64,000 nucleotides of DNA, from the NCBI GenBank assembly GCA_030018135.1, contig JASEGJ010000001.1:78298-142297 (forward strand), written 5' to 3'. The notes beneath the pieces were generated by a model that was not told where the DNA came from, searched no databases, and saw only the letters and a list, made by a program, of their open reading frames with translations. This document shows positions 1 through 64,000 of the stretch, in pieces (the first letter of the stretch is position 1; the number at the start of each line of letters is the position of its first letter). A program made the translations under genes and the position numbers. This DNA is from Candidatus Hodarchaeaceae archaeon. GTDB lineage: Archaea; Hadarchaeota; Hadarchaeia; Hadarchaeales; Hadarchaeaceae.

Positions 1-350
1 GCGTAAACGCTCATCAAGCCAAAGATAAACCCGATAAAAGCACCCACCAGCGACCCCACTAAAAGTCCGGCTATCCCACTCCCTAAGCGCTCAGCTCCGA
101 AAACTCCAATAACGCAGCTTACGAGGAAAATCCCCTCCAGCCCGATGTTAACGACCCCAGCCTTTTCGTTGATACACTCCCCCGTAGCTGCGAGAGCCAA
201 TGGTGTCATCGCGAACAAGCCACTCCTGATTATATCCTTCGGTGGAACGCCAGCCCGATCCAGCAAATAAAGGAAGACGGTGATGGCGATCAAACTAATG
301 GCGTACGCAAGAACCCTCTTAGAGAGACGTATGCGACCTATAGTAATCAT
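1..350 (-). CDS. ABC transporter permease, nucleoside/simple-sugar type (second permease, partial)
   Basis: The gene runs off the left edge of the window, so only the N-terminal 116 or so residues are visible. The start is ATG at 350 on the minus strand, overlapping the TGA of the upstream permease (ATGA), which shows translational coupling. The readable product is very hydrophobic and includes the segment GVVNIGLEGIFL, typical of the second permease (YufQ/NupQ class) of BMP-dependent nucleoside importers. It would form the membrane channel with the permease at 347-1489. Family assignment is good; the substrate (nucleosides) is inferred from the neighbouring BMP protein and phosphorylase. Confidence 0.85.
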   Translation of the reverse strand, partial: MITIGRIRLSKRVLAYAISLIAITVFLYLLDRAGVPPKDIIRSGLFAMTPLALAATGECINEKAGVVNIGLEGIFLVSCVIGVFGAERLGSGIAGLLVGSLVGAFIGFIFGLMSVY

Positions 351-1489
351 TTGGCCTTCCTCCTTATTAATGCTAGAAGTCCAGGCAAAGCCATAGCTAT
401 GATGATGACTCCTTGGATGGCCCCCACGAGCTCAGAACTTATTCTTATATCGAATTCCATGAACCTGCCCGAGTGCGCTAACCCTCCGAAGAATATCGCC
501 GCAGGTATTATGCCTATTGGGTGGTTTCTACCCACTAAAGCCACCCCTATCCCGGCGAACCCATAACCCATCAAATCGCCCAGGGTCGCATGGAACCCCC
601 ATTTTTCCGGCCTTACCGCCAAACTGGCCCCAGCGAGCCCAGCTACCAGCCCGCCGATGATGAAGCTGAGGAATATCGCACGTGAAATACTCATCCCAGC
701 GTATCGGGCAGCATCCGGGTTATCTCCGACCAACCTGAGCTCGTATCCCGGGTGCATGCGCCACAAAAATATGTAAACTCCGATGCAGACGAGGAGAGCG
801 ATAAATATCACGGCCGTCAGGCTACCCGCAAGCACGGGGTAGCGTGCAGTGGGCAGAGCCTCCTTGGTTATGTGCGCCCAAATCCCCCTGAGATGATAAA
901 TTGCTAGGTACATAACGAGGTAGAAGGCCATCCAATTGAGCATGATGGTAGATATGACCTCGTGAACCCCTTTCCATATTTTAAGTAAAGCCGGTAGGAC
1001 GGCCCAAAGGGCACCTGCTAACATCGCGAAAACCGTGACTGCGAACACGTGAAAGCCTGAGGGTAAGGCAACATGCGCCGCCATCCAAGATGCGGCCGCT
1101 GCCCCTATGTATAATTGCCCCTCGGCACCGATGTTAAAGAGCCCCGCCCTCACGCCGACCGCAAAGGTAAGCGCCGTTAGCATGTAAGGTGTCGCAAACG
1201 CAAGTGCAAACATGAATTCCCTTGTCATAAAAGTCCTTTTTGCGATGAATATACCATATCCCTTGAGCATCGAAATATACCCTTCTATCGGGTCGTGACG
1301 AAATATGATCATAATCAGGGCTCCGACGATCAATCCTACAAATATAGCAAACGCGGATTCAATCAATGGGCGTTTAAGTCCCCGGATGTAGCCCATGAAA
1401 AGGTTCGGCAACTTAGAAATCATAGATTGAGAGAGGCGCAGGCGCACGAATTCACCCACATCCATTGGTTTTAACCAAGTATTTAACAT
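347..1489 (-). CDS. ABC transporter permease, nucleoside/simple-sugar type (first permease)
   Basis: A 380-residue integral membrane protein of the BPD_transp_2 superfamily (YufP/NupP-like). About eight to ten hydrophobic segments can be seen, and the signature region FNIGAEGQLYIGA lies near residue 118. A soluble N-terminal tail of about 30 residues precedes the first membrane segment. It sits between the BMP lipoprotein gene (ends at 1582) and the second permease, with which it overlaps by 4 bases. Neither the ATG at 1489 nor the in-frame ATG at 1465 has a clear Shine-Dalgarno sequence, so the exact start is uncertain by eight codons. Together with the ATPase and lipoprotein it should import nucleosides. 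Confidence 0.88.
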   Translation of the reverse strand: MLNTWLKPMDVGEFVRLRLSQSMISKLPNLFMGYIRGLKRPLIESAFAIFVGLIVGALIMIIFRHDPIEGYISMLKGYGIFIAKRTFMTREFMFALAFATPYMLTALTFAVGVRAGLFNIGAEGQLYIGAAAASWMAAHVALPSGFHVFAVTVFAMLAGALWAVLPALLKIWKGVHEVISTIMLNWMAFYLVMYLAIYHLRGIWAHITKEALPTARYPVLAGSLTAVIFIALLVCIGVYIFLWRMHPGYELRLVGDNPDAARYAGMSISRAIFLSFIIGGLVAGLAGASLAVRPEKWGFHATLGDLMGYGFAGIGVALVGRNHPIGIIPAAIFFGGLAHSGRFMEFDIRISSELVGAIQGVIIIAMALPGLLALIRRKAK

Positions 1490-1581
1490 TCAGTTCTATA
1501 GTTCTTATAATTGGGAACAAACTTAGAAACAAGTTCGTTTTTTTAAAGGTAAGGCAAAAAATAAAAAGAGAAAGGAGTGGG

Positions 1582-2874
1582 TTAGCCAAGGATGGCTCGC
1601 CACTCCTTAACCGCGTTCTCAGTTACCGCCAGTGGAACTTCGACTGCGCCAGTACGTATCTTGCTCTCCAACTCCGCGACCGCTCCCCATATCCAAGCGG
1701 GTTGGTTGTCCCTCATCTCCGCTACTTTTTCCTTGATCCACTCGGGCGGCCCGGGAAGTACCGGCTCTCCGGTCAGTTCCTCCGCCTTCACGCCCATCTT
1801 GATGAACTCATCTAGGTCCGCGAGGGTGCTGACGGATATCCCCTCCATCGGTATTCCAAGTACGGTGGTGCCGATCCCGAGCACTATCTCATTGCCGTAC
1901 TCCGCCACAGCCTCTCTGAATTTGTTTTCCAGAACCAGCTTGGTGGCGTAGTAGACGCCGTAGTCGACCCTCTTCATCATGCTGGCGATGACGAACCCGG
2001 GGTTTATCCAGTCCTGATTCGCGTCCACGCCTATCCAGAAGGGCGGCCCCGCTTTCAGCCTATCCCTAGTGGCGATGTCCTTCACCGCGCTGTTTATCCC
2101 AAGCCCGAGCGGCCCCGCTATGTTGTAGACAGCGACGGCACCCTTCTCGTACATCGGCACGGCGGTTAGGTAACCCTTCGTGATGTCGCTGAATGTTCCG
2201 GTGTAATCATATAGGACCCTCTTATCCCTGGGCGTGTTATAGATGCCCCGCTTCATCTCGGGCTTGTTGTTCTCGATCCAGCCCATGGCCCAGTCGCATC
2301 CCCACTTGTAGCCTATTTCGAACTTCCAAAGGACGGGGATCTCAATTCCAAAAACGCCACCGATGTAAGGTTTGTCGTAGTAGGCTGCAAGCAGGCCGCC
2401 GAGCGCGCCGACTAAGGCACTTCCCTTGTGCTCCTCGTACACCACATCAAGCAAGTTCGGCTGTGGATCCACCCACTTGGTAAATGTGTCGATGCCCACG
2501 AAATTTTTATCCGGGAACTCCTTGGCCACCTCGATGAGGGCGTGGGTCAATAGGAACCCAACCCCGACGATAAGCTTCACATCTGGATCTAAAGCAGCTG
2601 TCCTCAGGTTCGGAACGTAGTCGGCTTCAACCATACTAATAATTTCCTTCATCTCAACGCCGAAATCTCTCTCGGCGTCGTCACCGCCCTTGAACGCCAT
2701 ATCGTTAAAGCTCAGGTCCCCTCTCCCGCCGATGTCGGAGACCACGGCTATCTTGAACACCGCTGGCGGCTTCACCGGAGGCCTTGTAGCGACATATGCA
2801 CCAATTACAGCTGCGGCGATGATTATGATTACTATAGCAATAGCTGTAGTCTTGGCAACTCCCTCATTGTCCAA
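1582..2874 (-). CDS. BMP-family ABC transporter substrate-binding protein
   Basis: A 430-residue extracytoplasmic solute-binding protein of the Bmp/Med (PnrA/TmpC) family, which binds nucleosides and feeds them to the permeases at 1-1489. There is an N-terminal hydrophobic anchor (roughly residues 8-27), then the start of the binding domain, FKIAVVSDIGGRGDLSFNDM, the usual first motif of the family, near residue 40. The proposed start is TTG at 2874. A perfect Shine-Dalgarno GGAGGTGAT lies at 2890-2898, rather far (15 nt) from that TTG and ideally spaced from an in-frame ATA at 2883, so the real start may be a little upstream. An A/T-rich TATA-like element near 2918 suggests its own promoter. 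Confidence 0.88.
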   Translation of the reverse strand: MDNEGVAKTTAIAIVIIIIAAAVIGAYVATRPPVKPPAVFKIAVVSDIGGRGDLSFNDMAFKGGDDAERDFGVEMKEIISMVEADYVPNLRTAALDPDVKLIVGVGFLLTHALIEVAKEFPDKNFVGIDTFTKWVDPQPNLLDVVYEEHKGSALVGALGGLLAAYYDKPYIGGVFGIEIPVLWKFEIGYKWGCDWAMGWIENNKPEMKRGIYNTPRDKRVLYDYTGTFSDITKGYLTAVPMYEKGAVAVYNIAGPLGLGINSAVKDIATRDRLKAGPPFWIGVDANQDWINPGFVIASMMKRVDYGVYYATKLVLENKFREAVAEYGNEIVLGIGTTVLGIPMEGISVSTLADLDEFIKMGVKAEELTGEPVLPGPPEWIKEKVAEMRDNQPAWIWGAVAELESKIRTGAVEVPLAVTENAVKEWRAILG

Positions 2875-2974
2875 AAGCCTTCTTATCTTATCACCTCCTT
2901 TTTAGTTGTAAAGCATTTTTAATAATAAGGCTTTCGGATATCGAATCTATCAACTTTCGTCCCCTTTGTGGCTA

Positions 2975-4576
2975 TCAAACCTTCGAGCCGGCCATCATCA
3001 GCCCTATCTTCTCCACCTTTGCCCTCGCCGCATCCACCGTGCCAACGATCTTACCCTCAAAAATTACGGCGATGCGGTCGCTCAGGGACATCACCTCGTC
3101 TAGGTCCTCCGAGACGAGTAGAATTGCCGTACCCTTTTCCTTCAGCCTCAGGAATAGGTCGTGAGTATGTCTGAGCGCCTTGAGGTCGAGCCCGTAGGTC
3201 GGGTGAACCGCGACGATCAAGCGCGGCTCCCGCCAAGTCTCCCTGGCAAGGATGAGCCTCTGGATATTCCCGCCCGAGAGTATCCTCGTCTCAGTCCGCC
3301 AGAGGTCGGGCACCATTATATCGTACTCAGAAACCATCCGCTCGGTGTGTCGAGTTATGAATGAACGATTGAGGAATGTCCACCTTGAAAAAGGCGAGGT
3401 CCTATAGTCCTTCATGATCAGGTTCTCGGCCGAGGTCATGCCTTCGGCAACTCCCATCCTCCTACGCTCCTCGGGGATATGGACCATGCCGGCCTCCATA
3501 AGTTTCTTGGGCGAATGATTCGTCACATCCTTGCCGAAGACGAGCACCTTGCCCTTTATGACCTCCCGCAGACCGGTGATCGCCTCGACGAGTTCGCTCT
3601 GGCCGTTGCCGGCTACGCCGGCTATGCCCAGTATTTCGCCCTCCCTCACCGTCAAGGAGATGCCTTTGACTGCCAGCAGCCCCTTCTCATCGAGCACATG
3701 GAGGTCCTTGACCTCCAACGCTACCTCGCCCAACTTGACGGGTTTCCTCTTCGGGCGGAACGTGACCTCCCGGCCCATCATCATCCTCACCAATTCCCGC
3801 CTGTTCGTCTCCGAGGTCTTCCTCGTTCCAATCAGCTTGCCCAGCCTGAGCACGGTGACGCGATCGCTTACCTCCATCACCTCCTCGAGCTTGTGGGTGA
3901 TGAACACGACCCCGCGTCCCTCCCTCGCCATCGCTCGTAGGATGGAGAAAAGCCTCTTGGACTCCTCCGGCGTCAGCACAGATGTCGGCTCGTCTAAAAT
4001 GATCACCTCGGGTTCGTGATAGAGGGTCTTGAGTATCTCGACGCGCTGCTGCTCTCCAGCCGAAAGCTCCTCAACCCTAGCCTTTGGATCCACCTTCAAC
4101 CCATATCTATCGGATAACTCCCTGATCCTCTTCTCAACCTTGGAGAGGGGGAATGAGAAGTTGGATTCCGCTAGACCTAGGGCCACGTTCTCGGCGACCG
4201 TGAGCGGCCGCGCAAGCGTGAATTCCTGATGGACCATCCCTATTCCGTGTTCGAGCGCGTCCTTTGGGGATTTTATAGAGATGGGCTTTCCTCTGGCGTA
4301 AATTCGCCCCTTCGAGAGACTGTAGAATCCGGACAGGATGTTCGCTAGGACCGTCTTACCTGCTCCATTTTCCCCGAGCAGCGCATGAACCTCGCCTGAC
4401 TTTACATCAAAGTTTATGCGGTCCAATATGAGGTGTTCCCAGACGCCGGGGAATCCCTTGCAGATTCCCTCCGCCCGCACCAAGATTTCCCCCAACTTCG
4501 GCTTTCGGGCGGCAGCACTCCTAGACCGCTTACTGCTCTCCCTTCGAAGCAGGATTTTTTTTAGAGGATTTAACAT
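2975..4576 (-). CDS. ABC transporter ATP-binding protein with two ABC domains, nucleoside/sugar type
   Basis: A 533-residue ATPase with two tandem nucleotide-binding domains, as in RbsA/MglA/YufO. The first domain has Walker A GENGAGKT (about residues 68-75), signature LSAGEQQR and Walker B ending ILDEPTSVL. The second has GVAGNGQSE, signature LSGGNIQR and a degenerate Walker B (LIVAVHPTYGLD), as is normal for this family. It heads the transporter genes and energises uptake through the two permeases. The start is uncertain: ATG at 4576 is chosen because a TATA-like element lies just upstream (4621-4628), but an in-frame ATG at 4615 is possible. It is divergent from the nucleoside phosphorylase at 4709, so uptake and cleavage share an intergenic control region. 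Confidence 0.88.
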   Translation of the reverse strand: MLNPLKKILLRRESSKRSRSAAARKPKLGEILVRAEGICKGFPGVWEHLILDRINFDVKSGEVHALLGENGAGKTVLANILSGFYSLSKGRIYARGKPISIKSPKDALEHGIGMVHQEFTLARPLTVAENVALGLAESNFSFPLSKVEKRIRELSDRYGLKVDPKARVEELSAGEQQRVEILKTLYHEPEVIILDEPTSVLTPEESKRLFSILRAMAREGRGVVFITHKLEEVMEVSDRVTVLRLGKLIGTRKTSETNRRELVRMMMGREVTFRPKRKPVKLGEVALEVKDLHVLDEKGLLAVKGISLTVREGEILGIAGVAGNGQSELVEAITGLREVIKGKVLVFGKDVTNHSPKKLMEAGMVHIPEERRRMGVAEGMTSAENLIMKDYRTSPFSRWTFLNRSFITRHTERMVSEYDIMVPDLWRTETRILSGGNIQRLILARETWREPRLIVAVHPTYGLDLKALRHTHDLFLRLKEKGTAILLVSEDLDEVMSLSDRIAVIFEGKIVGTVDAARAKVEKIGLMMAGSKV

Positions 4577-4708
4577 CAAAAAGGCCTTCGCGTATGACCT
4601 CTTAAAAGTGACCATCTTGGAAAAATATTGATTCTCGATAGCGCCGACGAATTTTGTTTCGGGGGCGCAACGCAAATAAATGGAGATGTAAGTTATCTAA
4701 GGGGTGAT

Positions 4709-5614
4709 ATGGTGAAGTTCGAAAATATTACCTTTAGGACCGCGGACGGAAAAGCCTATCACTTGGAAATCGACCGCATCAACCCCAACATTCTGACGGC
4801 TGGCTCGCCCGGCCGCATACTCAAGATGGTTGAGTACCTGAAGGATGCCGAGATAATCGAAGGCGACCGAAAGATGACGGTCGTGCACGGCAAATATCAA
4901 GGACTGCCGGTCTCGGCGTTTGCAACGGGCATGGGGCCGGCCAGCACCGCCGTGGTCCTGCCGGAGGCCCTCGAGGTGGCTGAGGGGCCGATCACCATGT
5001 TGCGCCTCGGCACCTCCGGCAGCCTGCAGCCATTCGTTAAAGTCGGACATATGGTAATAAGCTCGGGCGTCGTCAGGGATGAGATGGCTACCAGAGCGGC
5101 GGTTGGGCCGGAATATCCAGCTGTTGCCGATCCGGCGCTCGTGCCCATAATGGCGGCGGCGGCGGAAAAACACGGCTACAGGCTGGGCGAAAAATTGTGG
5201 GTGGGGATAATCCACGCTAAGGACGACCTATACTTCGTGGAGACGCCGCAGTTCTCACCCTCGACTGAACTCATGACCGCCAAGCTAGCGTCCTACAGGC
5301 GGATGGGCGTGCTCGCGAGCGAGATGGAGTTCTCGGTGTACTGCATCATGCGCGACTTCTATGAGGGGCGCAGGGACGACCGAGTAATGGTCGGCAATCT
5401 TTTGGCGGTGATAGCGTCCGCTCCCGAGGTTGAAGCGATAACCGTCAGCAAGGAGGACAAAAAGAGGATGGAGCACGATATGATTAAGATCGGCTTGGAC
5501 ACGCTGCTGTTGGTCAACCGACTCAGAGAGGGAAAAAGCGTAGATATCGACATCGATCAAGTTGTCAGAGGGATGATGCTCGTGCCGCCGCGGGGCAAGC
5601 TCCTCCGATCGTGA
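4709..5614 (+). CDS. nucleoside phosphorylase (uridine phosphorylase-like, PNP/UDP family)
   Basis: A 301-residue member of the PNP_UDP_1 family, which splits nucleosides with phosphate into base and ribose-1-phosphate. Visible family features are TAGSPGRI near the N terminus (phosphate site), FATGMGPAST, LRLGTSGSLQ, and ASEMEFS near residue 210, where the Glu-Met-Glu triplet contacts the ribose. ATG at 4709 is chosen because it follows GGGGTGAT directly, the common archaeal arrangement. It is divergent from the nucleoside-type ABC importer, so a salvage role for imported nucleosides is a reasonable inference. Which base it prefers cannot be read from the sequence; the resemblance is closest to uridine phosphorylases. 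Confidence 0.85.
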   Translation: MVKFENITFRTADGKAYHLEIDRINPNILTAGSPGRILKMVEYLKDAEIIEGDRKMTVVHGKYQGLPVSAFATGMGPASTAVVLPEALEVAEGPITMLRLGTSGSLQPFVKVGHMVISSGVVRDEMATRAAVGPEYPAVADPALVPIMAAAAEKHGYRLGEKLWVGIIHAKDDLYFVETPQFSPSTELMTAKLASYRRMGVLASEMEFSVYCIMRDFYEGRRDDRVMVGNLLAVIASAPEVEAITVSKEDKKRMEHDMIKIGLDTLLLVNRLREGKSVDIDIDQVVRGMMLVPPRGKLLRS

Positions 5615-5721
5615 AATAATGAAAAACCTATCCGCTCGAACCTGCAAAAATCGTGATCATTGCACTTGTTGATCCTACATCCGATTTCACCCTCTGCATA
5701 AAAGTCTTGATTCCTAAAAAG

Positions 5722-5806
5722 CGCCGGGGCTGGGATTCGAACCCAGGAGGCCCGAAGGGCCATCGGATCTCAAATCCGACGCCTTACCTGGCTTGGCTAC
5801 CCCGGC
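5722..5806 (-). tRNA. tRNA-Ser (anticodon TGA)
   Basis: A class II tRNA without an intron. The acceptor stem is GCCGGGG/CCCCGGC, the discriminator base is G (as expected for tRNA-Ser), the anticodon stem is TCGGA/TCCGA with loop TTTGAGA (anticodon TGA), and there is a long variable arm GGCCC-TTC-GGGCC. CCA is not encoded; a run of T follows the discriminator and may act as a terminator. It lies downstream of rps10 on the same strand. Confidence 0.95.
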
Positions 5807-5839
5807 ATTAGAAGTATCCACGAGAAAGTAAAAAAGAGG

Positions 5840-6148
5840 TTAGGTCTTGAGTTCGATTTCGATGCTGACTTCCTCGGGCACCTGAACGCGCATGATCTGT
5901 CGCATCGCCCGCTCGTCCGCCTCCATATCGATTAGGCGCTTGTGAACCCGCAGCTCCCACTTGTCCCAGGTGATCGTACCCTCGCCATCAGGTGCCTTCT
6001 TGGTGGGGATGACTATCCGCCTCGTCGGAAGCGGCACTGGGCCCGACTTTTTGACGCCCGTTCGCTCGGCGATCGCGACTATCTGCTTGCATACCTCGTC
6101 GAGCTTCTTCGGGTCGGTGCTGGACAGACGTATTCTCGCCTTTTGCAA
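5840..6148 (-). CDS. rps10: 30S ribosomal protein S10
   Basis: A 102-residue S10 protein of the archaeal/eukaryal (S20e) type, part of the 30S head near the tRNA sites. Recognisable elements are the N-terminal [18 protein letters not shown], the central loop [20 protein letters not shown] and [19 protein letters not shown]. It is the last protein gene of the operon that runs rpoH to rps10, directly after the EF-1alpha gene, an arrangement conserved in many archaea. Confidence 0.97.
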
Positions 6149-6202
6149 GCTGGTCCCAACTATATCTAGGGTTAGTAGTTAGAATAAAAGATTTCAGCTA
6201 GC

Positions 6203-7465
6203 CTATTTCGCGGGCGTTAAGTCTATGCAAACGCCAGCCGCGATGGTCATGCCCATGTCGCGTATCGCAAAGCGGCTTAGCTGCGGGATTTCGGCCGCCC
6301 TTTCTATCACCATGGGCTTGGTCGGCGTAACCTTGATCGTCGCCATGTCGCCGCGCTTTATGAACTCCGGTTTCTCCTCCAGCACAGCGCCCGTCTTGGG
6401 ATCGAGCTTCTGTGTTATCTCGCTTATGGTGCACGCCACCTGCGCCGTGTGCGCATGGAAGACCGGCGTGTAACCCGCGGCCACAACGGTCGGATGCTGC
6501 AGAACCGCGATTCTTGCCGTGAACTCCTTAACCACAGTTGGGGGCGCCTTTGGGTGCCCGGCGACATCGCCGCGCCTTATCGCCGCCCTATCTATGCCCC
6601 TCACGTTGAAGCCGATATTGTCGCCCGGAACTGCCTGCGGTATGGTCTCATGGTGCATCTCTATCGACTTGACCTCGCCGCTTACGCCCGCTGGCTCGAA
6701 GACCACGGTCTCGCCTGCCTTCAGCACGCCCGTTTCAACCCTGCCGACCGGCACCGTGCCAACGCCCGTGATCGAATATACATCTTGCACTGGTATCCTC
6801 AGTGGCTTGTCCATCGGTTTCTCGGGCACGACGAAGCTATCCAGCGATGAAAAGAAAACCTGCCCTGTGTACCACTTCATCTTTTCGCTGGGCTTGACGA
6901 CGTTTTCGCCGTGAAATGCTGAGGCTGGCACGAATACGAACTTTTCCGGGTTTCTGTAGCCTATCCCCCTAAGGAGGTCTATTACCTCTCCCTTGAGCTT
7001 CTCAAATACGTCCTGCTTGTACCCGACTAGATCCATCTTGTTTATGGTCACGACGAGCTGCCCGACGCCGAGCGTGAAGGCAAGCGCGGCATGCTCTCGG
7101 GTTTGAGGCATTATGCCGTCGTCCGCCGCAACGACGAGCACGGCGGCGTCCGCCTGGCTGGCGCCTGTGATCATGTTCTTGACGAAGTCCCTGTGGCCGG
7201 GAGCATCGATGACGGTGAAATAGTACTTATCGGTTTCAAACTTTCGGTGGGCGAGATCGATCGTCAATCCGCGCTCTCGCTCCTCCTTAAGGGAGTCCAT
7301 CACCCAGGCAAACTTGAAGGTTTTACCTTTATCACCCATTTCCTCGAATTTTTTGATCACGGATTCCTCAACTAGGCCCTTCTCAAAGAACATGCGACCC
7401 AGCAGGGTGGACTTACCGTGATCCACATGTCCAATTACCACGAGGTTCATATGCGGCTTCGCCAT
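6203..7465 (-). CDS. tuf: translation elongation factor EF-1alpha (aEF1A)
   Basis: A 420-residue GTPase that delivers aminoacyl-tRNA to the ribosome. G1 is GHVDHGKS (residues 12-19), G3 is DAPGHRDF and G4 is NKMD, followed by the two beta-barrel domains. The start at 7465 ([19 protein letters not shown]) is preferred over an upstream in-frame ATG because GGGGGAG lies seven to eight bases before it and because the family begins here. It lies between rps7 and rps10 in the classic archaeal order. Confidence 0.98.
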
Positions 7466-7526
7466 AATTATCTCCCCCATTAGATTATTCAATATAACTC
7501 AATAGTCCTATTAAAAAGCATTTCGA

Positions 7527-8132
7527 TTATCTGGCGCCCTTCGCTATTCGCTCGGTTTCTTCCTTCCTCGCTATCGCAAAACTTTTCATGTCGTAGTTAG
7601 CGGCCATTATCAATTCCTCCGCAAGGCATTCCTCGATCGGCTTTTCGCTGTTGAATGATGCCGCAAATGCCCCCGCTGCCAAATTTTTGAGCGCCACATC
7701 GAGCCTCCTCTGGGGGGCGGAATCCACAGCAACGTGATAGGTGATCCCGCCGTAGCTTATCCTAGTTGTTTCCTCCCGCGGGGCGGTATTTTGTATCGCA
7801 TCGACCAAAACTTGAATTGGATTCTTCTTCGCTCGCTGCTCGACAATTTCAAGGGCCTTGCGCACTATGTCGTGGGCCTTGTGTTTCTTGCCGCATGCCC
7901 CAGCCCCGCGGATGAATTTGCCTCCCAGTTTTCTGACGCCTGGACCAGAGCGCATCACTTTATTTATCAACCGCTCGACGATTGGGATCTCGGCCTTACC
8001 AAATTGCTTGTCCGCATGTCTTCCGCCAGCATGTAGAACTAAACTGGGTTGTAGACGAATATATCGCCCAAGTCCTCGGTCTTTTATCACGATATCATCC
8101 ACTCGCCACTTTCCAAAATATTTAAGCTCCAT
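7527..8132 (-). CDS. rps7: 30S ribosomal protein S7
   Basis: A 201-residue archaeal S7, the head-nucleating protein of the small subunit. The conserved N-terminal part (IPIVERLINKVMRSG), the repeated NPIQVLVDAIQNTAPREE segment and the C-terminal basic tail are present. The gene starts four bases downstream of the rps12 stop, so the two are certainly cotranscribed. Confidence 0.97.
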   Translation of the reverse strand: MELKYFGKWRVDDIVIKDRGLGRYIRLQPSLVLHAGGRHADKQFGKAEIPIVERLINKVMRSGPGVRKLGGKFIRGAGACGKKHKAHDIVRKALEIVEQRAKKNPIQVLVDAIQNTAPREETTRISYGGITYHVAVDSAPQRRLDVALKNLAAGAFAASFNSEKPIEECLAEELIMAANYDMKSFAIARKEETERIAKGAR

Positions 8133-8136
8133 GCCA

Positions 8137-8574
8137 TCACCGAGTCGGCTTCTCCTTGCGGCCCTTGACCAATTCCTTCAGCGAGACGCCATTTACTTTT
8201 ACCACCTTGTATCGCACGCCGGGGATGTCCCCCTTTGCCCCTCCCTTCGCGCCCCCGATGCCCTCGACGACGACCTCATCGTGCTCGTCAATGAAACTGA
8301 TCGCGCCATCCCCAGGGGCGAAAGCTGTGACCTGTCTCCCATTTTTGATGATTTGGACCCTCACGCATTTTCTAATCGCGGAGTTCGGTTGCTTTGCCTC
8401 GACCCCCACTTTCTCGAGAACGATGCCTCTGCCCTGCGGGGCCCCCTCCAAGGGGTCTGCCTTCTCGTCCAAGCGCAACACTCGGCGCTTGTAATCGGCA
8501 TCCTTCCACCTGAACCTCTGCCGCCTGTGGCTTATTTTCCGAGCCGCAAACTCGCCCCTAGAACCCTTGCTCAT
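8137..8574 (-). CDS. rps12: 30S ribosomal protein S12
   Basis: A 145-residue S12 protein of the archaeal/eukaryal (S23e) type, which contributes to decoding accuracy at the A site. The hallmark loop [18 protein letters not shown] lies near residues 66-83 and [13 protein letters not shown] is fully conserved. It is followed at short distance by rps7 and preceded by the NusA-like gene. Confidence 0.97.
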
Positions 8575-8621
8575 TTTACCACCAAGTCTTAGATAGCACT
8601 TAACCTTGAAACCTTAAAAGC

Positions 8622-9050
8622 TCACGTTAGAAAAACATCCTGAATTCCGTGATGGCGGAGGGCAAGCATCTTTGCGCGCTGGATGTTCCTGCCGCCGCGA
8701 CCGACCGCCAATCCTTTGTCTTTAGCCTCAACTTCTACAAATGCCAACTTCTTGCCCTCGCGCTCCACGATGCTGACCCCACTGATCTTTGCTGGAGCAA
8801 GAGCGTTTTTTATTAACTCTGCTGGATCATCCGAATATTCGACGACCTCAATGCTTTTGCCCAGTACCCGCTTGGCCTTTTGAACCCTGCTTCCTCCCTT
8901 GCCTATCGCCAGCCCTATGTCGCCCTGGTTCACTACAAGGATAAGCTTGCCCTCTTTTTCGAAAACCAAACAATCGCGCACGGTCGCACCAGTTAAGCTC
9001 TCAAACAACGCGATGTAGCGCATTTCATCCGCGCCGAGCTTGAAGCCCAT
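8622..9050 (-). CDS. nusA: archaeal NusA-like transcription factor (two KH domains)
   Basis: A 142-residue archaeal NusA, made of two KH domains without the N-terminal RNAP-binding domain of the bacterial protein. The two GXXG loops are visible as GKGGSRVQKAK and GRGGRNIQRAK. Archaeal NusA is thought to bind nascent RNA and take part in elongation or termination. It ends one base from the next upstream gene (rpl30e), as in most archaeal rpo operons. Confidence 0.95.
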   Translation of the reverse strand: MGFKLGADEMRYIALFESLTGATVRDCLVFEKEGKLILVVNQGDIGLAIGKGGSRVQKAKRVLGKSIEVVEYSDDPAELIKNALAPAKISGVSIVEREGKKLAFVEVEAKDKGLAVGRGGRNIQRAKMLALRHHGIQDVFLT

Positions 9051-13166
<4,116 letters not shown>

Positions 13167-16100
13167 CTACGCCCTATCCCTCAGCCGCAAACGCGGTGAC
13201 ATGCACATCGACCGCAACTCGTCGATTAGCAATTTGAACGCATACGACATCTCCACGCCATATATCTCCGAGTCCTCATCGCACACCGGACAATAAACCC
13301 GATCGCGGCGCTTATCGTGGACCGCAAAGTTACCGCATTTTCCACACACCAAGCCAGTGTACTTATCAGACCCCTCTAGAAGGCGCTCTTTTAACAGCAT
13401 CGCTGCGCCGTGTCCGATCAAACAATCGCGCTCCATCTCACCGAAACGCAGGCCGCCCTCACGGGCACGGCCCTCGGTCGGCTGATGCGTCAGGACCTGC
13501 ATCGGTCCACGCGAACGAGCATGGAGCTTATCGGCCGCCATGTGATGTAGTTTTTGATAGTAACAAACACCGATAAAAATGTCAACCGTGATCAGCTCAC
13601 CGGTTACGCCGCTATACATGACTTCCTTGCCCGTGTGTTTGAAACCGTGTTTTTGTAACATTTCACGCAGCTGCTCTTCATGCGTGCCCTCAAAAGTTGT
13701 GCCATCTATTCTCCGCCCAGCCATGGCGCCGACCTTGCCAGCTATCATCTCCAGCAACTGTCCAACTGACATGCGCGAAGGTATCGCATGTGGATTTATG
13801 ATAAGGTCGGGTACTATCCCGTCCTCGGTAAACGGCATATCCGCTCCATCGAGCACGATGCCTATCACCCCCTTTTGACCGTGCCTAGATGCAAACTTGT
13901 CGCCCACCTCTGGGACGCGCATATCGCGGACGCGGACGCGCGCGAGCTTGTTTCCGTCCACGGTCTCGCTCATGAGCACCATGTCGACAATGCCCTCCTC
14001 GCTCGGCCTAACCCTTATAGAACTTTCACGGCGCCCGTGCTCAACCGCGATGCCGAACTCATCCACCTCTTCGAGGAATCTTGGGGGGCTCGTCCTTCCG
14101 ATCAAAACGTCCTCTCCGCGGACCTCGGACTCAACCTCAATTATGCCGTCCTCGCCTAGGTTGCGATACAGGCTTGCATCTGCATAACCCCTGATCTCTT
14201 CGCTAGGGATCTCAAATTTGTCCTCTTGCCCGCCTGGGTAGCGACCTTCCTCCGCCTCGTAAAGCCTGAAGAATGTCGAGCGGCCTAGACCGCGGTCGAT
14301 CGAATTCCTGTTGATTATCAATGCATCCTCCATATTGTAGCCGCCGTACGACATAATCGCAACTACCAAATTTTGTCCAGCTGGCCTACGATCGAATCCT
14401 ACTTTATCCATGATCTTTGTCCGGACCAAGGAGGTTTGTGGGTAGTGTAGAAAATGAGCGCGGGTATCGACGCGTTTCTGAAAATTCGTGGACGTCAAGC
14501 CAAGCGCCTGCTTCGCCATGTTGGCACCGTAGGTGTTGCGCGGCGACTGATTATTCTCCGCATACGGAATCAACGCTGCACTTACCCCGAGGATCGCGAG
14601 CGGGTTGAGTTCTAGGTGAGTATGCTCGGGCGTTAAGGTCTTCGGCGAAACTGCGATGTATGAATTTTCTTCCTCCTCTGCGTCGAGGTACTCAATTATC
14701 CCGCCACTAATCAAATCCGACCATGTGAGTTCGCCAGCCTTGACCTTTTCTATATGCTCCGGTGTCAAGAGCGGCTTTCCGCCCGCCACTACGATCAAAG
14801 GCCTGCGAACACGGCCGGAGTCGGTGTTGATCACCACTTCATTTGTGTCCTCCTTATAGGCGATGTTCACCTGCTCATCAATGCTGCCCTTGCGCCGGTA
14901 CTGCCTCAGCTCTGCTGCTAATACTTGTCCGTTTTCCGTCACCCCGATCAGACGTCCATTGATGTAAACGCTGACCTTGCCTCGGCGCTCGCTTCCTTTC
15001 TGCACCTTCATAACGCCTAGCTTGTACAAAATGCGTTCAACCTTCTCCTCGTCCGTACCAGTTGATATCCCCGCAAGCAGGGCGAGATTTTTTACCAACC
15101 CGCAGTTCGGACCTTCTGGGGTCTCACACGGACAAATTTTGCCCCAGTGGGTCGGGTGCAGGTCGCGGGCCTCGAAATGCGGTTGACTGCGGCTTAGCGG
15201 CGATACCACGCGACGCAGGTGTGATATGGTGGCGATGTAATTCGTGCGGTCCAGCAGTTGACTAACTCCAGTCCGTCCGCCCGGCCAATTGCCAGTAGCC
15301 AATGCGTGCCTGATCCGCTCCGTGAGTACATCGGCTCGTGCTGCGGTTTTTATATTGGGCTCCCGGCCGCGCGCGTTAGCGCGCTCAAGCTGATACTTGA
15401 TATCGCGGGTTAGGTTGATGAAAGCCAATCTAAACACATTCTCAAGCAAATCGCCGGCCAGCTTCAAGCGCTTGTTGGCATAGTGGTCTTTATCGTCAAC
15501 ACTGCGCCGCCCCAACGCTAATTCAATTACCCGCTCCGCCATGCGGCCGAGGTAATGGGCCTTGTAAACGCGATCGGCTGGGCGTGAACCGATGTGCGGG
15601 AGTAGATATCTATCCAGAACCTCTTGGGCGCGGTGTAGCCGGTACTCCTTAGTCTGCCCAATCGCAACCCTTCGGCCAATCAGATCAAGCGCCTCTTCCC
15701 TCGACTTTACCTCTACCGCCTCCTGCAAATTTTCAAAGAGTTCTTTGGCGATTTCAGGGTCGTCTGAAACCGCATCAACTATTTCGCGATCGCTCTCGAG
15801 CCCGAGCGCGCGCATTAACACCACAAATGGTACATGACCCGGCAGGGCGGGGAAGGAGACGCGTAACAGGCCATCCTTCTTGCGCTCAACGATAACCAGT
15901 GCTCGAAACCCGTGATGGGTTGAGAATACCTTTGCCACCTCGGTTGCCGTGCGTTCATCGCGTTCTACCAAAATCAGGTTTGATGCCAAGTCCTCCTGCG
16001 TGACGATCACGCGCTCAGAGCCGTTGACTATAAAATAGCCGCCAGGGTCGAGCGGATCCTCACCAGCTGCGATCAACTCCTCCTCGCTCATCTTGCTCAA

Positions 16101-16478
16101 CGCGCAGAGCTTCGACTTCAACATCACGGGCATCTCGCCGATATTAACATCAGCTGGCTCGCGCTCGTGTCCCTTGACGACGGGAATCATTTCCAAGTAA
16201 ATTGGCGCGGAATACGAAAGATTGCGTAGCCTCGCCTCGTTCGGCAATATTTGCGGGCGTGAACCATCCGCCTCTTTGACCCTTGGTTTTTCGAGCCTTA
16301 TCCTGCCAAACTTGATGTAAAGCCCTTCTATCTCAAGCTCGATGCCTCCGGCCTCATCGATTATTTGTTGGAGTTTGTGCTCGATGAAATCATTATATGA
16401 ATCCAAGTGTTGTCTCACGAGCCCCTTTTCCTTGAAGAAAGCTTCAAGCAGGGGCCATGTATCCCACGTTGCTTGCAA
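13167..16478 (-). CDS. rpoB: DNA-directed RNA polymerase subunit B (unsplit)
   Basis: A 1103-residue single-chain B subunit, the beta equivalent. It contains the expected [36 protein letters not shown] (active-site region) and [10 protein letters not shown] motifs, and a C-terminal zinc ribbon (CGKCG...CPVCDE). In many methanogens B is divided into B' and B''; here the reading frame is continuous, which excludes those groups. It follows rpoH after 10 bases. Confidence 0.98.
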
Positions 16479-16488
16479 TTTATCCCCC

Positions 16489-16728
16489 CTACCCTTCCGT
16501 TACGTATCTGTAAATTATGGCCTTTCCGGCGGTTAAGCTATCGCGCGTGATTTTAACGATATCCCCTAGCTTGGCTCCGATGGCCTTAGCTACCGGATCT
16601 GATGCCTTGACCAATGGAAGTTGATGGGGCGAGACCCTAAACTTTTCGAGGATCTCACGCGCTTTCTCGGGCGGCATCACTTCATGTTTCGGCACGAGCA
16701 CATGCCTTCTTACGTCGAACTCTACCAT
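16489..16728 (-). CDS. rpoH: DNA-directed RNA polymerase subunit H
   Basis: A 79-residue RpoH (Rpb5 C-terminal domain). Visible are [15 protein letters not shown] and the C-terminal [22 protein letters not shown], both diagnostic. It is the first protein gene of the RNAP operon; the tRNA-Lys gene ends 37 bases upstream on the same strand, so the tRNAs may share the transcript. Confidence 0.97.
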
Positions 16729-16765
16729 CCCGCTCCCCCAATAGTGACAACCACGTCCTCCGCAA

Positions 16766-16840
16766 CGGGCCCGGAGGGATTCGAACCCTCGACTCCCGGC
16801 TTAAAAGGCCGGTGCGCTAGCCAGACTGCGCCACGGGCCC
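16766..16840 (-). tRNA. tRNA-Lys (anticodon TTT)
   Basis: An intron-free 75-nt tRNA. The acceptor stem is GGGCCCG/CGGGCCC with discriminator G; the anticodon stem CCGGC/GCCGG encloses CTTTTAA (anticodon TTT). The T arm reads GAGGG-TTCGAAT-CCCTC. CCA is not encoded. An AATAAATAC element near 16871-16880, about 30 bases upstream on the minus strand, is a likely TATA box. Confidence 0.96.
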
Positions 16841-16941
16841 CACATAGGTAGGAAATGGCTGAAAACTTTTTGTATTTATTTTTTTCGTCATTTTAAATTC
16901 ATCACCCCCTGATTTAAGGCTTTCGAGTTTTAAAAAGGAGG

Positions 16942-17042
16942 CGCCCCGGGCGGGATTTGAACCCGCGTCGCCGGCTCGACAGGCCGACATGATTGGCCTT
17001 CGGGCTCAAAGCTCGAATTAGACCCGACTACACTACCGGGGC
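16942..17042 (-). tRNA. tRNA-Asp (anticodon GTC) with a D-loop intron
   Basis: The gene is 101 nt long because a 26-nt intron (17018-16993) lies in the D loop just after A21. The intron fits a bulge-helix-bulge structure: 4-bp helix GGTC:GGCC, bulges TAA and AAT, inner stem TTCG:CGAA, with cuts after the second base of each bulge. After removal the D arm reads GTGT-AGTCGGGTCTA-TCAT. Acceptor GCCCCGG/CCGGGGC, discriminator G and loop CTGTCGA (anticodon GTC) agree with tRNA-Asp. CCA is not encoded. The intron boundary is predicted from structure and has not been tested. Confidence 0.93.
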
Positions 17043-17102
17043 ACCGAGTTATTTCTCACCACGGTAGTTATCTGTTTTCCCCCTTTAACTTGACGGCTTC
17101 GG

Positions 17103-17777
17103 TCACCCAAAAACCTTTAGAATATTCGGGTCGGTAAGGTCCTCGAACAGGTGGTCGGGCTTGTGTTTCATCAATTCCTCCTTTGAGTGAAAGCCCGTCG
17201 CCACCGCGATGGTCATGGCATCATGGGGCTTGCCGCACTCGATATCGTGAGTTGAATCTCCCACTATCACCAAATCCTTCGCTAGAAACTCCCTGCCGAA
17301 TCTATATTTTGCCTCCGCCATCGCTTTTCCCACCAGCTCGGCCCTGTCCTTCGCCCCTGAGCCATAGACAAATAAATCAAAATATCCCTCAAGCCCACTT
17401 CCCCTCAAGATGCCCTGCGTTATCCCCTCCGTATTCCCCGTCAATACGCCCAAGCGATGGCCTCTCTTCTTGAGGTTTGCCAGCAGCTCCCTCACGCCCG
17501 GCAGAACCTTCACTTTCCCCTCTGCGGCGGATTCTTGGAAAAAGGCCTCCAATTTCCTTACGGCGTCTGCCAATTTCCGTTTTACCTCCTTTTTGGGAAT
17601 CCCTTTGAGCCCCGCTATTTCCTCAATTATGTTTGGGGTTATCTTTCCCCAAAATTCTATGTCGGTCAGCTTGGCGTTTACGCCGAATACCTCCCCGAAC
17701 ATCCTTTCGTATGCAACTTCATGGTGAGGTAGCGCATCCACCAGGGTTTGATCCACATCGAACAGGATCAGCTTCAT
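17103..17777 (-). CDS. HAD-family hydrolase (phosphoglycolate phosphatase-like)
   Basis: A protein of about 224 residues of the haloacid dehalogenase superfamily. The nucleophile motif is MKLILFDVDQTLVD, with the two catalytic aspartates; motif II is VLTGNT and motif III/IV ends with LVIVGDSTHDIECGK. The helical cap between residues 18 and 90 fits the subclass I (PGP/beta-phosphoglucomutase) type. ATG at 17777 is preferred to the GTG three codons upstream because the family starts at this methionine. The exact phosphate-ester substrate cannot be read from sequence. It is followed by, and on the same strand as, the 5S rRNA gene. Confidence 0.85.
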   Translation of the reverse strand: MKLILFDVDQTLVDALPHHEVAYERMFGEVFGVNAKLTDIEFWGKITPNIIEEIAGLKGIPKKEVKRKLADAVRKLEAFFQESAAEGKVKVLPGVRELLANLKKRGHRLGVLTGNTEGITQGILRGSGLEGYFDLFVYGSGAKDRAELVGKAMAEAKYRFGREFLAKDLVIVGDSTHDIECGKPHDAMTIAVATGFHSKEELMKHKPDHLFEDLTDPNILKVFG

Positions 17778-17840
17778 CAAATCCACATAACCCTACGCCC
17801 CGGTTAATAAGGCCTTTGAACTTTGAGCTTGAGCGAAAAG

Positions 17841-17967
17841 TGGGCTGGCAGCGTCCTAGGGCTCCCGCACCCTCTCGGAGTGCAGTACTGCCTAGATCGC
17901 TGGCGGGCTTATCTTCGGCGTTCGGAATGAGAGCCGGAGTTTCCCCGTCGCTATGGCCGCCAACCCA
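17841..17967 (-). rRNA. 5S ribosomal RNA
   Basis: A 127-nt gene recognised from archaeal 5S sequence blocks on the minus strand: GGCGGCCATAGCGACGGGG, CATTCCGAACGCCGAAG, TTAAGCCC-like AAGATAAGCCCGCCAGCG, and AGTACTGCA. Helix I forms between the first 12 bases (TGGGTTGGCGGC) and the last 12 (GCTGCCAGCCCA). It stands apart from 16S/23S, neither of which is in this window, and follows tRNA-Tyr on the same strand with its own TATA box. Confidence 0.92.
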
Positions 17968-17986
17968 TCAAAATTTGGCCCTTATG

Positions 17987-17996
17987 CTTATAAAAG
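17987..17996 (-). promoter_or_regulatory. TATA box of the 5S rRNA gene
   Basis: The minus strand reads CTTTTATAAG here. Its centre lies about 24-25 bases upstream of the predicted first base of 5S rRNA (17967), exactly the archaeal TATA-to-start distance, so transcription probably begins at the mature 5' end. Confidence 0.7.
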
Positions 17997-18073
17997 GATG
18001 AGTAATCCGCAAACGACAATTTTGCAAAATACCCTGTTCGCTGCCGATCCTTGTTGGAACAAAAAGCTTGTGA

Positions 18074-18205
18074 TGGTCCCGCGGGCCGGATTTTCAGTGG
18101 CTCTGCCACGTTTGAACCGGCGACATGTCGGTACCTATCTTTTGGGTCTTTGGCCCGCCTCACGGCGAACAGCCGACCACTCTAACCAGGCTGAGTTACC
18201 GCGGG
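18074..18205 (-). tRNA. tRNA-Tyr (anticodon GTA after splicing) with three introns; CCA encoded
   Basis: The precursor reads as GTT in the anticodon loop, but C1:G72, A73 and the splicing structure identify tRNA-Tyr. Intron 1 (18168-18150, 19 nt) lies between positions 35 and 36 and splits the anticodon: 4-bp helix GGCT:GGCC, bulges GTT and AAA, outer stem GGTC:GACC, inner hairpin CGCC-GTGA-GGCG. Its removal creates loop CTGTAGA. Intron 2 (18147-18133, 15 nt) is then at 37/38 with helix CTGT:ATAG and bulges AGA/GTA. Intron 3 (18110-18091, 20 nt) is in the T loop with helix TTCA:TGAA, bulges AAC/AAT and inner stem GTGGC:GCCAC, restoring TTCAAAT. The mature product is 75 nt with all stems perfectly paired, plus CCA. 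Confidence 0.88.
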
Positions 18206-18242
18206 GACCGAGTAAAGTTAGGATTTTCAAATTCTTAAACCT

Positions 18243-19349
18243 TCAGAAAAAATCATGTAACCTTCGAATCGCATCGAGCTTTTCCCTTCGCTCGAGCTTA
18301 GCGCCATCGAGCGCTCTCTCTAAAATTTCGGTGGTTCGCTGATACGTCGCCTTGTCGACGGGATAGGGCACGCCGTCCTTGCCCCCGTGCGCGAAGCTAA
18401 AACGAATGGGATCCCGCCAAGAGGGCGGCTTGCCGTAAATCAGGTCCGAAACCAAGGCCAAGGCCCTTATCGTCTTCGGCCCTATTCCCTGGATGGCGAC
18501 CAGTTCCTCGTAATTTGAAGGCTGTAGCTCATAAGCACGCTGCAGCGCGGCCATTGTCCGCTCGGTCAACTCTGTAATTCCGTGCTGAGTTGGCATGATG
18601 AGGGTTAGAACTTGAGGCGAGCGCGCTAGGTATTCATCGAGCGACCGCTGTTCTGCCTCTCGAACGTAAACTACTACCCGCCTCGGATCGTCGCGCACGA
18701 GATCTAAACTGGCCTTTCTCGTTTCCTCGCTCTCATGCGCAGTCATATCAAGCACGAGGTCTTCTCTACGATCTCCAGCGATGCCCGAGTGCGGCTCCTC
18801 GACGAAGCTGCGGACGCCCTCGGAGAGCCAGTGATAGCGCCTCGCCAGCCTATCGTGCATACCCTGTTGCACGACCGCCCAGTCGCCGTCCTCGCTGAGC
18901 ACGAAGCAGTGATGGTAGAGCTGGTAGCCGTCCTGCACGCATGCGTTGTCCACCTTGGCCGCCATCCGGCTAGCGTATTTTAGTCTCTCAATCTTTTGAG
19001 AGGATATGGAAAAGACATCGCCGAGCTTCTCTATCTCGCTGGGGGTTCGCCTCGAGACCCTACCCTTCCCCCCGCACACCGCGATGCCCAGCTCATCCGG
19101 CCTTATCGCCTCCTTCAGCGCGCCCATTGTAACGGTGCTCAGTCCCGATGAATGCCAATCATATCCTAACACACAACCAAATGCTTGAAGGAAAAAAGGG
19201 TCGCCCAACCTCCGGAGGAACTCTTGCTTACCGTACTCGTGGACGATAATTTTACTTGTAGCTCCAGCTAGCCTTCTCATTCGGCTGAAAAGCCACGGGG
19301 GGCACCTGCCACCATGCAACGGCAGCTCAGCGATGCCGGTCCTTTTCAT
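18243..19349 (-). CDS. DUF763 domain protein
   Basis: A 368-residue protein of the DUF763 family, recognised by its N terminus MKRTGIAELPLHGGRCPPWL and by the block VLGYDWHSSGLSTVTMGALKEA near residue 61. A short helix-hairpin-helix-like segment, LVAIQGIGPKTIRALALVSDLIYG, lies near residue 275 and suggests contact with DNA or another nucleic acid. The family occurs in many archaea and some thermophilic bacteria; its function is unknown to me. Two 18-bp palindromes lie between this gene and the winged-helix gene at 19561, upstream of this start, and could be its operator sites. Confidence 0.85.
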   Translation of the reverse strand: MKRTGIAELPLHGGRCPPWLFSRMRRLAGATSKIIVHEYGKQEFLRRLGDPFFLQAFGCVLGYDWHSSGLSTVTMGALKEAIRPDELGIAVCGGKGRVSRRTPSEIEKLGDVFSISSQKIERLKYASRMAAKVDNACVQDGYQLYHHCFVLSEDGDWAVVQQGMHDRLARRYHWLSEGVRSFVEEPHSGIAGDRREDLVLDMTAHESEETRKASLDLVRDDPRRVVVYVREAEQRSLDEYLARSPQVLTLIMPTQHGITELTERTMAALQRAYELQPSNYEELVAIQGIGPKTIRALALVSDLIYGKPPSWRDPIRFSFAHGGKDGVPYPVDKATYQRTTEILERALDGAKLERREKLDAIRRLHDFF

Positions 19350-19410
19350 CGTAATCGGTTAAATTTTGATTTTTTGAAGGTAAAAGTATCGCACTCAATC
19401 GGAAAGTCAA

Positions 19411-19428
19411 ATGTCTTACGTAAGACAT
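19411..19428. promoter_or_regulatory. perfect 18-bp palindrome, operator-like (site 1)
   Basis: ATGTCTTACGTAAGACAT is a perfect inverted repeat 62 bases upstream of the DUF763 start codon. A second, imperfect copy of the same half-sites follows with 54 bp between centres, and a third copy with one mismatch lies at 49792-49809. The paired arrangement suggests binding by a dimeric regulator, but the protein is unknown. Confidence 0.5.
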
Positions 19429-19464
19429 CCTAACCCGCTTAGAACGCACCTGATGTAAAACAAG

Positions 19465-19482
19465 ATGTCTGAGTTAGGACAT
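19465..19482. promoter_or_regulatory. 18-bp imperfect palindrome, operator-like (site 2)
   Basis: ATGTCTGAGTTAGGACAT has the same outer half-sites as site 1 (ATGTCT and AGACAT) with one mismatch and a different six-base centre. The 54-bp spacing between centres is about five helical turns, so both would face the same side of DNA. Confidence 0.45.
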
Positions 19483-19560
19483 CGTGGCCACGATTTGGGA
19501 ACCTACCCCAAAGTAACCCGGCCGAAGAATTTGGCCGAAATGCGGATTTGCCGCCGTCAG

Positions 19561-19776
19561 TCATTTCGTCAGGTAGTAGCCCGCTGCCTTCTGCCGCGCG
19601 ACCCTCTTTGCAAAGCCCTTCGCCACGAGCTCCATCAAGGCGTTGTTAGTCATGCCCTTCGGCAGGCCGCTTGCGCGCATGACATCGTCCGCCGTCTTGA
19701 GCGCGTCCGGGCTGGTCGAGCCGAGCTTCTTCAACGCATCGTACACCTTCTTGCCAGCAGGCGTCAGGTCCGCCAT
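19561..19776 (-). CDS. small winged-helix DNA-binding protein
   Basis: A protein of about 71 residues starting MADLTPAGKKVYDALKKLG. The predicted helices (DALKTADDVMRASG and KGMTNNALMELVAKGFAKRV) followed by a short wing (RQKAAGYYLTK) fit a single winged helix-turn-helix domain of the kind found in archaeal regulators. ATG at 19776 is preferred to the one three codons upstream. It lies just downstream of nadC (31 bases) on the same strand, and two palindromes lie beyond its 3' end. The target is unknown; autoregulation or control of DUF763 is only a guess. Confidence 0.65.
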   Translation of the reverse strand: MADLTPAGKKVYDALKKLGSTSPDALKTADDVMRASGLPKGMTNNALMELVAKGFAKRVARQKAAGYYLTK

Positions 19777-19806
19777 TCTTTTCACCCAATTTTCGCTCCT
19801 TTTTTG

Positions 19807-20676
19807 TCAGCGCTTGGGTTTAAAACCCTTACCTACTCGAATCTCCAAGCTCATATCCATGGCTGGCGCCCTAAACGTCATGTAGCTGGAGGATAATATG
19901 TCCACGCCTGTCGCTGCATACTTTGCCACGTTCGCTAAATCAAGCTCGCCGGAGGCCTCGAGCAGCACGCGCTCGCGCAACCCTCGCTCGATCAACAGCC
20001 GCACCGCGCGCTTTATCTCGGCTGGTGTCATGTTGTCGAACATTAAGATGTCTGCTCCTGCCTCCGCTGCCTTGGGTGCATCCCCTGGCTTTCTCACCTC
20101 GATTTCAACCTTCTTCGAAAAGCTAGCACTGCGCGCCCGGCGGATGGCCTCGGCAACTCCGCCGGCGAGCTTGACATGGTTGTCCTTGATCAACACACAG
20201 TCGTCCAACCTGAATCTGTGGGTATCGCCGCCGCCGAGCCTCACCGCACGTTTGTCGAAGTAGCTGAGCAACGGCATGACCTTGCGGGTCGCGGCGAGTA
20301 TGATGTCCGGCTTGACCCGGCGAGCCTTTTCGAGCATTTCGCTGGTCGAGGTCGCCACCCCGCTCATTCGCATCAGTAAGTTCAACGCCGTTCGCTCGGC
20401 AACCAAGATGGATCGGGCTGGGCCCTCCAACTTCATCACGACATCACCGGGTTTGATTGGTTTTCCATCGGATTCCATGGCCTTTATGAGCACGCCGACC
20501 TCCTCGAAAGCTAGGGCCGCCTCAACCACGCCTGCGAGTATCCCATGTTGCTTCGCAACAATTTCAGCGGTGACCACCGCTTCAGGCGGCACGACGGTTT
20601 CGGTGGTTATGTCCCCGAAGCCTATATCCTCGGCCAACATCTTCCTAATTTTCATCTTCGCGAGTACATTAGTCAC
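19807..20676 (-). CDS. nadC: nicotinate-nucleotide pyrophosphorylase (quinolinate phosphoribosyltransferase)
   Basis: A 289-residue enzyme that converts quinolinate and PRPP to nicotinate mononucleotide, carbon dioxide and pyrophosphate. Signature elements are EDIGFGDITTE near the N terminus, RTALNLLMRMSGVAT, ATRKVMPLLSYFDKRAVRLGG and the C-terminal DILSSSYMTF. The start is GTG at 20676: it lies seven bases after GGGAGG and overlaps the end of nadA by eight bases, which explains why the apparent upstream extension has no similarity to the family. NadA and NadC are thus translationally coupled. Confidence 0.93.
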   Translation of the reverse strand: MTNVLAKMKIRKMLAEDIGFGDITTETVVPPEAVVTAEIVAKQHGILAGVVEAALAFEEVGVLIKAMESDGKPIKPGDVVMKLEGPARSILVAERTALNLLMRMSGVATSTSEMLEKARRVKPDIILAATRKVMPLLSYFDKRAVRLGGGDTHRFRLDDCVLIKDNHVKLAGGVAEAIRRARSASFSKKVEIEVRKPGDAPKAAEAGADILMFDNMTPAEIKRAVRLLIERGLRERVLLEASGELDLANVAKYAATGVDILSSSYMTFRAPAMDMSLEIRVGKGFKPKR

Positions 20677-21601
20677 GCGTTGCCCTCCCGGATAACTCAA
20701 GCATGCGCTCGATCGCCCCACGGGCGCGATCTGCCAATTTTGGTGGCACGTGCACCTCATTTTTCCTATCTCTAAGGGCTAGGTAAACCTTTTGCAGGGT
20801 ATGCTTTTTCATCTGCTCGCAAATCGCGGAGTTGAGCGCGGGCATGAACTCCTTGTCCGGATTTTCGCGCCTTAGCCGCTCGAGCATCCCAACCTCAGTT
20901 CCGATGATAAATCGCTTGGCTGGCGACGCCCTCGCGCGAAGGAGCATTTGGCTAGTACTGCAGATATGCGTGGCGAGCTGCTGAACCTCGGGGTCGCATT
21001 CGGGGTGGACAATTACCTCGCCGTCAGGATATTTTTCCTTCAGCAGGGCGATGTCGGCGGGCGTGAACATCTTGTGTACGTAGCAATGGCCATTTTCCGG
21101 GATCGGCACGATCGTCTTGTCCGTGCGACGCTGGGTGAACCAAGCTAGATTGCGATCCGGCCCGAACAAAATTTTTTCCTCGTCGAGCCCATCCACCACC
21201 TGCGGTGCGTTTGCGGAGGTGCAAGCAATATCCGCCTCCGCCTTTGCCTCGGCGAGGGTATTCACATACAACACCACGGCCGCCTGTGGATGTTTTTTCC
21301 TTGCCTCCCGTACCGCACTTGCCGGAAGCTGCGCCGCCATCGGGCACCTCGCCCTTGGATCTGGAATTAATACTGTTTTATCTGGGTTCAGCAGAGCCGC
21401 CGTCTCGGCCATAAAATTCACGCCGCAAAGCAGGATCAAGTCGGCATCCACCTTCGCCGAATACCTCGCCAGGTCCAACGAGTCCCCTATGTAATCCGCG
21501 ATGAGTTGAATCTCGGGGCGTTGATAGTTGTGCGCAAGGATGGCCGCACCCCTCCTCTCCTTCAGCTCCGCTATCCTGCGGTTCAACTCTGCGATGTCCA
21601 T
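20669..21601 (-). CDS. nadA: quinolinate synthase A
   Basis: A 310-residue [4Fe-4S] enzyme that condenses iminoaspartate with dihydroxyacetone phosphate to quinolinate. The conserved ILAHNYQRPEIQ is near residue 21, followed by LLCGVNFMAETA (first cluster cysteine, residue 59) and IACTSAN (second); a further candidate cysteine is HPECDPE. With nadC and the aspartate dehydrogenase at 24578 it gives a complete aspartate route to NAD; the usual L-aspartate oxidase (NadB) is replaced by the dehydrogenase. Confidence 0.95.
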   Translation of the reverse strand: MDIAELNRRIAELKERRGAAILAHNYQRPEIQLIADYIGDSLDLARYSAKVDADLILLCGVNFMAETAALLNPDKTVLIPDPRARCPMAAQLPASAVREARKKHPQAAVVLYVNTLAEAKAEADIACTSANAPQVVDGLDEEKILFGPDRNLAWFTQRRTDKTIVPIPENGHCYVHKMFTPADIALLKEKYPDGEVIVHPECDPEVQQLATHICSTSQMLLRARASPAKRFIIGTEVGMLERLRRENPDKEFMPALNSAICEQMKKHTLQKVYLALRDRKNEVHVPPKLADRARGAIERMLELSGRATRD

Positions 21602-21634
21602 CTAAATCCCCAGCAACAGCTTTCGGCGGGCAAA

Positions 21635-22171
21635 TTAAGGTTTTGCCACCATGACTTCCGTGGCTTTTATAACGGCCTCGACGCGGTCGCCTGTCTTGAG
21701 CTCTAGCGCTTCGGCGGCCTCCCTAGTTATGTAAGCAGTTAGTACCGCCGGCCTAACCGCAATTTTTACCTTCGCTCCAATCTCGCCCAGCTCGACCGCC
21801 TCGATCACGCCTTTAAGCCGGTTCCTGGCGGACAACTTCATGGAAATACCCTCCCAAAAGGTTTTTTCCCGCACGATCTCCTCGAGCGCTTCGTCAATCA
21901 GCCTATAATCCTTCACCAACGCCTGTCCCTGCCCAGTCAAACGCATGCCCCCACCGCGCTTGCCTCCGCGAACCGCTTCCACGACCTTGAGGCCCAGCTT
22001 TTGTTCCAGCTTGCGGATGACGCCCCACGCGTGGCGGTATGACATCCCCAGCCTGTGGGCTGCGCGGTTCAGCGATTTCTCCTCCTCGATGGCGAGCAGG
22101 AGTTCCGCCCTCCCCCCGCCAATAATCGGCTCCTCCCCGCTTTGAATCCAAAGCTTTACCTTTGGCTTCAG
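21635..22171 (-). CDS. ModE-like transcriptional regulator with C-terminal Mop/TOBE domain
   Basis: A protein of about 178 residues: N-terminal winged helix (AELLLAIEEEKSLNRAAHRL then GMSYRHAWGVIRKLEQKLG) followed by a molbindin-type TOBE domain (LSARNRLKGVIEAVELGEIG... TAYITREAAEALELKTGD). ModE proteins bind molybdate or tungstate and repress transport genes. No ATG, GTG or TTG is available before the internal ATG at 22045, which would cut through the DNA-binding domain. CTG at 22171, four bases after GGAG, is the best candidate start. It lies 17 bases after the transporter ATPase stop, so it is probably the last gene of the transporter operon and acts on the operator at 24525-24552. Confidence 0.78.
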   Translation of the reverse strand: MKPKVKLWIQSGEEPIIGGGRAELLLAIEEEKSLNRAAHRLGMSYRHAWGVIRKLEQKLGLKVVEAVRGGKRGGGMRLTGQGQALVKDYRLIDEALEEIVREKTFWEGISMKLSARNRLKGVIEAVELGEIGAKVKIAVRPAVLTAYITREAAEALELKTGDRVEAVIKATEVMVAKP

Positions 22172-22188
22172 CCTGCTCCTGTCGTCCC

Positions 22189-22908
22189 TCAGAGGAACCC
22201 CCCTTCCATCATCCTTTTAATCCTCGCGTCCTCGGGCCGCTTGAGGACCTCCTCCACGGTGCCCTTTGCAATTAAATTGCCATCGAGCAGGTACGCGACA
22301 CGGTCTGATAACCTTCCCGCTTGAAATAAGTTATTTGTCGCAAGGACCACAGCGGATTCCCCCCTTATTTTTTTGATCACCTCTTCTATCGCCGCAACGC
22401 TTGCTGGGTCGAGGTTGGCGGTGGGCTCGTCGAGCAGCAAAAGCTCCGGCTCGAGCGTGAGCGCTCGCGCGAGGGCTACGCGCTGTTGCTCGCCCCCCGA
22501 AAGCTTCTTTGCCGGCCTTTCCGCGTGACCCCCCATACCGACAAGGTCTAGCGCCCATCCAACCCTCCGCCTCCTCTCGCCATCCGGTCGCCCCTGAAGC
22601 TCAAGCCCATAAGCCACATTTTTATAAACAGTTGTGTCGAAGAGGGCCGTCCTCTGGAAAACCATCGTGACCTTCCCTCTCAAAACGCCGGCATTGACAT
22701 CGCCGATCTTCATCCCTTTGTAAAATATCTCCCCGCTCGTCGGTTTGTCGAGAAAGGCCATCAGTCTAAGCAGGGTCGTCTTCCCGGAGCCGTTTGGCCC
22801 GACGATTGTCAGCGCTTCTCCCTCGCGGACATCTAAGTCTACCCCCTTGAGTGCAGATATTCCATCGTACTTCTTGACGACGCCCCTGAGTTCTTCCAAG
22901 GTTGCCAT
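22189..22908 (-). CDS. tupC: tungstate/molybdate ABC transporter ATP-binding protein
   Basis: A 239-residue ABC ATPase: Walker A GPNGSGKTT near residue 35, signature LSGGEQQRVALARAL near residue 140, Walker B LLLLDEPTANLD. It energises anion uptake with the permease and binding protein immediately upstream; the permease stop and this start are adjacent. Assignment to tungstate rather than molybdate or sulfate rests on the TupA-like binding protein and on the ModE-like regulator. Confidence 0.85.
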   Translation of the reverse strand: MATLEELRGVVKKYDGISALKGVDLDVREGEALTIVGPNGSGKTTLLRLMAFLDKPTSGEIFYKGMKIGDVNAGVLRGKVTMVFQRTALFDTTVYKNVAYGLELQGRPDGERRRRVGWALDLVGMGGHAERPAKKLSGGEQQRVALARALTLEPELLLLDEPTANLDPASVAAIEEVIKKIRGESAVVLATNNLFQAGRLSDRVAYLLDGNLIAKGTVEEVLKRPEDARIKRMMEGGFL

Positions 22909-23547
22909 TTAGTCCCTCCGTAACATATTGACCGCCAGGGTGAGGGCGAAAACTATCGCCATCAAAACGACGGCCAGCCCGATGCATAGCAATATCTCAC
23001 CCCTCGCCGTTTCTAGGGCGATCGTCGTGGTCATGACGCGCGTGTAGCCGTATATGTTCCCACCCACCATCATCGCCACACCCAGTTCGGAAATTGCTCG
23101 ATTGAATGCGGCGACTACCGCCAGTGTGGCGCCTTTCTTCGCCTCCCTTAAAACTGCGAGGGAGGTTTGCCTCTCGGAGGCACCGAGCGTCCGCGCCAAG
23201 TCCTTGATCTCCGGGTCTACGCCCTCCAACGCGCTCGCCATGAAGCTCACGATAATCGGTGTTATCAGGATCGCCTGCCCGATAATCATCGCCGCTGGAG
23301 TGTACAAAAGGCCCAAGGGGCCGAGCGGGCCTTTCCTCGCAAATAACATGAATAGGATGAGGCCAAGCGCCACCGTCGGGATGCCCAAAAGGGCGTTAAA
23401 CATCGCCCTCAGTACGCGCCTACCCACGAAGTCCCGCAGGCCGATGACCGCGGCCAACGGCAGCCCCCAGAGTACCGCCAACAAAGTCGCAGTGCCTGAA
23501 ATCCAGAGCGATCGAAGGACGATGTCGAGCAACATCCCCTCACCCAT
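22909..23547 (-). CDS. tupB: tungstate/molybdate ABC transporter permease
   Basis: A 212-residue permease with about five hydrophobic segments and the cytoplasmic EAA-like loop ARTLGASERQTSLAVLREAKKG (about residues 125-146) that contacts the ATPase. ATG at 23547 is chosen: it overlaps the stop of tupA (ATGGGTGA) and has GGAG five bases before it. The short, single-permease architecture is typical of TupB. Confidence 0.87.
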   Translation of the reverse strand: MGEGMLLDIVLRSLWISGTATLLAVLWGLPLAAVIGLRDFVGRRVLRAMFNALLGIPTVALGLILFMLFARKGPLGPLGLLYTPAAMIIGQAILITPIIVSFMASALEGVDPEIKDLARTLGASERQTSLAVLREAKKGATLAVVAAFNRAISELGVAMMVGGNIYGYTRVMTTTIALETARGEILLCIGLAVVLMAIVFALTLAVNMLRRD

Positions 23548-24508
23548 AAAGCTCCTCGTGCCCACCCCTGTAGATCGGTGGACATTCGGTATTTTCAAAA
23601 AACGCGTACTCCCTGATCCAGCCAGCGATCTGCGCGTCCGCGTTCTCCTTGAGCAATTTCACGGCAGGGTAAAACAACGGTTGTCCGTATTCGTCCTTCC
23701 CGTAATCGCCGATCATCGCCTGGCCTTCGGCAGACACCAGAAATTTTATAAATGCGATCGCGCCCTCAAAATTCAGTTCGGGGTAAGTTTTTTGGCTGAC
23801 CGCCATGACGCTGTAGACATTTAACAGTTCCTTCCCTTGTCCGACGAGGACACGGAGATCGATCAATCCTCGGTTTGTGTACTGGAGATAAGTGCCAACG
23901 TCAGCTAAGGTGTATGCCCTCTTCTCGCTCGCCATCCGGAGCGCCGCACCCATACCCACACCAAGTTCGATATGCCAAGGTTCCCGGCGCAACCGGGATA
24001 CATCGAATCCGGCCGCGGTCCAGAGATCCTTTTCCTTTATGTGGGTGCCGGAGTTGTCGCCGCGGGAGATCCAAGTTGTTAAACCAGCTCTCCCGGCCTC
24101 GGCTATTTTTCTAAGCGCCTCGATCGGCGGCAAGTCCTTAATGCCAACCGGATCTTCAAGGGGACCAGTTATTGCGAAGAAATTGTAAGCTATTATTTTT
24201 CGAACCATGCCCAAGTTATCCTCCATGAACTGAAATTCCGCAGATGGCGCGTGTACCAGCAAAACATCGGCCTCCCCCATCTTGGCTTGATAGATCGCCT
24301 GCCCCGTGCCGACTGGGATTAAAAGGATCTTTGTGTTATACTCCTCTTCGTAATATTTTCCGATGAAATCCAGAAGGCCGGTGTCATACAAGCTTGTTGT
24401 AGTTGCAACTTTTAGCTTCGGTTTTCCCCTCTGCCATAGTTCAACGTACCCGACCGCTGCGATGCTGCATAAAACCAACGCTATTGAAACAAAGGTAATC
24501 TTCTTCAT
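23540..24508 (-). CDS. tupA: tungstate-binding ABC transporter substrate-binding protein
   Basis: A 322-residue periplasmic-type binding protein with an N-terminal signal/anchor (KKITFVSIALVLCSIAAVGYV). The motif VATTTSLYDTGLLD near residue 35 is the oxyanion-binding TTTS signature of TupA, and the middle has STWISRGDNSGTH-like residues (WISRGDNSGTHIKEKDLW). It binds tungstate or molybdate outside the membrane. The transcript probably starts 2-6 bases before the ATG, as judged from the TATA box at 24535-24542, so it is nearly leaderless. Confidence 0.87.
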   Translation of the reverse strand: MKKITFVSIALVLCSIAAVGYVELWQRGKPKLKVATTTSLYDTGLLDFIGKYYEEEYNTKILLIPVGTGQAIYQAKMGEADVLLVHAPSAEFQFMEDNLGMVRKIIAYNFFAITGPLEDPVGIKDLPPIEALRKIAEAGRAGLTTWISRGDNSGTHIKEKDLWTAAGFDVSRLRREPWHIELGVGMGAALRMASEKRAYTLADVGTYLQYTNRGLIDLRVLVGQGKELLNVYSVMAVSQKTYPELNFEGAIAFIKFLVSAEGQAMIGDYGKDEYGQPLFYPAVKLLKENADAQIAGWIREYAFFENTECPPIYRGGHEELYG

Positions 24509-24524
24509 GTTCCCCGATATTTAA

Positions 24525-24552
24525 ATCGTTATGTCTTTATAAGCATAACGAT
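24525..24552. promoter_or_regulatory. ModE-type operator flanking the TATA box of the tup operon
   Basis: ATCGTTATG (24525-24533) and its exact inverse CATAACGAT (24544-24552) are separated by 10 bp. The half-sites match the well-known ModE half-site CGTTAT/ATAACG. The spacer, read on the minus strand, is CTTATAAAGA, which is itself a good TATA box placed about 25 bases before the tupA start. Binding by the ModE-like protein at 21635-22171 would therefore block TBP. The match is seen directly; repression is inferred. Confidence 0.75.
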
Positions 24553-24577
24553 AAACCAGCGCAAATATCCAGATCCC

Positions 24578-25417
24578 CTAAGTCCCGATTCGAACCTTTT
24601 CGGTTAGATTGCGCAGCATCCTAACCGCGGATAGGGCCGCGAGGTAGCTTGTCCTCGGGTTATCCGGCGAGGGTACGTTTCGCGCCTCCGTGACGAACTC
24701 TCCCGCTGTGCCCCGAACCCTGACCTCGTGCACGTTGAGCCTTAGCGATGGATCTGCGACTATCCTCACCTTGGTCTTGTCGAATCCGATCCCCGCCAAG
24801 CTCAAGGTCGCCGCGACGTTGACGCTCTCTGGAAATGCCTTGACCGCCTCTCGCGCTGGCCCCTCGAAGACGACCAGCGGCTCCCGTAGGTTGGTCAGAT
24901 CCAAGCCGCGCTCCCGCACGTACGGGCTATAAGTCAAGACGGAGGGAGGTTTTCGCGTCGTCAAAATTGCCTCGTTGATGCCCTCGAGCTGTGCCGCCTT
25001 AACGCCGTCTATGCCCAAGATCGCCCCAGAGGGTACGTGGACCGAGCGCCCAGTTCGTTCGGTGACTTCCCGAACGCCCCTGAGCAGTTCTTCATCCCCA
25101 AATGCGCCAACACTCATCACCATAAGGTCCTTGCCCGACCTTATGACATCGAGCGCATACTGGGCAACCGCCCCCTGCGAGGCCGCCTCGATGACCAGAT
25201 CGACGGACCCATCGGCACATATCTCGGCTAGGCCCTTTGCTATTCTCGGCCTCGAGCGCAACTTTTCGGAAAGTGCCTTAGATTTCTCAGGCTTCAGGTC
25301 GTACAGCCAAGCTAGTTCCACCTCGCCAGCCCTGCCACTGTCGATGGCCCTTGCCAGTACCGTGCCTATCGCGCCGCAACCGATAAGCGCAGCCCTCAAG
25401 CTTAACGCCCAAACCAT
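24578..25417 (-). CDS. nadX: L-aspartate dehydrogenase
   Basis: A 279-residue protein with an N-terminal Rossmann fold (RAALIGCGAIGTVLARA) and the family blocks VIEAASQGAVAQYALDVI, VMSVGAF and VHVPSGAILGIDGVKAA. It oxidises L-aspartate to iminoaspartate, the substrate of quinolinate synthase, and does the job of NadB without oxygen. It is on the same strand as nadA and nadC but separated from them by the tungstate operon. Confidence 0.9.
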   Translation of the reverse strand: MVWALSLRAALIGCGAIGTVLARAIDSGRAGEVELAWLYDLKPEKSKALSEKLRSRPRIAKGLAEICADGSVDLVIEAASQGAVAQYALDVIRSGKDLMVMSVGAFGDEELLRGVREVTERTGRSVHVPSGAILGIDGVKAAQLEGINEAILTTRKPPSVLTYSPYVRERGLDLTNLREPLVVFEGPAREAVKAFPESVNVAATLSLAGIGFDKTKVRIVADPSLRLNVHEVRVRGTAGEFVTEARNVPSPDNPRTSYLAALSAVRMLRNLTEKVRIGT

Positions 25418-25472
25418 TTTATGAAGCCTAAAAGTTAAGTTAACTTTTCCCTTGTGGTAGCTTTCGGATTCG

Positions 25473-26947
25473 TTACTCAGATGGATTCTCGCCCTGCTCC
25501 ATCAACTGTATGTATGGCTTCAACTTCCTCTCCATCAGCCTGATTATAAAGCCCTTTATCAGAAATCCCTGCAGGGGGTTCTTTCTGAAGTGGTCGCGCG
25601 CGAGCTCGGTGACCCACCTGAAATCGTGCTTCATGCACGCCGCGAGCAACATCCAGTGCTCCGGCAGCATGTCCTTCGCCCTAAAAAATCTCTCCCCTTG
25701 CATGGTCCCTATGGGGACAAAAAACAGCGGGACGATCAGGGATTTATATTCCCTGAGGCTTTCCACTAGCTCTATGGTTTCGACTACATCACTTGCTGTT
25801 TCGTCGGGAAACCCCATGATGAGCGTTGAACACGGGACCCAGTGGTTCTCCCTTAGCAATTTATGGGCTTCCAGCACGAGTTCCGGCCATTCCTGAGGCC
25901 TGAAGGGCGCCGCCTTGCCCCGCATGTATTTTTCCGCAATCCTCCGGGATCCCGTCTCTATCCCAACCTGCCCCGAGACCCAAGGTTTCTGCTTCGAGCC
26001 GAGATTCAGCAGCTCGGAGAGGTCCCTTATTAGGTTCGGTTTTGCCATCGCGGAGGCAAAGGCGAAGTGGGAAAAGCTAACATCCTTCTCCAGCCTTGAG
26101 ACTCCCGCGAACAATTTTCAGCACCTTCCTTTCATCGGGGATCGCACCCCTAGCCCCATACCTCAGAACATCCTCGGCATGCAGCAATACGCCGAGTCCA
26201 GCAGCGACGTTTACTTTTACTTCTTCCAATATCCTCTCGATCGGCCTACACCTGAAGTTCAATAGCGTCGGGTTGCAGAATTTACAGCCCCTCCCGCAAC
26301 CCCTAGCGATCTCGACGAGGCCGTTGATCGTCGGATTCCTTATTGATGGGATTTGGTCCAGGGGAACGACTTCCCCTTGGACGATCCTCGGAAGCTCGTC
26401 GCCGTTTAATGCTTTTTCGAAAACCTTAACCGCGGTTATCTCGCCCTCCCCCACGACGACGCAATCGATGTCAAATTTCGCGATTATCCTCTCGTCTGCC
26501 AGTTGCCAAGCTCCGGGTCCTCCCACAATGACCTTTAATTTATTTTTTCTGATCACCGGATCCGTAATCAACTTCCTGAAATAAATCGCGGAGTATGTCT
26601 CCCTCCCCGTTAAATCGGCGAAAGTGGTGGATGCGGGGCCTAGCCCGAGAGGGTCATTCGTCGTAATGCCAATGGCCTTCGTTTTCCCGTTTATGACTTT
26701 ATCAAGGTGCTCGGGATGCGCGACGGCAACGTCAAAGTCCTTCTCCAATAAGGCTGCCTCTATCTTTCTGGTCCCGGTCGGTGCGCAGGTCGCCTCCCCA
26801 TTTTTTTTGAGGAATTGGCGGGCTGAATATGAGCTTGTAAACCCACCCGGGCACGATTTTTGGGGAACAAGCGGCGAAGCCCAAGAACTCGCTCCCGCCA
26901 TAATCAGACAGGAGAGCGCGATCTGCGGTTAAAACTATCTCGGTCAC
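25473..26947 (-). pseudogene. B12-binding-type radical SAM protein, broken by two frameshifts
   Basis: Three consecutive reading frames together encode one protein of about 490 residues. It starts at GTG 26947 (VTEIVLTADRALLSDYGG), continues with a Rossmann-like region (DPLGLGPASTTF) and a radical SAM cluster ARGCGRGCKFC (CX3CX2C), and ends with GIETGSRRIAEKYM and LIMGFPDET. The frame changes in the A8 run at 26801-26808 and again in the A4 run at 26115-26118; removing one base from each restores the frame. The substrate is unknown. Either this is a decaying gene or the two runs are sequencing errors; see the finding on lesions. Confidence 0.75.
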
Positions 26948-27021
26948 GGTCCCGCCTCTCAAATTTATATGCAAAAAAATTTACATAAGGGCCCACAGGA
27001 AGGGGCATCCTAGAGTTACTC

Positions 27022-27273
27022 ATGAGGACAAGGGAAAAACTTTCGGTTAGCGAAATAACCGCGTGCATCAATAGGTCAGAGAGAGCCGTCAGAGCCCACC
27101 TAAAAAGTCTTTTCAACTTGGGCCTCGTGTGCAGGGAGGGCAGCGCCACTAAGCACGGAAAGATCGCCCATCGATACTTTGTGCCCAAAACCAAGGACAT
27201 GATAAAATCTGCGAGGAAGGAGATGCTCAAGCGCCTGCGCAACTTGGAAAAATTGGTGAGGGGCGCGAAGTGA
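27022..27273 (+). CDS. winged helix-turn-helix transcriptional regulator
   Basis: An 83-residue protein with an HTH (KLSVSEITACINRSERAVRAHLKSL) and a basic C-terminal helix (KSARKEMLKRLRNLEKLV). The upstream codons in frame (GILELL) continue the first helix of a typical HTH, so the real start may be a non-ATG codon a little upstream. A TATA-like sequence TTTATATG lies near 26962. It is 18 bases ahead of the RND exporter gene and probably regulates it, which would be the usual arrangement. Confidence 0.7.
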   Translation: MRTREKLSVSEITACINRSERAVRAHLKSLFNLGLVCREGSATKHGKIAHRYFVPKTKDMIKSARKEMLKRLRNLEKLVRGAK

Positions 27274-27291
27274 GATCAAGAGCGATCAGCT

Positions 27292-29579
27292 ATGAACCCC
27301 ATAGACAAAATTGCTAAACTTTGCGAAAGGAGGCCCCATCTCGTCATCGCTACCGTGGCAATTGTCACTTTGCTCCTCCTTCCGGGAATCCCAAAAATTA
27401 CCACCGAAACTAAAATGGAAACGTTCATACCCAAAGACTATCCATCGATAATGGCCCTTTCCGATGTGGAGAAAACATTTGGCGGGATGCGATACGAATC
27501 CATCTTGGTTGAGACAAAAAATGGCAAGGTAACAGATGCCGGTGCCATAAAATCGCTACTTGGCCTGCAACGAAAAATCCTTGTAGAACCCGCTTTGAAA
27601 GGGTATGCTGTCGAAGTCGAAAGCTATCTAAATTATCTTTTCCCATATATCATGGAAGATAACCAGCTACTGCCCGATGATGAACTTGAGCTGGCCGTGC
27701 AATCCTTTCTTTCCGGGCCGAGCGGCGCAAGTGTGGTCGGTCGATGGATAACCCCAGATCAAAAAATCTGCTTAATGAATGTAAACGTGGGGGCACACCT
27801 AAAATCGCGCGAAGCTGTGGAGAAAACTCAGTATTTTGAGAACTTGGTCAAAAGCTACGCGGCTGAGCATGGGATTTTTGATGCATCTATTACGGGCGGG
27901 TACTCGACCTCCAGAGATATGCAAAAAATTATCGAAGAGGACAACCGAGTCTTGTTGCCCGCTGCTGTGGCAATGATCATCGCAATTTTGGCGTTAGCAT
28001 TTCGTCGCGTTACCGATGTCGTTTTACCGTTTGTAGTCATTGCCCTAGCGGCGATATGAGTCCTCGGTATGATGGGCCATTTAGGCATCGTATTCACGAC
28101 CGTAGCCGTCGCGGTCCTCCCCCTCTTAATGGGGATAAGCATTGCCTACACTATACACATCATCAGCCGCTACAACGAGGAGAGGTCGAATGGTAAAAAT
28201 GCGGGCGAGGCCGCCGTATCGAGCATAAAGAACATGGGCACTGCCGTATTCCTAACGGCTGCGACGACCGCCATAGGCTTTGCCTCCTGGCTTATCTCGG
28301 ACCTGCCGCCGCTCCGCGATTTCGGCCTGCTCTGCATGTTGGGTATAATGTTCAGCTTTGCCCTCACCGTAACGCTACTGCCGGCGTTTTTGGTCATTCG
28401 AGACGGGAAAAAAGGGACCAAGAAAACCAAGGGGACGCAAAGGCTGGGCAGGTCGGCGCTGGACAGGGGATTAGTGAGGATCGCGACAATGACCAAACTT
28501 CACCCCAAGGGGGTTGTCGCAGTAGCTGGCGCGCTCACGGCAGTTGCGCTGGTCCTGACAACTCAAACTACTACTGCCATCTCATTTGAGGAACTCCTGC
28601 CAAGCGGGGTCGAATCAATCAGGACCAGCGATGAAATCAGGCAAAATTTCGGCGGTCAGGATCTCATCATGGTTCTGGTCAGGGGCGACGCGACCGATCC
28701 CAAAGTCCTCGAGACGATGGTATGGCTGGAACAGCATGTTCGCTTGGATAACAGAAATGTTAAAGGCGAGAGGGTTTACATAACGCGCGCGTACAGCGTT
28801 GCCGACATGGTGTTGATGGCCAGCGCAGGCGCCATACCGCGGACCTCGCAGGAGGTGGCAGCGATCCTTGAAAACCTCAGGCACCAAACACCCCACGTCG
28901 ACAGGCTCGTGACCTCCGATAATAACAAAACCATCGCGCTGTTCCACTGCGACGCCCGAAGCGATGCGGAGCTTAAGCTCACCGCCGACATCGTCAGAGA
29001 TTGGATCGGCCAGTTGCCTGATAACAGAGCCGAATTCGTGGCCACCGGGACGCCAGTCGTGGCCGCGGATCTGCTCTCGAAAATACCGCAGGATGCCCTT
29101 AACACCACTATGATGGCGCTCGCCCTATGCGCGGTGGTGCTGTGCATCGTGTTTAAGAGCATTGGAATGGGCTTAATTGCCATGGTGCCGATGGGTTTGG
29201 CACTGACGTGGCAGTTCGGCACATTTTACCTGCTCGATGTCCCCCTTAACGTGATCACGGTGCTGATCTCCGCTCTCCTCGTAGGCATCGGCATAGACTT
29301 CTCAATCCATACTACCCACCGCTATCTGGAGGGGGTGAGAGATCGCCAGCTTAAACCGGAGGGGGCTGTGCACGCTACCGTGCTCCACGTTGGCAGGGCG
29401 CTCCTAGCAGCTGCTGCGACCACCTGCGGTGCCTTCGGTTTGCTTGCGCTCTCGAGGGTGCCAATAATGAGACCTTCGGCAGCATGACAGCGCTCGCGAT
29501 ACTCTACTGCATGCTCGCGGCGCTGCTGGTTTTGCCCTCGCTACTTGTCGCCTATGCGGGACGGAGGATGGTTAACTAA
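27292..29579 (+). pseudogene. RND-superfamily exporter (MMPL/SSD type), interrupted by a stop codon and a frameshift
   Basis: The frame encodes an archaeal RND transporter of about 760 residues: first membrane helix near the N terminus, a large external loop (METFIPKDYPSIMALSDVEKTF), a bundle of membrane helices (AVAVLPLLMGISIAYTIHI), a second external loop and a second bundle (VLISALLVGIGIDFSIHTTHR). An in-frame TGA at 28057-28059 lies in a membrane helix (ALAAI, stop, VLGMMGHLG) where TGG would fit. A missing base near 29469 shifts the last 36 codons; the intended end (SMTALAILYCMLAALLVLPS) reads on to TAA at 29577-29579. The substrate is not predictable. It may be decayed or mis-sequenced. 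Confidence 0.75.
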
Positions 29580-29918
29580 TAGAATGGAAGCAAAGTAATC
29601 GGCGATGCTATTAAGAAGATCAAGAGTGCTCCCATAACTACCATGGCCACTCGTATGGACTTTTCTATATTCTTGTTCACTATCCCGCCACATATCAACA
29701 TGCCAACGAGAAATACTGTGCCCAGATCGCTAAATACCGTGGACGCCTTCCAAGCTGTTTCCCCTGCCCCCAAATAGAGAAATCAACCTGCCTATCCATA
29801 GCAAAAATATGCCAAATACTGCGCCTACAGCAATGGCTGTTTCAGAGAACGTCGTTGCAACCATCATTGAAATTAGCGAGGGCGCCTGTTGCACCTTCGG
29901 CTCACGTCTTCTTTCCAC
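29576..29918 (-). pseudogene. small membrane protein, frameshifted
   Basis: Two overlapping frames together give a protein of about 113 residues with three hydrophobic helices: SETAIAVGAVFGIFLLWIGR, VFLVGMLICGGIVN and AMVVMGALLIFLIASPITLL. They join if one base is removed from the C5 run at 29767-29771. It is convergent with the RND gene and overlaps its stop by four bases. I do not recognise the family. Confidence 0.5.
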
Positions 29919-30031
29919 ATTTTCAACCCCAAGACTTGATACTTAAACAGTAAAAAGATGGGTATAAATCCTTTGGAGCTTCGGACAAGTGCCCTACGCC
30001 TTATCCTTTCGCGAGTTTTCCTGATTTTTAC

Positions 30032-30154
30032 TGGTGGGGTCGCTGGGATTCGAACCCAGGTCCCTGGCTTTTTTGCCCGACCTTGTCCCATTTGGCAGAC
30101 CATTGAGAACTTGATCTTAAGCCAGAAGGATAGGCCAAGCTACCCCACGACCCC
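30032..30154 (-). tRNA. tRNA-Pro (anticodon TGG after splicing) with two nested introns; CCA encoded
   Basis: Acceptor GGGGTCG/CGACCCC, discriminator A and the D arm GGGTAGCTTGGCCTATCC match archaeal tRNA-Pro. Intron 1 (30118-30091, 28 nt) lies between positions 33 and 34: helix TGGC:GCCA, bulges TTA and AAT, inner stem AGATCA:TGGTCT. Its removal creates the loop sequence TTTGGG. Intron 2 (30086-30070, 17 nt) lies at 37/38: helix TTTG:CAAA, bulges GGA and AAA. The 5' strand of that helix, TTTG, does not exist until the first intron has been removed and exons joined. The final loop is TTTGGGA and the mature tRNA is 75 nt. Read unspliced, the gene looks like an odd tRNA-Leu. Confidence 0.9.
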
Positions 30155-30185
30155 AAAAAAACAGGTGATAAAAAGGATAAAAATT

Positions 30186-30500
30186 CTATGGGGGCCTTGA
30201 AATCCTCGCCAAGGGGCCACGCTTGTCGGCGCGCTTGAAGCCATAGCGTTCGTACCGAGCGACTCGTCCCTCGAAAACTTCCGCGACGACCTCGAAGCCC
30301 TTGAAATCGACCAAGATTCGTTCGAGGAGGGCGCTTCCTATCCCCCTGCCCCTCTCGCCGTTGCTCACGTTGATGCTGCGCAGTAGCGCGGTCCCGTTAG
30401 GCCGAAGCGCTACGGTGGCACCAGCTATCACTTTGCTACCGTACTCGTCCCATAGGATGTATTGACACATGCCCCCAGAGTCCATGCGCTCAATTCGCAT
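30186..30500 (-). CDS. GNAT-family N-acetyltransferase
   Basis: A 104-residue compact GNAT domain. The acetyl-CoA pyrophosphate-binding motif is RGRGIGSALLERIL near residues 50-63, preceded by the beta-strand LLRSINVSNGE and followed by GFEVVAEVFEGRVARYERYGF, the usual beta5/alpha4 end. The protein is shorter than most GNAT enzymes but has the core. The substrate is unknown. Confidence 0.75.
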   Translation of the reverse strand: MRIERMDSGGMCQYILWDEYGSKVIAGATVALRPNGTALLRSINVSNGERGRGIGSALLERILVDFKGFEVVAEVFEGRVARYERYGFKRADKRGPLARISRPP

Positions 30501-30576
30501 TTGGGTTCCCCATTCTAATTGCGAGGCGTCCTATAAACTTTTAGCCGCCAAGCAATGAACTGCCCTGAGGAATTGC

Positions 30577-31179
30577 ATGGGGAGGCTTAGGCACATAGCG
30601 ATCGAACTCAGGGATCACGCGCCTTTTACGGCGTTCGGGGCTTCGTCGGGCGCAGCCATAGCGGGCGCGATGTACTTACCTCGCGCGGAGACCATGATCG
30701 ACCTGTCCTGGAAAGCATTTCACATCTTCCACCCACTCCACTTGCTGTTGAGCGCGATTGTGACGGCGGCGATGTTTAGGCGTCACGGGGGCGGGATCTT
30801 AAGCGCCGTGAGCATTGGTGCTGCCGGCTCCGTGGGGATATGTATGATGAGCGATGTGGTCATTCCGTACCTGGGGGGCTCGTTGTTGGGCGTGGAGATG
30901 ACGCTGCACATCGACCTATTGGAGCACCCGCAATTCGTCGTCGTCCCAATCTTGGCAGGTGCGGCAATCGGCGCAGCTACGAGGCTCTGGACCAGGTGTC
31001 CTCATGCTGCGCACGTGATGATAAGCACCCTGGCATCGCTCTTCTATCTCACCGCCTTTGGGGTGGCGGATTGGATCCCCAAGCTCCCATTTGTGTTTGT
31101 GTTGCTGTTCGTGGCGGTTTGGTTGCCGTGTTGCACGAGCGACATAGTCTTCCCCCTTTCATTCGCGAAGAGGTTTTGA
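30577..31179 (+). CDS. hypothetical integral membrane protein
   Basis: A 200-residue protein with about five hydrophobic segments (for example HLLLSAIVTAAMFRRH, VVVPILAGAAIGAATRLW and VFVLLFVAVWLPCCTSDIVF). Histidine-rich stretches near the membrane segments (HIFHPLHL, HIDLLEHPQ) may bind metal. It starts with ATG at 30577, 77 bases from the divergent GNAT gene. I do not recognise the family. Confidence 0.6.
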   Translation: MGRLRHIAIELRDHAPFTAFGASSGAAIAGAMYLPRAETMIDLSWKAFHIFHPLHLLLSAIVTAAMFRRHGGGILSAVSIGAAGSVGICMMSDVVIPYLGGSLLGVEMTLHIDLLEHPQFVVVPILAGAAIGAATRLWTRCPHAAHVMISTLASLFYLTAFGVADWIPKLPFVFVLLFVAVWLPCCTSDIVFPLSFAKRF

Positions 31180-31424
31180 GGGCGCTGCTGAAGGAGGGCC
31201 TGCCAGATGGATGGGGGATAGATGTATCCATCCTCATCGAGACCAAGATGCTGGGCTTCGCGATCAAGGAGATTTTCCTGGGGTCGAAGCAGCACCGCTC
31301 CTACCTTGATTACGAGAAGGATGTGGGCGAGCTCGGGCGGATGAGCGAACAGGTGGCGGTCGCTATACTGCAGAAGGCGAAGAAGTACGATAGGATCGAT
31401 AACATGGATGAGATACTCACGTAG
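31128..31424 (+). pseudogene. C-terminal remnant of a family-2 glycosyltransferase
   Basis: About 98 codons encode a segment resembling the C-terminal part of glucosyl-3-phosphoglycerate synthase-type GT2 enzymes: REEVLRALLKEGLPDGWGID, KEIFLGSKQHRSY and ELGRMSEQVAVAIL. The N-terminal nucleotide-sugar domain is missing; upstream is the membrane protein in another frame. The remnant may come from a deletion that joined two genes. The assignment rests on pattern similarity only. Confidence 0.4.
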
Positions 31425-31510
31425 CTTCGGAACTCCATGGCCGGGGTGTTCCCGTGCCACGACTTCGATCCCCAACAGGATGACCGTTACCGTTTCTGAA
31501 CCGTGGGCGA

Positions 31511-31618
31511 TGGAGCCCCGGGTGGGCTTTGAACCCACGACCTACTGATCGCTTGCCGCCTGGTTACAAGTTTCGACAGCTCACCTTCAGTCGCTCTACC
31601 AGGCTGAGCTACCGGGGC
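31511..31618 (-). tRNA. tRNA-Thr (anticodon TGT) with two introns; CCA encoded
   Basis: Acceptor GCCCCGG/CCGGGGC with discriminator T, as in archaeal tRNA-Thr. Intron 1 (31587-31572, 16 nt) lies between positions 30 and 31 in the anticodon stem: helix CGAC:GTCG, bulges TGA and AAA. Intron 2 (31564-31550, 15 nt) is at 37/38: helix CTTG:CAAG, bulges TAA and CGA, inner stem CC:GG. The anticodon stem ACTGA:TCAGT that supports the second structure is complete only after removal of the first. The final loop is CTTGTAA and the mature tRNA is 74 nt, followed by encoded CCA. Confidence 0.92.
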
Positions 31619-31798
31619 CCAAATAATAACTAAATTTTCAAGTTAATTTTCGTTTCCCTCATGCCCTCAAACTGGCGATGCCTCATGCTCACAAATCTAC
31701 CGTCCCCCTGGCTCTCAACTTGCCAACAATGAAATTTTTGCACGATCGGCGTGCTATACCGAGCAGCAATAATTGGCGCCAATCGACAAAAGACGGGG

Positions 31799-32524
31799 CT
31801 ACTGCCTCTCCCTTCGCAACCCATACCACCCGAACGACGTCCCAGATGCTGTGAGCACGCCCTCGGCGATGTCGAGCATCGCCGCACGTTGGTCCTTCGC
31901 TTGAACTACGCCGGAGGCTATTATCACGCCCTCGGCGCCGAGCTGGAGCGCCACGCTGACATCCTCGCCTACTGAAATGCCCGCGCCGCAGAGCACCCGC
32001 ACATCTGGGTTGACCTTGTGTACCTCCTCAACCGTGTTGCGCACGACATCCGGCTTAACCTTGGAGACGGAGATGCCGCTGCCTATGAGCTCCGGTGGCT
32101 CCACGGCTATCATGTCCGGCCCTAGGGCGGCAACCGACTTGCTTATGCTGACGTTGTCCGCACAGACGATGCTCACCATGCCGAGTTCTTTCACGCGCTT
32201 GATGATCTGCTCTATGTCAAACAACCTTAGGCGGTGCTCGGAGTGGTTGACAAGCGCGCCTATCGCGCCCGCCTCCTTCGCCGCCTCAGGCAAAATCCAA
32301 CCCGTGTGGCCGCCCGGTGAAATCGGATCGACGTGCTGCGCTAGCACCGGGATATCGACAACGCTCGCGACGCGATGGATATCAGCATGCTGCGGCGCGA
32401 TTGCAACGCTTATGCCCTTTTCACTCGCAACCTCGACGATGAGCCTCGCGAGCTCCACCGCCCTCTCGCCAGTTGCGCTAGCATATGTTTTGAAATTCAC
32501 TATCACGAGCGGTGTCTCGAGCAT
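31799..32524 (-). CDS. tpiA: triosephosphate isomerase (archaeal type)
   Basis: A 241-residue archaeal TIM, somewhat shorter than the bacterial enzyme. The catalytic residues can be seen: Lys in IVNFKTY near residue 12, His in ALVNHSEHR near residue 93, and Glu in AVEPPELIG near residue 142; the phosphate-binding loop is CGAGISVGEDV. It interconverts glyceraldehyde 3-phosphate and dihydroxyacetone phosphate, the latter also being a substrate of quinolinate synthase. It is divergent from the MFS gene with about 60 bases between starts. Confidence 0.95.
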   Translation of the reverse strand: MLETPLVIVNFKTYASATGERAVELARLIVEVASEKGISVAIAPQHADIHRVASVVDIPVLAQHVDPISPGGHTGWILPEAAKEAGAIGALVNHSEHRLRLFDIEQIIKRVKELGMVSIVCADNVSISKSVAALGPDMIAVEPPELIGSGISVSKVKPDVVRNTVEEVHKVNPDVRVLCGAGISVGEDVSVALQLGAEGVIIASGVVQAKDQRAAMLDIAEGVLTASGTSFGWYGLRRERQ

Positions 32525-32584
32525 GCTCCACCGAACGAACTTTGCCCTGCGGGCTTTAAAAACCTCCCCACCAAACCTCCGAAT

Positions 32585-33682
32585 ATGCGCCGCCTGCTAG
32601 CTAGCATGTTCATCACCTCATTCGCCATGGGCATCGTCGGGCTAGTCCTCGTACTCTACGCAAAGGACCATCTAAACGCGAGCTATACCGAGATTGGGCT
32701 GCTCGGGCCAGCGTATGCTACACTCCATGTCCCGCTCTCCGTGCCAGCTGGGCGCCTAGCCGACCGCCACGGCAGGGGGCCGCTTCTCACCCTCGGCCTC
32801 CTGTCGACTGCGTGCACTTTTCTGCTATATTCCCGTGCGAACACCGTGGCTTGGTTGCTTGTGGTGCGCCTGCTGCATGGCGCGGCGGAGGCACCGATCT
32901 GGGTGAATGCTCAAAGCGCGGTGGTCGAGTTTTCGACTCCCATCAACCGCGGGCGGGCGATGGGTGCATATGGTGTATCTTGGGCGACGGGCTTTACGTT
33001 GGGGCCGTTCATCGGCGGTCTGCTGTCCGGAGCCATGCGTCCGATGTGGTCGTTCCTCATCGGCGCCGCCCTAACCCTCCTCGCAGCCGCGGTGACAGCA
33101 GGCGCCCACTTCCATAAGCCGAAGGTAACCCCTGAGAAAATGGCGCTGCGCGGCCTGCTGCCAGCCTGCTTGATAGGCATGCTCTATTTTGGCATAGTCG
33201 CCATCGTCTTCACCCTCTTTCCGGCCTACGCCAGACAACTCGACATCTCCGAGCCGCGGATAGGGCTGTTATTGGCGCTATTCGGAGGGATCCGCATCGT
33301 GTTTTTGGTGCCCATGGGCGGGCTCTCAGATAGGTTTGGGAGCCGCCCAATCATCCTGCTGGGGATGCTCGGGCTGGCTGCCTCGCTGGCCAGCATAGCC
33401 GCAACGACGGAATATCTGATGTTCGTCGTCGCGGTCCTATTCCTCGGGATATCGGAGGGTGCGACCTACCCAGCGGTGATGAGCATGGTGTCAAAGGTAG
33501 GGGGGAATGAAAATCGCGGCTACGTGCTCGGTGTATTCAATGCTGTCGCCACGGTTGGCTGGGGCCTGCTACCCGGCGTCGGCGGGCTCACCGCGGACGT
33601 TCTCGGTCCGACGGCACCCTACCTGATGTGTGCACTCATAGCGCTGTCCATGTTTGCCTTCGTGTGGAGGTCCTCGCTGTGA
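32585..33682 (+). CDS. major facilitator superfamily transporter
   Basis: A 365-residue MFS protein with about 12 hydrophobic segments. The loop between helices 2 and 3 carries the family motif as GRLADRHGRGPLL, and a second copy (GGLSDRFGSRPII) lies after helix 8. ATG at 32585 is chosen; the frame open upstream of it overlaps the divergent tpiA gene and has no similarity to MFS proteins. The substrate cannot be predicted; the N-terminal part resembles drug/metabolite exporters. Confidence 0.85.
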   Translation: MRRLLASMFITSFAMGIVGLVLVLYAKDHLNASYTEIGLLGPAYATLHVPLSVPAGRLADRHGRGPLLTLGLLSTACTFLLYSRANTVAWLLVVRLLHGAAEAPIWVNAQSAVVEFSTPINRGRAMGAYGVSWATGFTLGPFIGGLLSGAMRPMWSFLIGAALTLLAAAVTAGAHFHKPKVTPEKMALRGLLPACLIGMLYFGIVAIVFTLFPAYARQLDISEPRIGLLLALFGGIRIVFLVPMGGLSDRFGSRPIILLGMLGLAASLASIAATTEYLMFVVAVLFLGISEGATYPAVMSMVSKVGGNENRGYVLGVFNAVATVGWGLLPGVGGLTADVLGPTAPYLMCALIALSMFAFVWRSSL

Positions 33683-33787
33683 AAGCGTGGGTTGGCGATC
33701 ACCGCTTAGATCCGATCCCAGTGTGCTTCGATTTGCCCTAGCTCAGAAAATGGATATGCGTGCCATCAAAAGCTCATGAGTCCAATG

Positions 33788-33906
33788 TGCCGGGGGCGGG
33801 ACTCGAACCCGCGATCTCAGGATTTCTCACATCATGGTTGATCAGCACTCACAGCCAGTGGTTTGGGCTATGAGTCCTGCGCTTTAACCAGCTAAGCTAC
33901 CCCGGC
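33788..33906 (-). tRNA. elongator tRNA-Met (anticodon CAT) with a 45-nt intron
   Basis: Acceptor GCCGGGG/CCCCGGC, discriminator A, anticodon stem CAGGA/TCCTG and final loop CTCATAA indicate elongator tRNA-Met; the G1:C72 pair argues against the initiator. The intron (33868-33824) is at the canonical 37/38 position, with helix CTCA:TGAG and bulges TAG and AAA. The intron can also fold a nine-pair stem using a second TGAG, and its inner stem is weak. CCA is not encoded. The mature length is 74 nt. Confidence 0.9.
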
Positions 33907-33967
33907 TGGTTGATTATTTATTTTTCGATTTTATTTTAACTTGTCGTAAAGGGTCCCACAAACGTTT

Positions 33968-34026
33968 GGCGCCGGGTCTATGAAATTCACGAGACCTGTT
34001 CAAAGCCCCATTGGGGAACCCGCACC
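33968..34026. ncRNA. possible structured RNA in the tpiA/MFS-rpiA intergenic region
   Basis: Between tRNA-Met and rpiA (33907-34146) there is no credible ORF. Within it, GGCGCCGGGT and ACCCGCACC can pair with one bulge, enclosing a hairpin CCCC-ATT-GGGG and an alternative stem GGTCT/AGACC. The fold works on either strand. On the minus strand a TATA-like TTTAAATAC (34095-34103) and a T7 run lie upstream. Evidence is structural only and weak. Confidence 0.25.
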
Positions 34027-34146
34027 TAAGCTCTTAAAAAAAGTAATAGACGGGTGAGATGTACCGACCGAGAGGACGGAGAGATCGTCGAAAGTATTTA
34101 AAACCTTTTCTATTGCTGGGGGCTTCTCAAATTACTTCTGAAAAAT

Positions 34147-34857
34147 CTATCTAAGCTTTGACGACCGCATGAATCTTAAGAAATCTTTTTTTGACCTCAG
34201 GACAACGCAGCCGCCCTCGTAGCCCACGAATACTATGTCGGCAGAATTGACAAACAGGCCATTCTCCACGGCACCCGGCACGTGGTCGAGGGCTTCCTCG
34301 AGTTCAGCTGGATGGGGGATCGAGTCGAATTTAACATCGACGATATAATTCCCGTTGTCGGTTACGAACGGCATGCGCTCCCTAGTCATGCGCAGCACTG
34401 GCTTGCCATTGAGTTCGGCCAGCCTCCGCATGGTGTACTTTTGCACGAACGGCAATATCTCGACGGGCACCGGCCTGCGCTCGCCCAATCGCCTCACGAG
34501 CTTGGTGCGATCGACGATTATCGCGATCCTCTTCGACGCACTCATCAGTATTTTCTCCCGCGTATGGGCTCCTCCGCGCCCCTTTATCATGTTAAAGTTC
34601 GGATCTATCTCGTCGGCGCCGTCGATCATCAGGTCGAGCTTGGGATACTCGTCCGACGTGCTCAAGCGCAATCCCCTGCCCGCCGCGAACTTTTGAATTG
34701 CGAACGAGCTCGGCACGAAGGTGGCGTTAATCTCGCGCTCGGCTAGGATGCGGACGACATGAGCAACCGTCGTGCCAGAACCCAAGCCGACGACCATTCT
34801 TCCTCTAACAAGCTTCGCTGCAGCCTTCGCGGCCGCCATCTTCCATTCCTCGACCAC
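34147..34857 (-). CDS. rpiA: ribose-5-phosphate isomerase A
   Basis: A protein of about 236 residues that interconverts ribose 5-phosphate and ribulose 5-phosphate. The phosphate-binding GLGSGTTVAHVV, the catalytic region MIDGADEIDPNFNMIKGRGGAHTREKI and the KLVRRLGERRPVPVEILPF block are all present. The start is uncertain: GTG at 34857 gives MVEEWKMAAAK, matching the usual N-terminal helix; ATG at 34839 is the alternative. A TATA-like element near 34916-34926 fits either. It would use ribose phosphate derived from nucleosides by the salvage genes at the left end. Confidence 0.93.
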   Translation of the reverse strand: MVEEWKMAAAKAAAKLVRGRMVVGLGSGTTVAHVVRILAEREINATFVPSSFAIQKFAAGRGLRLSTSDEYPKLDLMIDGADEIDPNFNMIKGRGGAHTREKILMSASKRIAIIVDRTKLVRRLGERRPVPVEILPFVQKYTMRRLAELNGKPVLRMTRERMPFVTDNGNYIVDVKFDSIPHPAELEEALDHVPGAVENGLFVNSADIVFVGYEGGCVVLRSKKDFLRFMRSSKLR

Positions 34858-34955
34858 CAAAGCAAGCCCAAGTGAAGCTTCTAACGCTGGGGGCTTAATA
34901 ATTTCCTCTACGACATTATTAAATAGCGTTGACAATATTTGAAAATGGTGAGGCT

Positions 34956-35489
34956 GTGAAACGCGTCATACCAGTTAGGGCTGCGATGACCGAAAAAGTT
35001 CTCACGGCTGGCCCTAGGACAACAGTTGCCAAGGCCGCTAAGCTCATGAGCGAGCGCGGCGTCGGTAGCATCATTATCACTCAAGGCAAGAAGCCGGTGG
35101 GCATCCTAACGGAGCGAGACCTGCTCATGAAAGTCGTTTCCGTGGACCTACGACCCAGCAAGGTACTCGTCAGCAAGGTGATGTCGAGTCCGGTCTTAAC
35201 TGTCGGTCCCGAGACGGAAGTTGCCGAGGCTGCCCGAGTCATGATCCGCAATAGGATCAGGCGCCTGCCCGTCGTTGACCGCGGGCGCCTCGTCGGAATC
35301 GTAACAGCGAGCGATATCACTGCGATCTCGCCGGAACTTATAGAGGTGTTACCGGAGCGCCCGGAACTGCCACCCCGTGAGGAGATAGATGAGAGCGTCT
35401 GCGAGGTCTGCGGCGAGGTGACCGCCTCACTTCACGAAGTAAATGGCATGTGGGTTTGTGAAAATTGTCGCGACTTTTTGGGCGGGTAG
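34956..35489 (+). CDS. CBS-domain protein with C-terminal zinc ribbon (CBS array gene 1)
   Basis: A 177-residue protein with two CBS modules (MTEKVLTAGPRTTVAKAAKL and MSSPVLTVGPETEVAEAARV) followed by a zinc ribbon: CEVCG and CENC, near residues 148 and 168. CBS pairs bind adenine nucleotides or related ligands and act as sensors. GTG at 34956 is chosen because GGTGAGG precedes it by two bases. It is the first of five consecutive CBS genes on the plus strand and is divergent from rpiA. What it controls is unknown; the ribbon suggests contact with nucleic acid or a partner protein. Confidence 0.85.
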   Translation: MKRVIPVRAAMTEKVLTAGPRTTVAKAAKLMSERGVGSIIITQGKKPVGILTERDLLMKVVSVDLRPSKVLVSKVMSSPVLTVGPETEVAEAARVMIRNRIRRLPVVDRGRLVGIVTASDITAISPELIEVLPERPELPPREEIDESVCEVCGEVTASLHEVNGMWVCENCRDFLGG

Positions 35490-35497
35490 ATGATGTC

Positions 35498-36313
35498 ATG
35501 GCCTGCCGCGATATGCTCATGCGAACTCGCGTTAGCGAAGTGATGCAACCCTGCTCGTGCTTCGTCAGTTCGCGCGACTTGGTGACCAAGGCCCGCTCAC
35601 TTATGCGCACCAGCGGCCTTCGAACGTTGCCCGTCGTCGACGATGGCAAGCTGACAGGCATCATAACCGCGCGGCAAATGCTTCGCGTTACCTCAACCCG
35701 CTCAAACATCCCGGTGGCGGGTTTGATGTTCCCCCCTAGGCTTGTGGCTACGCCAGACGACACCATCGGGAAGCTCGTCAAGGATATGATCGAACTCGAG
35801 ATTTCGGCCGTGCCCGTCGTCAAAAGCGTTAGCGACCGAACGATATCCGGCATCGTTGGGCTCGATGACATACTAAGACATATCTCCAAGTCTTCAAAGC
35901 CAAAACTAACGGTGGAGAGAATAATGAAAAGGAAGGTCGCCACATGCACCCCCACGGATGAAATCTCGCGGGTATGGGACATTATGGAGGAAGCCCACTT
36001 CTCCGGCCTGCCTGTCGTGCGTTACGACAAGCGCAAGCGTGCGCTAGAGGTCATAGGCATGATAACCCGCTCGGACATCATTCGCTCGGGAGCGACGAGG
36101 CTGGCCGAGGAGTCCGACAAGGGGCGCTTCCGGAGCCCGCCTCGCGTAAAGAGCCTCATGCGAACCCCCGCTATAACGGCATCCCCTAACATGTCCCTCT
36201 CCGATGCCGTTGAGCTGATGCTGAAGCGCAACATCGGTCGCTTGCCAGTTGTTGAGGACGGCAAGCTAGTTGGGATCGTCAGCCGCGGCGATGTGATAAA
36301 AGCCTGCCTGTAG
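35498..36313 (+). CDS. four-CBS-module protein (CBS array gene 2)
   Basis: A 271-residue protein made only of CBS modules. Four can be counted from their PVV...GI(I/V) strands: TLPVVDDGKLTGIIT, AVPVVKSVS...GIVG, GLPVVRYDK...GMITRSD and RLPVVEDGKLVGIVSRGD. ATG at 35498 lies eight bases after the previous stop. Two Bateman modules would form one disc. No effector domain is attached, so it must act on a partner or serve as a ligand buffer. Confidence 0.83.
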   Translation: MACRDMLMRTRVSEVMQPCSCFVSSRDLVTKARSLMRTSGLRTLPVVDDGKLTGIITARQMLRVTSTRSNIPVAGLMFPPRLVATPDDTIGKLVKDMIELEISAVPVVKSVSDRTISGIVGLDDILRHISKSSKPKLTVERIMKRKVATCTPTDEISRVWDIMEEAHFSGLPVVRYDKRKRALEVIGMITRSDIIRSGATRLAEESDKGRFRSPPRVKSLMRTPAITASPNMSLSDAVELMLKRNIGRLPVVEDGKLVGIVSRGDVIKACL

Positions 36314-36321
36314 GCGAGCGA

Positions 36322-37227
36322 ATGCGAAGGTTACCCCACGTTGGCTATAAGTCGCGCGACCGGGGCCCGCTGGAGTTCAAATCTAGGCTGAGGAGGGAGG
36401 AGGGCAACATCATGCCGATCGCGCGGCGGAATGTTTTAACCATTCCTCCAACCGTGCGGATAAAAGATGCGGCGGAGTTGATGGTCAAAAATAAGGTCCG
36501 AAGGCTCCCCATAACGGACCCCGGTACGAAACGACTGATCGGCATCGTTACAACGCGCGATATAATAGATTTCCTCGGCGGGGGCGAGCGATCTAAAATC
36601 ATCCAAAATAAGTTCAAGGGCAATTTCCTCGCTGCGGTGAACGACCCCATTCGCACGATAATGTCGGAGAAAGTTGTTCATGGAACATTTGACATGTCGA
36701 TCAAGGATGTTGCAAAGCTTTTGTTGAGAACGGGCGTTGGGGGCGCGCCCATCCTCGACGAACGGGCGCACGTCGTTGGCATGGTATCGGAGCGAGATTT
36801 TGTCCCATACGTACCGATTGCCGCAGGGATTCTAGTGGGCTATCACATGACTCGAAAAGTTGTGACCGCCGAGCCCGAGCTGCAGATCAAAGAAGCCGCT
36901 CGGCGGATGGTTTCCAGGGGCGTACGCCGCCTGCCGGTCGTCTGCGACCGGGAGCTCGTTGGGATCGTCACGAGCGTCGATATCCTCCGGTACTTTGGTA
37001 CGAGCGAGATGTTTGAGCACATGGCCCATGGAAGGGTGGACGAGGCAATGTCGGTTGGGGTCGATAGGATAATGACGAGCAAGGTACTCACGGTAACGCC
37101 GCAAACTGACATAGGCGAGGCGGCTGCGCTGATGGTCGAGCGCGGCTGCGGCGGCTTACCTGTTGTAGAAAGGGATGAACTCGTGGGCATAATGACCGAG
37201 CGCAACGTGCTGGAGTTGTTAATTTGA
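36322..37227 (+). CDS. four-CBS-module protein (CBS array gene 3)
   Basis: A 301-residue protein with an N-terminal stretch typical of an archaeal subfamily (SRDRGPLEFKSRLRREEG), followed by four CBS modules; the GIVTTRDII, GMVSERDF, GIVTSVDIL and GIMTERNVL ends mark them. It starts nine bases after the preceding gene and its TGA overlaps the TTG start of the next, so translation is coupled. Confidence 0.83.
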   Translation: MRRLPHVGYKSRDRGPLEFKSRLRREEGNIMPIARRNVLTIPPTVRIKDAAELMVKNKVRRLPITDPGTKRLIGIVTTRDIIDFLGGGERSKIIQNKFKGNFLAAVNDPIRTIMSEKVVHGTFDMSIKDVAKLLLRTGVGGAPILDERAHVVGMVSERDFVPYVPIAAGILVGYHMTRKVVTAEPELQIKEAARRMVSRGVRRLPVVCDRELVGIVTSVDILRYFGTSEMFEHMAHGRVDEAMSVGVDRIMTSKVLTVTPQTDIGEAAALMVERGCGGLPVVERDELVGIMTERNVLELLI

Positions 37228-38090
37228 AGGTTGTCGACGTTATGAGCTCGCCCGTGGTTGCGATAGGGTCTACGGGGCCAATAGCACATGCAAAGAACCT
37301 GATGTTGCGCCACGACATAAAACGTCTTGTTGTGGTCGAGCGAGGGGGCCCGGTCGGAATAGTTTCAATGAGCGATCTCGCGGAGCGCCTTGACAGCGGA
37401 ACCTCAGCTTGGCGACGACGCCCCATCGATCGCATTCCGATCGCGCGGGTGATGAGCAAAAACTTGATTACGGTGTCACCAGGCACCGATTTGAGCGAGG
37501 CCGCCAGGTTGCTGCTGAAGCACGGCATTAGTAGCTTGGTAATAACCGAGGGCAAAAAACTTATCGGTATCCTGACAAAGACGGATTTGGCGCGCTTCTT
37601 CGCTAAAAATTTGAGAGGTCGAGCGATGGTTCGAGAGCTGATGAGCACAAGTGTAATAACCGTGAACCGTCGACACTCGCTCGCTCACGTCGTCGAACTC
37701 ATGGAAAGAAATAACGTGGGTCGTGTGGTGGTCGTGGATGGCGCTAAGCCGATAGGCACAGTGACTGCAAGCGATGTAGCATTCGCGCAGCTCGAAAGAC
37801 CAGTCGAGGGCATAGCTCGACGCGAACTCAAATTCACGAGAAAACCTGCGCGAGCCGATAGGCCAAAATATAGATACGTGAAGTATGTCGCCCTGCTTAC
37901 CGCTGAGGATATGATGAGGTCTGAGCTGCTCACCGTCGAAGCGGGCGAAGATGCCGCAATGGCGGCTGAGCGAATGCTCAAGTATGGGAAAAGCGGTCTG
38001 CCGGTCGTCGAGCGTGGCGAGTTGGTGGGCATCCTGACGAAGACCGACTTCACTAAAGGAATCGCGAGGCTTGGACGAAATGCGCGTTAG
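37224..38090 (+). CDS. four-CBS-module protein (CBS array gene 4)
   Basis: A 288-residue protein beginning with TTG (MKVVDVMSSPVVAIG). The four modules end with GIVSMSDL, GILTKTDL, GTVTASDV and GILTKTDF. Between modules three and four is a longer basic linker (RRELKFTRKPARADRPKYRY), which could bind nucleic acid. It overlaps the next gene by 20 bases. Confidence 0.83.
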   Translation: MKVVDVMSSPVVAIGSTGPIAHAKNLMLRHDIKRLVVVERGGPVGIVSMSDLAERLDSGTSAWRRRPIDRIPIARVMSKNLITVSPGTDLSEAARLLLKHGISSLVITEGKKLIGILTKTDLARFFAKNLRGRAMVRELMSTSVITVNRRHSLAHVVELMERNNVGRVVVVDGAKPIGTVTASDVAFAQLERPVEGIARRELKFTRKPARADRPKYRYVKYVALLTAEDMMRSELLTVEAGEDAAMAAERMLKYGKSGLPVVERGELVGILTKTDFTKGIARLGRNAR

Positions 38091-38874
38091 TCAAATAATG
38101 ACCCCAAATGTCATTACCATAGACAAGGATATATCGCTGGCCGAGGCGATAGGACAAATGCGACGCCACGAGATATCGCGCCTAGTGGTCACGGATGCTG
38201 GAAAGATCGATGGAATCGTCACGGAGCGGGATATTGCTCGAGAATTGGGCTCGACGCGCAGCTACCGTTTGCCCCCTGGTAGGATGCACGTTTCAAACGT
38301 CATGACTGCCAATCCGGTGACGGTCGCACCCGACATCACGGCAAAGCGCGCCGCCGAACTCATGCTCGATAACGACATCAGTGGGTTGCCGGTAGTTGAG
38401 GATGACAAACTGGCCGGCATCGTCACGAAAATGGATTTCGCAAAGGTATGCATGGGTTTTGATGATATTTTCGCGGGGCAGATTATGCAGTCCAGCCCGC
38501 GAACCGCCACGCCAAGCGACCGCGTGATACATGCACGCAGGTTGCTGTTTGAAGAGGACCTAATTAGCCTGCCCGTGGTCGAGGCGGGCGAACTCGTGGG
38601 CATCGTAACGGTGCGGGATATTGCGATGTGCCTCGCCGCGTTTCAGGAGGTGGTGCCGGACAGGCACAAGAGCGAGCGCATCCGCAATTTGTTGGTCGAG
38701 GACATCATGACCCAGCCGGCGACAACCACGCATACCGACGCAAAGCTTTCCGACATCGCACGCGTCATGTTCGAGCGACGCTTTTCCAGCTTGCCGGTGC
38801 TCAACTTGGAGGACGAGCTCGTCGGTTTGGTCACGAGGACCGAGCTGACCGAGGTCGCGCGGGAGCGCCTTTGA
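38071..38874 (+). CDS. four-CBS-module protein (CBS array gene 5)
   Basis: A 267-residue protein with four CBS modules (GIVTERDI, GIVTKMDF, GIVTVRDI, GLVTRTEL). The start is TTG at 38071 or ATG at 38080 (MRVSQIM); both overlap the preceding gene. It ends the run of five CBS genes, which hold 18 modules between them. The next gene on the same strand is a CPBP protease, 92 bases further on. Confidence 0.83.
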   Translation: MDEMRVSQIMTPNVITIDKDISLAEAIGQMRRHEISRLVVTDAGKIDGIVTERDIARELGSTRSYRLPPGRMHVSNVMTANPVTVAPDITAKRAAELMLDNDISGLPVVEDDKLAGIVTKMDFAKVCMGFDDIFAGQIMQSSPRTATPSDRVIHARRLLFEEDLISLPVVEAGELVGIVTVRDIAMCLAAFQEVVPDRHKSERIRNLLVEDIMTQPATTTHTDAKLSDIARVMFERRFSSLPVLNLEDELVGLVTRTELTEVARERL

Positions 38875-38966
38875 TGTCTCGAGCGGGCTAGTTTTCGTAC
38901 CGGTGACGAAGCTGAACGTTAAGATTAAGTCGACATGGTCGTTATGAGCCAAGCGCCGGAGGGGGC

Positions 38967-39542
38967 ATGCCGATGAAGATAAAGCTCACGCGCACGTTGC
39001 TACTGAAGGCCTTCCTTGCACAAGTGGTACTTTTCATCACGCTGGCCTTAGCAATCGCTTGGTGGCGAGGGTGGCTCAAGGATCTAGGACTGAACCTCCA
39101 AAATCCAACCTTCGGCGTAGCGGCGGGCTTGATCGTGGGCGCAGCCATGGGCGCCGCTTCGATCGCATGCGATGAAGTGGGGCTCAAAAACCCACTTGCT
39201 GATGAGATCTCCCGCACCCTAACCTTGAGCGACATCCTGTTTGTAAATCTCGTGCTGATTGCGCCCAGCGAGGAAATCTTCTTCAGGGGGCTGCTCATCC
39301 CCAGGATAGGTTTAGCGCCGTCTGCAATCACGTTCGGCTTGGCGCATGTGGTTGGCTACCGCGCACTGAGCGAGGTCGTGGTGGCGACGGTTTTTGGGCT
39401 GGCGCTTGGCTGGCTCTTTCTATCATCTGGCAGTTTGCTTGGCCCGTGGCTGGCGCATGCTCTGGCGAATGTTGTAGCAATGGAGCATATCCATCGGCGG
39501 GCCGGAAAAGGTCCCAAGCGATCGTCCGCGCGCGCTGGGTGA
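38967..39542 (+). CDS. CPBP-family intramembrane metalloprotease (CAAX protease-like)
   Basis: A 191-residue membrane protein with about five hydrophobic segments. The family signature EEIFFRG lies near residue 108 and the histidine motifs are FGLAHVVGY and WLAHALANVVA; together they bind the catalytic zinc. GGAGG lies a few bases before ATG 38967. Members process prenylated or bacteriocin-like proteins in other organisms; the substrate here is unknown. Confidence 0.83.
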   Translation: MPMKIKLTRTLLLKAFLAQVVLFITLALAIAWWRGWLKDLGLNLQNPTFGVAAGLIVGAAMGAASIACDEVGLKNPLADEISRTLTLSDILFVNLVLIAPSEEIFFRGLLIPRIGLAPSAITFGLAHVVGYRALSEVVVATVFGLALGWLFLSSGSLLGPWLAHALANVVAMEHIHRRAGKGPKRSSARAG

Positions 39543-39643
39543 GGCGAGCGGAATCAAAATTTTTGTGCTCGACTAAACGACCGAGCTGAATCTTCGCCCA
39601 GAATAGAATAAATAACCAAGTTCTAAATAAATTGAAGTTAAGT

Positions 39644-39740
39644 GCGGCCGTGGTCCAGCCTGGTTAGGGCGTTAAGCGCCGCCAAAGGACCCAGGCTCCC
39701 CAAGCCTGTGGCGCGGGTTCGAATCCCGCCGGCCGCACCA
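39644..39740 (+). tRNA. tRNA-Gly (anticodon CCC) with a D-loop intron; CCA encoded
   Basis: Acceptor GCGGCCG/CGGCCGC with discriminator A and encoded CCA. A 20-nt intron (39667-39686) follows A21 in the D loop: helix TGGT:GCCA, bulges TAG and AAG, inner stem GGCG:CGCC. Splicing rebuilds the D stem GTCC:GGAC, which is otherwise impossible. The anticodon stem CAGGC/GCCTG encloses TCCCCAA, so position 33 is C rather than the near-universal T. The mature length is 74 nt. The intron position is the same as in tRNA-Asp. Confidence 0.9.
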
Positions 39741-39787
39741 CTAACTTTAAATCCAAACCATCAATCAAATGTGGGTAGTGAATTCTG

Positions 39788-40716
39788 ATGAAGATGAGCA
39801 TGCTATTCATGGTAGTACTTCCGCTTGCCATCTTGCCGTGCGTCCTAGCTGGCGTCCAAACTACTGGGGCCTCGTCGGTTGCGCAAGCGGCGGAGCCAAG
39901 CACGGTTAAAGCTGGCGTGTGGGTCATCTCGTTGACCCCGCTGGCGGGACTTTCACGATCGATTTTTACCTCTGGTTCAAGTACGGTGAGATAGAGCCAA
40001 ATATCGAGTTTCTAAACGGGTCTCCATCGAGGTTCGAAAAGATAACCGAAAGGGAAAATTACATAGAATACCGCGTCAAGGGCATATTCGTAAAACCCCT
40101 TGATTTTAGGAACTTTCCGTTCGATGAGCACACTTTAACCGTCGAGCTGGAGGACAAGGAGTTCGATGCTTCCGAACTCGTATTTGAACCTGATCTGGAC
40201 GAAAGCGGGATGGACCCAGAATTGGCGATCGTTGGCTGGAGCGCCGAGGATTTTCGGATAAAATAAGAAAGATCACGCGTACCCGGGCGAAAATTTCTCC
40301 CGGCTTATATTTGGGGTAAGAATTTACCGATCGAAGCTCTCGGCCATGTTCAAGAACTTTCTCCCCATTATCGTCATCACGTTGATATCCCTCTTGACCT
40401 TCGCGATCTCCGTTAAAAACTTCGGGCAGAGGGTTGGTATATGTGTGACGACTTTGATGTCCGCGGTTGCCTATCACCTAGCGGCACTCGGTGCGCTGCC
40501 GCCCTTAGGATACCTCACATTGCTTGATAGGGTCATGCTCGTCGTTTACACCCTGTTCTTGTACAATTTGGCGGTCTCCGTTCAAGCGATGAGACTCGTG
40601 GAGGGGGAAAGGTGGCGGCGGCTGAAAAGTTTGAAACGAGGATGCAGAACTTCATCCCAGCATTGGTCGCGGTGCTATGTTTGGTTTACATAGGGTTTAT
40701 CGGCTTTTTCGCCTGA
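39788..40716 (+). pseudogene. prokaryotic pentameric ligand-gated ion channel (Cys-loop family), three frameshifts
   Basis: The combined frames give a protein of about 310 residues: signal peptide, ligand-binding domain (VDPAGGTFTIDFYLWFKYG, FRNFPFDEHTLTVELEDKEF), then four membrane helices beginning SAMFKNFLPIIVITLISLLTF and ending NFIPALVAVLCLVYIGFIGFF. These match bacterial and archaeal homologues of nicotinic receptors, which lack the eponymous disulfide. The frame changes near 39930-39937, in the A4 run at 40260-40263 and in the G5 run at 40603-40607. As it stands no channel can be made. Confidence 0.75.
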
Positions 40717-40751
40717 AGTCGTGGGGCTGCATTCTCTTATTGGGTTGCGGC

Positions 40752-41123
40752 TCATCCGCTGCTCAGGAACCTAAACTGGGGCAAGGGGGCCTGAAAGACG
40801 AGCATCTCTACATCCTCTGCCGCAAGGTTAACTGCGGAGTGCGGCACACCCTCGGACGCGACGATGATATCGCCGGGGCCGACCTCAAATTTTTCCTTGC
40901 CAACCGTAAAAGTTGCTCGACCCCTCAGGATGTATATCACATCGTCGGAATTCGAGTGAAGATGTCTTGGGAATTCGTGGCCCGGCAAGATCCGAAGCAG
41001 AGTTAGCTGGCAGTGTTTATTGCCGATTTTCGCTGGATGCACTAGCAAGCGCAGGCGGTTGTCTCCCGCAGCGGTTGTTTCCTCGACTTCATCTACGACA
41101 ATCCTGGTCAGATAACCCACCAC
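40752..41123 (-). CDS. cupin-domain protein
   Basis: A 123-residue single cupin. Motif 1 reads PRHLHSNSDDVIYILRG (with Asp in place of the common Glu) and motif 2 reads GPGDIIVASEGVPHSAVN; the three histidines could bind a metal. The function is unknown; small cupins like this often act as isomerases or sensors. It is convergent with the broken channel gene. Confidence 0.8.
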   Translation of the reverse strand: MVGYLTRIVVDEVEETTAAGDNRLRLLVHPAKIGNKHCQLTLLRILPGHEFPRHLHSNSDDVIYILRGRATFTVGKEKFEVGPGDIIVASEGVPHSAVNLAAEDVEMLVFQAPLPQFRFLSSG

Positions 41124-41243
41124 TAATCAGTTGAGATGGTGGACGAAAAAAAGCTTGCAATCCCCCCCATTGTGTGGCAGACTCGCTCCAAATGACTCAA
41201 TGTCGAGCGCCCCCATGAAGGTTTATGCCGACACCGTTTTCTC

Positions 41244-41251
41244 TTTATAAA
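41244..41251 (+). promoter_or_regulatory. TATA box of the pilin-like cluster
   Basis: TTTATAAA lies 30 bases upstream of the ATG at 41281, so transcription should begin within about ten bases of the start codon. It is the only obvious promoter for the seven-gene cluster that follows with almost no gaps. Confidence 0.55.
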
Positions 41252-41280
41252 GTGCTTTCGGCCAACGGCCCGGCGGGGTT

Positions 41281-41676
41281 ATGAACGAAAGCGGCCAACT
41301 GATGGGTGTCCCTATAAAGCTCGTGATGGCGCTCGTCATAGGCACCATGACGATGGGCATATTGATGCAGTTTGTCGGCACGGCCGAGCGAACTATACTC
41401 AGGGACATGAAGGTGACATTTCCTCGCACAACCAGCGACAATCTGACGGTTAAGGTCTTCGATGCCCAAAGCGGGGATGCCTTAGGCGATGCAACTATTG
41501 TGGTCAAGTACCCCGGAGGCATGAAGGCCCACACTTGCGGCGAGAGCTCAAATCAGAACAGGTTTAGCATACCTATGAATGGCGCCGATTGCGTCGTCGT
41601 GACCGTGCGGGTAACCCGCCACGGCTACATCCCGTGGGAAGGGGAGGTCGCGGTGACGGCAGCCAAGAAGAAGTAG
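41281..41676 (+). CDS. pilin-like membrane-anchored protein with Ig-like domain (cluster gene 1)
   Basis: A 131-residue protein: one N-terminal hydrophobic helix (IKLVMALVIGTMTMGILMQFV), then a small all-beta region (LTVKVFDAQSGDALGDATIVVKYPGG...FSIPMNG...VRVTRHGYIPWEGEVAV) like carboxypeptidase-regulatory or Ig-like folds. This is the layout of archaeal type IV pilin-like proteins, although no classic prepilin-peptidase site is clear. It is the first gene of a tight plus-strand cluster. Confidence 0.6.
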   Translation: MNESGQLMGVPIKLVMALVIGTMTMGILMQFVGTAERTILRDMKVTFPRTTSDNLTVKVFDAQSGDALGDATIVVKYPGGMKAHTCGESSNQNRFSIPMNGADCVVVTVRVTRHGYIPWEGEVAVTAAKKK

Positions 41677-41683
41677 TGATAGC

Positions 41684-42106
41684 ATGGAACTGCGGTGCGA
41701 TATCGTGGGCATCGAGACCTTACCAGTGACATTGTTGCTCGGCACGATAATCGGCGCTTGTGCGCTCGGGCTCGGGGCCAGATGCCTAACCAACTTGCAA
41801 AGCCTGACGGAGAAACAGCGAGCGACCGAGAGCTTTGATGCCCTTGTGGAGCGGGCAACGGCAGTCGGCATGGGCGGTGCTGGTGGCAGGCAGCGGGTCG
41901 AACTTGACCTGCCCAACAGCAAGATAGTCTGCCGCGGAAGGCTCCTACAGCTTGTTTTGGACGATGAGATACGAAGGAGCAAAATCATGCCCCTGCCGAT
42001 CCTCGTCGATGGCAACGATGCATGGGAAATCAATACCGGGTACTACGAGATCGAACTCCGCCGAGATAATTTTGGCAATTGTCTCCTAAAGCTGCGGAGG
42101 CTTTGA
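41684..42106 (+). CDS. pilin-like membrane-anchored protein (cluster gene 2)
   Basis: A 140-residue protein with one N-terminal hydrophobic helix (TLPVTLLLGTIIGACALGLGA) and a soluble domain (VELDLPNSKIVCRG...LPILVDGNDAW). Starts seven bases after gene 1. I recognise the layout, not the family. Confidence 0.55.
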   Translation: MELRCDIVGIETLPVTLLLGTIIGACALGLGARCLTNLQSLTEKQRATESFDALVERATAVGMGGAGGRQRVELDLPNSKIVCRGRLLQLVLDDEIRRSKIMPLPILVDGNDAWEINTGYYEIELRRDNFGNCLLKLRRL

Positions 42107-42108
42107 CG

Positions 42109-42534
42109 ATGAACCAGCATGGATTGCTCATGGATTTTCTATTTTGCAAGATCGGCGTGGCGCTCGCGGCGATATCGTTGATCGGCGCTTCCATGGCAAT
42201 GTCATCAAGCTTTCAACGCGAGACAGGACGGGATGAGCTAGCGGCGGTGGGAGATACTATTGCACGCGCAATTTTTGCGGCTGATGCCATGCCCGGCGAG
42301 GTGCAACTTGTGCGCGAACTTCCACCCCTTCGACAACAGTTTAGGATTACAATCGTTGGCGCTCGCAGCGACGGCATGCAAGTTGTCCACGTACTCGTGG
42401 ACGGTCGAAGTCAGGATAGACGCGTAATAATGGTGGGGAACAAGGTCAACGGCGGCGAGTTTGAGTTCAGCTACAGCAACCCCTCGATTGTTATGGTGAG
42501 CAAAAATGAGCAAATTTTCTTGGGGTTGGTCTAA
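42109..42534 (+). CDS. pilin-like membrane-anchored protein (cluster gene 3)
   Basis: A 141-residue protein with an N-terminal hydrophobic helix (KIGVALAAISLIGASMAMSSSF) and a small soluble domain ending FSYSNPSIVMVSKNEQIFLG. ATG at 42109 follows the stop of gene 2 almost directly and is preferred to an upstream in-frame codon that overlaps that gene. Confidence 0.55.
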   Translation: MNQHGLLMDFLFCKIGVALAAISLIGASMAMSSSFQRETGRDELAAVGDTIARAIFAADAMPGEVQLVRELPPLRQQFRITIVGARSDGMQVVHVLVDGRSQDRRVIMVGNKVNGGEFEFSYSNPSIVMVSKNEQIFLGLV

Positions 42535-42987
42535 TTGGATCAACTTTCGGTTGGCGAGGACCTTTTCGCGACGCTCATCGTTGCCAGCCTAGCAGTACTG
42601 TTCGTTGCGGCGCTAGTGCACTCCTACCATGTGTACGCTGAGCGAAAAAATGCCCAAGAGGGCTTAAGCCTAGCGCTCGACATCGCGAACCAGCTTAAAA
42701 ATGAAGTCTTAGCCAAGCACGAGAACTATGTATGCCCCGGACTCATCAACCTAAAGACATTCGACAAGGAACTTTCAAGATACCACCAACTGCTCTTTAA
42801 ACAGGGGATAAAGCTACGCGTCGAGGTTAGAAAGCTAGACGGTGAGCTCGCCCTAGCTTATGGCGCCAAAGCCAGCCAGCTCGGTCGATATTTCTCGCCC
42901 CCATGCTCCGTGAGCCTTCCTGTCACCATTGCCGAAACGCCCGCATCCCGCTCGCTCGGTGAGCTGATAGTGTGGGTTTGGAGGTAG
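42535..42987 (+). CDS. pilin-like membrane-anchored protein (cluster gene 4)
   Basis: A 150-residue protein starting with TTG directly after the stop of gene 3. It has a hydrophobic helix (LFATLIVASLAVLFVAALVHSY) then a soluble domain with two cysteines (YVCPGLINLKTF and SPPCSVSLPV) that could form a disulfide outside the cell. The family is not recognised. Confidence 0.55.
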   Translation: MDQLSVGEDLFATLIVASLAVLFVAALVHSYHVYAERKNAQEGLSLALDIANQLKNEVLAKHENYVCPGLINLKTFDKELSRYHQLLFKQGIKLRVEVRKLDGELALAYGAKASQLGRYFSPPCSVSLPVTIAETPASRSLGELIVWVWR

Positions 42988-42991
42988 CAAA

Positions 42992-43651
42992 ATGGACAGA
43001 CGCGGTCAAGGGCATGTGGTCGACATGTTGGTTTTTGCGTTGATGGTAACTCTCGCGTGCTCGCTCTTAGTTAAGGCAAGCCCGGTTGAGTCTCGGGCGA
43101 TAAACGATCGCTACGCCGCCAACCTCGCACAAAGTATATTGTTGACGCTTCAAAACGCGACTGCGGACGAGTTCGGGGGCCTTGAATATTCGCTTGATCT
43201 TCGGACGGCTTGGGGGCCTAGCGAGCGCAAGTTAAAACACAAAACACTGGCACAGCTGTTGGTTGAGGATGCGCTTTGCAACCTGCGCGCAGAGATCAAC
43301 GGTCGTGAAGTCGCGGGGCTTAGGTCGAGCCAAGATCTAGACAATAAAGTCCACAAGTTCTTGACTGACGTACTAAGCAAGCTGATCGGCGGGCGTTTTG
43401 ACTACAGCTTGACGGCGAGGGCGGAATCCTTAAAAATCTCGTCAACTGTTCGAGTTTATTTTGAGACCTCGATCAAAAGCTTGAGCGGCGAGGAGCAGCG
43501 GCAGCAAATTTGTTCAGAAACGATCGCGATGAGTTTGCCCATCCCCAAGCAGGAGTTAGTTGTGCGCCTCCTGAGCATAAATCCGATCGAGCTCTTTCAA
43601 CTTGAGCCGGAAATTGCCGTTGAAATAACTCTCAGCTTGTGGTCGAGATGA
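42992..43651 (+). CDS. membrane-anchored protein (cluster gene 5)
   Basis: A 219-residue protein beginning MDRRGQGHVVDMLVFALMVTLACSLLV, a short basic stretch then one membrane helix, as in several archaeal pseudopilin-like families. The rest is predicted to be soluble and outside. It ends in TGA that overlaps the ATG of gene 6 (ATGA). Confidence 0.55.
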   Translation: MDRRGQGHVVDMLVFALMVTLACSLLVKASPVESRAINDRYAANLAQSILLTLQNATADEFGGLEYSLDLRTAWGPSERKLKHKTLAQLLVEDALCNLRAEINGREVAGLRSSQDLDNKVHKFLTDVLSKLIGGRFDYSLTARAESLKISSTVRVYFETSIKSLSGEEQRQQICSETIAMSLPIPKQELVVRLLSINPIELFQLEPEIAVEITLSLWSR

Positions 43652-44907
43652 TGGAAAAGCACGGCTTCATGCCGTTCAGCGCAGCGGGTTTTCTCATTGT
43701 GATGCTAGTTGTCGCGATGATCGGGCGTGCGGCGTGGTCGCAACATCATCAAACCATGAACGCGATCGATGACATCAACAGCATGTCGCTTTTAACCGTT
43801 ACCGCGGGCGTTCAAAACGATCTTCGACATGTGGCGCGCTACGCGGTTTACAGGGCGCTCTGGCAGGTCTGCAAGCATGCTGATGACTACAAAAACGATG
43901 AGGCGCGTGTACAAGCGATTGAAAAGCTTGCAGCTGAGTACTTCCTCAAACATGCCGAAGGGCTACCGCAGGCCTACATTAGTGCGCGCGTCAGGCTTGA
44001 GCTTCCCGACGGCCAGCCATCCTTTAATCTGCGGCAGGCAGAAAACGGATATGTGCTCGCCAGGGTTGAATTGCCCGGGCAGGCACGCATAGGGATCAGT
44101 TCCCTCGACAACGGTACCAAGCTCACGCTTTCCTGCACTGGTTTCGAGGTTTGGGTTGATTGCCGCTATTTCCTGTTGCAGGAACGCATGCGCAAGTTTG
44201 TCGATGATATCGATGAAGTTTGCTCAAGTTGGATGCGCGCCGAGTATGCTGCGGCCTGGGGACAGGCGTTGATGGGCCAGGTTTGGCTAAACGACAAACG
44301 CAGCAGGGCCCTTTTCGAGCTGGCTTGGAAGAATCACGAGCTTAATACCTTTGGGTCGGCCGACTATCTTGAAATGCCCACATCGGCGGAGTTTAACATG
44401 AGCGCACCTTCGGACATCAACTTTAACTCAAACATTGATATCGCGCCGGTGAGCGTTGCCGACGCACAAAGGATAGAGGGCCATATCGACCGCGCCCTCG
44501 CAGCCCTTCGCCGTGCGGAGGTGGGGTTGAAAAATGCCGAGGGATCGATCGAGGTGGCGCTCGACATCGTTCGAAAAAATTCCATTCTGTCAGAAAACTT
44601 GGATGCCAAAAGCGCCATGCTCGGCAACGTGAAAAAGGAGCTAAACAAGGCCATTGAAACGCTAGAAAAGGCTGGGAGCGACGTTCGAGAAGTTGGCATG
44701 GAGTTTGAGCAACTCGTCGCATTCGTAAAAGGTAAGGCCGAGGGTAACCTGTTGATGAAATTGCTCTATCGTGGCTTGACCTCCTCCGACGGCAACTACC
44801 CGCCGCTGGCGCAACGCGTCTCTTTGGGCCTTGCGGGGGTTGAGGACAAATTAATGGGACTGTCGGTGGCAAATGAACAATATGCAGAAGCTCAGCGCAT
44901 CGGATAA
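43648..44907 (+). CDS. large membrane-anchored protein with coiled coil (cluster gene 6)
   Basis: A 419-residue protein: N-terminal helix (FSAAGFLIVMLVVAMIGRAAW), a long extracellular region and a coiled-coil stretch near residues 270-370 (ALRRAEVGLKNAEGSIEVALDIV... KKELNKAIETLEKAGSDVREV). It overlaps gene 7 by 35 bases in another frame. The pair may be one family protein split by a frameshift, but no homopolymer marks a break, and gene 7 has its own ATG. Confidence 0.55.
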   Translation: MMEKHGFMPFSAAGFLIVMLVVAMIGRAAWSQHHQTMNAIDDINSMSLLTVTAGVQNDLRHVARYAVYRALWQVCKHADDYKNDEARVQAIEKLAAEYFLKHAEGLPQAYISARVRLELPDGQPSFNLRQAENGYVLARVELPGQARIGISSLDNGTKLTLSCTGFEVWVDCRYFLLQERMRKFVDDIDEVCSSWMRAEYAAAWGQALMGQVWLNDKRSRALFELAWKNHELNTFGSADYLEMPTSAEFNMSAPSDINFNSNIDIAPVSVADAQRIEGHIDRALAALRRAEVGLKNAEGSIEVALDIVRKNSILSENLDAKSAMLGNVKKELNKAIETLEKAGSDVREVGMEFEQLVAFVKGKAEGNLLMKLLYRGLTSSDGNYPPLAQRVSLGLAGVEDKLMGLSVANEQYAEAQRIG

Positions 44908-45679
44908 CTTGGGCTCGCTCGAAGACCACCTCGTCGAGCTTCACGAGGACGTCAAATTTCAAGTGTGGAGCTTGCTGGTCTCGCCCTCGCCAAAATACTG
45001 CGAGGAATATCAAGAATACCCTGACCCAGAAGTTTACAACTATGAAAGGGATGGTCCATCGTCGATCGTCCGAAGCGCCAATGTTTACATCCTCAGCGAG
45101 CCGGATGGTACGATAAGCGCATTAAGAGCAACCTTGTTGGATACAAGGAACAATTTGGAAAAAGTGGAAAGCGTAGCTAAAAACCTCGAACGAAAGCAAG
45201 AGGACTTTAAAGGCGCAGAGATAAGCGAGGAGTTAAGACAATCCCCCGTGGGTTCAGACCCAAGGTTCCTCGATGGGCTCGACCGCGAGTGGGTGTACGA
45301 AACCATACCGCCGCCCCCGATTCGAAAACAACCCGGGCTTTCGGTGTTTCATGATTTTAGCATCAAAGAAGTAAGATACGAAAGAAGGGACCCGCTGGGT
45401 TGGCTCGATGCGGGCGCGCCACCGACGCCGATACCCCTTTGGTTTATAGGCGTGACCCTGTACTGGGCACAGTGGGAGGTTACGCTCGAGCTAGAGGACA
45501 AGCCTGTCGAGGAGATATTTGACTTCGAAAATCCAGTGCTGCCCAGGTCGCTGCTTGAAGGGTCCAACGGTTTAACAATCGTTCATAAGCCGTTGGGGTA
45601 CCGCTTTGAGGTGCCCCGCGAGCGGTTCAGCTTTACCTTGTTGATCGTCAGCCCGACGCCATTTGAAATCGATGCCTAA
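44873..45679 (+). CDS. hypothetical secreted or membrane-associated protein (cluster gene 7)
   Basis: A 268-residue protein without a clear N-terminal signal. Coiled-coil residues appear near 70-100, and the C-terminal half is rich in beta strands (FIGVTLYWAQWEVTLELEDK... FEVPRERFSFTLLIVSP). It could be the C-terminal part of gene 6 or a cytoplasmic/extracellular partner. Last gene of the cluster. Confidence 0.5.
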   Translation: MNNMQKLSASDNLGSLEDHLVELHEDVKFQVWSLLVSPSPKYCEEYQEYPDPEVYNYERDGPSSIVRSANVYILSEPDGTISALRATLLDTRNNLEKVESVAKNLERKQEDFKGAEISEELRQSPVGSDPRFLDGLDREWVYETIPPPPIRKQPGLSVFHDFSIKEVRYERRDPLGWLDAGAPPTPIPLWFIGVTLYWAQWEVTLELEDKPVEEIFDFENPVLPRSLLEGSNGLTIVHKPLGYRFEVPRERFSFTLLIVSPTPFEIDA

Positions 45680-45704
45680 AAGTGCGCGCAAGATCTCGAG
45701 GCCC

Positions 45705-46100
45705 TCAGAAGCCGGTTGCCCGCTTTCTACTACGGGCTTTTGTCTCAACCTGAACCATAAGCGCCTGGAGCTCCACGACACGTTCGTTGAGCTTTTCGAG
45801 TTCGTTTCCGACGAGTTGCAGTTCCCGCGAAAGCGCATCGATCCGGGCGAGCAGCGCAAAACGTGCGTCATCAAGCGCTTCTCTGAAGATTTCCCTAACT
45901 TCGGCTCCCAACCGTGATGTTCGCGGCTCAAGCTTGGCCTCTTGAAATTCGGCCGAAACGCGATCGATGAGCAAGTGAACCTGCTCGCCGGGCAGGCCTA
46001 TGCCGGTCAGCGTGTCATATACCTCATCGTCGGCGAAGCCCAAGCGTTTCATGGACCTGATTACGTCCGAAGCTGCTACACCGCCATTTGATTTTGGCAC
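45705..46100 (-). CDS. coiled-coil protein, convergent to the pilin-like cluster
   Basis: A protein of about 131 residues. The first half (ASDVIRSMKRLGFADDEVYDTLTGIGLPGEQVHLLIDRV) is a small helical domain resembling an HTH or UBA-like fold. The second half is a strong coiled coil (ALLARIDALSRELQLVGNELEKLNERVVELQALM). GTG at 46100 is chosen because the likely TATA (TTTTTAAAC, 46131-46140) leaves no room for the upstream ATG. Placement beside the cluster suggests a structural or regulatory role there. Confidence 0.55.
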   Translation of the reverse strand: MPKSNGGVAASDVIRSMKRLGFADDEVYDTLTGIGLPGEQVHLLIDRVSAEFQEAKLEPRTSRLGAEVREIFREALDDARFALLARIDALSRELQLVGNELEKLNERVVELQALMVQVETKARSRKRATGF

Positions 46101-46200
46101 ACTTCCCGTTGAGCCTTTAGTCTGGAAAGGTTTAAAAACGGAAAACTTGCGGCGAGGCAACAACCTCGGTTAAGTTTTAGGATGTGAGTGCGTAGAAAAT

Positions 46201-46232
46201 GGTGGGTCAAAAAATTGGTGGGTCAAAAAATG
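46201..46232 (+). repeat. 16-bp tandem duplication at the macro-domain gene start
   Basis: GGTGGGTCAAAAAATT is followed at once by GGTGGGTCAAAAAATG; the second copy differs at its last base and thereby supplies the ATG start codon. Each copy carries a purine-rich GGTGGG that could serve as ribosome-binding sequence. Confidence 0.8.
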
Positions 46233-46748
46233 ATTAAGTTTGATAACATAACGGTCAGGATCAAACGCGGAGATCTAACTAAGGAAAGGGTCGATGCCAT
46301 CTGTAACCCCGCAAACAGCCTGATGTTGATGGGCGGGGGTGCAGCGGGCGCGATAAAGCGGGCAGGAGGCAAGGGAATAGAGGAGGAGGCATTGAAGCAC
46401 GCGCCAGTTTCCATTGGAAAGGCGGTCGCGACTGCCGCTGGCAGGCTCAGGGCACGATGGGTAATCCATGCGCCCACGATGGCCAAGCCAGCGATGCGCA
46501 CTTCGAGCGAAAGCGTCTACCTCGCCACCAAAGCCGCGCTCGAGTGCGCCGAAAAAATGGGAGCTAAAAATTTCGCCATCCCCGGTATGGAGACGGGGAT
46601 AGGTGGGGTCTCATTCGATGCCGCTGCTGGCGCGATGGTCAAAGCGCTCAGGGATTTCGGCCCAATATCGAGGTCGCTGAAGGAAATCGTTTTATGCGAT
46701 TTGAGCGAGGAGATGGTCGGCGCTTGGGCGAGGGAGTTGACCAAATGA
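46230..46748 (+). CDS. macro-domain protein (ADP-ribose-binding)
   Basis: A 172-residue macro domain. The conserved NPAN (DAICNPANSLMLMGGGAAGAIKRAGG, about residues 22-47) and the distal loop IPGMETGIGGVSFDAAAGAM bind ADP-ribose. Members hydrolyse ADP-ribosyl esters or O-acetyl-ADP-ribose. The start is ATG at 46230 in the second repeat copy. Its TGA overlaps the ATG of the following ABC ATPase. Confidence 0.88.
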   Translation: MIKFDNITVRIKRGDLTKERVDAICNPANSLMLMGGGAAGAIKRAGGKGIEEEALKHAPVSIGKAVATAAGRLRARWVIHAPTMAKPAMRTSSESVYLATKAALECAEKMGAKNFAIPGMETGIGGVSFDAAAGAMVKALRDFGPISRSLKEIVLCDLSEEMVGAWARELTK

Positions 46749-47665
46749 TAAAGCTTCAGGGTTTAACCCGCAAGTTTAACGGGCTCGTCGCGGTCGATGG
46801 CTTGACGTTCGAAGTTGGGGAGGGAGAGATCTTCGGCCTGCTGGGCCCCAATGGTGCTGGCAAGACCACGACGGTTCGGATGCTGTGCTGCCTCATCAAG
46901 CCGACCGGGGGTAAAGCGTTCGTCGGTGGGTACGAGGTAGGCAAGGACGCGCTAAGGGTGAGGGAAATCGTCGGCCTGCTCCCCGAGGCGCCCGGGCTCT
47001 ACGGCGAGCTAAGCGCGTACCGAAACCTAGAATTCTATGCCAAGCTTTACGGCGTACCCAAGCGGAGGCGCGAGGAAAATATTGAACGATTTCTGAAAAT
47101 GCTCGGCCTTTGGGGGCGGAGGGACGACCCCGTTGCGACGTTTTCTAGGGGAATGCAGCAGAAGCTCGCGATCGTGCGGGCGATGGTCCACGAGCCCAAG
47201 GTCCTCTTCCTCGACGAACCGACCGCGGCCCTCGCACCCGAGTCCGCCAAGACCGTGCGCGATTTCATCCTGGAGCTTAAGCAGGAGCGGCGGACGATCT
47301 TCCTCTGCACCCACAACCTCCACGAGGCTGAGCGACTTTGCGACCGCGTGGCGATTACAAACAGCAAGTTAATAGCGATTGGCTCGCCGAGCGAACTCGA
47401 GCAGAAGTTCGGCCCGAGCAGGACCGAAATCCGCCTCGAGCGGGTGAGCAGAAAAATAGTGGATGCGGTCAGAAGGCTAAAGCACGTGAAGGGCGTCGAG
47501 GTGGTCGGGGACAAGCTAATGGTCGAGGTTGAGGACCCAGAGGCTGCAAACCCGGTGATAGTCGAGGCCGTAGTCAAGCATGGCGGAAGGGTGCGTTACG
47601 TGGCGCGCGCCGTCCATGCGCTCGAGGAAACCTACTTGAGGTTGGTGAGGGAAAGTGAGGCCTGA
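46745..47665 (+). CDS. ABC-2 type transporter ATP-binding protein
   Basis: A 306-residue ATPase of the CcmA/NatA type: Walker A GPNGAGKTTTVRML near residue 38, Q-loop region LLPEAPGLYGELSAYRNLEFYAKL, signature FSRGMQQKLAIVRAM, Walker B VLFLDEPTAAL. It starts in the stop codon of the macro-domain gene and overlaps the permease gene by 11 bases. It powers an exporter of unknown substrate. Confidence 0.88.
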   Translation: MIKLQGLTRKFNGLVAVDGLTFEVGEGEIFGLLGPNGAGKTTTVRMLCCLIKPTGGKAFVGGYEVGKDALRVREIVGLLPEAPGLYGELSAYRNLEFYAKLYGVPKRRREENIERFLKMLGLWGRRDDPVATFSRGMQQKLAIVRAMVHEPKVLFLDEPTAALAPESAKTVRDFILELKQERRTIFLCTHNLHEAERLCDRVAITNSKLIAIGSPSELEQKFGPSRTEIRLERVSRKIVDAVRRLKHVKGVEVVGDKLMVEVEDPEAANPVIVEAVVKHGGRVRYVARAVHALEETYLRLVRESEA

Positions 47666-48437
47666 TAGGGTTTGGGAAATCGCGCGCAAGGACATGGCGA
47701 GCGTTAGAAGGCATAAGTACGTGCTCTACGGGCTTATAGGCATACCTTTAATTTTCGCTATATTTATCCCGATGGCCTCGATTTATCCGGTCGTGACTAG
47801 CGAGGAACCCTTGGATAACAAGCTGCCACCCTTTGCCCAGCCCGGGATGGCGCCGAAGCAGGCGGTGGTGACGGGATTGGCCAACATGGCCGTGCTCATG
47901 TTCATGTTTCTGCCTGCTGCAATCCCTTCGACGATAGCATCCTACACCTTCGTCGGCGAGAAGGTGAATCGGCAGCTCGAGCCATTGCTCGCGACCCCCA
48001 CGACAGATCTCGAACTCCTGATCGGCAAGGGGTTGGGCGCGTTTGTGCCCGCGATGGCCGCGACCTTCGCGTCATTTGCGGGTTTGGTGGCGATCGTCGA
48101 CGTGCTCACCTTCCCGCTATTTGGTTACCTCTTGCTGCCCAACCTGATTTCAGCGGTCGTCCTGCTGGTTTACGCCCCGCTGGTGTGCCTTCTGTCGGTC
48201 TCCTGGAGCATTTTCATCTCATCAAAAGTAAGCGATGTTAGGGCGGCAATGCAGTTGGGGATAGTGGGGATCGCCCCGGTTCTATTGTTCTACTTCCTGT
48301 TCATGGGCGGGATTGTTTCGCTTGAGTGGATGACGCTCGTGGCCTTCGGGCTGGTGCTGGCCTCCGCAAGCGCTGGTTTATTCGCCCTGAGCAAGGCGAC
48401 TTTTCAGAGGGAGGAGATTTTGACCAAGTGGAGGTGA
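47655..48437 (+). CDS. ABC-2 type transporter permease
   Basis: A 260-residue membrane protein with GTG start and about six membrane helices (YGLIGIPLIFAIFIPMASIY; VLMFMFLPAAIPSTIASYTF; PVLLFYFLFMGGIVSLEW). The cytoplasmic stretch VGEKVNRQLEPLLATPTTDLELLIGKGLGAF is typical of ABC-2 permeases. It works with the ATPase upstream. Its end overlaps the lplB-like gene by ten bases, but a functional connection to lipoate is doubtful. Confidence 0.85.
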   Translation: MRPDRVWEIARKDMASVRRHKYVLYGLIGIPLIFAIFIPMASIYPVVTSEEPLDNKLPPFAQPGMAPKQAVVTGLANMAVLMFMFLPAAIPSTIASYTFVGEKVNRQLEPLLATPTTDLELLIGKGLGAFVPAMAATFASFAGLVAIVDVLTFPLFGYLLLPNLISAVVLLVYAPLVCLLSVSWSIFISSKVSDVRAAMQLGIVGIAPVLLFYFLFMGGIVSLEWMTLVAFGLVLASASAGLFALSKATFQREEILTKWR

Positions 48438-48724
48438 TCGCCCTGGGATACGCGGAGTTTAAGGCCCCAAAGGGCTTGATAAAGGTCGAGGTTGAGCTGG
48501 CGGGCGATAAAATTTCACGCGTATCAATCAGCGGGGATTTTTTTATGTACCCGGAGGAAGCGCTCGAGCGGCTTGAGGAGGAGTTGATCGGCGTTAGGGC
48601 AGAAAGGGAAAGCCTGCTAGCGGCGGTCCATAGATTTTACGGTTCGACCAGCATTCGGACTCCCATGGTCGAACCGGAGCACTGGGTGGAAGCAATTTTG
48701 CGCGCGTCAGGTGGGTCGCAATGA
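48428..48724 (+). CDS. lplB: lipoate-protein ligase C-terminal subunit (LplB type)
   Basis: A 98-residue protein equivalent to the accessory C-terminal domain of bacterial lipoate ligase, as in the bipartite enzyme of Thermoplasma. Visible: AEFKAPKGLIKVEVELAGDKI, VSISGDFFMYPEEALERLEE and HRFYG. GTG at 48428 (11 bases after GGAGGAGAT) is chosen; GTG at 48434 is possible. The stop overlaps the lplA start. It is needed for the adenylation step. Confidence 0.83.
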   Translation: MEVIALGYAEFKAPKGLIKVEVELAGDKISRVSISGDFFMYPEEALERLEEELIGVRAERESLLAAVHRFYGSTSIRTPMVEPEHWVEAILRASGGSQ

Positions 48725-49527
48725 ATCCGTCAGTTGTTATAAATATAACAAAAGAAAGGGAAGGGCCGTGCAGCAGGTGGCGGCTGCTTCCGCTGAGGGT
48801 CGATGACGCTTCCACAGCGATGGCGATCGATGAGGCGCTACTGAGGTTGAACGCGGAAGGCAAGTCACCAAATACGATTCGTTTCTGGCGCTGGCTGCCC
48901 TCTGCGGTCTCCATAGGCTGCTTTCAGAGCGTCGAGCGAGAGGTGGATCTCGAGGTGGCTAAAAAATATGGTGTAGATGTCGTGCGCCGCATCACGGGAG
49001 GCGGCGCTGTCTTCCATGATCACGACGGGGAGCTGACCTACAGCGTCGTTTGCGGGCAGGAGGACGTGCCGGCGGATATCGTGGAGTCCTATCGACTGAT
49101 ATGCGGCGGTTTGGTGCGGGGATTTGAGCGCTTGGGGATTCACGCCGAGTTCAAGCCGGTCAACGACGTTCAGGTCAACGGCAGAAAAATCTCGGGTAGC
49201 GCCCAGACCCGGCGATGGGGCTCGGTGCTCCAGCATGGCACGGTGCTCATCTCGCCGGATGTGCGGCGGATGTTCGAGCTGCTCAAGGTCAGCCCCGAAA
49301 AGATCTCAGATAAGTTCATCGCCCCGGTGTTCGAGCGGGTGACGACGGTCGAAAGGGAGCTTGGGCGGAGGCCAGCTTTTGAGGAGGTTAGAGACGAGAT
49401 GAGCGGAGGCCTCGCCGACGCCTTTGGCGTTGAACTCGTTGAGGCCGCGCTCTCGCGGGAGGAACTCGAGCTTGCAGCGGACCTTAGGTCAAAATATACT
49501 TCACGGGAATGGCTGATGAAACGCTAG
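48721..49527 (+). CDS. lplA: lipoate-protein ligase A catalytic subunit
   Basis: A 268-residue member of the biotin/lipoate ligase family. The substrate loop RRITGGGAVFHDHDGELTYSVV is near residue 84 and the adenylate-binding lysine is in VQVNGRKISGSAQ near residue 155. It attaches lipoate or octanoate to GcvH (gene at 51549). The gene overlaps lplB by four bases and is followed by two radical SAM genes that probably insert sulfur. Confidence 0.88.
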   Translation: MNPSVVINITKEREGPCSRWRLLPLRVDDASTAMAIDEALLRLNAEGKSPNTIRFWRWLPSAVSIGCFQSVEREVDLEVAKKYGVDVVRRITGGGAVFHDHDGELTYSVVCGQEDVPADIVESYRLICGGLVRGFERLGIHAEFKPVNDVQVNGRKISGSAQTRRWGSVLQHGTVLISPDVRRMFELLKVSPEKISDKFIAPVFERVTTVERELGRRPAFEEVRDEMSGGLADAFGVELVEAALSREELELAADLRSKYTSREWLMKR

Positions 49528-49610
49528 GTTTTCAAGGGATTTTTCCACCCGCGAATTACCTGCATGCTTTTTTCGACGAGTGATTAAAAGTGGGAGATGG
49601 TGAGGGTGGG

Positions 49611-50513
49611 ATGCTAGGCGAACTCCAACGGCAAGCATTTGAAACTAAGGTGAGACGAGATCCCACTTTTTGGGCCTGCTACCCCCATCCGCACTTCCCT
49701 ACGCTTTCCATCACCGGCGACACCTGTGCTTTACGATGTAAGCAATGCGGCCGCCGCTACCTGCAACACATGTTCGCTTGTCCGACACCAGATGTCTTAC
49801 GTGAGACATGCCTTGAGTTAGCTTCAAATGGCGCCCGAGGGGTCTTGATCAGCGGTGGCTACAACGACGAGGGGTACGTGCCATTTGAACCCTTCCTCGA
49901 TTCGATCGCAAGCATAAAACGCGAAACCGGGCTCTTCTTGAACGTTCACACTGGTTTGATGCCCGCTTGGCTTGCGCGAGAACTCGGTCATGTTGGCGTC
50001 GATATGGCGAGCATCGATGTGGTGGGCAGTGATGAAACTATAAAACTCGTGCTCGGCCTAGATCGAACGACGCAAGACTACGAGCGGGCGCTAACGACCC
50101 TCCGCTCGGCCATCCCCCACGTAGTGCCGCACATTTGCATCGGCTTGCACGCGGGCAAACTCAGGGGCGAACGAGCGGCGCTTGAATTTGTCGCGAAGAT
50201 CAACCCACGGGCACTGGTCATGCTCGTGCTCGTGCCCACGCCCGGCACCGAGTTTGAACATGTCACCGGGCCGAGTCCAGCGGAGGTTGGCAAACTCATC
50301 ACTGAGGCTCGACTCAAGTTCCCTAGCGCAGTGCTGGCGCTGGGTTGTATGCGGCCGCGCGATGCTGGGCGAGCCGAGCTTCAGGCCTTACGCTCAGGCG
50401 TCGACAGGGTGGAGATCCCAGGTAAGCGAACCATCGAGGCCGCGCGCGAACTCGGGCTTAGGGTGCGGAGGCTTGACGCGTGTTGTGCGGTGCCTTGGGA
50501 TGAGGAGGTTTGA
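49611..50513 (+). CDS. radical SAM protein, probable lipoyl synthase component LipS2
   Basis: A 300-residue radical SAM enzyme with the cluster motif CALRCKQC (CX3CX2C) near residue 36, followed by VLISGGYNDEGYVPFEPFLDSI. It pairs with the radical SAM gene directly downstream. In Thermococcus kodakarensis two such proteins, LipS1 and LipS2, together replace LipA. Being placed between lplBA and gcvH strongly suggests the same role; which is LipS1 and which LipS2 is inferred. ATG at 49611, next to GGTGAGGGTGGG, is preferred to GTG at 49590. An 18-bp palindrome lies inside the frame at 49792-49809. Confidence 0.72.
   Translation: MLGELQRQAFETKVRRDPTFWACYPHPHFPTLSITGDTCALRCKQCGRRYLQHMFACPTPDVLRETCLELASNGARGVLISGGYNDEGYVPFEPFLDSIASIKRETGLFLNVHTGLMPAWLARELGHVGVDMASIDVVGSDETIKLVLGLDRTTQDYERALTTLRSAIPHVVPHICIGLHAGKLRGERAALEFVAKINPRALVMLVLVPTPGTEFEHVTGPSPAEVGKLITEARLKFPSAVLALGCMRPRDAGRAELQALRSGVDRVEIPGKRTIEAARELGLRVRRLDACCAVPWDEEV
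49792..49809. other. 18-bp palindrome within the lipS2-like gene (site 3 of a shared motif)
   Basis: ATGTCTTACGTGAGACAT differs by one base from the perfect palindrome at 19411-19428, 30 kb away. It is inside a coding sequence (codons for DVLRET), so it must also satisfy protein coding. Confidence 0.45.
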
Positions 50514-50515
50514 GA

Positions 50516-51490
50516 TTGGTTGACCAAGTTAGGATTGCGTTCGGCACGGGCATCGTGCTTGGACTCTGGCGGGGGCAGCTCGCCGTAGCCCCAACGACCG
50601 CGCACCTTTTGACGTATTATGAAGGCAGATGCAACGCAAACTGCAAATTCTGCCCACAAGCCAAAGGGAGCAGGGCGGACTTAAGGATGCTCTCCCGCGT
50701 AGTCTGGCCGAGGTGCGAGTTCGAGCGGGTAATAGCTGCGCTCCGGAGAAACGGCGGCAAGTTCCATAGGCTGTGTGTTCAAGCGGTAAACCACCCAAAT
50801 GTCATCGACGATATTTGCGAGATAGTCACAAGGGTGAAGGAAGCTTGCCGACTGCCAATCTCAGTTTCGTGCCAGCCCCTGAAAAGGCCCGACATCGAAA
50901 AACTCGCCAGCTCAGGAGCCGAGAGAATCAGCATAGCCCTAGATGCCGCGACGCCCGAGATCTTCGACCGCATCAAGGGTTCGGCGGCAGGGGGGCCCTA
51001 CAGGTGGCATGAACACCTCCGGGCGCTGGACGACGCCAAGAGAGTATTTGGGGACAGGGTCTCCACTCATTTGATCGTTGGACTCGGCGAGACTGAACAG
51101 GAAATGATAGAGGCCATCCAATTTTTACACGACCGCGGCATTACCATTGGATTATTTGCGTTCAAGCCCATCCCAAACACGCCCTTGGCCGGGCGGGCCC
51201 AACCAGACGTATTGAGCTACCGCAGGATTCAACTCGCTCAATACTTGATAAAGCAGGACCTAACGGATGTCAAGCATATGCGCTTTAACAATGGGCTGGT
51301 GGTGGATTTCGGGGTGAACCCGGCGACATTGCAAGAGGTTGTAGATTCCCGGGTGCCGTTTATGACATCCGGCTGTCCGAACTGCAATCGCCCGTTTTAT
51401 AACGAATCTCCCCTAGGGCCAATGTACAACTACCCCAGAAGGCCAACCCCGTCCGAGATGGCAACCATTAGGGTTCAGCTGGGCTTGTGA
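50516..51490 (+). CDS. radical SAM protein, probable lipoyl synthase component LipS1
   Basis: A 324-residue biotin-synthase-like radical SAM enzyme. The cluster motif is CNANCKFC near residue 37, the SAM-binding region includes LIVGLGETEQEMIEAI, and a C-terminal GCPNCNRPFYNESP carries two further cysteines that could bind the auxiliary cluster used as sulfur donor. TTG at 50516 is chosen, seven bases after GAGGAGG. It is translationally close to the preceding radical SAM gene and lies 58 bases before gcvH. Confidence 0.75.
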   Translation: MVDQVRIAFGTGIVLGLWRGQLAVAPTTAHLLTYYEGRCNANCKFCPQAKGSRADLRMLSRVVWPRCEFERVIAALRRNGGKFHRLCVQAVNHPNVIDDICEIVTRVKEACRLPISVSCQPLKRPDIEKLASSGAERISIALDAATPEIFDRIKGSAAGGPYRWHEHLRALDDAKRVFGDRVSTHLIVGLGETEQEMIEAIQFLHDRGITIGLFAFKPIPNTPLAGRAQPDVLSYRRIQLAQYLIKQDLTDVKHMRFNNGLVVDFGVNPATLQEVVDSRVPFMTSGCPNCNRPFYNESPLGPMYNYPRRPTPSEMATIRVQLGL

Positions 51491-51548
51491 GGTGGCCTGC
51501 AACCTTTAAGTTTTGATGGCACTAGTTTTAGCTGTCTGAGGTGGTGAA

Positions 51549-51974
51549 ATGAAAGTCGGTGGTTATGAAGTCCCCGAGGACCTTTACTACAGCAGGGAAC
51601 ATGAGTGGGTCAGGGTAGAGGGGAAACTCGCACGCGTCGGCGTCACGGACTACGCGCAGAAGCGACTCGGCGATGTCGTCTACGTTGAGCTGCCAGAGGT
51701 GGGCAGGCGGGTTGAGCAAGCGAGTGAAACAAAGAGCAAGGCAATGGAGCTCGGCGCGTTGGAGTCGATTAAAGCGGTGGTCGCGATCTACGCACCGTTG
51801 AGCGGCGTGGTCGAGGATGTCAACCAAGCGCTTCGGGATAGGCCTGAACTCGTCAACACCGACCCCTACGGCGAGGGCTGGGTGTGCCTAGTTGAAGCGA
51901 GTAACCTCGAAACGGAACTCAAAAATCTGATGAGCGCAAGTGCCTACGCCGAGTTCTTGAAGGGCTTGAAATAG
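51549..51974 (+). CDS. gcvH: glycine cleavage system H protein
   Basis: A 141-residue lipoyl carrier. The lipoylated lysine is in LESIKAVVAIYAPLSG (Lys 75). Compared with bacterial GcvH there is an insert between ELPEVGRRV and the lipoyl loop (EQASETKSKAMELGA), as in other archaeal H proteins. It carries the aminomethyl group between the P and T proteins and is the target of LplAB and the two LipS-like enzymes encoded just upstream. Confidence 0.95.
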   Translation: MKVGGYEVPEDLYYSREHEWVRVEGKLARVGVTDYAQKRLGDVVYVELPEVGRRVEQASETKSKAMELGALESIKAVVAIYAPLSGVVEDVNQALRDRPELVNTDPYGEGWVCLVEASNLETELKNLMSASAYAEFLKGLK

Positions 51975-51986
51975 CTCGGTGGTAAC

Positions 51987-53375
51987 GTGGGCCACCCATA
52001 CGTCTCAAACGATGCGAGGACGAGAGAGCAGATGCTTCACGAGATAGGAGTGACAAACATCGATGGCCTGTTCGCTGATGTGCCGAGTGAAATTAGGCTG
52101 AAACGCCCACTCAATTTGCCCGGCCCGATGTCGGAGTTGGAAACTAGGCGCCATGTGCAAGCGATGCTCGCAAAAAATAAGCCATTCACGCAGATGCTAT
52201 CATTTCTGGGCGGCGGGGTCTGGCCCCATCACGTACCTGCCCACGTTCGCTCGCTCGCGCAGCGCTCGGAGTTTCTGACGGCATATACCCCATATCAACC
52301 CGAGATAAGCCAAGGCATGCTCCAAGCGCTTTTCGAGTACCAAAGCATGATTTGCGAACTCACCGGTATGGAGGTGGCAAACGCATCCATGTACGACTGG
52401 GCGACCTCACTAGGCGAGGCCGCACTTATGTGCGCCAGAGTTACGGGCAGGCGGAAATTTATCGTGCCTGAGCTGATCGGCCCGGAGCGGTTTGCAACGC
52501 TACAAAATTATGCTTTGGGCCCAGCTCTTGAGCTCGTAAAAGTCGGCTACGACCGCCGCACCGGTCAGCTTGACCCATCAAAGCTACGCGCGGAGCTCGG
52601 GCGGGACGTGGCGGGGGTCTACATCGAGAACCCAAGTTATCTGGGTTTTTTGGAGACGCAGGTTGATGAAATAGCCGCCGCAGCGCATGAGGTTGGAGCA
52701 CTTTTCGTCGTCGGCGTTAATCCGATTTCGCTGGGGTTGCTCAAGGCGCCGGGCGAATACGGCGCGGACATCGTCATAGGCGAAGGGCAGCCGCTCGGCA
52801 ATCCAGTTAGCTTCGGCGGGCCGCTCTTGGGTATCTTCGCTTGTCGGGATGACCAAAAGCTGGTGAGGCAAATGCCGGGGAGGATAATAGGGATGACTAC
52901 GACGCTCGACGGCAAAACGGTGGGCTTTGTCATGGTACTGCAGACGAGGGAGCAGCACATCCGCCGCGAGCGGGCAACTTCCAACATATGCTCGAACGAG
53001 GCCCTGTGCGCAATCAATGTCGCGATTTATTTGGCATCGCTTGGACCAAGGGGGCTCCGCGAACTTGGGGAGATCTGCGCCGCGAATGCTAGCTATGCCA
53101 TCGAAAAGCTCAATAAAATAGATGGTTTGTTGGTACCTATTTTCGATTCGCCCCATTTCAACGAGTTCACGCTCAATTGCGATCGCTCCAATTTATCCAT
53201 TTCCAGCCTAAACGCCAAGCTGCTCGAGCGTGGCATCCAAGGCGGCAAGCCCATTCGCGAGGAGTTTCCTGAACTCGGTGAAACATCCCTGATGTGCACC
53301 ACGGAGCTGCATTCGGGGGTGGACATCGACCGCCTAGCCGAGGCACTCACAGATGTGGTGAGGGCGAAATCGTGA
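51987..53375 (+). CDS. gcvPA: glycine dehydrogenase (decarboxylating) subunit 1
   Basis: A 462-residue alpha subunit of the two-part P protein. Markers are FLGGGVWPHHVPAHV, LTAYTPYQPEISQGMLQALFEYQ and VANASMYDW. It begins with GTG 12 bases after gcvH and overlaps gcvPB by four bases (GTGA). With subunit 2 it decarboxylates glycine. Confidence 0.95.
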   Translation: MGHPYVSNDARTREQMLHEIGVTNIDGLFADVPSEIRLKRPLNLPGPMSELETRRHVQAMLAKNKPFTQMLSFLGGGVWPHHVPAHVRSLAQRSEFLTAYTPYQPEISQGMLQALFEYQSMICELTGMEVANASMYDWATSLGEAALMCARVTGRRKFIVPELIGPERFATLQNYALGPALELVKVGYDRRTGQLDPSKLRAELGRDVAGVYIENPSYLGFLETQVDEIAAAAHEVGALFVVGVNPISLGLLKAPGEYGADIVIGEGQPLGNPVSFGGPLLGIFACRDDQKLVRQMPGRIIGMTTTLDGKTVGFVMVLQTREQHIRRERATSNICSNEALCAINVAIYLASLGPRGLRELGEICAANASYAIEKLNKIDGLLVPIFDSPHFNEFTLNCDRSNLSISSLNAKLLERGIQGGKPIREEFPELGETSLMCTTELHSGVDIDRLAEALTDVVRAKS

Positions 53376-54886
53376 GCGATTGGTACAGACAGGCTCGGTG
53401 GGATCGAGAGGGGCGCCTAGAACCGCTCGTCTTCGAACTCGGCGGGCCAGGGCACATCGGGTACTCGTTACCTAAACCGCCCGAACATACAAATTTGCCC
53501 AAACATCTTCTGCGGACCGAACTGCGGCTGCCCGAGCTTTCGGAGGTCGAGGTCGTCAGGCATTACACCCGCCTATCGCAGATGAACTATTGCGTCGACC
53601 TGGGCACATATCCGCTGGGTTCGTGCACCATGAAGTACAACCCGAAGCTATGCGAGGAGCTAGCCTCGCTGGAGACGGCAACTTGCATCCATCCTTATCA
53701 AGCTGAGGGGACTGTGCAGGGGGCACTCGAACTCATGTACAAGCTCGAGCGTTGTCTGGCGGAAATAGCCGGCGTGGCGCGCGTCTGTTTGCACCCCTCC
53801 GCCGGCGCGCACGGCGAATTCGTGAGCATGCTGATCACCCGAGCGTATCACGAATTCAACGGTGAACAGGACGAGCGCACCCAAGTCATAGTGCCCGATT
53901 CGGCCCACGGCACGAACCCGGCGAGTGCGGCGATGGCGGGCTACGAAGTTCTCATCGTGCCATCGGATGCTCGAGGGCGCGTCGACCTCAGGGCCTTAGA
54001 GGCAGCTGTTTCTGAGCGGACGGCGGCAATGATGCTGACAAATCCTAACACCCTCGGCCTATTCGAGGACAGGGTCGTGGATATCGTCGAACTCGTCCAC
54101 GATGTGGGGGGACTGCTTTTTTACGATGGCGCCAATCTGAACGGTATACTCGGCAAGTCCCGCGCAGGGGACATGGGGTTCGACATCGTGCACTTCAACC
54201 TGCATAAAACCTTCGCCACGCCGCACGGCGGCGGCGGCCCGGGCGCGGGACCGGTGGGCGTGACGCAAGAGCTGGAGAAATTCCTGCCGGTGCCGGTCGT
54301 CGAATACGATGAAAAAAGAGGCGAGTATTATCTGGACTATGATCGACCAAATTCAGTGGGCAAGGTCAGGGCATTTTACGGCAATTTTGGCGTGCTGGTA
54401 AAGGCCTACGCATACATCCTGATGATGGGTGCCCGCGGCCTGGAGGAGGCCGCAGAGGCGGCGGTGCTCAACGCAAATTACGTCATGCGCAAGCTATCGG
54501 GCACGAGGGGATATGAGCTAAAGTTCGATGCGACTGGACCTTGCAAGCACGAGGTGGTCTTCAGCGCTGAGCCCCTGAAGCGCGAGACTGGTATCGGTGC
54601 ACGCGAGGTAGCAAAGCGATTGCTTGATTATGGCATGCATGCCCCCACCTATTACTTTCCGCCCATAGTCAGCGAGGCGCTGATGATCGAACCCACCGAG
54701 AGTGAGTCGAGGGATGAAATAGACCGCCTTATCAACGCTCTAAAGGCAATAGCCGTCGAAGCTAGCACGGACCCCGAAAAGCTCCGCGCCGCGCCGACGG
54801 TCACAGCGATCGGACGATTGGATGAGGTTAAGGCATCGCGCGAACCTATTTTGAGCTGGCGGATGTACAGGAAGCATCGGGCATAG
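53372..54886 (+). CDS. gcvPB: glycine dehydrogenase (decarboxylating) subunit 2
   Basis: A 504-residue PLP-binding beta subunit. The PLP lysine is in DIVHFNLHKTFATPHGGG, and PLGSCTMKYNPK and DSAHGTNPASAAMAGY are conserved. GTG at 53372 overlaps the stop of gcvPA; the long open frame upstream of it is the gcvPA gene in another frame. The T protein (gcvT) is not in this window. Confidence 0.95.
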   Translation: MSDWYRQARWDREGRLEPLVFELGGPGHIGYSLPKPPEHTNLPKHLLRTELRLPELSEVEVVRHYTRLSQMNYCVDLGTYPLGSCTMKYNPKLCEELASLETATCIHPYQAEGTVQGALELMYKLERCLAEIAGVARVCLHPSAGAHGEFVSMLITRAYHEFNGEQDERTQVIVPDSAHGTNPASAAMAGYEVLIVPSDARGRVDLRALEAAVSERTAAMMLTNPNTLGLFEDRVVDIVELVHDVGGLLFYDGANLNGILGKSRAGDMGFDIVHFNLHKTFATPHGGGGPGAGPVGVTQELEKFLPVPVVEYDEKRGEYYLDYDRPNSVGKVRAFYGNFGVLVKAYAYILMMGARGLEEAAEAAVLNANYVMRKLSGTRGYELKFDATGPCKHEVVFSAEPLKRETGIGAREVAKRLLDYGMHAPTYYFPPIVSEALMIEPTESESRDEIDRLINALKAIAVEASTDPEKLRAAPTVTAIGRLDEVKASREPILSWRMYRKHRA

Positions 54887-54888
54887 AC

Positions 54889-56001
54889 ATGCAAAAATTG
54901 GGCCTCATCGTCAACCCAATCGCTGGAATTGGCGGGCGCGTCGGCCTCAAAGGTTCAGATGGAAAGGAGGTCATCAAGAAGGCGATGGCGCTCGGCGCCA
55001 AGCCCGTGTCGCCTCAAAGGGCGGTGGAGGCCCCAAGGGAATTGGTACCCTTAAAGGAAAAAATCCTCCTGGTAACTTACCCGCGTGAGATGGGCGAAGA
55101 CGAGGCCAAGAAGGCTGGTTTCGCTCCGAAGGTGATAGGAGAGATAACCTCTGGACAGACCACGGCTGAGGACACAAAACGGGCCGCTAGGGAAATGCGA
55201 GACCTAGGTGTGGACCTTATCTTATTGGCGGGCGGAGATGGGACCGCTCGCGACGTTTATGATGCCATTGGAGTAGACATACCCGTCCTCGGCGTACCCT
55301 CCGGCGTTAAAATGCACTCAGCAGTTTTTGCGATCAACCCTTGGGCGGCCGCAAGAATAGCTATGGAGTTTTTGTGGGAAGAACTGCCGTTGAAAGAGAC
55401 AGAAGTCATGGATTTAGATGAAGAAGCCTATAGGCGGGGAAGGCTGTCGGCGAAGCTCTACGGATATTTGTTAACCCCTTACGAGCCAAGTTTAATTCAA
55501 GGCGTAAAGTTTGCTAGTTCAACGACGGAAGTTGAAAGGGATGAACAAGCGGCGATAGCAAAACATGTCGTCGAAGAAATGAAGCCTAACATCGTTTACA
55601 TCCTAGGCCCGGGGACGACGACGCGCGCGGTAGCTGAGGAGCTGGGCATTCGCAACTCAACATTGCTCGGCGTTGACCTCCTTGTAGACCGTAAGCTCGT
55701 GGCAGGCGATGTCAATGAACAACAAATTCTCCAAGCAATCGAGGGAAAGCCAGCGACGATCCTCGTCAGCCCCATAGGCAAGCAGGGCTTCATCTTCGGG
55801 CGCGGCAATCAGCAACTGAGTCCCGAGGTCATCCGCCGCGTCGGGAAAGATAATATTTTGGTGCTCGCGACCCCGCAGAAGCTAGCGCTGACCCCGGTTC
55901 TAAAGGTGGACACGGGCGACGCCAAGCTCGACGACGAGCTCCGCGGATACATCCGCGCGATCACGGGCTACCGTCAGACCCGGGTGGTTAAGGTCGTCTA
56001 G
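54889..56001 (+). CDS. ATP-NAD kinase-like protein (AcoX/COG3199 type)
   Basis: A 370-residue protein of the NAD-kinase superfamily. The nucleotide-binding motif LLAGGDGTARDVYDAIG is near residue 109, and the N terminus LGLIVNPIAGIGGRVGLKGS is typical of the archaeal COG3199 branch. It starts two bases after the gcvPB stop, so it is in the same operon. NADP formation from NAD is likely but other phosphate donors or substrates are possible. Its 3' end overlaps the convergent archaemetzincin gene by 14 bases. Confidence 0.85.
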   Translation: MQKLGLIVNPIAGIGGRVGLKGSDGKEVIKKAMALGAKPVSPQRAVEAPRELVPLKEKILLVTYPREMGEDEAKKAGFAPKVIGEITSGQTTAEDTKRAAREMRDLGVDLILLAGGDGTARDVYDAIGVDIPVLGVPSGVKMHSAVFAINPWAAARIAMEFLWEELPLKETEVMDLDEEAYRRGRLSAKLYGYLLTPYEPSLIQGVKFASSTTEVERDEQAAIAKHVVEEMKPNIVYILGPGTTTRAVAEELGIRNSTLLGVDLLVDRKLVAGDVNEQQILQAIEGKPATILVSPIGKQGFIFGRGNQQLSPEVIRRVGKDNILVLATPQKLALTPVLKVDTGDAKLDDELRGYIRAITGYRQTRVVKVV

Positions 56002-56524
56002 CATGGAGTTTGTTCAAGCATCTTTCACAAAACTTCGCCTTCTTTTCATCGACCTCAAAGATGCTGTTTGAAAACGTCATAACGCACCCAAGAGCAGAAC
56101 AATGGTTAAGCCCGAAGGTGTGCCCAAGCTCGTGAACGGCCTCCTTCGTAGCCCGTTTGAGCAAGAGTTCATAGTCAGAGGGTTCGCCGTAGAATGCTGG
56201 ATCTAAGCGACGAAGTGAAACGAGGGCGACAGTTCCAGGACACTGAGCTTGACCGAATACGAAGTTCAACCTTGGCACGTAAAGATCAACGTCGGTTAGC
56301 GCAAGCACCTTGCCTTCGCCTCTCGCCGTGTGCAGCACCCGCTCCAGAACGATGTCGGCGCGATATTGCATACGATGGGGGTCGTAGGCGGCGACAGGCA
56401 GCTCTAGGGGGGTGCCGACCTGACAGCCCTCGACGAACTTCTCGTACCTTTTTAAAAGCCTCGGCATGAGATCTCGTAGCAACTTATTCGGGATCTCGCC
56501 GATTTTGATAATATTGATCATCAA
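55988..56524 (-). CDS. amzA: archaemetzincin
   Basis: A 178-residue zinc metalloprotease. The active-site motif HELGHTFGLNH lies at residues 131-141 and is followed by the family pattern of cysteines (HCSALGCVM ... FCERCL), a structural zinc site specific to archaemetzincins. The start may be the second ATG (MINIIKIG). The physiological substrate is unknown. Confidence 0.93.
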   Translation of the reverse strand: MMINIIKIGEIPNKLLRDLMPRLLKRYEKFVEGCQVGTPLELPVAAYDPHRMQYRADIVLERVLHTARGEGKVLALTDVDLYVPRLNFVFGQAQCPGTVALVSLRRLDPAFYGEPSDYELLLKRATKEAVHELGHTFGLNHCSALGCVMTFSNSIFEVDEKKAKFCERCLNKLHARRP

Positions 56525-56656
56525 ATTATTGCCTCAGACCTGGGTTATCCTACATCCCATTTCTCGGTTTTCTTTGCGCTCAAAGCACTGCTCACGATAA
56601 ACACCGGCGTGATTAAGCATTTTAACTCTAGATGCAAGCTGAATAGTGGTAAGACC

Positions 56657-57145
56657 ATGAGCAAGAAAGCTAAGCGAAGTCAAGCAGCCCGACTGGCACC
56701 GATGCCCAAGAAACTTCTGATGAAAATGAAGGTTAAGGATGTCATGAATCCCAGGCCTAGGTCGATCTCCCCAGAAGCCTCGATAGATGACATGATAGAG
56801 CGGCTTCGACAGCAAATAGAGGACTGCTTCCCGGTCGTCGATAAAGGGGGCAAGCTTGTCGGCATCATCACGGAGAGCGATATCTTGGGCGCCCTGCAGA
56901 CTCCCGCGCGCCAAGCGACGGTCGGCGGCGCGATGGTTAGAAATGTAATGAAGCGCATGGCGAGCAACGTCGGCGAGATGATGACCAAGTACCCGATCAC
57001 CGCAACACCGGAGATGACCATCCAGGAAACCCTAGACGTAATGGTGGCCCACAAGCTTCGCCACCTGCCAGTCGTCAAGGGCGAAAAATTGGTAGGACTG
57101 ATCTGCATACGGGACATTTTGAACATATATCACTTAGTTAGGTAG
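56657..57145 (+). CDS. CBS-domain pair protein next to a Na+/H+ antiporter
   Basis: A 162-residue protein with a basic N-terminal tail (MSKKAKRSQAARLAPMPKK) and one CBS pair: VMNPRPRSISPEASIDDMI and MTKYPITATPEMTIQETLDVM, with an insert between them. ATG at 56657 is chosen over an upstream codon without Shine-Dalgarno. It precedes the antiporter gene by eight bases, so it may regulate transport by sensing an adenine nucleotide. Confidence 0.82.
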   Translation: MSKKAKRSQAARLAPMPKKLLMKMKVKDVMNPRPRSISPEASIDDMIERLRQQIEDCFPVVDKGGKLVGIITESDILGALQTPARQATVGGAMVRNVMKRMASNVGEMMTKYPITATPEMTIQETLDVMVAHKLRHLPVVKGEKLVGLICIRDILNIYHLVR

Positions 57146-57153
57146 GGATAAGC

Positions 57154-58359
57154 ATGACGGTCGAATTTTCGTCCGTGTTGTTATATTTGGCTATCTTCCT
57201 TATAGCCGCAAAGCTCAGCGCGCTGCTGGCGGCTAAGTTAAAGCAACCGGGCGTATTCGGGGAGCTTTTAGCCGGTATACTCATCGGACCGTCCATAGCT
57301 GGATGGATGTCGGAACAACTCGGTTTGCCTCCCCTCGTGGAACCCGCTTCCGAAGCCGGTGCGTTCATCGGTGTATTTGCAGATATCGGCATAGTTTTAC
57401 TCCTATTTCTGGCCGGTTTATCGGTAGATGTCGACCAACTGAGGGCGGCTGGCAAGGCGGCCATATATGTGGCAATCAGCGGCATCCTTATGGCATTTGG
57501 GCTGGGTTTTGGCGTGGCAAGCCTTTGCGGCTGGTCTAGCCTGCAGGCAGCATTCGTCGGCGCGGTGCTTGCCGCGACGAGCGTCGGCATCACGGTCAGG
57601 ACGTTGATGGACGTTCATCAGCTGCATACCCGAGTGGGCATGACAATCTTGGGCGCCGCGGTGTTGGACGACATAATAGGCATATTCATCTTGGCCGCGT
57701 TGGCTGGCATTAGCCTTGGGGGCTTCTCGCTCGGCGGGTTCGGCAAGCTTGCCGGCTTGGTGGCAATTTTCCTCGTGCTGAGCATTTATGTCGGTTTCAA
57801 GGCGATGCCCCGCCTGCTCACGCGTGCTGCAAAATTGCCGGTGGAGGAGATGACCCTGTCGGTCGCTTTAGCGTTTGTTTTCTTAATGAGCATGTTCGCG
57901 GAAAAGGTTGAGCTTGCGGCGATCACGGGCGCATTTGTGGCCGGCATCGTGTTAAGCAGGGCACCCGTAGCCGACGCGTTGACCAACAAGCTCTCGACGA
58001 TCGGCTACGGCCTATTTATTCCGCTATTTTTTGTGGAGATGGGCGTGCGCACGAATCTGCAGGCACTTTGGGGCGTTAGCGTTTTGGCACTTGGGATAGT
58101 GGGCGTCGCGATTTTCGACAAGGTGGCGGGATGCGGAATTGGCGCCCTCATCGGCGGGTTTGGACCTCGCGACTCCGTGCGCATCGGCGTTGGTATGATG
58201 CCACGTGCAGAGGTGGCATTGATCATCGCATCCTTCGGCGCCAAGGCTGGGATCGTCACCTCAGAGTTGTTCTCGATCACGGTTATGATAGTACTGGTGA
58301 CGTCCCTTCTCAGCCCAGTGATGACCAGACAAGCGTTTAGGGGGAGGCAAGCGGCTTGA
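57154..58359 (+). CDS. Na+(K+)/H+ antiporter, CPA2 family
   Basis: A 401-residue membrane protein with about 12 helices and no C-terminal TrkA-N domain. Key regions are KQPGVFGELLAGILIGPS near residue 32, LFLAGLSVD, GAAVLDDIIGIFIL (the ion-binding Asp-Asp pair) and GVGMMPRAEVALIIASFG. It exchanges cations for protons. Coupling to the CBS protein upstream replaces the usual TrkA-N regulatory domain in this inferred system. Confidence 0.88.
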   Translation: MTVEFSSVLLYLAIFLIAAKLSALLAAKLKQPGVFGELLAGILIGPSIAGWMSEQLGLPPLVEPASEAGAFIGVFADIGIVLLLFLAGLSVDVDQLRAAGKAAIYVAISGILMAFGLGFGVASLCGWSSLQAAFVGAVLAATSVGITVRTLMDVHQLHTRVGMTILGAAVLDDIIGIFILAALAGISLGGFSLGGFGKLAGLVAIFLVLSIYVGFKAMPRLLTRAAKLPVEEMTLSVALAFVFLMSMFAEKVELAAITGAFVAGIVLSRAPVADALTNKLSTIGYGLFIPLFFVEMGVRTNLQALWGVSVLALGIVGVAIFDKVAGCGIGALIGGFGPRDSVRIGVGMMPRAEVALIIASFGAKAGIVTSELFSITVMIVLVTSLLSPVMTRQAFRGRQAA

Positions 58360-58397
58360 TGCACATAAACACAAAATAGACGCACGGGGTCAAACAA

Positions 58398-59861
58398 TTG
58401 TTTCGAGCCAAATACGGTACTAACTTGCGTTGGATTTTACAAATACTTCTGTTGATCACGTTTCTGTACAGCACGATAAACGCACAGCAGGAGCCATCGG
58501 CCAATCGAGCATACGCACATGTACAATTTTTGACCGGCCTTGGACCGCGTCTTGCTGGCACCACGACCGAAGCCATCGCCGCAGGTTACATTGAGAACGA
58601 GTTTCGTTCGTATGGCATGGATACGTGGATTGAGAGCTTTGTGATCGAGAATTCGTATGTGGTAGAGGAAAGTCGCCTGTCCGTGCTGCAGCCAATACAA
58701 GTGGATTTGACGTGCGTTCCGGTGATACATTCACCGTCTCGTACAGTGACCGGACAACTCGCATACGTGAGCGATGTCCCCGAGAATAGAGATCAGCTGC
58801 GCGAGCATATCGTGTTAATTGAGAAAACCAAGCTCTCCCGCGAACTCGTCGACTTGCCCCCTCTGGCCATATTAACGTATTTGGAGAACATGCCAGCCAT
58901 ATCGGAGATGTGGCCAAATCCGCCAAAAGTGCCAATAGTCTGGATCTCCGGCCGCGATGCACTGGAGTTGATAAAACTTCTTGAACAAGACCAAGTCGTG
59001 GTGGGGCTTCGGGTGGCGGCGAGGACGGAGAGGCGCGCATCCTACAATGCTGTAGCGCGCCTACCAGGTGAAAGCAGCGAAGCAGTAGTCGTGAACGCAC
59101 ATCACGACTCTATGTTGACGCCTGGAGCAGTTGATGACGCGTCTGGCGTTGCGGTCGTGCTCGAAATCGCCCGCGTGCTTTCCTCGGAGAGGTTAAAAAG
59201 AACCGTAATTTTTGCGACATTTGGCGGGGAGGAGTTCGGCTTGTTTGGTAGCGCGGATTTCGTGATTAAACATAAAGATGACGAAATCGCTGCGGCAATC
59301 ACCTTCGATTGCATCGGCGCCGGTCCGGAAAATGGATTGCGCATCGGCCTTGAGGATTCGCCGCAATACGCAACTACTGAATGGCTGGACGTTTGTGTTC
59401 AAAGGATCGCGGAAAATCTCGGATTTTATGTGCAATCCGAGCACTTGAATGCAGTCGGCGGCTATAGCGATCATGTGAGCTTTGTTAAAGCGGGGATTCC
59501 GGCAACTTGGGTATATTGGATAAATCCCGAATACGGGTACGATGTCCTCGGGCCAGTTCATACCCTCGACGACGACCTTGACGCCATCGATAAAATCAGA
59601 CTACAGCAGGTCGCATCGATCGGCGTTGAGGTGGTCCGCTGGCTCGCTGGCGAGAATTTAGAAGCCTGGCTTCGTGCGCACGAGTTCCCGGTCAGGGCGG
59701 CGGCATTTACTGTCGTCAGCGTGGGGGCTATAATTCTCGCAATTGGCGTCTGTTGCTTTGCTCGCTATAGACGAGGTTGGACATGGGGGCGGGCGGCTTG
59801 GGTACTCTCGCTGGTGGCAGGTGCCGCCATAGTTTTAGCTTACTTGTTGATACTTGTTTAA
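58398..59861 (+). CDS. M28-family zinc aminopeptidase, membrane-anchored
   Basis: A 487-residue secreted peptidase. It begins with TTG at 58398 and an N-terminal hydrophobic segment (LRWILQILLLITFLYSTINA), has the zinc ligands VVNAHHDSM, GAVDDASGV, FGGEEFGLFG and, near the end, PVHTLDDD, and finishes with two membrane helices (VVSVGAIILAIGVCCFA and VLSLVAGAAIVLAYLLILV). The active site should be outside. Its stop lies in the palindrome in front of cdc6. Confidence 0.85.
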   Translation: MFRAKYGTNLRWILQILLLITFLYSTINAQQEPSANRAYAHVQFLTGLGPRLAGTTTEAIAAGYIENEFRSYGMDTWIESFVIENSYVVEESRLSVLQPIQVDLTCVPVIHSPSRTVTGQLAYVSDVPENRDQLREHIVLIEKTKLSRELVDLPPLAILTYLENMPAISEMWPNPPKVPIVWISGRDALELIKLLEQDQVVVGLRVAARTERRASYNAVARLPGESSEAVVVNAHHDSMLTPGAVDDASGVAVVLEIARVLSSERLKRTVIFATFGGEEFGLFGSADFVIKHKDDEIAAAITFDCIGAGPENGLRIGLEDSPQYATTEWLDVCVQRIAENLGFYVQSEHLNAVGGYSDHVSFVKAGIPATWVYWINPEYGYDVLGPVHTLDDDLDAIDKIRLQQVASIGVEVVRWLAGENLEAWLRAHEFPVRAAAFTVVSVGAIILAIGVCCFARYRRGWTWGRAAWVLSLVAGAAIVLAYLLILV

Positions 59862-59876
59862 ATGTTGAACATTTAA
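59858..59876. promoter_or_regulatory. 19-bp palindrome upstream of cdc6
   Basis: TTAAATGTT-G-AACATTTAA is a perfect inverted repeat around one central base, 36 bases before the cdc6 start and overlapping the stop of the peptidase gene. It could be a regulator site for cdc6 or part of a replication-related element. No ORB-type repeats were seen around it. Confidence 0.4.
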
Positions 59877-59911
59877 GGGTGCAGGTGAAATAATTTTGCG
59901 AAGGTGCGGGG

Positions 59912-61102
59912 ATGTTTGAGGAGATCTTCGAGGAGGAGTTGGCACGCGAGTCCGTTTTCAGGGATGTCAGCAAACTCCTGCCGGATTACGTGCCGAAGGT
60001 CCTAGTGCATCGCGAGGAGGAGTTCCGCTGGCTGACGCGCATATTCAAGCCCGTCATCGAAAACAGGACCAGCCAAAAAGTCTTGATCACGGGCAGCGTC
60101 GGCGTCGGGAAAACTGCGCTCGCTCAAAAGTTCGGCGAGAAGCTGGTTCCGGCGGCAAAGGGGCGCGGTATGCAGCTAGACTACGTTCACGTGAACTGCC
60201 GCAAACAGAAGACCCCTTACGCAGTCCTGGTGGAACTCGTGCAGCACTACAACCCTAGATGGCCCTGCCGCGGGCTCGGCCCGGAGAAGCTCCTGCGCAT
60301 GGTCACCGATTGGCTGAACAAGCACGATGGTTACCTAACGCTCACGCTCGACGAGGTGGATTTCTTCGTCCAGTTGAACGGGCCAAACCTAATTTACTCG
60401 CTTACCAGGGCAGTTGAGGAGTTCGGCGAGCCGAACCGCATAAGCATCATAGCGATCTCGCGCGACCCCAACTTCCCACGCCTGCTCGACACCGCGACGC
60501 AGAGCACCTTCATGCACAACGTCCTCGCTTTGGATAAATACACCGCGCCACAGCTCGTCGACATACTGAAATACCGCATCCGAGAGTCCTTCAAGGCAGG
60601 GGCCGTGGACGAGGACACGGTGCGGCTTATCGCCGACATCGCCGCGAGGTGGGGCGACGCTAGGCTGGCACTCGAGTTGCTCTGGCGGGCCGGCGTGCTG
60701 GCCGACGAGGAACGCGTCGATGTCGTATTGCCGGAGCACGCGCGGCGCGCGAAGGCTGAGGCATATCCCGAGGTTCGAAGGGAGGTGCTGGGGGAGCTGC
60801 AGCTGCACGAACAACTTCTCCTACTGGCCCTCGCCCGAAAGTTGAAGGCATCCAAGCGGGCCTATGCCCTGACGGGGGAGGTCGAGCGCACCTACCGCGT
60901 CGTTTGCGAGGAGTACGGCGAGAAGCCGAGGGGGCACACCCAGCTCTGGGAGTACATAAAACGGATGGAGGGCCTCGGCATCATCGACGCTCAAATATCC
61001 CGCAGGATTCATCGCGGGCGCACCCAGAGGATAAGCGTTCCAGATGTCCCCGTCGCGATGCTCGAGGGGGAGCTCGAAAAGCTGCTCAAGGCGCGCGAAT
61101 AG
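59912..61102 (+). CDS. cdc6: Orc1/Cdc6-family replication initiation protein
   Basis: A 396-residue AAA+ protein: Walker A GSVGVGKTAL (residues 61-70), Walker B LTLTLDEVDF (141-150), sensor region SIIAISRD and a C-terminal winged helix (GHTQLWEYIKRMEGLGIIDAQIS). Archaeal Orc1/Cdc6 proteins bind origins and load MCM. Unlike many archaea, no origin repeats are evident in the flanking sequence, so an origin here is not supported. The downstream sequence holds a tRNA-Pro fragment, a hint of past recombination. Confidence 0.92.
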   Translation: MFEEIFEEELARESVFRDVSKLLPDYVPKVLVHREEEFRWLTRIFKPVIENRTSQKVLITGSVGVGKTALAQKFGEKLVPAAKGRGMQLDYVHVNCRKQKTPYAVLVELVQHYNPRWPCRGLGPEKLLRMVTDWLNKHDGYLTLTLDEVDFFVQLNGPNLIYSLTRAVEEFGEPNRISIIAISRDPNFPRLLDTATQSTFMHNVLALDKYTAPQLVDILKYRIRESFKAGAVDEDTVRLIADIAARWGDARLALELLWRAGVLADEERVDVVLPEHARRAKAEAYPEVRREVLGELQLHEQLLLLALARKLKASKRAYALTGEVERTYRVVCEEYGEKPRGHTQLWEYIKRMEGLGIIDAQISRRIHRGRTQRISVPDVPVAMLEGELEKLLKARE

Positions 61103-61195
61103 CTAAAATTCATAGGATTCATAGGATTTTAGGTGTCGTGCTTTGTCCGCGTCCAACAGCAAAACCCAAATTTAAGGTGGAGTGATACTTCCTTA

Positions 61196-61256
61196 GGGTC
61201 GTGGGGCAGCTTGGCCTATCCTTCTAGCTTAAGATCAAGTTCTCGGTGGTCCGCCA
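61196..61256 (+). pseudogene. partial copy of tRNA-Pro: 5' half plus intron 1
   Basis: The 61 bases from GGGTCGTGGGG to GCCA match the tRNA-Pro gene at 30153-30093 (minus strand) with five mismatches, including the D arm, the anticodon stem and the 5' splice site and intron 1. The 3' half of the tRNA is absent. One mismatch breaks the anticodon stem (CTAGC for CTGGC), so it cannot encode a working tRNA. Confidence 0.85.
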
Positions 61257-61401
61257 CCGTGTTACAATCGCCCTCCGGGTTGTGCGTTCTTTTATGGGGT
61301 TCTGAGGATTCGCCCTTTAGCCGCCTTACCTCCTCCTTAAGGGCAGTCTCGGCGACTTTCGAAATGTTTAACCAATCATTTTTATGTAATTGCGATTTCA
61401 T
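61216..61401 (-). CDS. small ORF, possibly a truncated CcdA/VapB-like antitoxin
   Basis: A 61-residue ORF with ATG at 61401. The helix DWLNISKVAETALKEEVRRLKGE resembles the C-terminal DNA-binding helices of archaeal CcdA/VapB-type antitoxins (pattern NISKV..ALKEEV), but the N-terminal beta-strand of such proteins is missing. It overlaps the tRNA-Pro fragment in the opposite direction. No toxin gene is adjacent. A spurious ORF is possible. Confidence 0.35.
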   Translation of the reverse strand: MKSQLHKNDWLNISKVAETALKEEVRRLKGESSEPHKRTHNPEGDCNTVADHRELDLKLEG

Positions 61402-62713
61402 GAACGGCGCCGAAACAGCAACCGAGCAAATTGCCTCCTCCCGATAATTCCGAGCATTGCGGCGATGGTCATCGCGCCCACGATGACGACAACTATAAAT
61501 TTCGGCACCATCTGTGGCTCAACGGGACCGATTGCCTCGCTCAGGGTGGCGTACTTCAGATCCCAATTGTCCCCATCGTAGTAGGCGATGTGCGGGAGGT
61601 CGTTCTCATCGAGGACCAAACATACATGACAGCCAAAGACATCCTCAATGATCTGAAATTCCCACTTCCCGCCGGTCCAGCGGATATATTCCACTCCCGG
61701 CCCACTGGGGCCGTGAGCTATGTGCGGGTAGCCCTTGCTGTCCAGCGCTATCGATGGCCCCGGGGGTGAGGCACCGTAACCAACGTTGTCGATCACCTCG
61801 AACCTCCACTCGGAGCCTGTCCAGCGCGCGTACTTTAGTAGTTCAGGGGTGGGCAACGGTTCGCTGAAATAATATGCTATGTGCGGGCGATCATCTTTAT
61901 CAAGGGCCATCGACACCCATCTGATCGAAAAGCCCTCACCGCCATCCAAAGTTTCCAGCGTCCATCCATTCTCCTCGAGTCTACCATATTTTAAAAATTC
62001 ACCAAAGAAGGCAGAGTAACTTATATGGGGATTACCCCTGCTATCTGCTTTTATCGAGGTTTCTAATCCCACCCTGGACCCCCTTACCCCTAGGTTATCA
62101 ATCACCTCGATCCTCCAGCCCGAGACATCGCGCCAGGCGTGCTTGAGCAGCCAATAGGAGGTGAAGTCCCAATACGCGATGTGGGGCCTAAACTTGCGAT
62201 CAAAAGTCATCGAGGTGCAGAAGCCCACGTCGTTCTCTCCGTCGACTCGTTCGATCACCCAACGCTTTCCATCCCAGCGGGCATATTTTACGTCGTAGTT
62301 GATCGTGTCGGAATAGCTGATGTGAGGGTAGCCCCTCTCGTCGAGCGCTATCGAGGGATACCTCCCCACGCTGCCCTCCCAGTCCACCGTCTCGACCTTC
62401 CAGCCCGAGCCGGTCCATCCGGCGTACTTCAGGTCCCGCCTCTCCCAGTGGTTGTAGGCTACGTGGGGATGACCGTTCCCGTCGAGCGCTATTTTTGGCT
62501 CCGCGCCAACCTTGCCTTCGCTGTCGACCGTCATTATCCTCCACTTTCTAACCTTGAAGTCCCCCTCACCCTGAAGGATGCATCGTAATGGGTGAAGCCC
62601 CTTACCTGGGTGGCGACGATGTTATCCAAGGTGATCGTGGCCGCGGTCGCCAATGGGAGTACGAGCAGGGCGATCGTCAAAAGGGATGGGGCCACGTTCC
62701 TTACTTGGGTCAT
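61398..62713 (-). pseudogene. secreted beta-propeller-like repeat protein with C-terminal anchor, frameshifted
   Basis: The combined frames give a signal peptide (APSLLTIALLVLPLATAATI), then at least six copies of a repeat of about 50 residues of the form IALD..GYPHIAY......LKYARWTGS.W..E.ID, and a C-terminal membrane helix (FIVVVIVGAMTIAAMLGII) with a basic tail. Such repeats fold as beta-propellers. The frame changes near 62561-62571, in one of two G runs. ATG at 62713, preceded by GGGGAG, is the likely start. Confidence 0.7.
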
Positions 62714-62758
62714 TTGCTCTCCCCTCGGTTTCAAAATCGTTCTTGTGGGGTCATCTCC

Positions 62759-63912
62759 TCATTGACCTAAGCCGGCGCGAATGGCCACTGGCCCATTATG
62801 GCCAGGATTTCCTTCCAGAGTGCGTCCCTTTTCTGCTGCGCCAGCGAACGGCCACCTGCCCATGATCTTCAGTATCCTGCCCCAGAGCACGGTCCTCGTG
62901 ACGGTGAAGGTCGCTACCGTGGCGATCTCGTTGCCCTCCGCGTCGGTCACCACGAGCTTCACGCGGTTGATCGGCTTGTTCTCGGGGTGCGGCACGTCCC
63001 TGAACCCACCACTCGCCCGTGGAGCCCTCGTACCCGCTCAGGGGCGCGCCGTATGGGGGCTGATTGTTCCAAGTTATCGCGCCCTCCGACCAAGAGTCGT
63101 TCCCCACCGCGCACACCTCCATCGGCCACATCCCCCAATACATTTCGTAGCAGTACAGTTTCAAGCTCGCCGAGATTATGCTAGCGTTGGATGGGATCGA
63201 GGTTAATGAGAACTTGAGGAATGCCCTAGCCTCTCCTCCCGGGGTATAATACACCTTCAGGCTGTTCTCCGAGCCGAAGTTCTGGTTGGGCCACTCGCTA
63301 CGGACGGTCGCGTCGTCGGTGGGGGTGCCCGGCTTGAGCACCTTTGCGGTGATTACCGGGTTTGGCGGCGTGAAGGAGTGTAAGATGCCCTCTGCCACGT
63401 CTATGGTGCCGACGATCGTAATGGGATGGTTCTCGGTCGGCACATGGAACAAGCCGCCCGCGCCCGCCGCGCGAAGCACGATGTCGACGCTGAACTCGCC
63501 GTTCCTTGGGTCGCCCTCCGCGTGGCCCACCGAGAGGACGTATCTCCACACGTTTTCGTTCTCGGGCGCCGTGCCCTCGGCAAGCCTCGCCTCTACATAT
63601 ATGGGGTCGCCGTTGTCGAAGTAGGCGGTAGCGCTGACGAAGGTGAAGTTCTCAGATGGCGTGCCGGCGTTGTCGAGGCGCGGCGAATCCCAGCTGATGG
63701 CGACCGCGAAGTAGCCCTTGGCGGCCTCGTCCCAGCGCAGCCTGAAGCCGAGCGTGAACTCGTCGCCCTGAACCACCTCGACGACGGTGCCTCCGGGGTG
63801 CGAGATCGCCGCGGGAGCGAGGGCGGGAGGGGCGATAAAGACCATCGACAGCAACAGAGCTGCAACGAACAAGATGGGGGGTGAAGCCACACTTCCCGCT
63901 CTCGGGCTTCAT
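62759..63912 (-). pseudogene. secreted DNRLRE-domain protein, two frameshifts
   Basis: The combined frames give a signal peptide (MKPESGSVASPP then ILFVAALLLSMVFIAPP), a cohesin/Ig-like region, and a DNRLRE-type domain (DDATVRSEWPNQNFGSENSL... GNDSWSEGAITWNNQPPYG), followed by PHPENKPINRVKLVVTDAEG. The frame changes in the G3 runs at 63895-63897 and 63005-63007; removing one base from each restores the frame. ATG at 63912 follows GGAGGCGG. It is next to, and in the same direction as, the beta-propeller gene, so the two may form an operon of surface proteins. Confidence 0.65.
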
Positions 63913-64000
63913 CTTCCGCCTCCATCGAAATTCTGCGGTTCACATTTAAGTCATTTCCCACAAGTCACGCCGTAGTTTAAAAACATCGGAGTCCCAGAAA

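Follow-up and report, generated by a model that had tools for sequence, protein, structure and literature searches.

The minus strand of the 64,000-nucleotide stretch of DNA analyzed here (the window) very probably carries, judging from its sequence, a functional tRNA-Tyr(GUA) gene that its Hadarchaeota host has in a single copy and that is interrupted by three bulge-helix-bulge (BHB) introns. Removal of the introns (19, 15, and 20 nt) leaves a 75-nt tRNA with anticodon GTA, in which the stems of 7, 4, 5, and 5 bp are all paired, as originally predicted. The parts of the gene and its neighbors are listed in Table 1, together with other tRNA genes of the window. The host genome is a Hadarchaeota MAG of 1.1 Mb in 45 contigs, ~93% complete, and the upstream DUF763 protein has its closest matches in Hadesarchaea MAGs (80-83% identity over the best segments) and in Ca. 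Hadarchaeum yellowstonense (68%).

Table 1. Features of the window discussed in the text (positions counted from the first nucleotide of the window)
Feature	Position	Strand	Basis or remark
tRNA-Tyr gene, then CCA	18205-18077, CCA to 18074	minus	direct sequence reading
Exon 1 (1-35): 5' side of acceptor stem, D arm, G34 and U35 of the anticodon	18169-18205	minus	near-identical in 21 relatives
Intron 1, 19 nt, U35/A36 junction, inside the anticodon	18150-18168	minus	strict BHB; also in G002, G003, G006, G022
Exon 2, A36 and G37, 2 nt	18148-18149	minus	sequence and splice search
Intron 2, 15 nt, canonical 37/38	18133-18147	minus	relaxed motif without inner helix
Exon 3 (38-59): 3' side of anticodon stem, variable loop, 5' side of T stem, first part of T loop	18111-18132	minus	
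Intron 3, 20 nt, 59/60, T loop	18091-18110	minus	strict BHB; shared by 8 of the 22 genes in Table 2
Exon 4, positions 60-73, including G72 and discriminator A73	18077-18090	minus	
CCA, genome-encoded	18074-18076	minus	sequence reading
5S rRNA gene, just downstream	17843-17964	minus	similar downstream sequence in many relatives
DUF763 protein (PF05559), upstream neighbor	18243-19349	minus	
tRNA-Asp(GTC)	16942-17042		26-nt D-loop intron; ARAGORN calls an intronless gene at 16940-17012
tRNA-Pro(TGG)	30035-30154		introns at 33/34 and 37/38
tRNA-Thr(TGT)	31514-31618		introns at 30/31 and 37/38
tRNA-Met(CAT)	33788-33906		45-nt intron at 37/38
tRNA-Gly(CCC)	39644-39737		D-loop intron

Splice motifs of the tRNA-Tyr gene

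All three introns have a 4-bp central helix and two correctly spaced 3-nt bulges. Intron 1 (TCGCCGTGAGGCGGGCCAA) is framed by an outer helix GGTC:GACC, in which positions 26-29 pair with G37 and the three nucleotides that open intron 2. Its central helix GGCT:GGCC includes one U.G pair, the bulges are GT/T and AA/A, and the inner hairpin is CGCC-GTGA-GGCG. Intron 3 uses the T stem as outer helix, followed by a central helix TTCA:TGAA, bulges AA/C and AA/T, and an inner hairpin GTGGC-AGA-GCCAC. Both had been put forward as BHB introns, at 35/36 and in the T loop, and both motifs proved to be strict. Intron 2 (ACCCAAAAGATAGGT) lies exactly where it had been placed, at the canonical 37/38 position, but it is a relaxed motif rather than a full BHB. 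Its central helix is CTGT:ATAG, with bulges AG/A and GT/A; the anticodon stem serves as outer helix, and an inner helix is nearly absent (1 bp).

An independent splice search was performed with a finder written for this analysis, whose rules comprise only BHB geometry and the cloverleaf; its best solution at the locus consists of exactly these three introns and anticodon GTA. When the bases within each intron were permuted with the exons kept fixed, an equal motif arose in 417 (intron 1), 6580 (intron 2), and 54 (intron 3) of 400,000 trials. The comparison with relatives described below is stronger evidence than these shuffle statistics. Two observations speak against the three-intron model: the MFE structure predicted for the complete precursor favors an alternative inner hairpin (-55.6 versus -50.3 kcal/mol for the exact BHB), and the 37/38 intron, which has no proper inner helix, has in most relatives a central helix mismatched at U33.

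Variation of tRNA-Tyr introns across the Hadarchaeota

We found 21 further Hadarchaeota tRNA-Tyr genes, giving 22 with the window gene, from about twenty related species. Their spliced bodies are almost identical and carry anticodon GTA, yet each gene has between none and three introns, drawn in differing subsets from six positions (Table 2). The 37/38 intron is present in all examined genes except two, whereas the 35/36 intron occurs in five and the others read GTA uninterrupted. For the variable-loop (43/44) introns of G002, G018, G020, and G025, which have imperfect central helices, the parse was made by hand instead of by the solver.

Table 2. Intron positions in 22 Hadarchaeal tRNA-Tyr genes
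Introns	Genomes
35/36, 37/38, 59/60	window genome, G003, G006
35/36, 37/38, 43/44	G002
37/38, 43/44, 59/60	G008, G013
37/38, 59/60	G004, G010, G014
37/38, 43/44	G018, G020, G025
9/10, 37/38	G001
22/23, 35/36	G022
37/38 alone	G007, G012, G015, G021, G023, G024, G026
none	G027, the most distant member

The helices of the 35/36 intron are kept through paired changes in G006 and G022, and its inner helix shows such changes across G002, G003, G006, and G022. In intron 3, as in intron 1, substitutions on both sides of the inner helix preserve its pairing. On an RpoB tree, which has open forks and leaves out G024 and G026, the minimum numbers of changes are five for the 35/36 intron, four for 59/60, two for 43/44, and one for 37/38, gains and losses being indistinguishable. 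Such a series, with none to three introns at six positions in an almost unchanged tRNA, makes the gain, loss, and ordering of introns directly studiable.

Isotype and alternative readings of the locus

The gene has C1:G72 and A73 in addition to the GTA anticodon. These identity elements fit Tyr, as had been argued, in contrast to the tRNA-Asn(GTT) of Hadarchaeote G027, which has G1:C72 and G73. Because relatives with the same body and no 35/36 intron read a contiguous GTA, the isotype is settled as Tyr despite the GTT of the unspliced loop. Neither BLAST nor a tRNA-Tyr covariance model found a second tRNA-Tyr in the MAG, although the missing part of the genome could hide one.

The original prediction warned that the locus could be miscalled as tRNA-Asn(GTT), and rightly so. 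A valid rival motif gives that anticodon. With a single 34-nt 37/38 intron (TC/GCC...GGT/A) plus the T-loop intron, CTGT:ATAG again forms 4 bp on an outer helix of 5 bp, and the result is an Asn-like GUU on the same body; this parse scores 89 versus 96. A BLAST search with a distant Hadarchaeal Asn gene located no tRNA-Asn(GTT) elsewhere in the genome, which would suit this parse, but such a gene may itself be multi-intron or lie in the missing part of the MAG. The GUU parse would place C at position 37 of a body with C1:G72 and A73, it would leave the genome without a tRNA-Tyr, its equivalent in G003 would read GTG, and it disagrees with the GTA of relatives without intron 1. The intron-1 BHB fold is also the more stable of the two, with an advantage of 4.4 kcal/mol (37 °C) to 5.3 kcal/mol (75 °C). 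We therefore regard it as very improbable. Even less credit is due to the idea of a pseudogene or degenerate tRNA copy. Standard tRNA finders do miss the unspliced gene (ARAGORN, and the Rfam tRNA model at gathering score), but the cloverleaf is fully paired and followed by an encoded CCA, its mature sequence has been conserved among the 22 Hadarchaeal genes, and no other tRNA-Tyr was found in the genome.

A milder departure would keep the tRNA-Tyr and its mature RNA but have the anticodon-loop introns cut in shifted registers. The next exon begins with the same ACC as intron 2, so that several registers give the same product, and the 37/38 motifs are weak in most relatives. Nevertheless, the 35/36 and 37/38 registers given in Table 1 yield 4-bp central helices and 3-nt bulges, and the best solutions found use them; shifted cutting thus appears unlikely. 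For annotation, the practical consequence of a tRNA-Tyr gene with three introns is that automated tools would miss it or could label it tRNA-Asn.

Predicted order of splicing

From the motifs, the paired product, and the conservation seen in the sequences, we infer the following course of maturation. GGUC (26-29) would pair with GACC (G37 and the start of intron 2), framing the 35/36 intron as a full BHB; the tRNA splicing endonuclease would excise its 19 nt, and ligation of U35 to A36, which would be of the RtcB type as in archaea generally, would create GUA. The anticodon stem could then pair normally, and excision of the 15-nt intron 2 from 37/38 would follow once its AUAG has paired with CUGU (32-35). 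Removal of the T-loop intron, whose BHB is built on the T stem and does not depend on the others, could occur at any time. A single α4-type EndA would make all three excisions.

Intron 2 had been predicted to become removable only after intron 1. This holds for the correct product: since the right G37/intron 2 junction depends on the joining of U35 to A36, intron 1 has to go first. It does not hold for the motif itself, since CTGT:ATAG can form earlier and define the 34-nt intron, giving GTT with C37. Such mis-splicing would put an Asn anticodon on a Tyr body. The 35/36 intron is not nested by necessity, because G022 has this intron, with one outer base pair only, in the absence of any 37/38 intron. 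Pseudouridine 35 in archaeal tRNA-Tyr is made by aPus7 or a guide RNA (PMC6313347); as intron 1 splits the modification site U35/A36, this modification may have to wait for the first splice.

Introns in other tRNA genes of the genome

We decoded 35 tRNA genes with the solver, a partial set that came from searches and selected stretches of the genome. Introns interrupt 25 of these genes. They number about 36, of which some 23 are non-canonical, and the outer helix is nearly absent from several of those in D arms. A tRNA-Phe(GAA) gene (L180:1342-1522, contig C10:19634-19814) has four introns, in the D loop and at 22/23, 30/31, and 37/38; the maximum per tRNA gene given in reviews is three. The four are identical in placement in G008 (L214) and G013 (L213), and none is present in G007, G012, or G026. 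A second anticodon-interrupting intron, of 30 nt at 34/35, occurs in a tRNA-Glu(TTC) gene of the same genome (L024:1497-1601, contig C40). Two tRNA 3' halves, each consisting of a T arm and an acceptor 3' strand, lie at L165 ~1501 (C1:19178) and L003 ~2339 (C14:2367), with no matching 5' half within 230 nt. They are candidates for a split tRNA, a long intron, or an integration remnant.

A single short splicing endonuclease gene

The host genome contains one PF01974 and one PF02778 match, both in the same 179-aa EndA gene, and every Hadarchaeota genome with a PF01974 match has exactly one. In many other archaea the same search found two genes or a fused pair, so it would also have detected ordinary β subunits in Hadarchaeota. 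EndA aligns end to end with the α4 enzyme of M. jannaschii (1A79) and lacks the insertion of the A. pernix enzyme. With a single short catalytic gene, no β gene, and no crenarchaeal loop insertion, the enzyme is of the α4 type, and gene number and length suggest a homotetramer. The EndA gene (L146:362-2013 region) adjoins a gene that, judged by eye, resembles a tryptophanyl-tRNA synthetase.

Reviews associate α4 and α′2 enzymes with a small number of canonical introns (PMC4090602, PMC4033280), although an α′2 enzyme can excise a relaxed 37/38 intron from full-length pre-tRNA (PMC6379350). The window tRNA-Tyr fits within α4 limits, as introns 1 and 3 are strict and the relaxed intron 2 lies at 37/38. 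The rest of the genome's introns fit these limits less easily. Where the crenarchaeal and ARMAN loops lie, EndA has a conserved G-K-P-L-(S/T/A)-G-G-(K/R) stretch, in a loop one residue longer than that of the basal relative G027. The stretch is missing from G027, the genome with an intronless tRNA-Tyr. We hypothesize that this stretch widens EndA specificity. A fuller version, which we offer tentatively and with some doubt, is that a short lysine-bearing loop takes the role of the crenarchaeal/ARMAN loop and may allow one α4-type EndA to handle many non-canonical, some relaxed, introns, up to four per gene. If so, Hadarchaeota would have reached broad splice-site recognition by a third and minimal route, and would depart from the published association of intron diversity with endonuclease type. 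Because this intron-dense lineage has an endonuclease encoded by one gene, the proposed co-evolution of splicing enzyme and intron diversity can be tested with a simple enzyme.

Comparison with known systems

Our literature search found no paper on Hadarchaeota tRNA introns. The type of gene is already known, as three introns per gene and nested BHB introns have been described, chiefly in Thermoproteales (PMC4390854, PMC3978253, PMC8450103); the surprise is that intron-dense Hadarchaeota have only one short α4-type endonuclease. They resemble Thermoproteales such as Pyrobaculum and Thermofilum in their multi-intron tRNA genes (Sugahara 2007/2008, per PMC4390854 and PMC4033280). However, Thermoproteales are described with a two-gene (αβ)2 endonuclease bearing the crenarchaeal loop, whereas Hadarchaeota have one short gene without the insertion. 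The Asgard Atabeyarchaeia and Freyarchaeia are likewise intron-dense, with introns in 92-95% of tRNA genes, many non-canonical and over half multiple (PMC11291895). They belong to a different phylum, and their likeness to Hadarchaeota is at the level of the tRNA set, not gene by gene. In tRNA-Thr(GGU) of Caldiarchaeum, intron presence also varies among close relatives at one locus, as it does in Hadarchaeal tRNA-Tyr; in Caldiarchaeum the variation has been linked to mobile elements (PMC3293823).
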